Shown: piece after piece, positions 1 through 44,755 of the stretch
Position numbering within the stretch: position 1 is the stretch's first letter
Layout: each line of letters starts with the position of its first letter
Source of the DNA: Candidatus Fermentibacter danicus
Lineage (GTDB): Bacteria > Fermentibacterota > Fermentibacteria > Fermentibacterales > Fermentibacteraceae
Assembly: GCA_001618605.1 (NCBI GenBank)
Contig: LKHC01000001.1
Span: forward strand, 1-44,755
DNA: 44,755 bases
Reading direction: 5' to 3'
Translations under genes and position numbers: made by a program
Notes under the pieces: model-generated
Seen by the model: only the letters and a program-made list of their open reading frames with translations
Databases searched by the model: none
Told to the model about the DNA's origin: nothing

Positions 1-27
1 ACTCAGTAATAATCCCTGATCAGCGCG

Positions 28-56
28 GAAGGGGCCGCCGATCCGGCGGCCCCTTC
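28..56 (-). terminator. Hairpin downstream of pth
   Basis: Perfect 13-bp inverted repeat (28-40 with 44-56) around a 3-nt loop, beginning six bases past the pth stop in the direction of transcription. There is no clear T-run on either side, so it is either a terminator without a strong U-tract or a 3'-end stabilising stem. Confidence 0.6.
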
Positions 57-61
57 AAGTT

Positions 62-649
62 CTACAGATCCGGAGGGGACGGGGAGCTGGGGCGGGAGTT
101 GAAGGCGCTCTGGGCGGCTTCAATGCCCTGCTCGAAGGCCATCGTTACGCAGTCTGCGGCCCTGTGGGCCATGAGAGAGGCCTCCTCCTCGAGCTTCCGG
201 GGAACCCTGGCCAGAACGTAGTCGGCCAGATCGACACCCTCGGGAATCGGTCCTATGCCGAGGCGGAGCCGGGGAAAGCAATCCGTTCCAAGCGTGGAGA
301 TAAGGCTGGCCATCCCCTTGTGGCCGCCGGCCGATCCGCCTGCCCGGAGCCGGATCGTACCCAGGGGGAGGCTCGCTTCGTCGCAGACGACCAGCAGTTC
401 TTCAGGCGTGACGTCGAGGCTGGAAAGAAGAGCGGCCGCAGCGCGGCCGCTCTCGTTCATGAACGTGGAGGGCTTCGCCACCTCGAGGCCCGATGGGAGC
501 CTCGCAGCGGAGAAAAGACCCGCGTTGCGAAATGAGACGCCGGCCTCCGCCGCCAGTACATCGGCGGTCCAGAAGCCGGCGTTATGCCAGGTCAGAGAGT
601 ACCTGGGTCCAGGATTGCCCAGACACAGAGCGAGCCGGAGCCCAGGCAT
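62..649 (-). CDS. pth: Peptidyl-tRNA hydrolase
   Basis: Pth releases tRNA from peptidyl-tRNAs that drop off ribosomes by cleaving the ester bond. The 195-residue product matches the usual bacterial length. It has the N-terminal GNPG motif and the WHNAGF segment with the catalytic His (about residue 22), the KPSTFMNESG motif and the GGHKGM loop. A good ribosome site (GGAGG, six bases before ATG) sets the start. It lies 12 bp after rplY, the common bacterial order rplY-pth, and is probably the last gene of the leftward operon, ending before a strong hairpin. Confidence 0.95.
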   Translation of the reverse strand: MPGLRLALCLGNPGPRYSLTWHNAGFWTADVLAAEAGVSFRNAGLFSAARLPSGLEVAKPSTFMNESGRAAAALLSSLDVTPEELLVVCDEASLPLGTIRLRAGGSAGGHKGMASLISTLGTDCFPRLRLGIGPIPEGVDLADYVLARVPRKLEEEASLMAHRAADCVTMAFEQGIEAAQSAFNSRPSSPSPPDL

Positions 650-661
650 CCGAGACCTCCG

Positions 662-1291
662 CTACTTCTTCTCCTCGGAATCGGACGCAGCAGAAGCCTC
701 CTCGGCCGTCGCCTCGGCCTCCTCCTCCTTGACCTTCTCAACGGTGGGCGGGACGACGTGCGCAACGGGATGATCGCCCGGAGTGTCGACGGTCACGCCC
801 TCAGGCACTTCGAGGTCGCTTACATGGATACCGTCGCCTATGTCGAGCCCGGAAACATCGACGGTGATCCTGGAAGGAATGGCCGAAGCCTTGACCTTCA
901 CCTGCACCTCATACATGAGCTGATCCAGCACGCCGCCGAAGAGCAGCCCCTTGGGCGTGCCCTCGATCTGCAGGGGCACCTTCACCTCGACGATCTGATC
1001 CATTGAAACACGGTAGAAGTCCACGTGCAGCGGCTTGTCGGTGAGACGGTCCCACTGCACCTCCTTGATGATGGCTGTGGACCGCTCGCCTCCCTCGCCG
1101 ACCAGAGCGACCATTATCGAGGAGGAAAACCCGACCTTCTTCATGAATTCGAAGGTGGAAAGCTTCACGAGCGACTCGCCGCCTCCTCCGTAGATCACCG
1201 CCGGAAGGTCTCCCGACCTCCTCATCCTCCTGGCTTCGGCCGACCCGGCCGCCGCCCTTGCCATGACGGAAAGCTCGATCATCTCAGGCAT
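662..1291 (-). CDS. rplY: Ribosomal protein L25/Ctc, large form
   Basis: General stress/Ctc form of L25, which binds 5S rRNA in the 50S subunit. The 209-residue product has the N-terminal L25 beta-barrel (about residues 1-95, with the LPAVIYG segment and PLHVDFYRV motif) followed by the TL5/Ctc C-terminal domain and an acidic, alanine/glutamate-rich tail. The reading frame is open much further upstream, through the tRNA gene, but the ATG at 1291 has a GAGAGGAAGG ribosome site and matches the family N terminus. It follows tRNA-Gln and precedes pth. Confidence 0.93.
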   Translation of the reverse strand: MPEMIELSVMARAAAGSAEARRMRRSGDLPAVIYGGGGESLVKLSTFEFMKKVGFSSSIMVALVGEGGERSTAIIKEVQWDRLTDKPLHVDFYRVSMDQIVEVKVPLQIEGTPKGLLFGGVLDQLMYEVQVKVKASAIPSRITVDVSGLDIGDGIHVSDLEVPEGVTVDTPGDHPVAHVVPPTVEKVKEEEAEATAEEASAASDSEEKK

Positions 1292-1322
1292 TACTATGAC
1301 CCCTTCCTCTCGGGGATTGGTG

Positions 1323-1398
1323 TGGCTGGGGTGGGAGGGCTCGAACCTCCACCGACAGGATCCAAAGTCCTGTGTCCTACCAGTTGGACGACACCCCA
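1323..1398 (-). tRNA. tRNA-Gln(UUG)
   Basis: Complete 76-nt cloverleaf on the minus strand. The 7-bp acceptor stem TGGGGTG/CACCCCA starts with U1-A72, typical of tRNA-Gln. The anticodon loop is CTTTGGA, giving UUG. The T arm is GGAGG-TTCGAGC-CCTCC, the discriminator is G and the CCA end is encoded. The 5' 22 nt overlap the end of ispE on the same strand, so the tRNA is probably cut out of an ispE-rplY-pth transcript. Confidence 0.95.
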
Positions 1399-2258
1399 GC
1401 GGAACACGTCGCCCTGCACAGCACCGGTGAAAAGCGTCTGGGGACGCTCGCCTCCAGCGATTCCGCCTCGTGCGCCGACCTGAAGAGGGCGTAGAAGCAC
1501 GAACCCGACCCCGACAGCCCCCAGATAGACGCACAGGCGTCCAACCTGTCGGCTGTCTCGGCCATTGCCGGAAAGCGCTCCACCAGGAGCGGCAGGAAAT
1601 CGTTGCAGAGGCTTACAGGGAAAGGTCTACCCTCATGCCATGCAAGTTCCGGGGTCGGAAGATCGCACCTGGAATGCCGTATCGTCAAGCCTGGATGACG
1701 CATATCCCAGTCCGCGTAAGCTTGGGCAGTGGAGGAATGCACCCCCGGATCGAGGATCAGGACATGGAAATCCCCGGCCTCGATCCTGGTGATGCGTTCA
1801 CCCCTCCCCTCGACGAGCGCCGCGCCTCCGGTGAGCAAGAAAGGCACGTCGCTACCGAGGGAGGATGCGATCTCGAAGAGGCCCGGATCGAGCCCCGTTA
1901 TATCCCTCATGAGACGCAGGGTGCAGGCGGCGTCGCTGCTGCCTCCGCCCAAGCCTCCGCCCGCCGGTATCCTCTTCAGGATGCGGATCGAGACGCCGCC
2001 GGAGAGGCCGGCCCTGTCCATGAACGCCGCAGCGGCCCTGCAGGCGAGGTTCGTCCCGTCCGCGGGCACCAGGCCTCCTCCTCCCTCCACGGAGATGGAG
2101 ACGCCTCCCGAGTCCGAAAGGGCGATATCGATCTCGTCCGCCAGCGAGATGGAGTGGAAGATGCTTCTGATGTCGTGGAAGCCGTCGTCCCTTCGGCCCA
2201 GAATCCTGAGCCCGAGGTTGATCTTGGCCTCCGCCCTCCCGGATGCGCGGCCGTTCAT
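1377..2258 (-). CDS. ispE: 4-diphosphocytidyl-2-C-methyl-D-erythritol kinase
   Basis: GHMP-family kinase of the methylerythritol phosphate pathway that phosphorylates the 2-hydroxyl of CDP-methylerythritol. The 293-residue product has the N-terminal AKINLGLRILGRRDDGFHD signature, the glycine-rich ATP loop PAGGGLGGGSSDAA and the C-terminal GLSGSGSCFYALF motif. The ATG at 2258 sits 1 bp after the stop of the upstream prenyltransferase, so the two are translationally linked. The last codons (AGVSSNW-stop) lie inside the tRNA-Gln gene, with the stop in the D-arm region. A longer in-frame ATG at 2297 is unlikely because it lies inside the upstream gene. Confidence 0.93.
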   Translation of the reverse strand: MNGRASGRAEAKINLGLRILGRRDDGFHDIRSIFHSISLADEIDIALSDSGGVSISVEGGGGLVPADGTNLACRAAAAFMDRAGLSGGVSIRILKRIPAGGGLGGGSSDAACTLRLMRDITGLDPGLFEIASSLGSDVPFLLTGGAALVEGRGERITRIEAGDFHVLILDPGVHSSTAQAYADWDMRHPGLTIRHSRCDLPTPELAWHEGRPFPVSLCNDFLPLLVERFPAMAETADRLDACASIWGLSGSGSCFYALFRSAHEAESLEASVPRRFSPVLCRATCSAGVSSNW

Positions 2259-2259
2259 C

Positions 2260-3177
2260 TCAGGGCTGTGGGGCGGGGAAGAACCAGAGCACCGCAATCA
2301 CCGATCCCAGCCAGAGAAGGATGTTGAGGATCATCGGCGGGTCGGAGAGCAGCGTCTTCTCGGGGCTGCCCCCCATGTTCCTCATGTGGACCAGGTAGAG
2401 GTATCTGTAGATGCCGAAAGCGACGAAGGGAACGGTCATCCACAGATTGGGGGACACCTGCGCGGTGGTCCTCTCGCTGACGGTGTAGAGCGCGTAGCAC
2501 ATCAGGCTGGCCGAAGTCGAGACGCCGATCATCTCGTCGAGGAGGTAGGGAGTGTACTCCTTAAGTATGGCCCGGTGCTGCCTGGCCCCGTCACCCAGGG
2601 CTACGACCTCGGCCCGTCTCTTGGAGAAGGCCAGGAATACTGCGACGAAGAAGGTACACAACACCAGCCAGGGAGAGATGGTGATCTCGAATCCGGCATC
2701 CGATACGATCTCCACCCCGGCAAGCGCCCGGAGGACGAATCCCATCGCGATCAGGAGGCAGTCGAGTATCGGCACGTGCTTGAGCTTGAAGGAGTACAGG
2801 AGCTGCATGATGAAGTAGGCGAGGCACACGGTGAAGAATCCCCGCGATCTGGCGAACGAGATCGACAGCACCATGAAGGCGAGCAGGGCCGCCGCCGCGA
2901 GGGCCGTTCCCGGGGCCAGCCTGCCCGATGCGACCGGACGCATCCTCTTGTCGGGGTGGAGGATGTCCCTCCGCCTGTCGGCCACGTCGTTGACGAGATA
3001 GATCGATCCGGCGAGCAGTGAGAAGCCCAGTGCGCCCAGGGCGGTGACCAGCACAGCCCCGGGGCTCCAGAGCCTTGCGAAGATGATCCCGGCGAATAGG
3101 AACACGTTCTTGAGCCAGGACCTCGGCCTGAGGCTCTCGATCAGCGCGCACGCCGTGTCCAGAATCCGGTTTTTCAT
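2260..3177 (-). CDS. UbiA-family prenyltransferase, decaprenyl-phosphate phosphoribosyltransferase-like
   Basis: The 305-residue integral membrane protein has about eight or nine predicted helices. It carries the RPRSWLKN start and the aspartate-rich motif NDVADRRRDILHPDKRMRP, which bind the metal and substrate. A second conserved polar loop (FSKRRAEV) follows. This pattern is the one seen in polyprenyl-phosphate phosphoribosyltransferases (DPPR synthases), which transfer ribose-5-phosphate from PRPP to a lipid phosphate, the first step toward polyprenyl-phosphate pentose donors. The partner epimerase genes are not in the window, so the exact substrate is inferred. It is first in the leftward operon. 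Confidence 0.8.
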   Translation of the reverse strand: MKNRILDTACALIESLRPRSWLKNVFLFAGIIFARLWSPGAVLVTALGALGFSLLAGSIYLVNDVADRRRDILHPDKRMRPVASGRLAPGTALAAAALLAFMVLSISFARSRGFFTVCLAYFIMQLLYSFKLKHVPILDCLLIAMGFVLRALAGVEIVSDAGFEITISPWLVLCTFFVAVFLAFSKRRAEVVALGDGARQHRAILKEYTPYLLDEMIGVSTSASLMCYALYTVSERTTAQVSPNLWMTVPFVAFGIYRYLYLVHMRNMGGSPEKTLLSDPPMILNILLWLGSVIAVLWFFPAPQP

Positions 3178-3256
3178 GTACGGAAACTATCCTGCCGGGC
3201 CGCTTCGCGCAAGCGTCATGGCAGGGTGCGTTCCGGCCGGCTATATTCGCCCCGTC

Positions 3257-5332
3257 ATGATGTCCGGTCTTGTCCTGATCCTCGCTCTGATCGGCGCCGG
3301 CAGCCCCTCGCAACGATCCGGGATCCTCGTCGAGGCATCGGGGGGGAACCAGACGGGATCGACCGGAAGGCTGCTGGAAGAGCCGATCAGCGTCCTTGTT
3401 TCCGACTCGGTCACAGGCCTCCCTCTCGTCGACGTTCCCGTGGTCTTCTCCATCGAACCCGGCTGCGGGAGCCTCATCCCCGTGGACGGCCATCCGAGCA
3501 CATCCATTCTGACGGACTCCACCTCCGGAGATGTCTACCGGCTGTTGGTCCGTACGGACTCCGAGGGCTCGTCGACGACCTTCGTCCGCCTTCCCGACAA
3601 AATGGGGGACGCCGTCGCCGTAGCCGAGATCTCCGTTTCGGGCTGCGGGATCAAAACCGTTCGCTTCGAATCCGTCGCGATAAACCTCAGAACGATCATC
3701 TTCGAGATGATCGGAGGCCTGGCCCTGTTCCTGTTCGGCATGAAGCTGATGTCCGAGGGGCTCATGCGCGTGGCGGGCAACAGGATGAAGAGCATACTCA
3801 GCAGGCTGACGAGCAACCGGTTGATGGGTCTGGTCGCCGGAGCCGTCGTTACGGCGATAATCCAGAGTTCCAGTGCGACGACCGTCATCCTGGTGAGCTT
3901 CGTGAACACCGGCCTCATGTCGCTCCAGCAGGCCGTCGGGGTGATCCTGGGCGCGAACATCGGCACGACCATGACCGGCCAGTTGATAGCTTTCAACATC
4001 ACGGAGTACGCCTATCCCGGCATCGCTCTCGGCCTCCTGCTGAACTTCGCCGGCAGGAGCAGCAGCTCCCGGTTCTGGGGGAGGGTCGCCCTGGGCCTCG
4101 GGGTGCTCCTCCTCGGCATGAACGTGATGAAAGGCTCGCTTGCGCCTCTGCAGAACAGTCTGCCGGTCCGGCAATTCTTCACAAGTTTCAGCAGTTCGCC
4201 CTTCCTCGGCATCCTGGCTGGAACGATCGTCACCTGCATCATCCAGAGCTCCAGCGCCACCGTCGGGCTGACGATGACACTGGCGGGTGCGGGCCTCATA
4301 TCCCTCCAGGGAGCCGTCTATCTGGTACTCGGCGACAACATCGGCACCACCATCACCGCCCAGCTCGCCGCGATAGGAACGAATCGCTCAGCCAGGCGGG
4401 CAGCAATGGCCCACTCTCTTTTCAACCTCATAGGAGCGGCGTATTTCGGGCTGCTGCTAGTACGCCCGGACAGCTTCTACATGAGCTTGGTGGAGGGTTC
4501 GAGCAGCGATCCGATGCGTCAGGTCGCCAACGCTCACACTCTGTTCAACGTCTTCAACGCGGCGGTATTCCTGCCCCTGGTCCCCCTGCTGGCCAGGCTG
4601 AGCAAGCTGCTCGTCCCGGGCGAGGATCCGCTCGCCGAGGATGCCGCCTCCGTGAAGTTCAGCGACAAGCTCCTCGATACACCTGTGCTGGCCGTCGACG
4701 AAATCGACCGCACAGTGGTCCGGATGGCGGACTACACGCGGGGAACCGTCCGGCGCGCATTCGAGTGCTTCTTCGAAGGCAAACCCAAGCCCGATGAGAT
4801 ACTCGCCATGGAATCCAGGGTGGACGAGATGCAGGGCGCCATCACGGTGTACGCCACAAAGCTGTTCAGCCGCGACCTTTCCGAGGAGCTGTCCCTGCGC
4901 CTGCCGGTTCTGCTGCACAGCATCAACGACCTGGAGAGGATATCGGACCACGCCGTGAACGTCATAGAAGCCCGCGAAAGGATCGAGGGCCGGATCAACA
5001 ACGTCGATTCCACACTCCTCGAAGCCGCAAGGGACGCCTCCCGGACGGTCATGACCATGCTGGACCATATCGTCGACGCCCTGGACAGGAAGGACATTCG
5101 GGCCGCAAGCGAGATCCTGTCTCTGGAGGAGAAGCTCGACAGCATCGAAGAGCGGTGCAGGGACGCATACACCGAATCTCTCTGCGGCTTCCATCCCGAC
5201 GGCCTCGCCGGGCTTGCCGTGAACGACTTCGTAAACTATTGCGAGAGGATGGGCGACCATCTGACCAACATCGCCCAGTCGATCCTCGGCGGCGGTGTCT
5301 GGCGGGGCGAAGAGGAGAACAGACAGCCATGA
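3257..5332 (+). CDS. Na/Pi-cotransporter with N-terminal Ig-like and C-terminal PhoU-like domains
   Basis: About 690 residues. A signal-peptide-like N terminus (MMSGLVLILALIGAG) leads into an extracytoplasmic beta-rich region (about 20-145) that resembles a bacterial Ig-like/invasin-type domain. Next comes the NptA/PNaS fold with two inverted repeats, each with the QSSSAT motif and a GANIGTT or GDNIGTT partner motif, which form the Na and phosphate path. The last 190 residues are helical and PhoU-like (SINDLERISDHAVNV). The start is one of two adjacent ATGs (3257 or 3260). The open frame extends to 3044, but that stretch is antisense to the prenyltransferase. A TATATT box lies 10 bp upstream, so the mRNA may be nearly leaderless. 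It overlaps the next gene by 4 bp. Confidence 0.88.
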   Translation: MMSGLVLILALIGAGSPSQRSGILVEASGGNQTGSTGRLLEEPISVLVSDSVTGLPLVDVPVVFSIEPGCGSLIPVDGHPSTSILTDSTSGDVYRLLVRTDSEGSSTTFVRLPDKMGDAVAVAEISVSGCGIKTVRFESVAINLRTIIFEMIGGLALFLFGMKLMSEGLMRVAGNRMKSILSRLTSNRLMGLVAGAVVTAIIQSSSATTVILVSFVNTGLMSLQQAVGVILGANIGTTMTGQLIAFNITEYAYPGIALGLLLNFAGRSSSSRFWGRVALGLGVLLLGMNVMKGSLAPLQNSLPVRQFFTSFSSSPFLGILAGTIVTCIIQSSSATVGLTMTLAGAGLISLQGAVYLVLGDNIGTTITAQLAAIGTNRSARRAAMAHSLFNLIGAAYFGLLLVRPDSFYMSLVEGSSSDPMRQVANAHTLFNVFNAAVFLPLVPLLARLSKLLVPGEDPLAEDAASVKFSDKLLDTPVLAVDEIDRTVVRMADYTRGTVRRAFECFFEGKPKPDEILAMESRVDEMQGAITVYATKLFSRDLSEELSLRLPVLLHSINDLERISDHAVNVIEARERIEGRINNVDSTLLEAARDASRTVMTMLDHIVDALDRKDIRAASEILSLEEKLDSIEERCRDAYTESLCGFHPDGLAGLAVNDFVNYCERMGDHLTNIAQSILGGGVWRGEEENRQP

Positions 5333-5544
5333 CCGTTACTCTGGACAGGATCGAAAATGGCGTTGCAGTGCTGCTTCTGGACGACGGACAGAGGCTTCTC
5401 GTCCCGGCCCGCATCATCCCTCAGGGCTGTCCCGACGGGACTGTTCTCCGGATGACCTTCGAACGCGACGACCAGGAGACAGAGGCCCGCATGGCCCGGG
5501 TGCGGGCGCTCCGGGAAAGGCTCGTCGAACGCAGTGGCGACTGA
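5329..5544 (+). CDS. DUF3006 family small protein
   Basis: The 71-residue soluble protein has the DUF3006 pattern: TVTLDRIENGVAVLLLDDGQ, a VPARIIP segment and a later DGTVLRMTFERD strand, predicted as a small beta-barrel with a charged C-terminal helix. Function is unknown for the family. The ATG overlaps the TGA of the phosphate transporter and its end overlaps the rsmI start, so it is translationally coupled on both sides. Confidence 0.8.
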   Translation: MTVTLDRIENGVAVLLLDDGQRLLVPARIIPQGCPDGTVLRMTFERDDQETEARMARVRALRERLVERSGD

Positions 5545-6334
5545 TCCCGGATACTCGTCCGGCCCTTCCGCGGGCGGCGGCGTCCTCATCCTCGTCTCGA
5601 CACCCATAGGCAACATGTCCGACCTCTCTCCGAGGGCCTCGTCCACCCTCGAAACCGCCGACATCGTTCTCGCGGAGGACACGAGGCGCTCGTCCAGATT
5701 GGCCGGGATGCGGGGCAGGCTGGTCAGCTACAACGACCACAACGCGGCGGGCCGGCTTCCGCTGATAGCGGAGAGGCTGTCCGCCGGCGACACGATCGCT
5801 CTCGTGACGGACGCCGGGATGCCCGGGATCTCGGATCCCTGCTTCCGGGCGGTGAGGATGGCCCTGGAGTGCGGGGCAAGAGTCGAAGTAGTGCCCGGGC
5901 CCTCCGCCGCGCTCACCGCCCTGGTCGCGTCGGGCCTTCCCCCGGACCGTTTCTTCTTCGAGGGTTTCCTTCCTCACAAGCCCGGCCCGAGGGCCGCACG
6001 ACTGCGCGAGATGGCCCTCTACCCTCACACGATCATCATCTTCGTCGGCCCCCACCATGCCGTCCGCATACTTTCCGACATCCTGGAGATCCTGGGCGAC
6101 CGGCAGGCATGCCTTGCCCGGGAGATGACCAAGCTCCACGAGGAGTACATCAGGGGTACGGTATCCTCGATACTGTCGATCGTTTCGGCGAGACCTCCAA
6201 AGGGCGAGATCACGCTCGTCGTCGCCGGAGCCGTCAGGGTTCGGCGAGCCGGCGGCGGAGCCGGGCCGGATGCCGGATGCGACGGGGAGGAGTCGGGAGA
6301 TGCGGCGGAGGACGCTGCGATCCACTCTGATTGA
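5534..6334 (+). CDS. rsmI: 16S rRNA (cytidine-1402-2'-O)-methyltransferase
   Basis: SAM-dependent methyltransferase of the tetrapyrrole-methylase fold that 2'-O-methylates C1402 in the ribosomal P site. The 266-residue product has the family motifs TPIGNMSDLS, AEDTRRSSRL, VTDAGMPGISDPC and VPGPSAALTAL. The proposed start is GTG at 5534, overlapping the previous gene by 11 bp. The C-terminal 35 residues are low-complexity and family-atypical, so the conserved fold ends near residue 230. Confidence 0.93.
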   Translation: MATDPGYSSGPSAGGGVLILVSTPIGNMSDLSPRASSTLETADIVLAEDTRRSSRLAGMRGRLVSYNDHNAAGRLPLIAERLSAGDTIALVTDAGMPGISDPCFRAVRMALECGARVEVVPGPSAALTALVASGLPPDRFFFEGFLPHKPGPRAARLREMALYPHTIIIFVGPHHAVRILSDILEILGDRQACLAREMTKLHEEYIRGTVSSILSIVSARPPKGEITLVVAGAVRVRRAGGGAGPDAGCDGEESGDAAEDAAIHSD

Positions 6335-6394
6335 CGGTTGGACAGGGGGTCCGTATGTTCCAAAATCCGTTGCATTGCAGCATCTGGAGGACAC

Positions 6395-7012
6395 TTGACC
6401 CTGGAACGGATAAGGCTTGCAGGCAGGCGTCTGCTTGATCCGATCGTATGTCTGCTGGCCCGCATCGGGGTCGCGCCTTCCGCCATAACCCTGGCGGGCC
6501 TCGCAGTCACCGTGGTCGCCGCCTTCCTGGCATGGAAGGGCTCATACCTGGCATCGGCTGCGGTACTGGGCGGTGGAAGCCTCCTCGATGCAGTGGATGG
6601 TGGAGTCGCCAGGAAGAGGAACAGGGTGAGCCGGGCCGGCGCGGTGCTCGATTCGAGCTGCGATCGGGTCAGCGAATTCCTCATGTATTCGGCCCTGTTG
6701 ACCGGGGCTGCATGCAGGGACTTCGGTATGATCCTCTATCTGGCGCCGGCCGCATTGTGCGGTTCATTCATGGTGAGCTATACGCGTGCGCGTTCGGAGG
6801 GTGTGGGGATTCCCTGCGAGGTCGGGTTCTTCACCAGGACCGAGAGACTGGTTCTGATGGTGCTCGCTCTGGCCGTGACCCCCGCAGCCGGGAATGCCCG
6901 TCCTGTCGTGTGGATGCTGGCCCTGGTCTCGGTTGGCACGTGGCTGACCGCAATTCAGAGGCTATCGTGCGTTTTCTCCGGGGATGGGTCTTCGCTTGGG
7001 GGCAGGGATTGA
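6395..7012 (+). CDS. CDP-alcohol phosphatidyltransferase, probable phosphatidylinositol-phosphate synthase
   Basis: The 205-residue membrane enzyme has about six helices. It contains the complete CDP-alcohol transferase signature DG-x2-AR-x8-G-x3-D-x3-D ([19 protein letters not shown], then SSCD), which binds metal and CDP-diacylglycerol. The start is taken as TTG 6395 because GGAGG lies four bases upstream. An upstream TTG at 6338 would add 19 poorly fitting residues. The next gene makes inositol-3-phosphate, so the acceptor is most likely inositol phosphate, giving phosphatidylinositol phosphate. This substrate call rests on context. Confidence 0.85.
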
Positions 7013-7035
7013 GAACCCGGCCCAGGGAGGTTACG

Positions 7036-8133
7036 ATGGGTGACAAGAAGGTCAGAGTAGCGATCATCGGAGTCGGCAACTGCGCCAGCAGCCTGGTGCA
7101 GGGCGTCGAGTACTACCGGAACGCCAGGGATGACGAGAAGGTCCCGGGCCTGATGCACGTCAACCTCGGCGGATACCATGTCAGCGACGTCGAGTTCTCG
7201 GCCGCATTCGACATAAATGTGACCAAGGTGGGAAAGGATCTCAGCGAGGCGATCTTCGCCGAACCCAACTGCACGTGGAAGTTCTGCGACGTGCCGGCTA
7301 CCGGTGTGAGGGTGGAGCGCGGGATGACCCACGACGGCCTCGGCAAGTATCTATCGCCCGTCATCAAGAAGGCCCCCGGGCCCACTTCCGACATCGTCAA
7401 CATCCTCAGGGACACCAAAACCGACGTCGTCGTGAACTACCTCCCCGTGGGCAGCGAAGAGGCCACGAAGTGGTACGTCGAGCAGGTCCTCGATGCGGGC
7501 TGCGCATTCGTGAACGCCATCCCTGTTTTCATCGCCCGCGAGCCCTACTGGCAGAAGAGGTTCCGCGACAAGAACCTCCCCGTGCTGGGCGACGACATAA
7601 AGAGCCAGGTCGGAGCGACCATCCTGCACAGGGTTCTCGCCAGGCTGTTCGAGGATCGCGGCGTGCGGATCGACAGGACCTATCAGCTCAACGTCGGCGG
7701 GAATACGGACTTCCTGAACATGCTCGAGCGCGAGAGGCTCGAATCCAAGAAGATCTCCAAGACCAACGCCGTGACGTCCCAGATTCCGGGCGGGCTTGCC
7801 CCCCGCAACGTCCATATCGGCCCCAGCGACTACATCGAGTGGCTCGACGACAGGAAGTGGTGCTACATCAGGATGGAAGGCACCACGTTCGGAGACGTGC
7901 CCCTCAATCTCGAAAGCAAGCTCGAGGTCTGGGACAGCCCCAACTCCGCGGGTGTCATCATCGATGCCGTCAGATGCGCCAAGCTCGCCCTCGACAACGG
8001 GCTGAGCGGGGCCATGGAGGCGCCCTCCTCGTACTTCTTCAAGTCGCCTCCGGTGCAGTATTACGACGACAAGTGCCGCGAGATGACCGAGGACTTCATC
8101 CGCACCCACGGGGCAAAAAGAGACGGCGAGTGA
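7036..8133 (+). CDS. ino1: Inositol-3-phosphate synthase
   Basis: NAD-dependent conversion of glucose-6-phosphate to 1L-myo-inositol 3-phosphate. The 365-residue product has the Rossmann start [18 protein letters not shown], the [12 protein letters not shown] catalytic segment and the NVGGNTDF motif. It is of the short actinobacterial/archaeal type rather than the long eukaryotic type. GGGAGG five bases before ATG 7036 fixes the start. It sits 23 bp behind the phosphatidyltransferase that would use its product, and its TGA overlaps the GTG of tmk. Confidence 0.93.
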
Positions 8134-8789
8134 CGCTTGACCAGGCACTGAGGAGGCCCGGCGGCCTCTTCGTGACCTTCGAGGGTGTCGAGGGAGCCGG
8201 CAAGACAACGCGATCCGCGGCGCTGGCCGGCTCTCTTCGATCCATCGGCTTCGAGGTCGTGCACACCCGTGAACCCGGAGGCCCTCCTCTCGCGGAGGCG
8301 ATCAGGCGTCTGCTGCTGGATCCCTCGCTCGAGATTCCCACGGCGGCGGAACTGATGCTTTATCTCGCCTCGAGGGCCTCGAACGTGGAGCATATCGTCA
8401 GGCCGGCCCTTGCCGCCGGCGGGGTGGTCATCTGCGAGAGGTTCAACGATGCCACCGAGGCCTATCAGGCGGCCGGGCGCGGCCTCGACAGGGAGTTCGT
8501 CGAATCAGCCTGCTCCTTCGCCACAGGCGGCCTGGAACCGGATCTGACCGTCCTGCTCGATCTCGATCCGGCGGAGGGCATGGCACGGCTGGATTCGAGA
8601 CCGGGCGGACCCGACAGGATCGAGCGGGAGGATCTCGCCTTCCACGCGAGGGTCAGGGAGGAGTACCTGTCGCTGGCCCGGAGGCATCGGCGATTCCGCG
8701 TGCTCGACGCCTCCCTGCCCGGGTGCGAGATCGACGGGATCGTGCTCGGGCTGGTCGAGGAAGCGCTTCGCGTGAAGGAAAGTACATGA
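8130..8789 (+). CDS. tmk: Thymidylate kinase
   Basis: Phosphorylates dTMP to dTDP. The 219-residue product has the P-loop [13 protein letters not shown], the REPGG motif, the [16 protein letters not shown] dNMP-binding segment (the usual DRY is here ERF) and the lid region [18 protein letters not shown]. The GTG start at 8130 overlaps the ino1 stop (GTGA), which implies translational coupling. No partner gene such as holB follows. Confidence 0.92.
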
Positions 8790-8820
8790 TTTCGTCCGTC
8801 ACTTCCGAAAGGTGAACCAG

Positions 8821-10305
8821 ATGCGCAAGCCGGTCCCAGGCTGGCTCGCGGCTTCGGCCGGAGTCGCTCTCCTGGCCCTGTCGCTGGTACAGACGACCCC
8901 CAGGGCGGCGGCCGAGCCGGCTTCGGCAAGGATGACCGCAGCCGAACTCTTCATGGACGTCTACGGCATGACGCGATCCGCCTATGTCGATTCCGTCGGA
9001 TCAGCCGATCTCATAGAGGCGGCCATCGAAGGCATGCTCCTCTCGCTGGACCCGAACAGCATGCTGCTCACCCCAGACCAGTACGACGACCTGCGCGTCC
9101 AGCTCGAGGGTTCGTTCGAGGGCGTGGGGATAACGCTCGGACAGCGTAACGGCTGGCTCACGGTGGTATCCCCTCTCGAGGGCACCCCCGCCTACCGCAA
9201 CGGGATACGGTCCGGCGACCGGATAGTCCGGATAGACAGCATCACCACCAAGGGCATGCTGACGGACCAGGCCGTCTCCATGATCCGCGGCCCCAGAGGG
9301 ACCACGGTCGTTCTGACCATCGAGAGACCAGGCGTCACCGACTCGCTGGTGATACCGATAGAGAGGGACGTGATCGACTATCCTTCCGTCTCCGCCTTTT
9401 TCATGGTGGCCCCCTCGATCGGCTATGTGCGCCTGTCGCGCTTTTCCGAGACTTCAGCCAACGAGGTTCTGGAGGCCGTCGACTCCCTGTCCGGGGAGGG
9501 CGCGTCCAGTATGATCCTCGATCTCCGGGGCAACTCCGGCGGTCTTTTCGCCCCTGCGGTGGATGTGGCCGACATCTTCCTGCCTTCCGGTTCGCTCGTC
9601 GTGACTACGCGCGGTCAGGCCGTGGGCGAACATGACTACTACGCGAGGCGCGCGGTCCTCTATCACGGCGATCTCGCCGTCCTTGTCGACGGCGGAAGCG
9701 CGAGTTCCGCCGAGATCGTGGCAGGAGCCCTGCAGGACAACCAGGCCGCCGTGATCATCGGTCAGAGAACCTTCGGCAAGGGGTCGGTGCAATCCCTCTC
9801 CGACCTCGGGGAGTATCCGGGGCTCGGCCATTACGCGGTCAAGCTGACCACGGCCAGATACTACACCCCGGATGGACGGTGCATAGACAGAACGCTGCGC
9901 GACGACTTCCTCGAGCCGGGGGCCGAGGAGGACTGGGGAATCATGCCCGACATCGAAGTCGAAACCGGGTATGCCGACAGCATAGACGCCCGTCTGGTGC
10001 TGGATCTCGAGGAGGGCGCATTCTTCTTCAACTTTGCGGCCGGATTCGTGATGGAGAACGAGGTGGACGAGGGATTCTGGCCCGACTCCGCCGTCCTCTC
10101 CTCCTTCGAAACCTGGCTCGCCTCCGAGGGCTTCACCTGCGACGAGGACACATGGGCCGGGAGCAGGGTCTACATCGAGCGCGCACTCCTCCGGGAGATC
10201 GCTCTGCGCGTGTGGGACATGGATACCTACTACCGGGTCACCGCTCCTCACGACGAGTGGATCCAGTGCGCGATATCGTACTTCCGGGAGGTGGAGGGCG
10301 AATGA
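8821..10305 (+). CDS. Carboxy-terminal processing protease (S41 family)
   Basis: Exported serine protease of the CtpA/Prc type. A signal peptide is visible (MRKPVPGWLAASAGVALLAL, cleavage near the RAAA-EP region). A PDZ domain follows at about 90-180 (FEGVGITLGQRNGWLTVVSP, then GIRSGDRIVRID). The S41 domain has LRGNSGGLF, the catalytic Ser in SASSAEIVAGALQD and the catalytic Lys in RTFGKGSVQSL. The C-terminal 120 residues are acidic and family-atypical. ATG 8821 is preferred over the in-frame GTG at 8812 because AAAGGTGA then serves as its ribosome site. Confidence 0.9.
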   Translation: MRKPVPGWLAASAGVALLALSLVQTTPRAAAEPASARMTAAELFMDVYGMTRSAYVDSVGSADLIEAAIEGMLLSLDPNSMLLTPDQYDDLRVQLEGSFEGVGITLGQRNGWLTVVSPLEGTPAYRNGIRSGDRIVRIDSITTKGMLTDQAVSMIRGPRGTTVVLTIERPGVTDSLVIPIERDVIDYPSVSAFFMVAPSIGYVRLSRFSETSANEVLEAVDSLSGEGASSMILDLRGNSGGLFAPAVDVADIFLPSGSLVVTTRGQAVGEHDYYARRAVLYHGDLAVLVDGGSASSAEIVAGALQDNQAAVIIGQRTFGKGSVQSLSDLGEYPGLGHYAVKLTTARYYTPDGRCIDRTLRDDFLEPGAEEDWGIMPDIEVETGYADSIDARLVLDLEEGAFFFNFAAGFVMENEVDEGFWPDSAVLSSFETWLASEGFTCDEDTWAGSRVYIERALLREIALRVWDMDTYYRVTAPHDEWIQCAISYFREVEGE

Positions 10306-11693
10306 GGATCGTCTTCGGCACCTCCGGCTGGCGGGGAGTGATCGCCCGCGACTTCACCGAGGAGCGCGTCAACAGGGTGATCGACGCCATCGCAGTGTTC
10401 CTGCGCGAATCCGGCGAGTCCGGGATAATCGTAGGGGGGGACACCCGCTTTCTGTCTCCCGAACTCGCCCGTGACGCGGCCACGAGGCTTTCCGCGGCCG
10501 GCTTCGAAGTCCGCCTTGCCGACCGCCCCGTACCAACGCCAGTTCTTTCCCACGCCGTGAGGAGGCTCCGTCTCGGCGGCGTGATCAACTTCACGGCCAG
10601 CCACAACCCGTTCATGTACAACGGCATCAAGTTTTCACCCGGACATGGGGGCCCCGCTCCGTCATCGGTCACGACCAGGATCGAGGAACTCATCGAAGCG
10701 GGAGCTTCGCCGGAAGCCGGAAGCGGGTCGCTCACGGTCGAGGATTTCGTCACGCCCTACACCGGGGATCTCGAACTCCTCGTGAAGCGCGACGTGATAG
10801 CCGGAAGCGGCCTCCGCGCCGTGTACGACGCCTTCAACGGCACCGGGAGCGGAATCCTCGATGTCTTCCTGCAGCATTCGGGCGCATCCGTAAGGACCAT
10901 TCACGGCAGACGCGACCCGCTCTTCGACGGCCGGCATCCCGAACCGAACGAGAAGGGTCTGGCCGGCCTCTCCGAACAGGTCACGGTCAGCCGGGCCTCC
11001 GTCGGACTCGCCACGGACGGCGATGCGGACAGATTCGGCCTCGTGGACGAGGAGGGCGGCTACGTCTCCCCCCACGACTACCTGGCGCTTCTCTTCGAAT
11101 ACCTCGTCAGGGACAGGGGGATGGAGGGCATCGGAGTCCGTTCGACGACCACCGGCAGCCTCATGGACCGTGTTGCAGCGAGCCTCGGCCGAGATGTCGT
11201 GGAGACCCCGGTCGGTTTCAAGCATCTCGGTGCGGTCATGCTCGAGAGGAGCGTCGTACTGGCGGGGGAGGAGAGCGGGGGGCTGTCGATAGGCGGCCAT
11301 GTGCCGGAGAAGGACGGCATCCTCGCATGCCTGCTCGCGTGCGAGATGTGCGCCCGGAGAGGCGTGGGCCTTGCCGTCCAGCTCCGCGACTTCTGGAGCA
11401 GATACGGGAGGCTCGCTCACAGGCGCATCGATCTCGGGCTCGCGGACGGAATCGGCGATACGGTACGGAAGCTGTTCATAGAGAATACGCCGCCTTCGCT
11501 GGGGGATCTCGCAGTCGAGCGGGTCGATTCACGCGACGGAAGGAAGCTCGTCCTCGCGGGAGGCGCGTCGGTGCTCGTAAGGATGAGCGGGACCGAGCCG
11601 CTCGCGAGGTTCTATCTCGAGTCAGGAACCGATGCCGGGCTGGACGTCCTCGAATCCTCGATCAGGGCCGCGATCGGCGCCCCGCAGGGATAG
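10302..11693 (+). CDS. Phosphoglucomutase/phosphomannomutase family protein
   Basis: Alpha-D-phosphohexomutase, 463 residues with four domains. The start FGTSGWRGVIARDFT precedes the phosphoserine loop TASHNP. The Mg-binding loop is DGDADRFG, the sugar-binding loop is GEESGG and the phosphate-binding C-terminal loop is RMSGTEPLAR. It interconverts hexose 1- and 6-phosphates. Phosphoglucomutase, phosphomannomutase or phosphoglucosamine mutase activity cannot be told apart from sequence alone. It overlaps the protease stop by 4 bp (ATGA). Confidence 0.88.
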   Translation: MRIVFGTSGWRGVIARDFTEERVNRVIDAIAVFLRESGESGIIVGGDTRFLSPELARDAATRLSAAGFEVRLADRPVPTPVLSHAVRRLRLGGVINFTASHNPFMYNGIKFSPGHGGPAPSSVTTRIEELIEAGASPEAGSGSLTVEDFVTPYTGDLELLVKRDVIAGSGLRAVYDAFNGTGSGILDVFLQHSGASVRTIHGRRDPLFDGRHPEPNEKGLAGLSEQVTVSRASVGLATDGDADRFGLVDEEGGYVSPHDYLALLFEYLVRDRGMEGIGVRSTTTGSLMDRVAASLGRDVVETPVGFKHLGAVMLERSVVLAGEESGGLSIGGHVPEKDGILACLLACEMCARRGVGLAVQLRDFWSRYGRLAHRRIDLGLADGIGDTVRKLFIENTPPSLGDLAVERVDSRDGRKLVLAGGASVLVRMSGTEPLARFYLESGTDAGLDVLESSIRAAIGAPQG

Positions 11694-11699
11694 CCGCCG

Positions 11700-12200
11700 A
11701 TGATGCAGCTCGATCCCCGGGATCTCACTCTGGACATCGCCAGCCTCAGGACCGGGAGCAACACCGGCTCCTTCGAGATCGACACGGCAGCGGTCGACTG
11801 GCGGATCGAGGACGTCACGCCGGAAACGCCGGGGGGAACCCTCGATCTCGACGTGAACTATACCGACCGTTCGATAATCGTGAGGGGCAGGTTCAGGGCC
11901 GGGTTCGCCACCGTGTGCGCCCGGTGCCTCGAAAAGGCCGTCTTCGAGGTGACTGAAGAGGTTTTCGCCGCCTATTCTAAGGATGGCGGCGGTGATGCAG
12001 ACGCGGATGTCGAGAGACTTCCGCGGGACGGCAGAAGCCTGCCGCTACTTGACGCTGTTCGTGAAGCGGTAATACTTTCGCTCCCCGGAAAGCCGCTTTG
12101 CCGCGAGGATTGTCGCGGTCTCTGCCAGGTGTGCGGGGAAAATCTGAACGTCAGCCGGTGCGGGCATGAAGGTGCCTCGGACGCCGGATGTGTTCGTTGA
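11700..12200 (+). CDS. YceD/DUF177 family protein
   Basis: The 166-residue product has the family's CARCL motif near the middle and a C-terminal cysteine cluster (CREDCRGLCQVCG) typical of YceD. YceD proteins are linked to 23S rRNA or ribosome assembly and regularly sit directly before rpmF, as here (37 bp). Two adjacent ATGs (11700 and 11703) are possible starts. It begins the conserved yceD-rpmF-plsX-fab cluster. Confidence 0.87.
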   Translation: MMQLDPRDLTLDIASLRTGSNTGSFEIDTAAVDWRIEDVTPETPGGTLDLDVNYTDRSIIVRGRFRAGFATVCARCLEKAVFEVTEEVFAAYSKDGGGDADADVERLPRDGRSLPLLDAVREAVILSLPGKPLCREDCRGLCQVCGENLNVSRCGHEGASDAGCVR

Positions 12201-12237
12201 ACCGGGCCGGGACGGGTGCCCGGCGGAAGGATGAACG

Positions 12238-12420
12238 ATGCCAGTTCCGAAGAGAAGAACATCCACTACGAGGCGCGACAAGCGGCGCACCCACTGGAAG
12301 CTGACCGCAGGTTCGACCAGCTCGTGCCCGAAATGCGGCGAACCCAGGCTGCCGCACAGGATCTGCAGGCACTGCGGATTCTATGACGGCCGCCAGGTCA
12401 CCGAGGCCAGGACCGAGTAA
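12238..12420 (+). CDS. rpmF: 50S ribosomal protein L32
   Basis: The 60-residue product begins MPVPKRRTSTTRRDKRR and has a zinc ribbon made of CPKC and CRHC, so this is the zinc-binding form of L32. The ribosome site is GGAAGGA. It is placed between yceD and plsX, the conserved bacterial order that links ribosome and lipid synthesis. Confidence 0.96.
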   Translation: MPVPKRRTSTTRRDKRRTHWKLTAGSTSSCPKCGEPRLPHRICRHCGFYDGRQVTEARTE

Positions 12421-12429
12421 GGCGGACGT

Positions 12430-13479
12430 TTGTCGCCGGAAGTCCGGGTCGCGGTCGATGCGATGGGCGGGGACAGGGGGCCGTCCGTCGTCGTGGAGGG
12501 TGCGGTCGAGTTCTTTCGCAGCGGGCCCGCCGGGTTCACCGAAGGGGTCGAGCTGACTCTCGTCGGCGACACCGCCGTACTCGAACCCCTCATGACGAAG
12601 GCCGGCGCGGGGCGTCATCCGATAAGACTGCACCACGCGAGCCAGATCATCGGCATGGACGAGCATCCTGCCGAAGCCCTCAAGTCCAAGCCCGACAGCT
12701 CGATCATGGTCATGGCCGGTCTGCAGAAGGCCGGGAGGGTAGATGCGATGGCGGGGCTGGGTAACACCGGGGTCATGATGGCCGCCAGCCTGTTCGCCCT
12801 CGGCCGCCTCGACGGCGTTTCGCGTCCGGCCATCGCGGCCACCTTCCCGACCCTGGGCAATCCGGCCGTCGTGCTGGACGTAGGCGCGAACGTCGGATGC
12901 AAGCCCGACAACCTCCGCCAGTTCGCGCTCATGGGATCGGCGTACTCGAGGGGAGTATTCGGCATCCCGAATCCCCGGGTCGCCCTCCTCAATGTAGGCT
13001 CCGAGCGGACCAAGGGTTCGCCCGTCGAGCAGGAAACCTACGAGATGCTCGAACACGGCTCCTCCAACCTCAATTTCACAGGAAACATCGAGGGGGACGG
13101 GATTCTCAAGGGGGAGGCGGACGTCGTAGTCTGCGACGGATTCGTCGGCAACATCGTGCTGAAGTTCACCGAATCCATCTCGGACCTGATCGGCGGCGCT
13201 CTGTTCTCCGAAATGTCCGGACACTGGTACAGCCGTGCCGGTTTCCTCCTGATGAGATCCGCGTTCAGCACCCTCTGGAAGAGCCTCGACTCCGCGGAAT
13301 ACGGCGGGGCGCCCCTTCTGGGTCTGAACGGCGTTTCGATAGTAGCCCACGGCAATTCCAACCCTAAGGCGATAAGGAATGCGGTCGCCGCCGCCTGCGG
13401 CTTCCACAGGAGCGGAGTGAACCGCATGATATCGGAGGGGCTGAGAGGCATGACGGCACTCCGCGGGGAGAACCAGTGA
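12430..13479 (+). CDS. plsX: Phosphate acyltransferase PlsX
   Basis: Converts acyl-ACP and phosphate to acyl-phosphate for glycerolipid synthesis. The 349-residue product has the signature VAVDAMGGDRGP at the start, DEHPAEALKSKPDSS and the conserved NVGSERTKG and VCDGFVGNI motifs. The start is TTG at 12430, since no ATG or GTG lies between rpmF and the conserved N terminus. Its stop overlaps the fabH GTG. Confidence 0.94.
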   Translation: MSPEVRVAVDAMGGDRGPSVVVEGAVEFFRSGPAGFTEGVELTLVGDTAVLEPLMTKAGAGRHPIRLHHASQIIGMDEHPAEALKSKPDSSIMVMAGLQKAGRVDAMAGLGNTGVMMAASLFALGRLDGVSRPAIAATFPTLGNPAVVLDVGANVGCKPDNLRQFALMGSAYSRGVFGIPNPRVALLNVGSERTKGSPVEQETYEMLEHGSSNLNFTGNIEGDGILKGEADVVVCDGFVGNIVLKFTESISDLIGGALFSEMSGHWYSRAGFLLMRSAFSTLWKSLDSAEYGGAPLLGLNGVSIVAHGNSNPKAIRNAVAAACGFHRSGVNRMISEGLRGMTALRGENQ

Positions 13480-14465
13480 AGAGACAAGCCTTCATAACAG
13501 GCACTGGACACGCAGTGCCGGAAGCGATCCTTACCAATGCCGACCTCGAGAAGATGGTGGACACTTCCGACGAGTGGATAACCACACGCACCGGCATAAA
13601 GACTAGGCACATAACGGATTCCAACACGGCTACCTCCGATCTCGCGACCACTGCGGCGGCCCGCGCCATGGAGGCCGCAGGCTGGAAGCCGGAGGACGTG
13701 CAGGCCCTGTTCATCGCAACCGTCACCCCGGATCACGCCTTCCCTGCAACCGCCTGCCTGGTCGCCGACAGGCTCGGGCTGTCACGCGTACCTGCCTGGG
13801 ACTTCGCAGCTGGATGCAGCGGGTTCGTCTACGGTCTGATCCAGGCCAGGGCCTTCGTGGAATCGGGGATTTTCGACAGGATTCTTGTGATCGGAGCCGA
13901 ATGCCTGACCAAGATCACCAACTGGAAGGACAGGGCGAGCTGCGTCCTCTTCGGTGACGGGGCGGGAGCCGCAGCGATCTCGAGCCAGGGGCCCGGCGGG
14001 CTGCTGGGGGGATACCACTGGGGCAGCGACGGAGCGATAAGCGATCTCCTGGTGCAGGCCGCAGGCGGGTCGCGGAATCCCGCCACCCACGAGACCGTCG
14101 AAGCCGGCATGCACTACATCGCCATGAACGGCTCGGAGACTTTCAAGCACGCGGTCAGGGCCATGAGGGAGTCCTGCCTGCTCGCCCTCGAGATGGACGG
14201 GACGGACAAGTCGGATGTCGATCTGCTGATCTCACACCAGGCCAACTACAGGATAATCGACGCCACGGCGAGGGCTCTCGAACTCCCGCCGGAGAAGGTC
14301 TATGTCAATATCGACAGGTACGGCAACACATCCTCGGCCTCCATTCCGATCGCTCTGGACGAAGCCATGAGGAGGGGTATCATCACCCCGCCCAAGACCG
14401 TCGTTCTCGCAGCCTTCGGCGCCGGTCTCACCTGGGCCGGAATCATAGTCAAGTGGAACGGGTGA
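13476..14465 (+). CDS. fabH: Beta-ketoacyl-ACP synthase III
   Basis: Condenses acyl-CoA with malonyl-ACP to start fatty-acid synthesis. The 329-residue product has the catalytic Cys114 in DFAAGCSGFVYG, the His in SHQANYRI and the Asn in RYGNTSSASIPIAL, so the Cys-His-Asn triad is complete. The GTG start overlaps the plsX stop. In many bacteria fabD follows fabH, but here fabG follows directly after 40 bp. Confidence 0.95.
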   Translation: MKRQAFITGTGHAVPEAILTNADLEKMVDTSDEWITTRTGIKTRHITDSNTATSDLATTAAARAMEAAGWKPEDVQALFIATVTPDHAFPATACLVADRLGLSRVPAWDFAAGCSGFVYGLIQARAFVESGIFDRILVIGAECLTKITNWKDRASCVLFGDGAGAAAISSQGPGGLLGGYHWGSDGAISDLLVQAAGGSRNPATHETVEAGMHYIAMNGSETFKHAVRAMRESCLLALEMDGTDKSDVDLLISHQANYRIIDATARALELPPEKVYVNIDRYGNTSSASIPIALDEAMRRGIITPPKTVVLAAFGAGLTWAGIIVKWNG

Positions 14466-14505
14466 GCCACCGCTGCGAGCGGTTGCGGAACATGAAGGGA
14501 GGCTT

Positions 14506-15237
14506 ATGACACCTGGAACGAGAACGGCGATAGTCACGGGAGCTGCGCGGGGGATAGGACTGGCCGTCTCCGAAAGGCTCATCGCCGATGGCTGGACGAT
14601 CGCAGCCTGCGATATGCTGGAGGACAGGCTCCGCGAGGAAGCAGCCCGTCTGGGAGATAGTTACAGACCCTATCGCCTGGATGTCACCTCCGAAAACGAC
14701 GTTAACACAGTCTGTGAACGCATCGCAGAGGAGAATCCCCCTGTTCTCGGGCTGGTTAACAACGCCGGCGTAACACGCGACAGCCTCCTCATGAGGATGG
14801 ACGCCGAGGCGTGGGATCTGGTGCTGAAGGTGAACCTCACGGGCGCCTTCCTCATGACGAAGGCCGTCTCGCGGCAGATGATGAGGCGGAGGGCGGGTTC
14901 CATCGTGAATCTCTCCTCGGTCGTCGCCCTCGTGGGGAGCGCCGGACAGGCGAACTACGCCGCGAGCAAGGGCGGACTCATAGGGTTCACGAAGTCTCTG
15001 GCCAGGGAGCTTGCTTCCAGGAATATCCGCGTTAACGCGATCGCTCCCGGTTTCATCGAGACGGAGATGACCCTCAGCCTTCCCGAGGAGGTCCGGAAGG
15101 GCTATGCCGAGCGCATCCCGCTGGGGAGGATGGGCAAGCCCTCGGACATAGCCGAGGTGACGGCCTTCCTGCTGGGCGACGCGTCCAGCTATGTGAACGG
15201 AATCGTGATACCAGTGGATGGTGGATTGTCAACCTGA
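14506..15237 (+). CDS. fabG: 3-oxoacyl-ACP reductase
   Basis: NADPH-dependent short-chain dehydrogenase that reduces 3-oxoacyl-ACP. The 243-residue product has TGAARGIG for cofactor binding, NNAGVTRD, the catalytic Ser (LSSVVALVGS), and Tyr and Lys in the YAASK motif, then the C-terminal SYVNGIVIPVDGGLS. A GGGAGG ribosome site lies five bases before ATG 14506. It is part of the fab operon. Confidence 0.95.
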   Translation: MTPGTRTAIVTGAARGIGLAVSERLIADGWTIAACDMLEDRLREEAARLGDSYRPYRLDVTSENDVNTVCERIAEENPPVLGLVNNAGVTRDSLLMRMDAEAWDLVLKVNLTGAFLMTKAVSRQMMRRRAGSIVNLSSVVALVGSAGQANYAASKGGLIGFTKSLARELASRNIRVNAIAPGFIETEMTLSLPEEVRKGYAERIPLGRMGKPSDIAEVTAFLLGDASSYVNGIVIPVDGGLST

Positions 15238-15249
15238 GAGGAGAGACAG

Positions 15250-15489
15250 ATGTCCCTCGAGAACCGTGTCACCGAAATAATCGTCAACAAGCTGGGCGTC
15301 AGGGCCGAGGAGGTTTCCGCCGAAGCCAACTTCCAGACCGACCTGGGGGCCGATTCGCTCGATCTCGTGGAACTCATGATGGACTTCGAGGACTCCTTCA
15401 AGCTGAAGATCTCCGACGAGGACTCCTCCTCGCTGAAGAGCGTCGGAGATGTGATCAAGTACCTCAAGGCCCACGGTGTGGAGGAGTAG
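15250..15489 (+). CDS. acpP: Acyl carrier protein
   Basis: The 79-residue acidic protein carries the phosphopantetheine site LGADSLDLVE at Ser36. It lies between fabG and fabF, as in most bacteria, with a strong GAGGAGAG ribosome site. A small hairpin overlaps its stop codon and may adjust the relative output of acpP and fabF. Confidence 0.97.
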   Translation: MSLENRVTEIIVNKLGVRAEEVSAEANFQTDLGADSLDLVELMMDFEDSFKLKISDEDSSSLKSVGDVIKYLKAHGVEE

Positions 15490-15502
15490 CGGCTTAGCCG
15501 CT
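15488..15502 (+). other. Hairpin between acpP and fabF
   Basis: Six-base stem AGCGGC/GCCGCT with a TTA loop, beginning in the acpP stop codon and followed by TTTCC. It could act as a weak terminator or a 3'-end stabiliser that lets acpP mRNA exceed that of fabF. The sequence shows the stem only, and the role is inferred. Confidence 0.4.
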
Positions 15503-15525
15503 TTCCGCGAACGCTCAGCTCAAGG

Positions 15526-16773
15526 ATGGATCAGGTGAAGAGGCGGGTAGCAGTTACGGGCCTGGGCGCCATCAGCCCTGTCGGCCTGAACGTAGCAGAG
15601 TGCTGGTCGAACACAGTGGCCGGCAGGAGCGGCATCGACACGATTACGCTCCTCGATCCCACCCCGTACACCACCCGGATCGCCGGCGAGGTAAAAGGCT
15701 ACGAGGCGGACAGGTTCCTCGACCGCAAGCTGGCGGCAAGATCGGACAGATACACCCAGTTCGCCATCATCGCGGCGAGAGAGGCCTTCGAATCCGCCGG
15801 ACTGGGTGGAGGCGCCGTCGCTCCGGAGCGGCTTGGCGTAATCATAGGCACCGGCATAGGAGGGCTCGGAACGCTCGAGACGGAGCACATAAAGGCTCTG
15901 GAAAAGGGCGTGGACAGGATCAGCCCGTTCTTCTGCCCCATGATGATCGGGAACATGGCCAGCGGTCGTGTCGCCATCGAACTGAACGCCAGGGGAATCA
16001 ACTTCGCGACAGTGACGGCCTGCGCCACCAGCGGCCATGCCATCGCCTGCGCGATGGATGCCATCAGGCTGGGGCGCGCCGACGCCATACTGGCCGGCGG
16101 CGCCGAGGCTCCCATCACGATGATGGGGCTCGGCGGATTCTGCTCCCTCAAGGCGCTCTCCACGAGGAACGACGATCCGAAGACCGCTTCGAGGCCCTTC
16201 GACAGGGAGCGCGACGGTTTCGTCATGGCCGAGGGGGCTTCGGTGGTCGTCCTCGAAGACTATGACTTCGCCGTCAGGAGGGGTGCTCACATCCATGCGG
16301 AACTCCTCGGCGCGGGCATGACGTGCGACGCCTACCACATCACGGCGCCCGCCGAGGGCGGCGAAGGCTCCGCCAGGGCGATGATCCTCGCGATGGAGGA
16401 TGCCGGGATCACTCCTGGAGACGTCGACTACATCAATGCCCACGGAACCTCGACCGAGCTGAACGACGCAGGCGAGACCCAGGCCATCAAGGTGGCGCTC
16501 GGCGAGGATCGCGCCCGCAAGGTGATGATCTCCTCTACGAAGTCCGTCACAGGGCACATGCTGGGAGCCGCGGGAGGTATCGAGCTGATCTTCTCGATAC
16601 TGGCGATGCGCGACGGCATCGTCCCGCCCACGGCGACACTGGTGAACCCCGACCCGGCATGCGATCTGGACTATGTCCCCGGGGAGGCCCGCAAGGCGGA
16701 TGTCCGCTGTGCGCTCAGCAACTCGTTCGGCTTCGGGGGACACAACGTCACCCTGGCGGTCGGCCGCAGATAG
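15526..16773 (+). CDS. fabF: Beta-ketoacyl-ACP synthase II
   Basis: Elongating condensing enzyme of type II fatty-acid synthesis, 415 residues. It has the active Cys in VTACATSGHA and the two His residues in NAHGTSTELND and STKSVTGHMLGAAG. The C-terminal SNSFGFGGHNVTLA is the family terminus. Its TAG stop shares a base with the GTG start of rnc. Confidence 0.95.
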   Translation: MDQVKRRVAVTGLGAISPVGLNVAECWSNTVAGRSGIDTITLLDPTPYTTRIAGEVKGYEADRFLDRKLAARSDRYTQFAIIAAREAFESAGLGGGAVAPERLGVIIGTGIGGLGTLETEHIKALEKGVDRISPFFCPMMIGNMASGRVAIELNARGINFATVTACATSGHAIACAMDAIRLGRADAILAGGAEAPITMMGLGGFCSLKALSTRNDDPKTASRPFDRERDGFVMAEGASVVVLEDYDFAVRRGAHIHAELLGAGMTCDAYHITAPAEGGEGSARAMILAMEDAGITPGDVDYINAHGTSTELNDAGETQAIKVALGEDRARKVMISSTKSVTGHMLGAAGGIELIFSILAMRDGIVPPTATLVNPDPACDLDYVPGEARKADVRCALSNSFGFGGHNVTLAVGRR

Positions 16774-17480
16774 TGCATCCATCGACAGACGACGCCTCCA
16801 CTGCGCTCGACGCGGCGGAGGCGTCGATCGGATACCGGTTCCGTGAACGCGGACTGCTGCTGAGAGCGCTCACGCACAGGTCTGCCGGAGCCGGATCCAA
16901 CTACGAGCTGCTCGAGTTCCTGGGCGACTCGGTCCTGGAGCTGCTGGCCCGCGAGCTGCTTCTGGAAAGGTTTCCCGGCGAAGGGGAGGGGCAGCTCACC
17001 AGGCGCAAGCGATCGCTCGTCTCTGCGAGGGCTCTCGCCGTCGCCGGGAGGAGGCTGGGCCTGGAGAAGTCGATCGTCTCGGGGGGCGGGCTCAGGTTGT
17101 CGGGGGCCATCCTGGCCGATGTGGTGGAGGCGGTCTGCGGGGCCGTCTACCTCGACGCAGGCATCCGGGAGGCACGGTCCGTAATCAGAAACGCCATATT
17201 AGAACGATTGCTGGAGTCCGGATCGGATCCGGGCTCCGACCCGAGGAGCAGGCTCCAGGAGATGTGCCAGGCTGCGGGTCTTCCCCCGCCTGTCTATAGA
17301 GTATCGCGTACCGGCGGACCCGAGCACGAACCGTTGTTCGAGGCCGTGGTCTCTGTCGATCGGAAAGAGGCCGGAACGGGAAGCGGGGCTACCAAGAAGG
17401 AAGCACAGTCCGCCGCCGCCGCCGAGGCGCTAGGCCGGATCCAAGGAGGAGGGGATAATGGATTACTTTCTCTCGGATGA
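16773..17480 (+). CDS. rnc: Ribonuclease III
   Basis: Double-stranded RNA endonuclease for rRNA and mRNA processing. The 235-residue product has the signature NYELLEFLGDSVLELLA with its catalytic Glu and Asp residues and ADVVEAVCGAVYLDAG as the second acidic motif. A C-terminal double-stranded RNA-binding domain ends with ATKKEAQSAAAAEAL. The start is GTG at 16773, overlapping the fabF stop by one base. The fabF-rnc linkage is widely conserved. Its last 23 bp overlap the acyl-CoA dehydrogenase gene. Confidence 0.94.
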   Translation: MHPSTDDASTALDAAEASIGYRFRERGLLLRALTHRSAGAGSNYELLEFLGDSVLELLARELLLERFPGEGEGQLTRRKRSLVSARALAVAGRRLGLEKSIVSGGGLRLSGAILADVVEAVCGAVYLDAGIREARSVIRNAILERLLESGSDPGSDPRSRLQEMCQAAGLPPPVYRVSRTGGPEHEPLFEAVVSVDRKEAGTGSGATKKEAQSAAAAEALGRIQGGGDNGLLSLG

Positions 17481-18618
17481 CGTAAAGGCGATAAGGGAAC
17501 TCTGCGCCGAGATCGCCGAAAAGCACATAAAGCCTGTCCGCGAGGAACTGGACCGCGAGAACCGGTTCCCGCACGAGATCATGAATGTCCTCGCCGACAG
17601 CGACCTCTTCCGTATCTACATCCCGGAGGAGTACGAGGGGCTCGGGCTGGGATCGATGTCCCTCTGTGTGGCGGCCGAGGAGCTGAGCCGCGCCTGCGCG
17701 GGCATAGCGACCTCCTATGCCGCCAACGCTCTGGGGGCCATGCCGATACTCCTGTTCGGCACCGACGGACAGAAGAGGAAATATCTCCCCGGACTCGCCT
17801 CCGGCAAAAGCCTGGCGGCATTCGGGCTCACCGAGCCCGACGCCGGAAGCGATGCCGGCGGCATCAGAACCAGGGCGGTCCGCGACGGCGACTCCTACGT
17901 CCTCAACGGAACCAAGCAGTGGATCACGAACGGCGGCGAGGCGAAGGTTTACACCATCATCGCCATGACGGACCCCGAACGCGGGGCGAGAGGCGCCTCC
18001 GCATTCATCGTCGAGGACGGCACCCCCGGCTTCACGTATGGTAAGAAGGAGGACAAGATGGGCATCCGCGCCTCGGCCACCAGGGAGCTGGTGTTCGAGG
18101 ACTGCAGGATTCCCGCGGAAAACCTCATTGCACGCGAAGGCACCGGCTTCATGGTCGCGATGAAGACGCTGGACAACTCCAGGCCCGGAGTCGCCGCCCA
18201 GGCAGTCGGAATCGCCCAGGGCGCACTCGACGCCGCGCTTGTTTACGCATCTCAGCGTAAACAGTTCGGCCAGCGCATCGACTCGTTCCAGGGCATACAG
18301 TTCATGCTCGCCGACATGGCCACGCAGGTGGAGGCCGCCAGGGCTCTCACCTACTCCGTGGCGAGGATGATAGACGCCGGCGTCAGAAAGTTCGAGAAGG
18401 AGGCCGCGATGGCGAAGGTCTTCGCCAGTGACGTCGCCATGAAGGTTACGACGGACGCGGTACAGATCTTCGGCGGGTATGGATACATGAAGGAGTACCC
18501 GGTGGAGAAGATGATGAGGGATGCCAAGATAACCCAGATCTACGAGGGCACGAACCAGATACAGCGCAACGTGATCGCCTCGAACCTGATCAGGGAAACA
18601 GCCTCGGGGGCGAGGTGA
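17458..18618 (+). CDS. Acyl-CoA dehydrogenase (short-chain/butyryl type)
   Basis: FAD enzyme that oxidises acyl-CoA to trans-2-enoyl-CoA or works in reverse. The 386-residue product has the FAD/substrate signature GLTEPDAGSDAG, the KQWITNGG loop and the QRKQFGQRI motif. The catalytic Glu is at position 363 (IYEGTNQIQR), as in the short-chain and butyryl-CoA class. etfB follows after 3 bp and then etfA, so the three probably form a Bcd-EtfBA complex. The position directly behind the fab-rnc operon, with a 23-bp overlap, is unusual. Confidence 0.92.
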   Translation: MDYFLSDDVKAIRELCAEIAEKHIKPVREELDRENRFPHEIMNVLADSDLFRIYIPEEYEGLGLGSMSLCVAAEELSRACAGIATSYAANALGAMPILLFGTDGQKRKYLPGLASGKSLAAFGLTEPDAGSDAGGIRTRAVRDGDSYVLNGTKQWITNGGEAKVYTIIAMTDPERGARGASAFIVEDGTPGFTYGKKEDKMGIRASATRELVFEDCRIPAENLIAREGTGFMVAMKTLDNSRPGVAAQAVGIAQGALDAALVYASQRKQFGQRIDSFQGIQFMLADMATQVEAARALTYSVARMIDAGVRKFEKEAAMAKVFASDVAMKVTTDAVQIFGGYGYMKEYPVEKMMRDAKITQIYEGTNQIQRNVIASNLIRETASGAR

Positions 18619-18621
18619 CAG

Positions 18622-19410
18622 ATGCGCATAGTCGTCGCGATGAAGCAGGTGCCGGACACCGCCGAGGTGAGGATAGACCCGGTGCGCAACACTCTCGTCA
18701 GGGACGGGGTGCCTTCGATCATGAACCCGTTCGACGTCTACGCCCTCGAGGAGGGTCTCCGGTGGAGGGACGAACTCGGCGGTGAGGTGATCGCGCTCAC
18801 GATGGGCCCGCCCCAGGCGGAGGCGATCCTGAAGGAGGCCGTCTCGATGGGCGCCGATCAGGCCGTCCTCCTGTCGGACCGCGCCTTTGCGGGGGCCGAC
18901 ACCTGGGCCACCTCGCAGACGCTTGCCGCGGCCGTCCGGAAGCTCGCGCCCATAGACCTGGTCTTCACGGGCAAGCAGGCCATCGACGGAGATACCGCCC
19001 AGACCGGTCCCGGGATCGCCGCCTCGCTCGACTGGCCGCAGCTCACCTTCGTGGGCCGCGTGCTCGGAATCGAGGGCGGCAGGATCGTGGTGGAGCGCTA
19101 CGTCGAAGGCGGGGTCGAGACTCTCTCGTCCACGCTCCCGGCCGTAGTCACCGTGCTGAAGGACGCCAACACACCCAGAATGCCCTCGCTGAGGGGGAAG
19201 ATGAAGGCCAGGAACCTGGCCGTGACCACATGGGGCATTGCGGATCTGGGGCTCGATCCCTCTGAGACCGGCCTGGACGGCTCTCCGACCAGGGTGGTGG
19301 GGATCGCCTCGCCGGAGGCGAGGAGCGGAGGATCGATCCACCGCGGATCCCCCGAGGAGCTGGCCGTGATACTGGCCGATCTCCTGCTCGGAGAGGAGGC
19401 CGGGGCATGA
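18622..19410 (+). CDS. etfB: Electron transfer flavoprotein, beta subunit
   Basis: The 262-residue product carries the second flavin/AMP site. It has the EtfB start MRIVVAMKQVPDTAEVRID and GKQAIDGDTAQTGPGIA. The segments TMGPPQAEAILKEA and LSDRAFAGADTWATS resemble the motifs known from flavin-bifurcating EtfB proteins (Bcd/CarCDE type) rather than mitochondrial ETF. It sits between the dehydrogenase and etfA, overlapping etfA by 4 bp. Confidence 0.92.
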   Translation: MRIVVAMKQVPDTAEVRIDPVRNTLVRDGVPSIMNPFDVYALEEGLRWRDELGGEVIALTMGPPQAEAILKEAVSMGADQAVLLSDRAFAGADTWATSQTLAAAVRKLAPIDLVFTGKQAIDGDTAQTGPGIAASLDWPQLTFVGRVLGIEGGRIVVERYVEGGVETLSSTLPAVVTVLKDANTPRMPSLRGKMKARNLAVTTWGIADLGLDPSETGLDGSPTRVVGIASPEARSGGSIHRGSPEELAVILADLLLGEEAGA

Positions 19411-20609
19411 GCGCAAGAGTCGACATCCGATCCGAAGTCTGTACCGGTTGCGGTCTCTGCGCCGCATCGTGCCCCTTCGGAGCCATCTCCATCAGGGATG
19501 GGATCGCGTTCGTCTCCGACGCATGCACCCTCTGCGGAGCGTGCGAATCGTCCTGCCCGTCAGGGGCCGTGGTAATCCTGAAGGAGTCCGCAGGGCCCTC
19601 CGACATGTCCGCCTGGACGGGAACCGCCGTGATAGTCGAATCCCGCGACGGCGTGATCGATCACAGCACTCTCGAACTGCTCGGCGCGGCCCGCGCGATA
19701 GCCGGGTCCGAGGGCGGGCCCGTGAGCGCGATCCTGCTCACCGCAGCCGCCGGAGACGCTCCAAGGATCCTCGCCGGCCACGGAGCCGACAGGGTTCTGA
19801 TCGCGGAGTCGCCCGGGCTTTCGCACTACCTCACCGAACCCTGGACCCGGATCGTGAAGAGGATCATCGAGGAGACGAAACCCGCCATCGTCCTGGCCGC
19901 AGCGACAACCACGGGCAGGGATCTGATGCCGCGGATCGCCAAGCTGATGGACACGGGGCTGACGGCGGACTGCACCTCTCTCTCCTTCGATCCTTCCAAA
20001 AACGCTCTCCTCCAGACGCGTCCCGCCTTCGGCGGCAACATCATGGCCACGATCGTCTGCGAGGGGTCGAGGCCGCAGATGGCCACGGTCCGCCCCAGGG
20101 TCATGAAGGCGATCGACCCCGACCCGGCGCGGGTTGCGGAGATCGTAAGGATCGAACTCCTCCCCGGCGATCTGGACTCCAGGGTTGAACTGCAGGGCTT
20201 CAGGGTGCTCGACGAAGGCGTGGCGGACATCGCCGAAGCAGAGATCATCGTGTCCGGCGGAAGAGGGATGAAGAATCCGGAAAACTTCTCTCTCCTCGAG
20301 GAGATCGCCGATCTGCTGGGCGGCAGCGTCGGAGCCAGCAGGGCGGCGGTGGACTCCGGCTGGATCCCCTATCCACACCAGGTCGGCCAGACCGGCAAGA
20401 CGGTCCAGCCCAGGAAATACATCGCATGCGGAATCTCAGGCGCGGTGCAGCACAGGGTCGGGATGCAGTCGTCCGACGTCATCCTCGCCATCAACAAGGA
20501 CGAGACGGCGCCGATCTTCCAGTTCTGCTCCTCCGGGTTCGTGGGCGACCTGTTCGAGATACTTCCGGCGCTGGCGAAGGAGATACGCCGCCGCAGGGGT
20601 TCCGCCTGA
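19407..20609 (+). CDS. etfA: Electron transfer flavoprotein alpha subunit with N-terminal ferredoxin domain
   Basis: The 400-residue product has an extra N-terminal domain (1-60) with two CxxCxxCxxxCP motifs (Cys12/15/18/22 and Cys40/43/46/50), binding two [4Fe-4S] clusters. An EtfA Rossmann-like domain follows, then the C-terminal FAD domain (SGGRGMKNPENF, GASRAAVDSGWIP, HQVGQTGKTVQPRKYIACGISGAVQH). The ferredoxin fusion is known from caffeyl-CoA reductase and some lactate dehydrogenase Etf subunits that bifurcate electrons to ferredoxin. The start overlaps etfB by 4 bp. Confidence 0.93.
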   Translation: MSARVDIRSEVCTGCGLCAASCPFGAISIRDGIAFVSDACTLCGACESSCPSGAVVILKESAGPSDMSAWTGTAVIVESRDGVIDHSTLELLGAARAIAGSEGGPVSAILLTAAAGDAPRILAGHGADRVLIAESPGLSHYLTEPWTRIVKRIIEETKPAIVLAAATTTGRDLMPRIAKLMDTGLTADCTSLSFDPSKNALLQTRPAFGGNIMATIVCEGSRPQMATVRPRVMKAIDPDPARVAEIVRIELLPGDLDSRVELQGFRVLDEGVADIAEAEIIVSGGRGMKNPENFSLLEEIADLLGGSVGASRAAVDSGWIPYPHQVGQTGKTVQPRKYIACGISGAVQHRVGMQSSDVILAINKDETAPIFQFCSSGFVGDLFEILPALAKEIRRRRGSA

Positions 20610-20613
20610 ACGC

Positions 20614-21582
20614 ATGGTGCTGACCGGCGTCCTGCATGTGCACACCAGGCACTCCGACGGGACCGGAAGCGTCGAGGAGGTGATCGAGGCCGCAGCCCGC
20701 TGCGGCCTCGACTTCATAGGCATCAACGATCACAGGACCCTGGCGGCCAGGCACGAGGGCTGGCTGGGCATGCACCGGGGCGTGTTCGTTCTTCCCGGCG
20801 CGGAGCTGGAAGACTCCCGCCGGAACTGCCATGTCCTCGCCTACGGGATAGACTCTCTCCCGTCCACCCGGGACACCCGTGAACAGATCGCGGCCATCCG
20901 CGAGACCGGCGGGCTCTCCATAGCCGCCCACCCCTGCGAGAGGGGCGGCCATCTCCCCGGCACCCGCAGTTACGGATGGACAATGCCCGTCGAAGGCGTG
21001 GACGGAGTCGAGGTCTGGAACTACATGTCGATGTGGAAGGCGGGGCTCACGCCCTGGAACTTCCGGGACAGGGTGGTCCGTCCCGACCGCATGTCGATCC
21101 ATCCATGCGGCGAATCGATCCGGAAGTGGTTCTCCTGCGGAGGGTGCGCCGTGGGAGGGCCGGATGCCCACGCCATCCGATTAGGCATCGGAAGGTTCCA
21201 CACCTGCATCTTCCCTTACGAGATGCTCTTCTCCAGATTGAGGATGCACCTGGTCATTGACTCCGACTGGGATCGGCGGGATGTTCAGGGCGAGCGAGCC
21301 ATACTGGATTCCATCAGGGCGGGAAGATGCTTCGTGAGCAACGCCCTGCTCGGCGATGCACGAGGGTTCTCGGCGCGGGTCGACGGTGGAAGGCTCTCGG
21401 TCAGTGTGCCCGGGCGTTCCGAGGTAGTCGTCGGAACCGCGTCGGGCGAGATTGCCAGGATTCCCATTGAGGATTCCGCCTGCACGGAGATGGAAGTTCC
21501 TGCGGGCGTTCCGTTGTCCGTCGAGGTCAGGAAAGGGGAGGGGACATGGATATGGTGCGGGCTGCCCTGCTCCTCGCGCTGA
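20614..21582 (+). CDS. PHP-domain metal-dependent phosphoesterase
   Basis: The 322-residue product has the PHP motifs HVHTRHSDG (residues 8-16), INDHRTL, IAAHPCERGG and GGPDAHAIRLG, supplying the His/Asp metal ligands. The C-terminal 70 residues form a beta-rich region outside the PHP fold. The substrate is unknown; relatives include nucleoside 3',5'-bisphosphate and histidinol-phosphate phosphatases. It begins 4 bp after etfA and overlaps the next gene by 37 bp. Confidence 0.82.
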   Translation: MVLTGVLHVHTRHSDGTGSVEEVIEAAARCGLDFIGINDHRTLAARHEGWLGMHRGVFVLPGAELEDSRRNCHVLAYGIDSLPSTRDTREQIAAIRETGGLSIAAHPCERGGHLPGTRSYGWTMPVEGVDGVEVWNYMSMWKAGLTPWNFRDRVVRPDRMSIHPCGESIRKWFSCGGCAVGGPDAHAIRLGIGRFHTCIFPYEMLFSRLRMHLVIDSDWDRRDVQGERAILDSIRAGRCFVSNALLGDARGFSARVDGGRLSVSVPGRSEVVVGTASGEIARIPIEDSACTEMEVPAGVPLSVEVRKGEGTWIWCGLPCSSR

Positions 21583-22037
21583 TCGCCGTTCCCGCATTCG
21601 CGTCGCCGGTCGATACGGCCGACGATTTCCTGAGGGCGGTCGAGTGGAGTGACGGCGAAGCCCTTCTCGAAACGCTCAGCCCGAGCCTGAGGGCAACTCT
21701 CGAAGCGAGGTGGGCCGAATTCGGGGCGGTCGTTCAGGTCAGACCCGAACTCGCCAGGGTGGTGCTCTCCCGGTCGCTCTCCTATCTATCGACAACCGAC
21801 CTCGCAGGCATGAGTCTGGCCGAATTCCTGTCCCAGCTCATGCCCACGCTGAATCTCGCCGGCTACGAGGCGTCCATGGTGGAGCGCATGGACCTGAACA
21901 TGACCGGGCGCAACGCGGAAGTGACGGTTCACTGGCCGGACGGCCGCAGCGCATCGCTCGCCATGGTCTGGGAGGACAGCTCCTGGAGGATCACGGGGTC
22001 CTACTTCCTGGATTCGATTCTCGGCAACATGCTCTAG
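21546..22037 (+). CDS. Small exported protein, DUF4878-like
   Basis: The 163-residue product has a clear signal peptide (MDMVRAALLLALIAVPAFAS) and no lipobox. The mature part has an early helix pair (TADDFLRAVEWSDGEALLETLSP) and a terminal WEDSSWRITGSYF strand, a layout like DUF4878/NTF2-type secreted proteins. It resembles the lipoprotein at 22337 in plan, suggesting a distant paralogue. Function is not known. It overlaps the PHP gene and is followed by a terminator-like stem. Confidence 0.7.
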   Translation: MDMVRAALLLALIAVPAFASPVDTADDFLRAVEWSDGEALLETLSPSLRATLEARWAEFGAVVQVRPELARVVLSRSLSYLSTTDLAGMSLAEFLSQLMPTLNLAGYEASMVERMDLNMTGRNAEVTVHWPDGRSASLAMVWEDSSWRITGSYFLDSILGNML

Positions 22038-22051
22038 CGCTGTTCGTACCT

Positions 22052-22070
22052 CGGCCCTGGGGGAGGGCCG
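22052..22070 (+). terminator. Rho-independent-like terminator
   Basis: Seven-base stem CGGCCCT/AGGGCCG around a G5 loop, 14 bp after the stop of the exported-protein gene and followed by GTTTCC. It plausibly ends the long operon that starts at yceD. Confidence 0.5.
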
Positions 22071-22336
22071 GTTTCCGATTCCGGCATTCCTGTTCCGGGG
22101 CGGTGGTTCATACGGAGTGGATCTATGAGAAACCGATTCCGACCGTCCGGGAAGACGGGTCCGGGAAGGCCGATTCGATCAGCATGTAGTGTGTAAGCCC
22201 CCGGCGGCCTCCGCCGGGATTAACGGTTCATTCCCGATATTCGGTATGTTTGTCGCTTGTTGCTGCCGCTTCCTGGCGGCTGGAAGGGTACCGGGTGGTA
22301 TCCGAATCCCCGGAACGGGGTTATGGGAGGTTTCAG
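22071..22336. other. Intergenic region with a second hairpin
   Basis: No credible gene is visible. A perfect 8-bp stem (CCCGGCGG/CCGCCGGG, 22200-22218) with a CCT loop lies in the middle. A GGGAGG ribosome site at the right end serves the lipoprotein gene. A promoter for that gene is expected here but no convincing -35/-10 pair was found. Confidence 0.4.
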
Positions 22337-22813
22337 ATGAGAAGGTTCCTGTCGGCAGCATTGCTGCTAGCTCTCGTGGTCGCCTGCGGTGGCGCCAAGC
22401 CCGATGCCGCTGTCACCGGGTTCTTCGACGCGATGAAGGCCGGCGACGGTGCCAGGGCCGTGTCCTACATGTCCCAGGCATCGATCGACGAAATGGGCGC
22501 CGGACTCGAGGAACTCAAGGCCGACACCACGGGCATGGCGGCTGCGATGCTTCCAATGATGGGCATCAACGTCACCCCCGAGCAGCTCCAGTCCATGTCC
22601 ACCGAGGATTTCGTCGCGGCCCTCTTCTCCTCGCAGATGATCAAGGACATGTTCGCCAACGCCAGCGTCACCATTCTGAGCTCCGAGGTCAACGGCGACA
22701 ACGCGGTCGTCAAGGTGAGCACGAACATGAACGGTGAGATCAGCGAGGAAAACATCGAGCTCGTCCGTGAGGGCGGCGTCTGGAAGCTCGACATGGGAAG
22801 CATGGGCATATAG
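22337..22813 (+). CDS. DUF4878-type lipoprotein
   Basis: The 158-residue product has a lipoprotein signal (MRRFLSAALLLALVVACGG, lipobox VVAC) and an NTF2-like plan. A helix region (AVTGFFDAMKAGDGARAVSYM) is followed by a C-terminal beta sheet (VNGDNAVVKVSTNM and VREGGVWKLDM). Such domains occur in many secreted proteins of unknown role. The open frame extends 29 codons upstream, but GGGAGG eight bases before ATG 22337 and the signal peptide decide the start. It stands alone, with a strong hairpin downstream. Confidence 0.83.
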   Translation: MRRFLSAALLLALVVACGGAKPDAAVTGFFDAMKAGDGARAVSYMSQASIDEMGAGLEELKADTTGMAAAMLPMMGINVTPEQLQSMSTEDFVAALFSSQMIKDMFANASVTILSSEVNGDNAVVKVSTNMNGEISEENIELVREGGVWKLDMGSMGI

Positions 22814-22851
22814 GATTCCGGCCTCGATAGACGGAACCTTGCCAGTGAAGT

Positions 22852-22874
22852 GGGGCCCCGCTCGGCGGGGCCCC
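22852..22874. terminator. Bidirectional terminator hairpin
   Basis: Perfect 10-bp GC stem (GGGGCCCCGC/GCGGGGCCCC) with a TCG loop between two convergent genes, the lipoprotein and the GroES-like gene. Its position and symmetry fit termination on both strands. The T-tract is poor. Confidence 0.65.
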
Positions 22875-22879
22875 TTGCG

Positions 22880-23287
22880 TCAGACCTGATCCTCCCGGTC
22901 GAGTTCCGGGGGCTCCAACTCCTCGCGCAGAAGGGCCAGTACCGCAGAGTAGGGGACGACGAAGAACTTCTTGCCTTCCAGCGTGAGTTCGAAGGCCGAG
23001 TTACGAACGTACATGGCGTAGTCGCCCTTGCGGGCCTGGAGAGGGATGAACTGCGGCTTGGCCGGAGGGCCCTGCCTCCAGGGCTCCTCCTCCGGGGATG
23101 CGATGGATACCGGATACCCGGGCCCCACGGCCTCGACCCATCCTCCGGAGACCTTCTTCCCCTCAACGGCCGAATCGGGGAGGTAGAGACCAGTGTGGGT
23201 GCGCTCGCCGGCGCTCATGGGCGAGACGAGCAGCCTGTCGCCTACTATCACGAGATGCTTCTTGCCGATGATCACAGAGTCTTCCAT
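22880..23287 (-). CDS. GroES/Cpn10-like co-chaperonin, divergent
   Basis: The 135-residue product has the Cpn10 plan: VIVGDRLLVSPMSAGERTHT (family start), TGLYLPDSAVEGKKVSGGWVEAVGPG (mobile loop and roof region) and a C-terminal FFVVPYSAVLALL strand. It is about 40 residues longer than GroES because of an insert (SIASPEEEPWRQGPPAKPQ) and an acidic tail. No groEL is adjacent. It may be a specialised co-chaperonin or a Cpn10-fold protein of other function. The ATG at 23287 has GGAGG 13 bases away, so the start is uncertain, with GTG 23275 as an alternative. Confidence 0.75.
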   Translation of the reverse strand: MEDSVIIGKKHLVIVGDRLLVSPMSAGERTHTGLYLPDSAVEGKKVSGGWVEAVGPGYPVSIASPEEEPWRQGPPAKPQFIPLQARKGDYAMYVRNSAFELTLEGKKFFVVPYSAVLALLREELEPPELDREDQV

Positions 23288-23314
23288 GCGTGGCCCGATG
23301 CCTCCTTCACCCCT

Positions 23315-23343
23315 ATTCTAGCACTACCAAATACCCCTCGCAA
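23315..23343 (-). promoter_or_regulatory. Sigma-70-like promoter of the GroES-like gene
   Basis: On the minus strand TTGCGA and TAGAAT are separated by exactly 17 bp, with the -10 box 28 bp before the proposed ATG. The left end of the MITE-like element lies only about 11 bp upstream of the -35 box. Confidence 0.5.
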
Positions 23344-23353
23344 AGCGCCAAGT

Positions 23354-23550
23354 CCGGTGTCAGAGGAAAAAACGTCAAATACGCAAATACGGGTTATAAT
23401 TGTCCCTAGAAAGCGCGCTCCGTTCGCATAACCATATTCACATCTATTTGAAGACCTGCAGTTTGCAGACGCATCCCAATTACAACATATCATTCACATG
23501 ACAATATGTTTCGCAAATGCTGCGTTTTTGACGTTTTTTCCTCTGACACC
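23354..23550 (+). repeat. MITE-like element, copy 1
   Basis: Element of about 195 bp bounded by inverted repeats: GGTGTCAGAGG followed by an A6 run on the left, and the exact complement on the right (23527-23550). The repeat is 24 bp perfect and 30 bp with one mismatch. The core contains an inner palindrome around ATCATTCACATGAC. It is non-coding and shows no obvious target duplication. It sits exactly between the divergent promoters of the GroES-like gene and the nucleotidyltransferase gene. The core is nearly the same as in copies 2 and 3. Confidence 0.88.
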
Positions 23551-23560
23551 TTTCGCGCTG

Positions 23561-23602
23561 TTGACAGTACCCATAATGGGTTGAAATATACCCGATATGG
23601 GT
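23561..23602 (+). promoter_or_regulatory. Promoter with tandem palindromic operators
   Basis: A consensus TTGACA (23561-23566) is followed 17 bp later by AAATAT. Two 13-bp palindromes, ACCCATAATGGGT (23569-23581) and ACCCGATATGGGT (23590-23602), lie 21 bp apart centre to centre, about two helical turns. The first fills the spacer and the second covers the ATG of the wHTH gene. This is the layout of a self-repressing promoter. The transcript would start next to the ATG, so it may be leaderless. Confidence 0.7.
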
Positions 23603-24259
23603 GGTAAGGCTGTGGCTCGTGGTGGAAGCCCTGTGAATGACTCCGATGCCGGGTGCGAGGGGCTTCCTCCGATCAGAATCGCCGAGACTCTGTTCTCGCG
23701 CGTCCAGATGAGAGTGCTCGCCCTGATCTACGGTAATCCCGACCGCGCATTCCAGGGGGCTGAGCTGATCCGGCTCGCCGGATCAGGAGTGGGGGCGGTT
23801 CACCGTGAGCTGAAGCGACTGGTTTCAGCAGGACTCGTATCGACGATACCCGTGGGCAAGAGGAGGCTGTACCAGGCCAACAGGAGTTGTCCCGTCTTCG
23901 AGGAACTCCACGGCCTGATAGTGAAGACGGTCGGTATCGCCCAGCCCATCCGCGAAGCCCTTGGACCCTTCTCGGAAAGAATACGCCTGGCCTTCATCTA
24001 TGGATCGACGGCGAGAGGCGAGGAGCATACCGGAAGTGACATCGATATTATGATCATCGGAGACAATCTGGCGTATCCGATGATTCTGGAGGCTCTGCAG
24101 CCCGTCGAAAAGGTCATAGGGAGGCAGATCAGCGTCAACCTGATGACACCCGCGGAGTGGGTCAGCCGGCTGGCCTCGGGAGACTCCTTCGTTTCGAGGA
24201 TCGCCGCCCGGCAGAAAATAGTTTTGACAGGATCCTTGGATGTCGTCGAATCCGCTTGA
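23597..24259 (+). CDS. Winged-helix/nucleotidyltransferase (MNT-type) fusion, probable antitoxin
   Basis: The 220-residue product has an N-terminal winged helix (about 30-95; AELIRLAGSGVGAVHRELKRL as recognition region, VSTIPVGKRRLYQ as wing). A minimal nucleotidyltransferase domain follows with GSTARGEEHTGSDIDI (136-151), giving the GS and DxD active-site residues. Such MNT proteins pair with HEPN toxins and can AMPylate them. The next gene is HEPN-like and overlaps by 20 bp. The N-terminal wHTH is a likely autoregulator binding the tandem palindromes at its own start. No ribosome site is visible. Confidence 0.83.
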   Translation: MGGKAVARGGSPVNDSDAGCEGLPPIRIAETLFSRVQMRVLALIYGNPDRAFQGAELIRLAGSGVGAVHRELKRLVSAGLVSTIPVGKRRLYQANRSCPVFEELHGLIVKTVGIAQPIREALGPFSERIRLAFIYGSTARGEEHTGSDIDIMIIGDNLAYPMILEALQPVEKVIGRQISVNLMTPAEWVSRLASGDSFVSRIAARQKIVLTGSLDVVESA

Positions 24260-24668
24260 GAAGCTGATGGGTGTCGGCCTCGTCAGGCAGGAACCCGCAC
24301 TGAGGGACGAGTTCGAGGGGCTGGTCCGATCAGGCAGGAACAGGCTTTCAGATGCCGCCAACGAGAAGCTCTCCTTCGAGAGCAGATTCGACCTTGCCTA
24401 CAACGGTGCGTTCTCTCTCTCCCTGGCTGCTCTTCGCAGGCTGGGCTACAGACCGGTGAACAGGTTCGTGGTATTCCAGGCTCTTCCACACACACTCGGA
24501 CTGGGTCCGGGAGTCTGGGCGACACTGGCGGAGTGTCACAGGCGCAGGAATTCGTCCGAGTATGAAGGCTTTCTGGTGATCGACGAGCAGTTGCTGAAGG
24601 ACCTCATCGCTTCCGCAGGCGTGGTGCTGGAGGCGGTCGAGAAGCTGGAACCCCCGCTCGAACCCTGA
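24240..24668 (+). CDS. HEPN-like protein, probable toxin partner
   Basis: The 142-residue all-helical protein has the motif CHRRRNSSEYEG (about residues 99-110), which resembles the conserved R-N-x-x-E-Y patch seen in HEPN-like partners of nucleotidyltransferases. The canonical RxxxxH RNase motif is not exact, so ribonuclease activity is uncertain. Tyr108 is a possible AMPylation site by analogy with HepT. It overlaps the wHTH-MNT gene by 20 bp, with AGGA before its ATG. The alternative is a non-toxic substrate-binding HEPN. Confidence 0.65.
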   Translation: MSSNPLEKLMGVGLVRQEPALRDEFEGLVRSGRNRLSDAANEKLSFESRFDLAYNGAFSLSLAALRRLGYRPVNRFVVFQALPHTLGLGPGVWATLAECHRRRNSSEYEGFLVIDEQLLKDLIASAGVVLEAVEKLEPPLEP

Positions 24669-24924
24669 ATGATCACGGTGGTCTGCTCGTGAAGCCAGGC
24701 AGAGTTCCCCCTGCCAGATGGATGAAGTATCCAGGCTGGAACAGATTCTTGTCTGCGATGGCTGAAATGTCTCATCCTTCCGGCGCCATTAAAAAAATCT
24801 CGGAATCCTGCAATATGGGCCAGGCAGGGCAGTTGAGCACATCGTTAAAGCTTTCCACAGCATCTGTCGCGATTGCTTCACAACGAGCGACGTCAAGATT
24901 CGAGGAGGAAACAACCGATTTCAA
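24669..24924. other. Intergenic region before macrodomain gene
   Basis: No convincing gene is visible. A short open frame (24689-24928) lacks recognisable features or a ribosome site. AGGAGG at 24903-24908 is 16 bases before the macrodomain ATG, an unusually long spacing. Confidence 0.4.
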
Positions 24925-25562
24925 ATGAAAGCTGTACTGAGAGCCATCCGTGCTGACATCACAACCCTGAACGTCGATGCGATCGTCAATGCGGCGAATT
25001 CGTCGCTACTCGGCGGGGGCGGGGTCGATGGCGCGATTCATCGAGCCGCCGGACCTGAGCTGCTTCAGGAATGCCGGCAGCTCGGAGGCTGCGAGACCGG
25101 TGACGCAAAAATCACCAAAGCCTACCGGCTCAAGGCCAGGCACGTCATTCACACGGTGGGGCCGGTCTGGCGCGGAGGGGATCATGGCGAACCGGAACTA
25201 CTGGCATCGTGCTATCGGCGATCCATTGAGTTGGCCGCTACGGCGGGTGTCGCCTCGATAGCCTTCCCGTGCATCAGTACCGGCATCTATGGATATCCTG
25301 TCGAGCCTGCAGCTCGTGTGGCGGTAGGTACGGTCACGAGCGCCCTGTGCGATTCACCGGGTATACAGGAGGTCGTCTTCTGCTGCTTCTCCGGTGATGA
25401 CCTCGCTGTCTACGAGCGTGTGCTGAACGAATCTGTGGTCTGACCGGTCGATCGAGCCGGCTCGTGCCAGCAGACAGCCGATTGCCGGCCATTCTCAAAG
25501 GCGTCGGTTTGAGGAGTGGAACCGGCATATTGACAGCGATATGCGGTGTGATGATGATGAAA
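24903..25562 (+). repeat. Long imperfect direct repeat, left copy
   Basis: Contains the macrodomain gene and a trailing hairpin. It matches 30357-31157, which is interrupted there by MITE copy 2. The first 70 bp are clearly diverged, then from 24973 the match is about 95% by my manual count, and the hairpin tail matches again. The two copies flank the HerA-NurA-methyltransferase operon in direct orientation. Confidence 0.85.
24925..25443 (+). CDS. Macrodomain protein (MacroD/YmdB type)
   Basis: The 172-residue single-domain protein binds ADP-ribose and probably removes ADP-ribosyl or O-acetyl groups. It has the diagnostic [20 protein letters not shown] (22-41), the GDAKITKAY segment, VIHTVGPVW and the phosphate loop [12 protein letters not shown]. 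It follows the MNT/HEPN pair and precedes the HerA operon, suggesting a part in the island's defence or repair chemistry. A second, start-less copy lies at 30377. Confidence 0.92.
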
Positions 25563-25649
25563 AGAAGAGGAAGGCGGTGCCGGACAGGATCAAAACACCG
25601 ACCCAGAAGAATCAATGCTCACCCGATTCTAGCCTCAACAGGAGATTAT
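25444..25649. promoter_or_regulatory. Leader region of the HerA operon with conserved hairpin
   Basis: Holds an 8-bp stem at 25521-25547 (GCATATTG-ACAG-CGATATGC, extended by ACC/GGT with one bulged G). The same stem recurs at 31114-31140 with compensating base changes. An AGGAG ribosome site lies four bases before the herA ATG. I could not pick out a firm promoter. Confidence 0.5.
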
Positions 25650-27794
25650 ATGACTGACATAGTTGCAAAGCTGACTGGAAAGCTGAATGAACCGGAATTG
25701 AGCGAGCAGTTGCAAGAAGCAAGTCAGACGTTGATAAACCTCGTTGAGGAAAGCGCCTATGTCGGTGAAGTCTACTCACTCGGATACGATGAAGCCCTTG
25801 TTCAAATACACGATTACCACCGCCAACAAGTTGGCGGCATTCCTGCGCTCTCATTCCTGATCGCAACACGCATTCGTCCGGGTGATCTCTTCGATGTGCG
25901 ACAAGAGGATGCATCCATAGTGCTTCTACGCGTACTTGACAAAGCCAACCTCCCCAATACCGAGGAGGCTCTACGTGTCCGTATAGAAACAGCCCAGCGC
26001 GTCAGTGGAGAAATCGATCGGCACTGGGATGACCAAGCTGTTATGGACCCTATGACGCATAACCTGCTCAGCTACGCCGGCGTCCGATGCCGAGTTCTGG
26101 GAACCTACTACATGGCCAACATCGGTACCGAAGACACCCAAGATTTTCGCCTTTTCTTTGGTTCGGACATCAGCAACTACTACCCCAACCGTGGCCTGAA
26201 GGTCTTCAAGCCCAGAGGCAACGTGTTGAAGACTATCATCAATTTTCGTGATCCCCGGTCGACTGTTGCTGCAATCGATGGCCGTGTACCCATTGGACAG
26301 GTTCGGTATGCTTCAAGTCACCGACCTTTTCAAGGCCTCGACGGCGTACCCGTTCAGATCACACCCACTGACCTTCTCGGGCAAAAAACCGCACTATTCG
26401 GCATGACCCGAACAGGCAAGTCAAACACAACCAAGATTATCCTCAAGTCGATCTTTGCCCTCCGGTGGGGCCAGAACCCTGCCCGTATAGGCCAGATCGT
26501 CTTTGATCCGAACGGCGAATACGCAAATGAGAACGAGCAGGACTCTGGTGGCCATGGCCTCAATGCAGAAGCAATCAAAAATGTTTGGAAGTGCGGCCCG
26601 ACCGCTCAGAATGGGCAGCTACAGAATGATGTCATTACCTACGGTATCACCAAGCACCCAAATGATCCAAATCGTCAACTGATGCTTCTAAATTTCTATC
26701 TTGACAACAACATCCAGATCGGGAAGGAAATCATTAACGATGCCCTAAGTGACCAAGGCAATGTGAAGTATCTCAGCAACTTCAGGGATGTTAGCTTTGA
26801 TCCGCCCGCCCCGAACGACCGATCGGCTCTGACTAGATACAATCGTCGCGTTCTCGCCTATCGAGCGCTGCTGTTCAAGGCCGGGTTGCAAGTGCCTAAC
26901 AGCCTGAGCCCGAATACCAGCGGTCTGTTTAATACAAAGCTCTTGGAGGCCCTGGGTAAGGACGCACAGAATGACAAGGTTAAGTCCCCCGCTGACTATG
27001 GCTCCTGTGCCACCATTCTCGCCAAGCAAAAGCCGACGTGGGCCGAGCTTACGCAAGCGTTTGAGATACTTCGTGATTACATCAACGATAAAGACTCTGG
27101 CTGGCGTGACTTCAACTCGGAATATGTCCAGACCAGCAGTTCCGGCTCATGGGCGGACAGCGATCTTGAGAAAATTCTTGAAGTGTTTGCCTATCCCAAT
27201 GGTTCCCGCCTGATCGGGCGGGTGAAAGAGCAACACACGCCAGATACAAGCTCTGACTATGCTGCTGACATCTACGAACACCTCAAGCAAGGTCGGCTGG
27301 TGATTGTCGATCAGTCGAGCGGCAACCCCGAAATCAACAAGGCATCTGCGGATCGGGTGATGCGATTGATCTTTGAGGAAAATCAAAAGCAGTTCCGGAC
27401 AGCGCAGACACCACCTGAAGTGCTGGTATATGTCGAAGAAGCCCATAACATCCTGCCATCCTCTCGAGAACTTGACTTCAAGGATATATGGGTTCGCACC
27501 GCGAAGGAAGGAGCGAAATACCATATCGGTCTGATCTATGCGACTCAAGAGGTTAGTTCGATCCAGCAAAACATCCTACGAAACACGGCCAACTGGTTTA
27601 TTGGACATCTTAACAATACAGATGAGACGCGAGAAATCCGCAAGTTTTATGACTTTGCCGACTTTGAAGGCAGTATTCTTCGCGCTCAGGACAAGGGGTT
27701 CATCCGGGTGAAAACATTGTCGAACCCATACGTCATACCCGTGCAGGTGGATCGTTTCCTTATCGAAGATATCTCGAATCATCAAGAGGCATAA
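25650..27794 (+). CDS. HerA-type DNA-translocating ATPase
   Basis: The 714-residue product has an N-terminal HAS-barrel-like region (about 35-90: [18 protein letters not shown]). The FtsK-HerA ATPase core carries Walker A GMTRTGKS (251-258) and Walker [11 protein letters not shown] (591-600), then the sensor segment YATQEVSSI and an arginine-finger-like [11 protein letters not shown]. HerA forms a hexamer that pumps DNA and works with a nuclease. The next gene, 1 bp away, encodes a NurA-like nuclease. A 230-residue insertion lies between the Walker motifs. Base composition is clearly less GC-rich than the chromosome, indicating transfer. ATG 25650 has AGGAG; the open frame extends upstream without support. 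Confidence 0.9.
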
Positions 27795-27795
27795 T

Positions 27796-29157
27796 ATGCC
27801 ATACGACGGAGAATACGCGACATACCTCCCTCTACATCGTATTTCCGAAAGCCAGAGGGTTAAAAACCTGCTTGCCCGGTCCAAGATATTGGAGAAGGCA
27901 CATGTGGCGCATACCCCCAAGCCCATAGATGCACCGCCGCAGGTGCTGAATTTGCCGAAATTTATCCTCGCAATAGACGGCAGCTACGCGGAAGTCGATG
28001 TGAAGAACGGATATCCAGGAGCCAAAGTTGGCTACTGCACCACAGCAAGTGTTCTACTTGACCTAGATCTCATCGCTGAACTGGATACCAAACGCCCAGT
28101 TGATCCCGTTGAATTCCGCAAGACAGAGCAAGCTGCAAGTGTGGATGCAGCTCTGCCTGGCAGCAATGTGGTCACGCGAAGGCAGAACTCTGCGCGCGCG
28201 TCTTTTCGAGAGGAGCTATATGACCTTTTTACCGAGATTGTTGTTGACGAAGGCGACCGGACAAACTTGCTTTCGACCTATGAAGCGCTACTCGCATTGA
28301 AGCCCACAACCAATCCCCAGAGTTGCCCATACAGCGAATCGCACGGTTGTGAAGCAAAATTCGTGGTCAAGCCTGGTTGCACGACATGCCCAACCTGCAG
28401 CCGCCCCGTGTACTCTACAGATGCCCTTCGCATTCATGAGCGATTCCGCGACACCGGAACGAACGGCGAGGCGTTCGGGCTGGTGATGCAAGTCGTGGAA
28501 CGGTTGCTAGTTATCCATTTTCTTAGGTGTTTCGAGCGACGGAATGTGCTGCAACGTCTTATATCGCTTGCCTTTTTCATCGACGGTCCAATGGCGGTTT
28601 TCGGCCCACCCGCCTGGTTGAGTTCCGCCATCAGCCTCGAACTCAAGAGATTGAATAAGAAGGTACGGACAGCGACCGACCAAGACCTTTTAATTTTAGG
28701 TATCGAAAAGACAGGAGCTTTCGTACAACACTTCGAGGAGATTGACCAGACGGAAACACCAGGCCAGCAGCTCTTCACCTCACGACAATACATGCTTCTG
28801 ACCGATGGCTATATAAAGGATCGTATCTTGCACTCCGACAGTCATAAGCGATATGGCGAAGACACATATTTCGGACGGAAATTTTTCTACAAAGCGCAGA
28901 GTGGTGCGAGGATTGTCACCAGCATTCCATTTCTATCTGAAGAACAAGATACCATCGACAGTGATGATATCTCTCTCTATCCGCAGTTTGCTGCTATTTG
29001 CACGCTCCTAGACCGTGTGGTGTCTTCACGGCACGCGAACTCGGTGTCACCGTTGATTGCAGCCAATGCACAAGCAGCTATCCCACTGCAACTCGGGTCG
29101 AGGGTGTTGACTGAACTGGCTAAGGCGCTTCTAGGGACAGCTGAGAATGGTAAGTAA
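27796..29157 (+). CDS. NurA-domain nuclease with zinc-binding insert
   Basis: The 453-residue product has NurA motif I, FILAIDGSYAEV (Asp61), a second acidic motif AFFIDGPMAVFG (Asp263) and a later TDGYIKDR, which together fit the Mn-dependent RNase H-like NurA active site. Between the first two motifs is a cysteine cluster (Cys177, 185, 195, 198, 201) not expected in archaeal NurA, probably a zinc finger for DNA or partner binding. It starts 1 bp after herA and overlaps the methyltransferase by 11 bp, so the three are one operon. NurA resects DNA with HerA in archaea. Here a defence role is inferred. Confidence 0.82.
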   Translation: MPYDGEYATYLPLHRISESQRVKNLLARSKILEKAHVAHTPKPIDAPPQVLNLPKFILAIDGSYAEVDVKNGYPGAKVGYCTTASVLLDLDLIAELDTKRPVDPVEFRKTEQAASVDAALPGSNVVTRRQNSARASFREELYDLFTEIVVDEGDRTNLLSTYEALLALKPTTNPQSCPYSESHGCEAKFVVKPGCTTCPTCSRPVYSTDALRIHERFRDTGTNGEAFGLVMQVVERLLVIHFLRCFERRNVLQRLISLAFFIDGPMAVFGPPAWLSSAISLELKRLNKKVRTATDQDLLILGIEKTGAFVQHFEEIDQTETPGQQLFTSRQYMLLTDGYIKDRILHSDSHKRYGEDTYFGRKFFYKAQSGARIVTSIPFLSEEQDTIDSDDISLYPQFAAICTLLDRVVSSRHANSVSPLIAANAQAAIPLQLGSRVLTELAKALLGTAENGK

Positions 29158-30259
29158 CAGCAGGACTTTCGGTACTGCCGCGAAGAGGTGGGAGGGGATT
29201 GGGCCATACTATGCCATGTTCCCGAACCGCTTTGCTAATAACGTTATCAAAGAACACACGGCACCAGGAGACACAGTGCTTGATCCTTTCGCTGGCCGTG
29301 GAACCTCAATCTTCAACGCGACAGTTTTGGGGCGATGTGGGTTAGGCATTGAAATAAGTCCTGTTGGATGGATCTACGCGAAGGCAAAGCTGAGCCCTGC
29401 GCCCATAGAGCAAGTCATAGAGCGCTTACATGAGATTGCAGACGCTAGCATCAAATACACCAAACTGAGCAAGTCCCAGCCGGTGTTCTTCAAGAATTGC
29501 TTCTCTCCCAATGTGCTACAATTCCTACTCTCCGCTAGAGACAGATTGGACTGGCGTAGACGCACATGCGACAGAACACTAATGGCAATCTTGTTGGTTT
29601 ATCTTCACGGTAAGGAAGGCCAAGCCCTCTCAAACCAGATGCGGCAAACAAAGGCTGTTTCCCCGAGTTATGCCATCAAGTGGTGGGATGAGCATGGAAC
29701 GAAGCCACCCGACCTCGATGTAGTTGAGTTCATGCTGCAGCGGATCTTCTGGCGTTATTCAAAAGGCGTCGTAAAAGGGAATGGTAGCCGGGTATACTTG
29801 GGCGACTGCATTACGCTACTTCCGCGATTAGCAAAGCAAATGCGTGAAAAAACCATCCCCAAGGCAGATCTTCTTCTCACATCGCCACCGTACTATGGTG
29901 TCACAAACTACTACTATGATCAGTGGCTTAGGCTTTGGTTACTCGGATTTGAAGCGACTGCCTACGTCTCTCGTGGGCCATACCAGGGACGGTTTACGCA
30001 TCAAACTATCTACCGAAATCTGCTAAAAGGGGCCTTCTGTCGTGCTGCCAATCTGGTTGCGGACGATTCTGTGATCTACGTTCGTACAAGCAAGGATCCG
30101 TTCACGAAACAAGCAACACTAGATGCGATGCTTACAGCATTTCCGAATAAAAAGTTGAATGAGATATGCCGGCCTTTCCAACAGCCCACGCAGACCCATC
30201 TTTTCGGCGATAGAACGCCAAAGCAGGGGGAAATTGACCTCATTTTACGACCATCGTAA
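29147..30259 (+). CDS. DNA amino-methyltransferase (N4-C or N6-A)
   Basis: The 370-residue SAM-dependent methyltransferase has motif I LDPFAGRGTS (45-54) near the N terminus and the catalytic motif IV LTSPPYYG (244-251) near the C terminus, with about 190 residues between that may hold the target-recognition region. TSPPY is the form seen in N4-cytosine and beta-class N6-adenine enzymes, but the order I before IV is that of alpha-type enzymes, so the protein looks circularly permuted. No restriction gene is adjacent except the HerA-NurA pair, which suggests these are the cutting partners. Confidence 0.87.
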   Translation: MVSNSRTFGTAAKRWEGIGPYYAMFPNRFANNVIKEHTAPGDTVLDPFAGRGTSIFNATVLGRCGLGIEISPVGWIYAKAKLSPAPIEQVIERLHEIADASIKYTKLSKSQPVFFKNCFSPNVLQFLLSARDRLDWRRRTCDRTLMAILLVYLHGKEGQALSNQMRQTKAVSPSYAIKWWDEHGTKPPDLDVVEFMLQRIFWRYSKGVVKGNGSRVYLGDCITLLPRLAKQMREKTIPKADLLLTSPPYYGVTNYYYDQWLRLWLLGFEATAYVSRGPYQGRFTHQTIYRNLLKGAFCRAANLVADDSVIYVRTSKDPFTKQATLDAMLTAFPNKKLNEICRPFQQPTQTHLFGDRTPKQGEIDLILRPS

Positions 30260-30376
30260 AACACGAAGCACTGTACATGTAAGATCATTACCCAATAACG
30301 TTATGCAGCAGAAGGTGCGCTGCCGCTGAGCCAGACAGTCAGGAAGCAGAAGAGCAGAAGAAGAGGAAGTATTCAA

Positions 30377-30919
30377 ATCCAGACTGCACTGAGAACCATT
30401 CGTGCAGACATCACTACTCTAAGTGTCGATGCGATCGTCAATGCGGCGAATTCGTCGCTGCTCGGCGGGGGCGGGGTCGATGGCGCGATTCATCGAGCCG
30501 CCGGACCTGAGCTGCTTCAGGAATGCCGGCAGCTCGGAGGCTGCGAGACCGGCGACGCCAAAATCACCAAAGCCTATCGGCTCAAGGCCAGGCACGTCAT
30601 TCACACGGTAGGGCCGGTCTGGCGTGGAGGGGATCATGGCGAGCCGGAACTACTGGCATCGTGCTACAGACGATCCATTGAGCTGGCCGCTACGGCGGGT
30701 GTCGCCTCGATAGCCTTCCCGTGCATCAGTACCGGCATCTATGGATATCCAGTCGAGCCCGCCGCTCGTGTGGCGGTCGGTACGGTCGCGAGCGCCCTGT
30801 GCGATTCGCCGGGTATACAGGATGTCATCTTCTGCTGCTTCTCCGGCGATGATCTCGCTGTCTACGAGCGTGTGCTGAATCCGGTGTCAGAGGAAAAAAC
30901 GTCAAATACGCAAAAATGA
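30377..30919 (+). pseudogene. Second macrodomain copy, start codon lost and 3' end formed by MITE
   Basis: The frame is open and encodes the whole macrodomain ([32 protein letters not shown]), but the codon matching the ATG of the left copy is ATC, and no ATG, GTG or TTG lies before the first motif. The last codons read [12 protein letters not shown]-stop, wholly from the left end of MITE copy 2. By my count about 22 bases differ from the left copy over the core and only about three change residues, so purifying selection or gene conversion kept the frame intact. Translation from ATC or ATT is possible but unproven; GAGGA lies nine bases upstream of ATC. Confidence 0.75.
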
Positions 30920-31078
30920 GTTGTAATTGTCCCTAGAAATCGCGCTCCGTTCGCATAACCGTATTCGCATCTACTTTAAGACCTGCAGGTTGCAGGCATA
31001 CCCCAATCACAACATGTCATTCACATGACAATATGTTTCGTAAATGCTGCGTTTTTGACGTTTTTTCCTCTGACACCA
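30881..31078 (+). repeat. MITE-like element, copy 2
   Basis: Same terminal inverted repeats and nearly the same core as copy 1, in the same orientation, about 196 bp. It interrupts the right direct repeat just inside the end of the macrodomain frame and supplies its stop codon. No target duplication is seen. Confidence 0.88.
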
Positions 31079-31357
31079 TCTCCGAGAACCAAGGCGGCGG
31101 TTTGATGAGTGGAACCGGCATGTTGACAGCAACATGCGGTGTGATGATTATGGACAAAATGTCAATCGGTTCGTGAAATTGCCACCTGATGCAGTGAGCG
31201 GAGCACTTGAGTCATGCCGCAAGGACAACGGACTTCCCGATTTATGGATGACCTCCCTGATGAACTCATATCGGAAGCCGAGCAATCGCATTCTACGGAT
31301 GCTGGCAAGCCGCACCGATGATGCGTGACGTTATCATGACGAAAAGGAAATGTGAAA
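31079..31357. other. Intergenic region with conserved hairpin
   Basis: Carries the repeat tail with the hairpin at 31114-31140 (GCATGTTG-ACAG-CAACATGC plus ACC/GGT). A short open frame at 31134-31328 has no recognisable features. AAAAGGAAA at 31342-31350 is the ribosome site of the propeller gene. Confidence 0.45.
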
Positions 31358-32464
31358 ATGAGAATTGCACCTGAATATCTGATCGTTTCCGTCCTGCTCA
31401 TGAGTAGTGCGTGCTCTTCAGATTCGGATCGCTCCGGCGAAATTGATGGATATCCTCCCCGATACCAGTTGTGCGCCGTTGATTCCTTCGGTGTTGAAAC
31501 AGGCGATTCTATCAGCATGATTGGAGCCATAAGCTCAATCTGCCATCACCCGAATGGTACTCTCGTAATCCTTGACCAACCCGCAGGATGTTTGAGACTG
31601 ATCCCGCCTGACGGAGAGCCGCGTCGTGCACTGAGAAACGGCAGCGGTCCCGGTGAACTTCAGGGTGCCCAGGCGGTTTGCGCCTTAGGAGACGGTAGAA
31701 TTCTGATCTCAGATTATATGAAGATGAATCTCATGACCTATGATGCCGATGCGAATTATCTCGGTGACTATTTCCCAACCAGTAGAAGTGATCCCCCCGG
31801 AATGTTATGGGCAGTAGATTCTTCATCAATAGTCGGAGTTGATCTCGATGGAATGACAATCGATGGTGTAACGGCCGGTTTCTATTACTGTGCCCGGTAT
31901 GATTCAGATATCGATGTGTCCGAGTTTTATTACATAATGAATTGTGATGAACTTGGATACAATGATGGAGTTCGGAAATTTGAGGTTCTGGAGTTCTATG
32001 CAGACAGACAGGGAATGGTCTATCTGGTTACTGATAACACTCTTTACTCCGTTGATGCTCTCAATCCAGACGGAAGCCTGGCTTATAGTATAGAACTTCC
32101 CGCAGATCGAAACAGGAAAAGCGCAGAGCAAATCGCGACCGAAATAGCTGAATTTGAAGCATTTGCAGTAAACGACAGAGCCTATCCTGGTGGGTATCAG
32201 CCATGTCCCTACGACAGGCTCATTTCCATAGTCGGTGTTGATATTGAAGGTAGGTTGTGGATCGAACGATTTGGAAGCGGCGACACATATGATTTCGATG
32301 TATGGGAAGAGGGCACCCTGCGGTACACTGCCGTTCTTCCCGTCGTCGATGAGGAAAAGCTTGAGATGACATTCTCAGTGGGAGAGGCTGGAATTGTCGG
32401 AGCTGTGACCGATCCCTATGACTACCCGAGAGTATACTTCTATGAGAAACAACAAATACAGTAA
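31358..32464 (+). CDS. Six-bladed beta-propeller lipoprotein
   Basis: The 368-residue product has a lipoprotein signal (MRIAPEYLIVSVLLMSSACSS, lipobox SSAC) and a body of repeated beta strands. Segments such as GDGRILISDYMKMNLMTYD and the RNGSGPGELQGAQAV motif are typical of six-bladed propeller (NHL-like) proteins of Bacteroidota and relatives. Likely a surface-anchored binding protein of unknown ligand. Composition is less GC-rich than the chromosome. It is framed by MITE copies 2 and 3. ATG 31358 fits AAAAGGAAA better than the in-frame GTG at 31352. Confidence 0.8.
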   Translation: MRIAPEYLIVSVLLMSSACSSDSDRSGEIDGYPPRYQLCAVDSFGVETGDSISMIGAISSICHHPNGTLVILDQPAGCLRLIPPDGEPRRALRNGSGPGELQGAQAVCALGDGRILISDYMKMNLMTYDADANYLGDYFPTSRSDPPGMLWAVDSSSIVGVDLDGMTIDGVTAGFYYCARYDSDIDVSEFYYIMNCDELGYNDGVRKFEVLEFYADRQGMVYLVTDNTLYSVDALNPDGSLAYSIELPADRNRKSAEQIATEIAEFEAFAVNDRAYPGGYQPCPYDRLISIVGVDIEGRLWIERFGSGDTYDFDVWEEGTLRYTAVLPVVDEEKLEMTFSVGEAGIVGAVTDPYDYPRVYFYEKQQIQ

Positions 32465-32528
32465 TGACAACTGAATGAACCCGTCACAGGCGTTTCCGGA
32501 GCACCCTTCCCTGCGTTGGAACGCCACC

Positions 32529-32577
32529 CATTATTACATTATTACATTCATTATTACATTATTACATTATTACATTA
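32529..32577. repeat. CATTATTA tandem repeat
   Basis: Five copies of the 8-bp unit CATTATTA, broken once by CATT after the second unit and ending in a partial unit. AT-rich microsatellite in a GC-rich genome, just after the propeller gene. Confidence 0.9.
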
Positions 32578-32647
32578 CACGCTGCTGGCTAGAAATCTTG
32601 TGGAAGGAAACGGCTTCTCGAACAGTCACGGCCAAAGCCGGTGAAAG

Positions 32648-32844
32648 CCGGTGTCAGAGGAAAAAACGTCAAATACGCAAAAATGAGTTGTAATTGTCCC
32701 TAGAAAGCACGCTCTGTTAGCATGGCCGTATTCTCATCTACTTGAAGGCCTTCAGGTTGCAGGTATACCCCAATCACATCATATCATTTATATGACAATA
32801 TATTTCGTAAATGCTGCGTTTTTGACGTTTTTTCCTCTGACACC
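32648..32844 (+). repeat. MITE-like element, copy 3
   Basis: Same ends, core and orientation as copies 1 and 2, about 195 bp. The right end is only 6 bp from the encoded CCA of tRNA-Ser. Confidence 0.88.
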
Positions 32845-32850
32845 ATAAAC

Positions 32851-32935
32851 TGGCGGAGGACCGGGGATTCGAACCCCGATGGGCCTAAACCCGGCGGATT
32901 TCAAGTCCGCTGCCTTACCGTTAGACTAGTCCTCC
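32851..32935 (-). tRNA. tRNA-Ser(UGA)
   Basis: 85-nt type II tRNA on the minus strand: acceptor GGAGGAC/GTCCTCC, anticodon loop CTTGAAA (UGA), long variable arm, T arm CGGGG-TTCGAAT-CCCCG, discriminator G and encoded CCA. The accessory island abuts its 3' end, a common site of integration, but I found no second copy of the tRNA end at the other island border. Confidence 0.95.
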
Positions 32936-33020
32936 ACCGTCCGCGAATGTAGCTTATGCCACGGATTCGGTCAAACACGGGCGCCCGTGCTTCCGGGGAC
33001 GCCTTGTCCGGAGGGCCGCG

Positions 33021-33536
33021 ATGCTGGAGTGCGAGCTGAAGTTCAGATTTGCAACGTTCGTCGAAGCGCAGGAGCTGATCTCGTCCAGGGGGATTGCCCT
33101 CTCCGCGCCGGTCGAGGAGGAGAACGCGGTTCTGGATTCGCTCGACGGCTCGCTGTCGGGGAAGCGCATCCTGCTGCGGATAAGGAACGCCGGGGGCGTC
33201 ACGATTCTTACGGTGAAGACCCCCGTCGAGGATTCGCGGATGAAGATCCGGAAGGAGTACGAGACCGAGGTCTGCTGCCCGCCGCAGGCTCTCGAGGAGA
33301 TGTTCGCCGCCATCGGCTTCCGCGTCGCCCGCCGTTACTCCAAGACGAGGATGACCGGCCGGTGCGGCGATGCGACCGTCTGTCTGGACAGACTGCATTT
33401 CGGAACCTTCATCGAGATCGAGGCCGGGTCGCCCGAAGCCCTCGTGGAGGCGGCATCCCTTCTGGGGCTCGATCCCTCCGACGGCCTCAGGGAGAACTAT
33501 CTGGAGCTGGAGGACATGGCTGGGGGGAATGTCTGA
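33021..33536 (+). CDS. CYTH-domain protein (class IV adenylate cyclase/triphosphatase-like)
   Basis: The 171-residue product has the ExExK signature at the start (ECELK, residues 3-7), a LRIRN strand, TVKTP, the YETEV acidic strand, SKTRMTG and HFGTFIEIEA, then a late Tyr. This is the triphosphate tunnel fold. CyaB-like thermophilic enzymes make cAMP, while others hydrolyse tripolyphosphate or thiamine triphosphate, and the choice cannot be made here. It overlaps the next gene by 8 bp. Confidence 0.85.
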   Translation: MLECELKFRFATFVEAQELISSRGIALSAPVEEENAVLDSLDGSLSGKRILLRIRNAGGVTILTVKTPVEDSRMKIRKEYETEVCCPPQALEEMFAAIGFRVARRYSKTRMTGRCGDATVCLDRLHFGTFIEIEAGSPEALVEAASLLGLDPSDGLRENYLELEDMAGGNV

Positions 33537-35157
33537 CTCACGGCGTTCGTTCGCGGCTCCCGCCACGGCCCTGCTGGCGGCTGTGGCCGCCTTCTGCCTC
33601 TCCCTCTCCCTGCCATTCTCCTTCTGGATAATCGACGAGGCGGTCAACTTCCTGCAGGGCGAGGCCGTCCATTCGGCTCCGCTAAGGCTCCCGCCCGAGC
33701 TGCCCTACCCGGGCGCTGATCTCGCGGGGGCGCATGCCTCCTCCCTCAGACCGGTTCCCCATCAGTACGGAACCTTTTCGGATGGGAGGCTGTACGCCCA
33801 GTATTCGCCGTCGCTGGCGCTGGCGGCCCTTCCATTCCGGGCCGCTCTGGGCGTCCGCGGATACGCCGTGCTGCAGGCGCTCTCACTGGGCATTGCGGTC
33901 CTCCTGCTCGGCTCGATCCTCCGGGAAAGGGGTTTCGGCGCGATAGAGGGGCCGGCCGTCGTGCTCCTCTGCACGCCGATCATCTTCTTCAGCCAGACCT
34001 TCTGGGGGCACCTGCCCGCCATCGCACTCTGCGCTGCCGCCTGGACGGCCTTCCGGAGGGGATGGAGGATATCCTGCGCCGCGCTCGTCCTGGCGGCCGG
34101 CCTGCTGCGTGAGGAATGCCTCGTCTTCCTTCCCGCTGCGGCCTTCGTCGCCGTTCCCGGCCGGAAGACGGGCCGTGGGGCGTCCGTGCTGCACGGGTCG
34201 CTGATCATGGCCGCCTCCGTAGTCCTGTTCTGCACGGCCCAGAAGCTGCTCACGGGAAGCTGGATCGGGACCCATCTCCAGGCGAGCGGCACCGAGACGG
34301 ATCTCTACGGATTCGCATCGACCGGAATCGTCGCCAGGAAGATCTTCGTCCTGAGAGCCGCCCTTCTCTCGTGCCTTCCGTACGCGTCCGACGGCGTGTC
34401 CGCCCTGTGCGGACTGGCCCTCTGGGGCCTCTGGTCGGTTTCGCGGGGCGACTCCAGGCCGTGCACTGCGCTTTCGATCCTCGGGGCCGCGGTTTCAGCG
34501 GCTCTCGCCCTCGCCCCGGCCCTGAACGGCCTCGGGTTGTTCTCGCTTCTTGAGCTGAAGCATCCGCTGGTGGTCTTCCCCTGCCTCTGGCTCGCCGGAA
34601 GGCCTTCCAGGGCATGGCTCGTCCCCGGGGCGGCGTTCGTGGCGACACTTCTGGCGATGGACCCAATGCACGCGCTCGACGTGGCGTGGGGCTCCAGGCT
34701 GCTGATGCCTTCGCTGCTGATGTTCGCGGTTGCAGCCGCGAGGCCCGGCAGGGCGGGTCGTCGTGCCGTGGCGGCCGCCGGCCTGGTGACCGCAGCCGTA
34801 TCCCTGTGCTTCCTCGCCGCCAAGAGGGAGAGATCTGCCGAACTCGTGGAGGCCGCCCGATCGCACGGAGGAGCCGTCATAGCGACTTCCTGGGAGCTGC
34901 CGTGCGAGTTCGCGGCGCTCCAGGCGGAAGGGTCGCCGGTCCTGTTCGCGGACAGCACGGCGGAATTCGTGTATGCGCTGCAGGTTCTCGCTCCCCTGGA
35001 CCCGGTGGTGGCCTGCCCCTCCGGCGGCATGGCCACCGCGTCACGCGCTGCCTCCGTCCTCGGTCTGGACCTCGTTCCGGCGGCCTCGGTCCGGTTCGAC
35101 CCGCTGCTCGAAGCCGTCATCCTGGAAACCTCGCCGGGAAGTCATGAGAATCCCTGA
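33529..35157 (+). CDS. Polytopic membrane protein, possible GT-C-type glycosyltransferase
   Basis: The 542-residue product has about ten to twelve hydrophobic helices and a short C-terminal soluble part. After the first helix comes WIIDEAVNFLQG, an acidic first-loop motif like the one in GT-C transferases that use polyprenyl-phosphate sugars, and a long periplasmic loop (about 45-85). No closer family is recognised. ATG 33529 follows a GGGGGG stretch and overlaps the CYTH stop. Its end overlaps the M90 gene by 14 bp. Confidence 0.6.
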   Translation: MSDSRRSFAAPATALLAAVAAFCLSLSLPFSFWIIDEAVNFLQGEAVHSAPLRLPPELPYPGADLAGAHASSLRPVPHQYGTFSDGRLYAQYSPSLALAALPFRAALGVRGYAVLQALSLGIAVLLLGSILRERGFGAIEGPAVVLLCTPIIFFSQTFWGHLPAIALCAAAWTAFRRGWRISCAALVLAAGLLREECLVFLPAAAFVAVPGRKTGRGASVLHGSLIMAASVVLFCTAQKLLTGSWIGTHLQASGTETDLYGFASTGIVARKIFVLRAALLSCLPYASDGVSALCGLALWGLWSVSRGDSRPCTALSILGAAVSAALALAPALNGLGLFSLLELKHPLVVFPCLWLAGRPSRAWLVPGAAFVATLLAMDPMHALDVAWGSRLLMPSLLMFAVAAARPGRAGRRAVAAAGLVTAAVSLCFLAAKRERSAELVEAARSHGGAVIATSWELPCEFAALQAEGSPVLFADSTAEFVYALQVLAPLDPVVACPSGGMATASRAASVLGLDLVPAASVRFDPLLEAVILETSPGSHENP

Positions 35158-36163
35158 CCGGGCCTCCATGCGGAGGAGGTTCTACCTGTCCTGCATCGCC
35201 TGGTCGGCCGTATGCCTGCCCCTCGTTCTCGCGGGCCCCCGGGCGGCCCTGCTCGTCCCCTTCGTAGCGGCCGTGGGGGCCGTCGAGTATCTGGCCTATC
35301 GGAGATCCGCGATGCGGAGGGCCAAAGCCGCGGATGCTGGCCTGGACCGCGAGACGGAGGAAGCCATGAGGGCCTGCTCATGGTTCTACGCCTCGCTGGA
35401 GGGGGAGGAGGCGTCGAATTTCGAGAGGCTCGCGGCTGCATTCCTCGCCGGGCACCGTATAACCGGAGTCTCGGGAGTGGAGGTCACTCCATCCATGAGG
35501 GCGCTGATCGCCTCTTCGGCGGTCATGCTCGTCTTCGGCCGGCCGGACTGGGAATACGACGGCCTCGGCGAGATTCTGATCTATCCAGGGAGCTTTGCCG
35601 ACGACGGTTCGTTCGAGCTGACGGGGGAGAGGGGGAGGAGGAGCGTCCTCGGGATGGCCCACCACCTCGGGGACGTGATCATCTCGCTGCCCCATCTCCT
35701 CGGCGGTCCCGGCGCTGCGCTGGCGGTGCACGAATTCACTCACGTGATCGACGGCGTGAAGGGGGCCGACGGCATCCCGTCCGGCCTGCGCGGAGAGGAA
35801 CTTGCGCGATGGAAGCGCACGCTGGACGAGGCGATGAAGCAGGGGCTTCCGGGCGACAGGCCGCTTCCCGGGGATCCGCCGCCGTCTCCCGTCGAGTTCC
35901 TGGCCTCGGCCGCGGAGTTCTTCTTCCTCCAGCCGGCCAGGCTGCTGCGGGAGCGTCCCGGGCTCTACGCGGGCATGAAGGAGGTCTTCAGGCTCGATCC
36001 GGCTTCCTGCCCGACGAGCCCGGGGTATGGAGAGGAACCCCCTGCCGGCACAGGGGACAGTCCGCAGGCTCCCAGCTTTCGGCCTCGACGGAGAGAAGCG
36101 CCTTCCAGGGCATTCCGGGGTCGAGTGCGCCGTTCGTCCGATCGACCAGAATCCCGGTCCTGA
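35144..36163 (+). CDS. M90-family zinc metallopeptidase (MtfA-like)
   Basis: The 339-residue product has an N-terminal hydrophobic hairpin (about 10-52), then the M90 domain with VHEFTHVIDG (His196-Glu197-His200 as zinc and catalytic residues) and a downstream EFLASAAEFFF helix that supplies the third ligand region. MtfA is a cytosolic relative that binds the regulator Mlc; here the protein is membrane-anchored. The family match ends near RPGLYAGMKEVF, and the last 60 residues are low-complexity and lie antisense to pyrE. Confidence 0.82.
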   Translation: MRIPDRASMRRRFYLSCIAWSAVCLPLVLAGPRAALLVPFVAAVGAVEYLAYRRSAMRRAKAADAGLDRETEEAMRACSWFYASLEGEEASNFERLAAAFLAGHRITGVSGVEVTPSMRALIASSAVMLVFGRPDWEYDGLGEILIYPGSFADDGSFELTGERGRRSVLGMAHHLGDVIISLPHLLGGPGAALAVHEFTHVIDGVKGADGIPSGLRGEELARWKRTLDEAMKQGLPGDRPLPGDPPPSPVEFLASAAEFFFLQPARLLRERPGLYAGMKEVFRLDPASCPTSPGYGEEPPAGTGDSPQAPSFRPRRREAPSRAFRGRVRRSSDRPESRS

Positions 36164-36587
36164 CTACGGAGGCGCCCCTCGCCTCGATCGCTTCGCGTGA
36201 CTCGGATATGCTGCCGCCCGTGGTCGCAACGTCCTCGATCAGAAGAACCCGGGAGCCTTCCCCGACGGTGGTGAAACCCGTCCTGAGGGTCATGCGCCCC
36301 TCTCCGTCCCTCTGGAGGAAGGCGAACGGCTTCCCGAGGTGCCTTGCCGTGCTGAAACCGAAGACGATGGCTCCGAAGGCCGGCGAGCAGACCACGTCGA
36401 TTTCTTCGGAATCGCCGCGGAAGGCGTCCGCCATCATGCCGCCCAGCTCGTCCACGAGTGCGGGATTCTGCGCGATCCTTATCTTCTCGAAGTAGACTCT
36501 TCCGTGGCGGCCGGAGGTGTACCTGAAATGCCCCTCCAGAAGAGCGTCGCTCTGAACCAGCATCTCCCTCACCCTGTTACCGTCCAT
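35988..36587 (-). CDS. pyrE: Orotate phosphoribosyltransferase
   Basis: Makes orotidine 5'-phosphate from orotate and PRPP. The 199-residue product has the GHFRYTSGRHGRVYFEK start, an FLQRDGEG region and the PRPP loop VLLIEDVATTGGS. The C-terminal CPLCRQGVPL is typical of the archaeal/Thermus-type enzyme. GGAGG before ATG 36587 sits inside the stop region of the upstream M16 gene, so the two are coupled. Its 3' end overlaps the M90 gene by 176 bp, tail to tail. Confidence 0.93.
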   Translation of the reverse strand: MDGNRVREMLVQSDALLEGHFRYTSGRHGRVYFEKIRIAQNPALVDELGGMMADAFRGDSEEIDVVCSPAFGAIVFGFSTARHLGKPFAFLQRDGEGRMTLRTGFTTVGEGSRVLLIEDVATTGGSISESREAIEARGASVVRTGILVDRTNGALDPGMPWKALLSVEAESWEPADCPLCRQGVPLHTPGSSGRKPDRA

Positions 36588-36592
36588 CTGTC

Positions 36593-39487
36593 CTACCTCC
36601 AGGCCGGGAGGACGATCGCGTCCGTCCCGCTTCCGAAAACGCTCTCCACGGAGACCCCCTCGGGGGCCAGCACGAAAACCGAGGCCGATTCCAGGGCCTT
36701 CTCGAGAAGGTCGGGGTAGCGTTCGGCCGCCAACCCGGCGTCGAGGCCGGCGAGATCCGCACGAAAGGCCTCCATGTCGGCCGGAGTCACACGGGCGAGG
36801 TGTCTCGCCAGGGCCATGCCGCACCTGACCCTTGGACCCGCGGGCTGCTCCAGCCCGGCGAAGGTGGAGAGGACCGCGAGGCGGACGTCCTCGCCGGATG
36901 GCGGGGAGGCGCGGAGCAGGTCCGGGGAGGAGGCGAAGAACGCCCTGGTCCTGGCCGGATCTGGATCGCGGTTGCTCGCGAAGAAGGCCAGGCCCGTCAT
37001 GGGATCGTGCCAGGCCGACACCTCGTAGGCGCCTCCAGACATCCTCAGCTTTCTGTAGATGGGGCCGTCAGAGAAGGCCGCCGTTCCCACCGTGAAAAGC
37101 GCGGCGTCGGACGATCCGAGCCGGGGCGCCGGTACGACCGTGCACACCGTTGCAACCTCGCTTCTCAGCGGCATCATGACCGCTCCGGCGCCCGTCAGCC
37201 GGCTTTCTGCACTGTGTGCCGACCAGTCGCAGCCGCCGGCGGGGAGATTGTCCATGAAAGCAGACAAGGCGTCCAGGGCCCTCTCCGGCTGAGTTCCCGG
37301 GAAGCATGCGACCGAAATCAGCCTCTCCATGGTGAATATCCTTCGAACGAGCGCCTCCAGCCGGCCCGAGAGCCGGGAGAGGCTGCGGGTTTCAATCTTT
37401 CTCCCCGCGATGAACCCGGCCTGCGGCAGGCCCTCCCAGCCGTTCCTTCTCGCGAAGGATTCCGACAGGCGGGAGGCGGCCGACACTCTCGCATACCAGT
37501 CGGCGGATGCGATGAGGTCGGAGAGATCGTTTCCCCTCTGCTCCTCCACGATTTCCGCGAGCCTGTCGAGGTCTCCGAACCGGGTCGAGAGCAGGGCGGT
37601 GCGGAGAAGCGCAAGAGCCTCCGCCGGTCGCTCCGGGAAGAATCCGACGAGGATGGAGACCACGTGGGCCGGTCTGCCGGTGGCGGCCTCCTCGCAGGCG
37701 GCCGGCCTCGGATCGATGCCTCCGGTGTCCCGTCCCAGCCTTATCGACATCTCCCTGTGATCGAAGCGGCCTGCGCCCATCCCCGTGAGGCAGCTCAGGG
37801 CGAGGGGCAGATGCAGATCCTCGGATCTTGAGAGGTCCGGGACGGCGAAGGCCATCTCGAGCCAGGCCGTCCCCCCACGGCCGTCCAGCAACAGGATGTC
37901 CGTGTCGTTCGATCTCCGCAGAACGGGCCTGTCGCCGCTCTCCGACATCGGAAGCTCCCCCGGATCGAGCCTCGGGATGGAGCGGAGCGCCTCGGGGGTG
38001 TCCTCCATGGCGGAGAACTCCTCCAGTTCGCGCGCCTCGGTCGAGATGATCTCGTGCCGGGCGCGGTCCAGCCTGACCATCCTTTCGCCCCGCACTCTCC
38101 GTGCGACGGGCTCGACCAGGAGCTGGAGCCTGTGAGGGTTGTCCCTCAGCCATGTGGATGCGGCGGCCTTGAGCTTCCCGGTCAGGTCTCCGCCCGCGGC
38201 GAGGCGGCCGATCGTGGATGCGTGATCCAGCCATCCGTCTGGGGGGAGCCCGTAGGACCACGCCCTCATGGCTCTCGTGAAGAGGGCGAGCGGAAAATCC
38301 TCGACCCTGTCCAGGTAGGCGAACATGAGGGAGTTCACGGCCGCATCGAGGACGTCTTCGGCCGGACCGTCCGAGATGAAGCGGGATAGTTCGTCGAGTA
38401 TCGTCCGACGGACGGCATCGGCTCTACCGGCCGAGGTCCCCCTCAGGCCAACAGTGAAGAGCATCTCCCTGAGTTCGACCTCCAGCCCGGACTCGTAGGA
38501 GAGATCGGTCCCCAGGCGGCTGTCCATCAGAGCCCTGTAGAGACAGCCCGCATCGGACAGGAGAACCTCCTCGAGGATCTGGGCGAGAGCCGCCTGCTCG
38601 GAGTCGCCCGACTCGCCCAGCAGCCAGGAGAAGTCGATGGATGCGCCACCTGGCTCCTTCGGCGTGACCAGTACGGCCTTCCTGGGCCTCCTCCATCTCG
38701 GCTGGAGGGGGATGGCCGGAGAAGCCGGCCGGGGGGCGGGGTCGTGCGGCAGCGCCCGGTGGATGAGGGACGCCAGGTCTCCGGTGTCCATCGGGGAGCA
38801 TATGAAGATCCTCGCGTTGGAGGGACGGTAGTATGCGCGGTGGTACTCGCGGATCTCCTCCCAGGTGCTGCTGCCCATCTCGGATGGATCGCCGCCCGAG
38901 TCGTTGCGGTAGGGGGTGTCCGGCAGGAGTTCGGATTGGATCTTCAGGTAGGAAAGCTCCCCGGGATCGGAGTACGAGCCTCTCATCTCGCTGTAGATGA
39001 CTCCGGAAGGGCGTCCGAGGAGGGATCTCCCCCTGCGTTCGGGCCTCAGGTGGTACGATTCCAGAAGCATCCTCCTGCGGTCCAGCAGCGGGTTGAACAC
39101 TAGATCCAGATAGACCCGGGAGAGGTTCAGGAACTCACCCTCATGGGTCGAGCCGGCGAAGTAGACTGTCCTGTCGGGATAGGTTACCGCGTTCAGGTGC
39201 GTGTGGAGCGATCCGCGCCACAGTTCGTTGAATGCGTCGCTCACCGGATACGACTTCGACCCGTTCAGGACGCAGTGCTCCAAGATGTGGGGGATGCCGG
39301 CCGAGTCCCGGGGCGGCGTCAGCAGCGAGATCCCGATGAAGTGATCGGGCGCGTCCAGGGAGACGTGCATGATCTCCGCACCTGACGCCGAGTCACGAAT
39401 AAGTCTCCAGGGAAGACCCCAGGACCCGAGAATCCCCGAGCGGACATGCTCGAAGCCCCGGGGCGCCCCAGCCCCGGCTTTTGACAA
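36593..39487 (-). CDS. M16C zinc metallopeptidase, PreP/Cym1-like
   Basis: The 964-residue product has the inverted zinc motif HILEH (residues 67-71), the conserved NGSKSYPVSDAFNEL and NAVTYPDRTVYF segments and the remaining half-domains of a clam-shaped presequence protease. Bacterial members degrade short peptides, and no signal peptide is visible. The start is TTG at 39487 with GGAGGTG six bases upstream, the best fit in a region with no ATG. pyrE follows after 5 bp. Confidence 0.92.
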   Translation of the reverse strand: MSKAGAGAPRGFEHVRSGILGSWGLPWRLIRDSASGAEIMHVSLDAPDHFIGISLLTPPRDSAGIPHILEHCVLNGSKSYPVSDAFNELWRGSLHTHLNAVTYPDRTVYFAGSTHEGEFLNLSRVYLDLVFNPLLDRRRMLLESYHLRPERRGRSLLGRPSGVIYSEMRGSYSDPGELSYLKIQSELLPDTPYRNDSGGDPSEMGSSTWEEIREYHRAYYRPSNARIFICSPMDTGDLASLIHRALPHDPAPRPASPAIPLQPRWRRPRKAVLVTPKEPGGASIDFSWLLGESGDSEQAALAQILEEVLLSDAGCLYRALMDSRLGTDLSYESGLEVELREMLFTVGLRGTSAGRADAVRRTILDELSRFISDGPAEDVLDAAVNSLMFAYLDRVEDFPLALFTRAMRAWSYGLPPDGWLDHASTIGRLAAGGDLTGKLKAAASTWLRDNPHRLQLLVEPVARRVRGERMVRLDRARHEIISTEARELEEFSAMEDTPEALRSIPRLDPGELPMSESGDRPVLRRSNDTDILLLDGRGGTAWLEMAFAVPDLSRSEDLHLPLALSCLTGMGAGRFDHREMSIRLGRDTGGIDPRPAACEEAATGRPAHVVSILVGFFPERPAEALALLRTALLSTRFGDLDRLAEIVEEQRGNDLSDLIASADWYARVSAASRLSESFARRNGWEGLPQAGFIAGRKIETRSLSRLSGRLEALVRRIFTMERLISVACFPGTQPERALDALSAFMDNLPAGGCDWSAHSAESRLTGAGAVMMPLRSEVATVCTVVPAPRLGSSDAALFTVGTAAFSDGPIYRKLRMSGGAYEVSAWHDPMTGLAFFASNRDPDPARTRAFFASSPDLLRASPPSGEDVRLAVLSTFAGLEQPAGPRVRCGMALARHLARVTPADMEAFRADLAGLDAGLAAERYPDLLEKALESASVFVLAPEGVSVESVFGSGTDAIVLPAWR

Positions 39488-39548
39488 GACGCACCTCCGC
39501 GATGGCCCCCGGCGAAGCCGGGCTGACAGATAAACATATCCGGATGCA

Positions 39549-39604
39549 TGACTCCGGTCAGTCCTTGACGGATGTCGCCAGCAGATTCTAGTTTGCCGGA
39601 GTCA
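39549..39604. promoter_or_regulatory. Inverted repeat flanking a promoter-like region
   Basis: TGACTCCGG (39549-39557) and CCGGAGTCA (39596-39604) form a 9-bp inverted repeat around a TTGACG box (39565) and TAGTTT (39589, 18-bp spacer), just before the winged-helix gene. It could be an operator for that regulator. An additional CCCGGC/GCCGGG stem lies at 39508-39522 near the divergent M16 start. Confidence 0.4.
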
Positions 39605-39639
39605 CTCACCGGGAAATCACTATGCACTGGAGGATTCGA

Positions 39640-40157
39640 GTGCAGGATGTGATGTACCTCGACGATCTCGATCAGGTAAAGGCACTCGCGGTTCCCATTC
39701 GCCTGGAGATTCTCAGGATCATGGACGGCAGGCCCATGACCACCACCCAGATCCGCAGGGTTATGAAGCAGAGCCAGGGCAGGCTCTACTACCACGTCAC
39801 CGAGATGGAGCGGGTGGGGCTTCTTCAGGTCTCGGAGACCAGGAGGAAGGGCAACCTCTTCGAAAAGTACTGCCTGCCTGCGGCGAGGCATTTCAGGATC
39901 AACCCGCTTCTGTTCAGGAGCGGCGATGCCGGCCGGCAGGTCTTCGTCGACACCGTCTCCTCGCATTTCGAATCGAAACCCTGCTCGACATCAGAAGACA
40001 CATGGACGACGGGGCCCTCGATGCGGAACTCATCGACAAGTCGGTCTCCAGCGTGATCGAGGAGAAGCTGCTGACCGTCGAGGATGCAGGGAAGCTGTGC
40101 GAGGAACTCAAGGATCTGGTGATGCGGCACGACTTCGCCGGGGCAGGGGTCCGGTGA
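39640..40157 (+). pseudogene. ArsR-like winged-helix regulator with frameshift
   Basis: Residues 1-75 form a winged helix (VKALAVPIRLEILRIMDG, QIRRVMKQSQGRLYYHVTEMERVGLLQV, wing ETRRKGNLFEKYCLP). The frame changes near 39975-39980. The original frame ends at 40056 in a low-quality tail, while the adjacent frame continues with TLLDIRRHMDDGALDAEL and a plausible helical C terminus to the TGA at 40155-40157. A single lost base near GAATCG-AAACCC would explain it, as a real mutation or an assembly error. The GTG at 39640 has GGAGG six bases upstream and is preferred over ATG 39622. Confidence 0.72.
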
Positions 40158-40227
40158 AGATGCATTTCATGAGTGTCGTGTATTTTACGAGGAACTGCGA
40201 GGATGATATGGAGGATAGGGAGAAGAC

Positions 40228-42078
40228 TTGACGGGGCTGCTCCTGTCCTGCCTTCTGCTCGGACCCGATTTATGTCCATCGGGCGGCTGCCGGGGTGATC
40301 TGCCGGTTCTTCCCGCATTTCACGAGATGGACAGCCGTGGGAGAAGCGATCCCGCCGGTCCCCTCCCTGTTGACGGGGTCGACATGGGCGGAACCCCCTC
40401 CTCTGTCGTATTCGGCTTTCTCCCGTACTGGACGGGCCACTCCTATCTCCGGTACGACCTGATCTCCGTACTGGCCTGCTTCTCGGTCGACATGGGTTCT
40501 GCCGGTACGATCACGGCATGGCACGGATTTCCAGGAGCCTTCGAAGGCCCGGTCGCGGGCGTGCATGCCGCAGGTGGTTCAGCCGTAGTCACGGTGACAT
40601 GCTTCTCCGGCTCCGGGATCCATTCGATACTCACCTCCTCGAAGGATGTCGCGCTGGAGACCCTCGTCGGGCTGCTCGACGACAACCCGGACATGGACGG
40701 TATCTGCCTCGACTTCGAAGGAGTCCTCTCGACGGACCGCGACGCGCTTACCGCATTCGTCGCGGATCTGAGGGAGGCCATGGATCAGAGCCGTCCCGGA
40801 AGCCATCTCTCGATATGCACGCCGGCGGTGGACTGGGCCGGCGCATTCGACTACGACCTGCTGGCATCGAATTGTGACGCCCTCTTCATGATGTGCTACC
40901 CCTTCCACGGCTCCTGGTCCGATGAGGCCGGCCCCTGCTGCCCGCTGACGGGATGGGGCGCCGGCCCGGAGTCCCCCGCCAACATGGCCTGGTCCCTCGG
41001 AGACTACGTGATCCACGCTCCGTCGGTCCACGATAAGCTCGTGGTCGGCCTGCCATACTACGGATTCGAATGGGAGACGGAGGACGGGAATCCCCACTCC
41101 GTTGTCGATGGATCCTGTTCGACACTCTCCTATTCGTCGCTCGCCTCACGGGCGGAGACGCACGGCAGGCTCTGGGACCCGGAGTCGTTGACGCCCTGGT
41201 ACCGATACCGGGATCCCGGATGGAGACAGGGCTGGTTCGACGATCCGGGATCGCTTTCCCTGAAGTACAGCCTGATACTGGGGTCCGGATTCCAGGGGGC
41301 GGGGATCTGGGCTCTCGGCTACGACGGGTCCAGACCCGAGCTGTGGAACTGCATCGAGCAGTGGTTCACGGAACCGCCTCAACGCGACAGGATGACGGAC
41401 AACCTCGAAGCGACGTTCACCCTCCACGGGCCGTCCAACTACTGGCACTACAGCGGAACCGGGATGCTCTACAGCCACTTCTACACGTTCACCGTCGGAT
41501 CAGGGCCGGACGTGAACTGGGCCGAATGGCGGTTCGACCTCCCCGATTCGAGCGCTTACGGCATGCTCGAGGCATGGGTGCCCGAGGGTTCACAGGCATC
41601 GGCCGTCTACAGGATCCACCACGGCGGAGCGATCGACACGGTGCTGGTGGATCAGGCCGGGCTGCAGGGCTGCTGGGCGATGCTCGGGGGGCCATACCGG
41701 GCGATGGACGGCCTCTCGGTGCTGCTGGGAGACAGGGCTGGAACTGCAGGCAGAAGGCTGGGCTTCGACGCGATACGCTTCCAGGAATGCATCGGAATCG
41801 CCCCCGGAGATGATCCGCCCACGGGCCTGACCCTGATGCCGGCCGGGTCGAATCCCGCCCGGGAGTTCACGATATCGTGTCCTCCTGCGGGCGGGGAGTC
41901 GGAACTGCTCATTCTCGACTGCTCGGGAAGGATCGTCTTCAGGGCGCCTGTCGCGGCGGGGGAGAACCGGACGGTCTCCTGGCCTGCGAGCCCGATGCCG
42001 CAGGGCGTCTATCTCGCGATCCTCGCCGGCCCCCGCTCCCTCCTAACCGCTCCGCTCCGCCTCGTCCTCCTCCGCTGA
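40228..42078 (+). CDS. Secreted GH18-type glycosidase with golvesin-like and C-terminal sorting domains
   Basis: The 616-residue product has an N-terminal export signal (short, MTGLLLSCLLLG) and a GH18 barrel (about 58-380). DGICLDFE (157-164) is the family's DxxDxDxE-type motif with Glu164 as the acid. YYGFEWE and the GAGIWALGYDG strand mark the end of the barrel. A beta domain with VNWAEWRFDLP and GRRLGFDAIRF follows, golvesin/xanthan-lyase-like. The last 80 residues (SNPAREFTISCP, GRIVFRAP, PMPQGVYLAIL) match type IX-like sorting domains. Chitinase or spore-cortex-like activity is possible. The start is TTG, set by upstream GGGAG. Confidence 0.82.
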   Translation: MTGLLLSCLLLGPDLCPSGGCRGDLPVLPAFHEMDSRGRSDPAGPLPVDGVDMGGTPSSVVFGFLPYWTGHSYLRYDLISVLACFSVDMGSAGTITAWHGFPGAFEGPVAGVHAAGGSAVVTVTCFSGSGIHSILTSSKDVALETLVGLLDDNPDMDGICLDFEGVLSTDRDALTAFVADLREAMDQSRPGSHLSICTPAVDWAGAFDYDLLASNCDALFMMCYPFHGSWSDEAGPCCPLTGWGAGPESPANMAWSLGDYVIHAPSVHDKLVVGLPYYGFEWETEDGNPHSVVDGSCSTLSYSSLASRAETHGRLWDPESLTPWYRYRDPGWRQGWFDDPGSLSLKYSLILGSGFQGAGIWALGYDGSRPELWNCIEQWFTEPPQRDRMTDNLEATFTLHGPSNYWHYSGTGMLYSHFYTFTVGSGPDVNWAEWRFDLPDSSAYGMLEAWVPEGSQASAVYRIHHGGAIDTVLVDQAGLQGCWAMLGGPYRAMDGLSVLLGDRAGTAGRRLGFDAIRFQECIGIAPGDDPPTGLTLMPAGSNPAREFTISCPPAGGESELLILDCSGRIVFRAPVAAGENRTVSWPASPMPQGVYLAILAGPRSLLTAPLRLVLLR

Positions 42079-42080
42079 GT

Positions 42081-42280
42081 CCGGTGTCAGAGGAAAAAAC
42101 GTCAAATACTCAAAAATGGCTTGATTTCCCCTCCGCATAATGCTGTCTGTCAGCATGAATCAGATAATGAGAAAGCGGTAAATAGCTGTGGAAGGGAATC
42201 AACGCCGAAGCGACAATCTATTATACACTGCTTCTTATTCAGAAATCCTGCGTTTTTGACGTTTTTTCCTCTGACACCGG
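42081..42280 (+). repeat. MITE-like element, copy 4 with different core
   Basis: The same terminal inverted repeats and about the same length (196 bp) as copies 1-3, but the internal 140 bp share no clear match with them. TTGATTTCCC near the left and GGGAATCAA near the right form an inner inverted pair. It fits exactly between two convergent stop codons, 2 bp after the GH18 stop and 4 bp from the PEGA gene stop. Each end presents a T6 run on one strand, so it may work as a bidirectional terminator. Confidence 0.82.
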
Positions 42281-42284
42281 ACGG

Positions 42285-43478
42285 TTACTGGGAGAAGGAG
42301 AAGGGGTACTGGACGGTTAGAGGGGGTTCGTGCTCGTCGACGGCGCCGAAGCGCCAGGTTTCTATGGTGCGGGCCAGCTCCAGCTCGAAGGCCGGGTTGT
42401 ACGTGTTCGATCCGAGGATGCTCACGCTGGACACCCTGCCGCTCGGCTCGATGACCATCTCTATGAGTACGGTTCCCATCAGCATGGGATCGCTGCGCAG
42501 ATGCTTGTTGTAGATGAAGGAGACGGCCGTCCGCTTCTCCGTGAGAACCTCCATTATCTCCTCGCCGGTCCTGGAGCTGCCGGGCGCCGACACGGCGTCG
42601 AACCCCGCCGCGGTGGACTCTTCCCTTCCCGAGAACACCATGGTCGATCCCATGTCCGCGGAGGCCGATGCCTGCACGTCCGTGCCGGAGACGAGCTGGA
42701 CATTGTCGACACGCTCCGATCCGGCGATGCCCGTGGAGGTTCTCCGGCTGCTGAGTGCGCCAGATCCGGCCAGAGCCGCCATGTCGAAGCCGCCTCCGGA
42801 GGTGAGGGTGTTCACGAGGTCGGCCGTCGTCGCCGGAGCGGTCCGCCCTCCCTCCTCCCGGGAGCCTTCCGTGCCCAGAATGACGGCCAGATCGACATCC
42901 GCTCCCGCCGCCGGCGACGAGTCCGAAGGGCCGGCGAGGAAATCCGGGAGCACGGGAGAGAGGGAGAAGGACAGGGCGTGGGTCCGGCCTGCCTGGGCCG
43001 TGAAGATCCGGGTCTCTTCGACGAATCCGTTCGAGTAGATCGAGATTTCGTAGTCCTCGCCCGCCATGAGCCCGTCCAGCGTGATCGGCGTAACGCCCAT
43101 CAGCTCTCCGTCCAGCGTTATGAGCGCGCCTTCCGGGAAGCTGACGATCTCGGCCCCGGCCATGTTCCTCGTGCGGACTTCTCCCAGCAGGTTCCTGAGG
43201 CGCGGGTTGGCTCTCGGAGAGAGGTCGTAGTGGACATCGAGCCTGAGGAGTTCCAGATAGGCGGCTCCAGCGTCGTCGGACCGGCCCATTGCGAAGTAGG
43301 CGGACCCGAGCCTGTCGAGCGCGCGGATGCGCTCGTCGAGGGAGAGGTTCGGGCCAGCCACGATAGACTCCAGGGCGGCGATCGCCCCGGGTATGTCGCC
43401 GTTTTCGTAAAGGGTTATGGCTTCGTCCACGGTGCCGCCGACGAGGACGAGGGCCAGGATGAGAAGGTTGATTCCCAT
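42285..43478 (-). CDS. PEGA-domain protein with TonB/AgmX-like C terminus
   Basis: The 397-residue product has an N-terminal hydrophobic export segment and a TPR-like helical region (about 15-105: LDRLGSAYFAMGRSDDAGAAYLELL). A PEGA domain follows (FPEGALITLDGELMGVTPITL), then a long low-complexity Ala/Ser/Gly linker (about 190-310). The C-terminal domain (IYNKHLRSDPMLMGTVLIEM, ETWRFGAVDEHEPPLTVQYPF) is TonB/AgmX-like. Probably a periplasmic protein that spans to the outer membrane, with an unknown partner. Confidence 0.8.
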   Translation of the reverse strand: MGINLLILALVLVGGTVDEAITLYENGDIPGAIAALESIVAGPNLSLDERIRALDRLGSAYFAMGRSDDAGAAYLELLRLDVHYDLSPRANPRLRNLLGEVRTRNMAGAEIVSFPEGALITLDGELMGVTPITLDGLMAGEDYEISIYSNGFVEETRIFTAQAGRTHALSFSLSPVLPDFLAGPSDSSPAAGADVDLAVILGTEGSREEGGRTAPATTADLVNTLTSGGGFDMAALAGSGALSSRRTSTGIAGSERVDNVQLVSGTDVQASASADMGSTMVFSGREESTAAGFDAVSAPGSSRTGEEIMEVLTEKRTAVSFIYNKHLRSDPMLMGTVLIEMVIEPSGRVSSVSILGSNTYNPAFELELARTIETWRFGAVDEHEPPLTVQYPFSFSQ

Positions 43479-43655
43479 AATGCTTTTTTACCCTGTGTTA
43501 GCATGACCGGTGAAGCACCGTGCCGTCAACTCGGACCACATGCCTGAGGCTTCCAGCCGAAGGCGTCCGGGCGGATTGACGGGGGCCGGCTGCGAGGCGA
43601 TTGTTCAAGCAGGGTCGGAGGCATCTCCCACCGGCATGTAGTGAGAGGGAGGACT

Positions 43656-44213
43656 ATGTTCCCGTCGAAGCGTTCATTCGTCATCGCCTGCGGCATGTCC
43701 GCCGCGCTGCTCGCCGCCCAGGGCTGCTGGAACCCGTTTGGGCCCGGTGGGGGGGAAGATCCCTCCCCCGTGCAGTACCACGAATACTGCGACAGCGCCT
43801 GGAAGGTCATAGACAACCTCGAATACGCCTACATCTCCAGGGATCTCAACCTCTACATGTCCTGCTTCCGGAACGACTTCGAGTTCCACCTGCTGGAGAC
43901 CGACTGGGCGGACTACGACGGCGACGGTCAGATGGACACCTACTGGGGCCTCGACAGGGAAGAGCTGTTCCACACATACATGTTCAACAGCGTCGATCGT
44001 ATCGAGCTGACGCTGAACGGCACGCTCGACTACAAATGGTCGGGCGGCGGCGAGGACACCCTGTACCGCGAGCTGCCCAGGCAGTTCGACCTGAAGGTCC
44101 ACATCGGCAGCGGCGGATACCAGGCCACGGGCACCGCCCGCTTCATCTGCCATCCCGACTCCACGGGCGAGTACTACATCTACCGCTGGATCGACGAATC
44201 CGATCAGCACTAG
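43656..44213 (+). CDS. Hypothetical lipoprotein
   Basis: The 185-residue product has a lipoprotein signal (MFPSKRSFVIACGMSAALLA, lipobox AAQGC) and an NTF2-like body rich in aromatic and acidic residues (VIDNLEYAYISRDLNLYMSC, ending FICHPDSTGEYYIYRW). No family is recognised. GAGGGAGG five bases before ATG 43656 decides against the upstream in-frame GTG at 43641. The next gene starts 33 bp downstream in the same frame. Confidence 0.75.
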   Translation: MFPSKRSFVIACGMSAALLAAQGCWNPFGPGGGEDPSPVQYHEYCDSAWKVIDNLEYAYISRDLNLYMSCFRNDFEFHLLETDWADYDGDGQMDTYWGLDREELFHTYMFNSVDRIELTLNGTLDYKWSGGGEDTLYRELPRQFDLKVHIGSGGYQATGTARFICHPDSTGEYYIYRWIDESDQH

Positions 44214-44246
44214 TCTGATCACCACCGGAACAGGCGATCCGCTGAA

Positions 44247-44755
44247 TTGACCGCTATCCTGCTGGCGGTGCTGTGTTCCACGGTTCCGCAGGAACCCGGT
44301 CCCTCCGCATGGTGGGTTTTCCTCACGGATCGGGGATCCGGGTATGAGGCCAGAATCGAGGCCTTCCGCGATTCGCTCGATCCCGCGAGCCTGGACAGGC
44401 GGCTCGAAGCAGGCCTCCCTTGCGGCGCCGATTCGTTCGACCTGGAGCCCTGGCCTCGCTACGTCGGGGAGATCGAGTCGATCCTGGGCCCCGGGCGGGT
44501 GAGAACCCGCTCCCGCTTCCTCAACGCCGTCAGCGTCGATGCGTCGGAATCCGAAGCGCGTGAGCTGCTCCTCCTCCCGTTCGTTTCGGGTATAAGGCCG
44601 GTCGCCACGAGCGTGTACGAGCCGCCCGACTCCTCCTTCCGGGCAGCCGGCGGCATGTCCGACAGCCAGCTCGAGCAGGCCGGCGTAGCGCTGCTCCTCG
44701 AGCGAGGCTGGACCGGTTCCGGGATCACGGTAGGCATTCTGGACACCGGGTTCGA
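44247..44755 (+). CDS. Subtilisin-like serine protease (S8), 5' part
   Basis: The open frame runs off the window edge. After a short hydrophobic start (TTG at 44247) there is a propeptide-like region of about 145 residues, then ITVGILDTGF at the very end, which is the S8 motif with the catalytic Asp. The His and Ser motifs lie outside the window. No strong ribosome site is visible, so the start is uncertain. Such proteases in FCB-type genomes often carry a C-terminal sorting domain. Confidence 0.78.
   Translation, partial: MTAILLAVLCSTVPQEPGPSAWWVFLTDRGSGYEARIEAFRDSLDPASLDRRLEAGLPCGADSFDLEPWPRYVGEIESILGPGRVRTRSRFLNAVSVDASESEARELLLLPFVSGIRPVATSVYEPPDSSFRAAGGMSDSQLEQAGVALLLERGWTGSGITVGILDTGF

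What the first reader, a model, noticed from the sequence alone, without database searches (positions are those of the whole stretch)
25650..30259. Compact HerA - NurA - DNA methyltransferase operon in an accessory island
Seen: three genes in one operon (1-bp gap, then an 11-bp overlap): HerA ATPase with both Walker motifs, a NurA-family nuclease with a five-cysteine insert, and an amino-methyltransferase. Their composition is less GC-rich than the flanks. Known: HerA-NurA resects DNA in archaea, and HerA pairs with other effectors in phage defence. Inferred: the methyltransferase marks self DNA and HerA-NurA destroys unmarked DNA, a restriction-modification-like system in which a DNA pump plus exonuclease replaces a restriction endonuclease. 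The zinc insert and the permuted methyltransferase motif order are distinctive.
Basis: partly seen in the sequence, partly recalled or inferred. Interest (0 to 1): 0.78.

Follow-up and report, generated by a model that had tools for sequence, protein, structure and literature searches.

The report
HerA-NurA-methyltransferase restriction-like defence operon
Three neighbouring genes for a DNA pump, a DNA-shredding nuclease and a DNA-marking enzyme form a mobile unit found across many bacteria and some archaea, and most likely let the cell destroy DNA that lacks its own chemical mark, as restriction enzymes do but with a motor-driven shredder in place of a cutter.

Summary
HerA (25650-27794), NurA (27796-29157) and an amino-methyltransferase (29147-30259) form a tight operon in a low-GC island.

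The arrangement recurs. Of 80 NurA-family loci from about 26 phyla, including archaea, 78 have HerA next door and 73 have the same methyltransferase directly downstream. Distant relatives that lack it carry an unrelated DNA methyltransferase instead: in 21 of 21 newly found loci some DNA methyltransferase accompanies the pair, with at least six swaps of methyltransferase type on the HerA+NurA tree.

Among solved structures, HerA is closest to TdpA and the NurA model to TdpB, the translocase-nuclease pair of the phosphorothioate-gated TdpABC defence system. The best reading is a methylation-gated counterpart of TdpABC, a restriction-modification-like system. It resembles TdpABC but is not a member, because no sulfur-modifying gene is present.

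A new feature is that HerA residues ~381-520 are an exchangeable cassette, swapped in three clades without matching change in NurA or the methyltransferase.

The main rival is DNA donation, as in Thermus ICETh1, whose operon has the same three gene types. No activity has been tested.

The parts
25650..27794 (+). HerA-family hexameric DNA translocase (714 aa)
   Evidence: Pfam DUF87 5.7e-11; closest solved chain TdpA 8wet, phmmer 1.8e-18 against 2.5e-7 for the next
26400..26426 (+). HerA Walker [10 protein letters not shown]
   Evidence: position; largely invariant in the family
26790..27209 (+). Exchangeable HerA cassette, residues 381-520, between Walker A and Walker B
   Evidence: 31-35% identical between two alleles in near relatives whose remaining HerA is 81-87% identical
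27426..27449 (+). HerA Walker B, VYVEEAHN
   Evidence: position; conserved
27796..29157 (+). NurA-family nuclease (453 aa)
   Evidence: Pfam NurA 1e-9; AlphaFold model pLDDT 90.7; Foldseek best TdpB 8wfd_G 9.2e-7, then Sulfolobus, Deinococcus and Thermococcus NurA
28324..28398 (+). NurA four-cysteine zinc-ribbon-like insert (C177, C185, C198, C201)
   Evidence: four cysteines in about 55 of 76 relatives, lost in one clade except C198
29147..30259 (+). DNA amino-methyltransferase (370 aa), probably N4-cytosine (motif IV TSPPY)
   Evidence: Pfam N6_N4_Mtase 3e-12; motif I D46 P47 F48 G50 and motif IV T245-Y249 invariant in 56 members; profile hits to N4-cytosine MTases 8s9n and PvuII; model pLDDT 92

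Best explanation
This is a restriction-modification-like anti-invader system. The methyltransferase marks the host's own DNA, probably as N4-methylcytosine at a short site. A HerA hexamer encircles double-stranded DNA, most likely entering at an end, and pumps it into a NurA dimer that degrades it. It works like TdpABC, where (as I recall) phosphorothioation instead of methylation blocks the TdpA-TdpB translocase-nuclease. Shown here: protein identities, near-obligatory coupling to a DNA methyltransferase, repeated replacement of that methyltransferase, horizontal spread, and an exchangeable HerA cassette. Inferred: that methylation protects, that degradation is the output, and that the HerA cassette is a sensing or inhibitor-evasion surface.
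For: (1) Linkage: 78/80 loci have HerA, 73/80 the same MTase directly downstream, 74/80 somewhere in the locus. (2) Non-homologous replacement: loci lacking the core MTase have a D12/Dam-class or beta-class N6_N4 MTase, usually immediately upstream of HerA, or sit in a Type I R-M operon; at least 6 type changes on the HerA+NurA tree. (3) HerA and NurA are closest among solved structures to TdpA and TdpB. (4) Gene distance matrices correlate at r 0.85-0.90, Mantel 0/999. (5) Accessory behaviour: 2/42 genomes of the window's phylum, 2/392, 13/396 and 10/400 in three others; the nearest relatives of the window's NurA are Planctomycetota and Myxococcota, not its own phylum. (6) A Vibrio phage carries HerA-NurA beside its integrase with a D12 MTase, and a phage contig carries the core MTase without HerA-NurA, as expected of an anti-restriction gene. 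(7) The window operon lies about 1 kb from a PADLOC candidate defence pair, PDC-M05A/B.
Against: No activity, methylation or phage assay exists. Three cyanobacterial plasmids carry HerA-NurA with no recognisable MTase within about 7 kb. The only studied HerA-NurA-methylase operon, ICETh1 of Thermus, serves DNA donation, and loss of its methylase had only minor effects on transfer (PMC5365140, PMC7767461). How a HerA ring or NurA would sense base methylation is unknown. Broken HerA/NurA with intact MTase occurs 8 times and the reverse 0 times, but allowing for gene length this has p about 0.11. Defence genes were seen in the flanks but not tested against a null.
Confidence: 0.7

Rival explanations
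1. DNA transfer module: HerA pumps donor DNA out, NurA trims it and the methylase protects or marks it, as in the Thermus ICETh1 transjugation operon (type IIG enzyme - NurA - TdtA - N4/N6 methylase).
For: ICETh1 has the same three gene types; TdtA is required for DNA donation and loss of its NurA or type IIG partner lowers donation by several orders of magnitude (PMC5365140). Some relatives lie on plasmids and phages.
Against: No integrase or type IIG gene in the window island. Over 224 neighbouring genes in about 75 loci no conserved transfer gene appears; the most frequent family is a PIN_8 gene in 6 members of one clade. Transfer does not explain why non-homologous MTases keep being recruited, and ICETh1's methylase is nearly dispensable for transfer (PMC7767461).
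Confidence: 0.13
2. DNA repair: HerA-NurA processes double-strand breaks and the methylation acts as a stop mark, like Chi for RecBCD, without a defence role.
For: HerA-NurA of archaea and Deinococcus is studied as an end-processing complex (PMC9960219).
Against: Sporadic distribution and horizontal spread; no Mre11/Rad50 gene in the operon; MTase swapping is not expected of a housekeeping repair mark. A 2026 study argues that even Thermococcus HerA-NurA does not resect and may act in antiviral defence (PMC12977600).
Confidence: 0.08
3. Abortive-infection variant: HerA-NurA is held inactive and triggered by a phage product through the exchangeable HerA cassette, then destroys DNA broadly; the MTase only limits damage to the host or tunes the threshold.
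For: The HerA cassette is swapped between close relatives without any matching change in NurA or MTase, as for a sensor of diverse triggers or a surface escaping inhibitors; HerA-Sir2 and HerA-DUF4297 systems are antiviral (PMC11291478, PMC12977600).
Against: Coupling to a DNA MTase is nearly universal and convergent, which an abortive system would not need.
Confidence: 0.07

Closest known systems
TdpABC, phosphorothioate-gated translocase-nuclease defence (An et al. 2025, doi 10.1038/s41589-024-01832-w; paper not held, content recalled; PDB 8wet, 8wfd)
   Same: HerA-type hexameric ATPase plus NurA-like nuclease plus a DNA-modifying enzyme; TdpA and TdpB are the closest solved chains to the window's HerA and NurA.
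   Different: Modification is by a SAM methyltransferase instead of TdpC; NurA has a zinc-ribbon-like insert; HerA is longer (714 against 586 residues) and has an exchangeable cassette.
ICETh1 tdtA operon of Thermus thermophilus (PMC5365140, PMC7767461)
   Same: HerA-family ATPase, NurA-like nuclease and an N4/N6 methylase (PF01555) in one operon of a tRNA-associated mobile element.
   Different: NurA precedes the ATPase, a type IIG enzyme and an integrase are present, and the tested role is DNA donation.
Archaeal and Deinococcus HerA-NurA
   Same: Same two protein families; structural matches 2ygk, 7f6d, 9x1m.
   Different: No methyltransferase partner in the operon (established knowledge); end-processing or possibly antiviral role (PMC9960219, PMC12977600).
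HerA-Sir2 and HerA-DUF4297 defence pairs
   Same: HerA ATPase paired with an effector in phage defence.
   Different: Different effectors, no DNA modification, HerA only distantly similar.
Type I-III restriction-modification
   Same: A DNA methyltransferase coupled to a DNA-destroying machine, ATP-driven in Types I and III.
   Different: No HsdR/Res helicase, no specificity subunit, no restriction endonuclease; a HerA ring and an RNase H-fold NurA take their place.

Membership tests
HerA (DUF87) | HerA/FtsK ATPase domain with Walker A, Walker B and conserved C-terminal motifs | tested here: met
   Pfam 5.7e-11; motifs at 251-259 and 593-600
NurA | NurA profile and fold | tested here: met
   Pfam 1e-9, 49 of 62 relatives match; the 14 best Foldseek hits are TdpB, NurA structures and TM1739
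DNA amino-methyltransferase | Motif I and motif IV (S/D/N)PP(Y/F) | tested here: met
   both invariant in 56 aligned members
TdpABC | TdpA-like translocase and TdpB-like nuclease | tested here: met
   closest solved chains
TdpABC | TdpC phosphorothioation enzyme | tested here: not met
   no sulfur-modifying gene recognised in the island; the third gene is a methyltransferase
ICETh1-type transjugation element | Integrase and type IIG restriction enzyme with the tdtA operon | tested here: not met
   absent from island 23.35-32.85 kb
Restriction-modification (any type) | Modification protects DNA from the linked nuclease | not testable with these tools
   needs methylation mapping and a degradation assay
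Restriction-modification Type I-III | HsdR/Res or restriction endonuclease subunit | tested here: not met
   none in the operon; only NurA
MADS (mad1-8) | Eight-gene mad operon including the mad8 ATPase | tested here: not met
   HerA matches mad8 at 4.1e-13 but the other island genes match no mad model

The most novel reading that the evidence does not exclude
HerA-NurA-methyltransferase units are a widespread, unnamed type of restriction-modification system in which methylation gates a processive translocase-nuclease. The modifying enzyme has been replaced several times by unrelated methyltransferases, and sensing of invaders (or escape from their inhibitors) lies in a recombining cassette of HerA that is independent of the methylation site.
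Probability: 0.5. Interest if true: 0.85.

Novelty: new variant of a known kind. Interest (0 to 1): 0.72.

Why it matters
If right, restriction-modification includes a branch in which methylation licenses DNA against a motor-driven nuclease rather than a site-specific cutter, spread over bacteria and archaea and not modelled in the PADLOC library scanned here. It would generalise the phosphorothioate TdpABC principle to base methylation, give bacterial HerA-NurA pairs a role outside repair, and pose testable questions: how a DNA-encircling ring reads a base mark, and what the swapped HerA cassette senses.

Tried and rejected
PDB sequence searches with NurA, alone or as a profile, found only chance hits; structure prediction was needed. 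The seven-sequence NurA alignment was too diverse for the genome scan; a four-sequence one worked. A macro-domain gene flanks the operon on both sides, but no other locus has it, so it is not part of the system. The 195-bp inverted-repeat element at the island edges is dispersed through the genome and not specific to the operon. Asymmetry of gene decay (8 against 0) favours R-M but is not significant once gene length is allowed for. Hypervariability of the MTase target region as the specificity signal was considered: its 181-240 segment is only mildly more variable, with no allele swap. Literature searches found no paper describing this trio as a defence system in the held library; subscription papers, including the Tdp paper and Iyer 2004, could not be read. 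Scan of Rfam and promoter/terminator patterns added nothing.
Full report
WHAT IS THERE. The window holds three overlapping or nearly touching genes on the + strand: HerA 25650-27794, NurA 27796-29157, methyltransferase 29147-30259. Profile scans identify HerA (DUF87, 5.7e-11), NurA (1e-9) and an N6_N4 DNA methylase (3e-12). The operon is 50-52% GC; the genome outside the island is 62-69%. The island runs from about 23.35 kb to a tRNA-Ser at 32851-32935. It also holds a nucleotidyltransferase/HEPN-like pair matching PADLOC candidate PDC-M05A/B (8e-71 and 6e-53), a macro-domain gene and a 370-aa protein of unknown family.

HOW THE OPERON SITS. It lies between two direct repeats of a macro-domain region (24920-25566 and 30372-31159; 87-92% identical in the matched parts). 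The second copy is truncated and interrupted by a 195-bp element with 30-bp inverted repeats. That element occurs three times in the island and, in its end sequences, at several other genomic places, so it is a general repeat and not part of the system. No other locus has the macro gene beside the operon. The simplest reading, inferred, is that the operon arrived by recombination at the macro-domain gene.

IS THE TRIO REAL ELSEWHERE. A scan of one genome per prokaryote species with a four-member NurA alignment returned the best 80 of 104 relatives. HerA is adjacent in 78; the same methyltransferase family lies immediately downstream in 73, and in 72 of the 76 loci with room to see it. They span about 26 phyla including haloarchaea and Methanoperedenaceae. 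Distance matrices of the three proteins correlate at 0.85-0.90, with 0 of 999 permutations as high. The system is rare and patchy: 2 of 42 genomes in the window's own phylum, and 2/392, 13/396 and 10/400 in samples of three other phyla. The window's nearest relatives are Planctomycetota and Myxococcota (78-85% in NurA), while the other member of its own phylum is 40%. That is horizontal spread.

THE EXCEPTIONS. Loci without the core methyltransferase nearly all have another one. L083 and L090 have a D12/Dam-class gene directly upstream of HerA, and L087 an N6_N4 methylase downstream. The phylum samples gave 21 loci not already in the set, found by NurA alone: 8 have the core methyltransferase and 13 have another (six D12, six beta-class N6_N4, one Type I HsdM in an HsdR-HsdM-HsdS operon), in eleven cases directly upstream of HerA in the same direction (the L125 gene was assigned by similarity to L124, not scanned itself). 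On the HerA+NurA tree, methyltransferase type changes at least six times. Only three related cyanobacterial plasmids have none within about 7 kb. Repeated recruitment of unrelated methyltransferases is the strongest evidence that DNA methylation, not one particular protein, is what HerA-NurA needs.

WHAT THE PROTEINS RESEMBLE. The window HerA's best solved match is TdpA (1.8e-18; next 2.5e-7; the profile search agrees). The NurA model (pLDDT 90.7) matches TdpB best (9.2e-7), then Sulfolobus, Deinococcus and Thermococcus NurA. TdpABC is a defence system in which, as I recall from a paper not held here (doi 10.1038/s41589-024-01832-w, reference seen), phosphorothioate modification blocks TdpA-TdpB. 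The methyltransferase model (pLDDT 92) is an ordinary class I fold, with E. coli Dam the best DNA-methyltransferase match; motif IV is TSPPY in every member, which by family knowledge favours N4-cytosine. NurA carries a zinc-ribbon-like insert with four cysteines conserved in about 55 of 76 relatives; one clade has lost them, so the ribbon cannot be essential to the family.

A SWAPPED CASSETTE IN HERA. Between close relatives, HerA residues ~381-520 fall into two alleles. The window and L015 share one (70%), L013 and L014 the other (77%), with 31-35% between alleles, although the rest of HerA is 81-87% identical. Of 50 pairs with HerA core identity of 80% or more, cassette identity is bimodal: 19 pairs at 32-46%, 31 pairs at 54-98%. 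The same swap occurs in three separate clades, and NurA and the methyltransferase show no comparable dip (lowest 100-aa windows 64-82% and 59-87%). In the cassette tree L053 and L062 group with a Flavobacterium sequence, so exchange between lineages is likely. A sensor, or a surface escaping phage inhibitors, is the best guess. This is inference; HerA was not modelled.

MECHANISM AND RIVALS. I favour a restriction-modification-like system (0.7): methylation marks self, and HerA feeds unmarked DNA to NurA. A Vibrio phage with HerA-NurA beside its integrase plus a D12 methyltransferase, and a phage contig with the core methyltransferase alone near a tape-measure gene, fit defence and counter-defence. 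The main rival is DNA donation as in Thermus ICETh1, which has the same gene types (PMC5365140, PMC7767461); against it, 224 flanking genes show no conserved transfer gene and the island has no integrase or type IIG enzyme. Repair and abortive-infection readings are less likely. Gene decay is lopsided as expected for R-M (8 against 0) but not significantly so.

NOVELTY. I found no description of this trio as a defence system in the held library, and no PADLOC model matches the NurA protein convincingly. The principle is known from TdpABC, so this is a new variant of a known kind; the methyltransferase swapping and the HerA cassette appear to be new observations, as far as the held literature shows.

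Noticed in passing
window 23356-23550, 30883-31077, 32650-32844: A 195-bp element with 30-bp near-perfect inverted repeats (GGTGTCAGAGGAAAAAACGTCAAATACGCA) occurs three times in the island; its ends recur at several other places in the genome (contigs 29, 92, 95, 102, 105, 110 and window 42078-42282), so it looks like a MITE.
   Followed up: partly
window 24920-25566 and 30372-31159: Macro-domain gene duplicated on both sides of the operon, the second copy truncated and interrupted by the repeat element.
   Followed up: partly
window 23597-24668: Overlapping nucleotidyltransferase and HEPN-like pair matching PADLOC candidate PDC-M05A/B, probably a toxin-antitoxin type defence pair.
   Followed up: partly
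L065 3810-4844 and the equivalent genes in L066, L067, L069, L073, L089: In a Bacteroidota-centred clade a PIN_8-domain gene lies directly upstream of HerA, a likely fourth component there.
   Followed up: partly
L087 8389-11055, L128 7480-10964: In some distant relatives HerA-NurA is followed by a UvrD helicase; in L128 a PD-(D/E)XK nuclease gene comes next, an AddAB-like addition.
   Followed up: no
L124 7361-10489 and L125 7372-10500: An AAA/SMC-type ATPase and a 297-aa protein (weak HNH match in L124) follow HerA-NurA directly, resembling a Septu pair.
   Followed up: no
L134 5977-7104: Phage contig with the core methyltransferase but no HerA-NurA, near a tape-measure gene; candidate anti-restriction gene.
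   Followed up: partly
L121 3941-12771: HerA-NurA immediately followed by a complete Type I R-M operon (HsdR, HsdM, HsdS).
   Followed up: no
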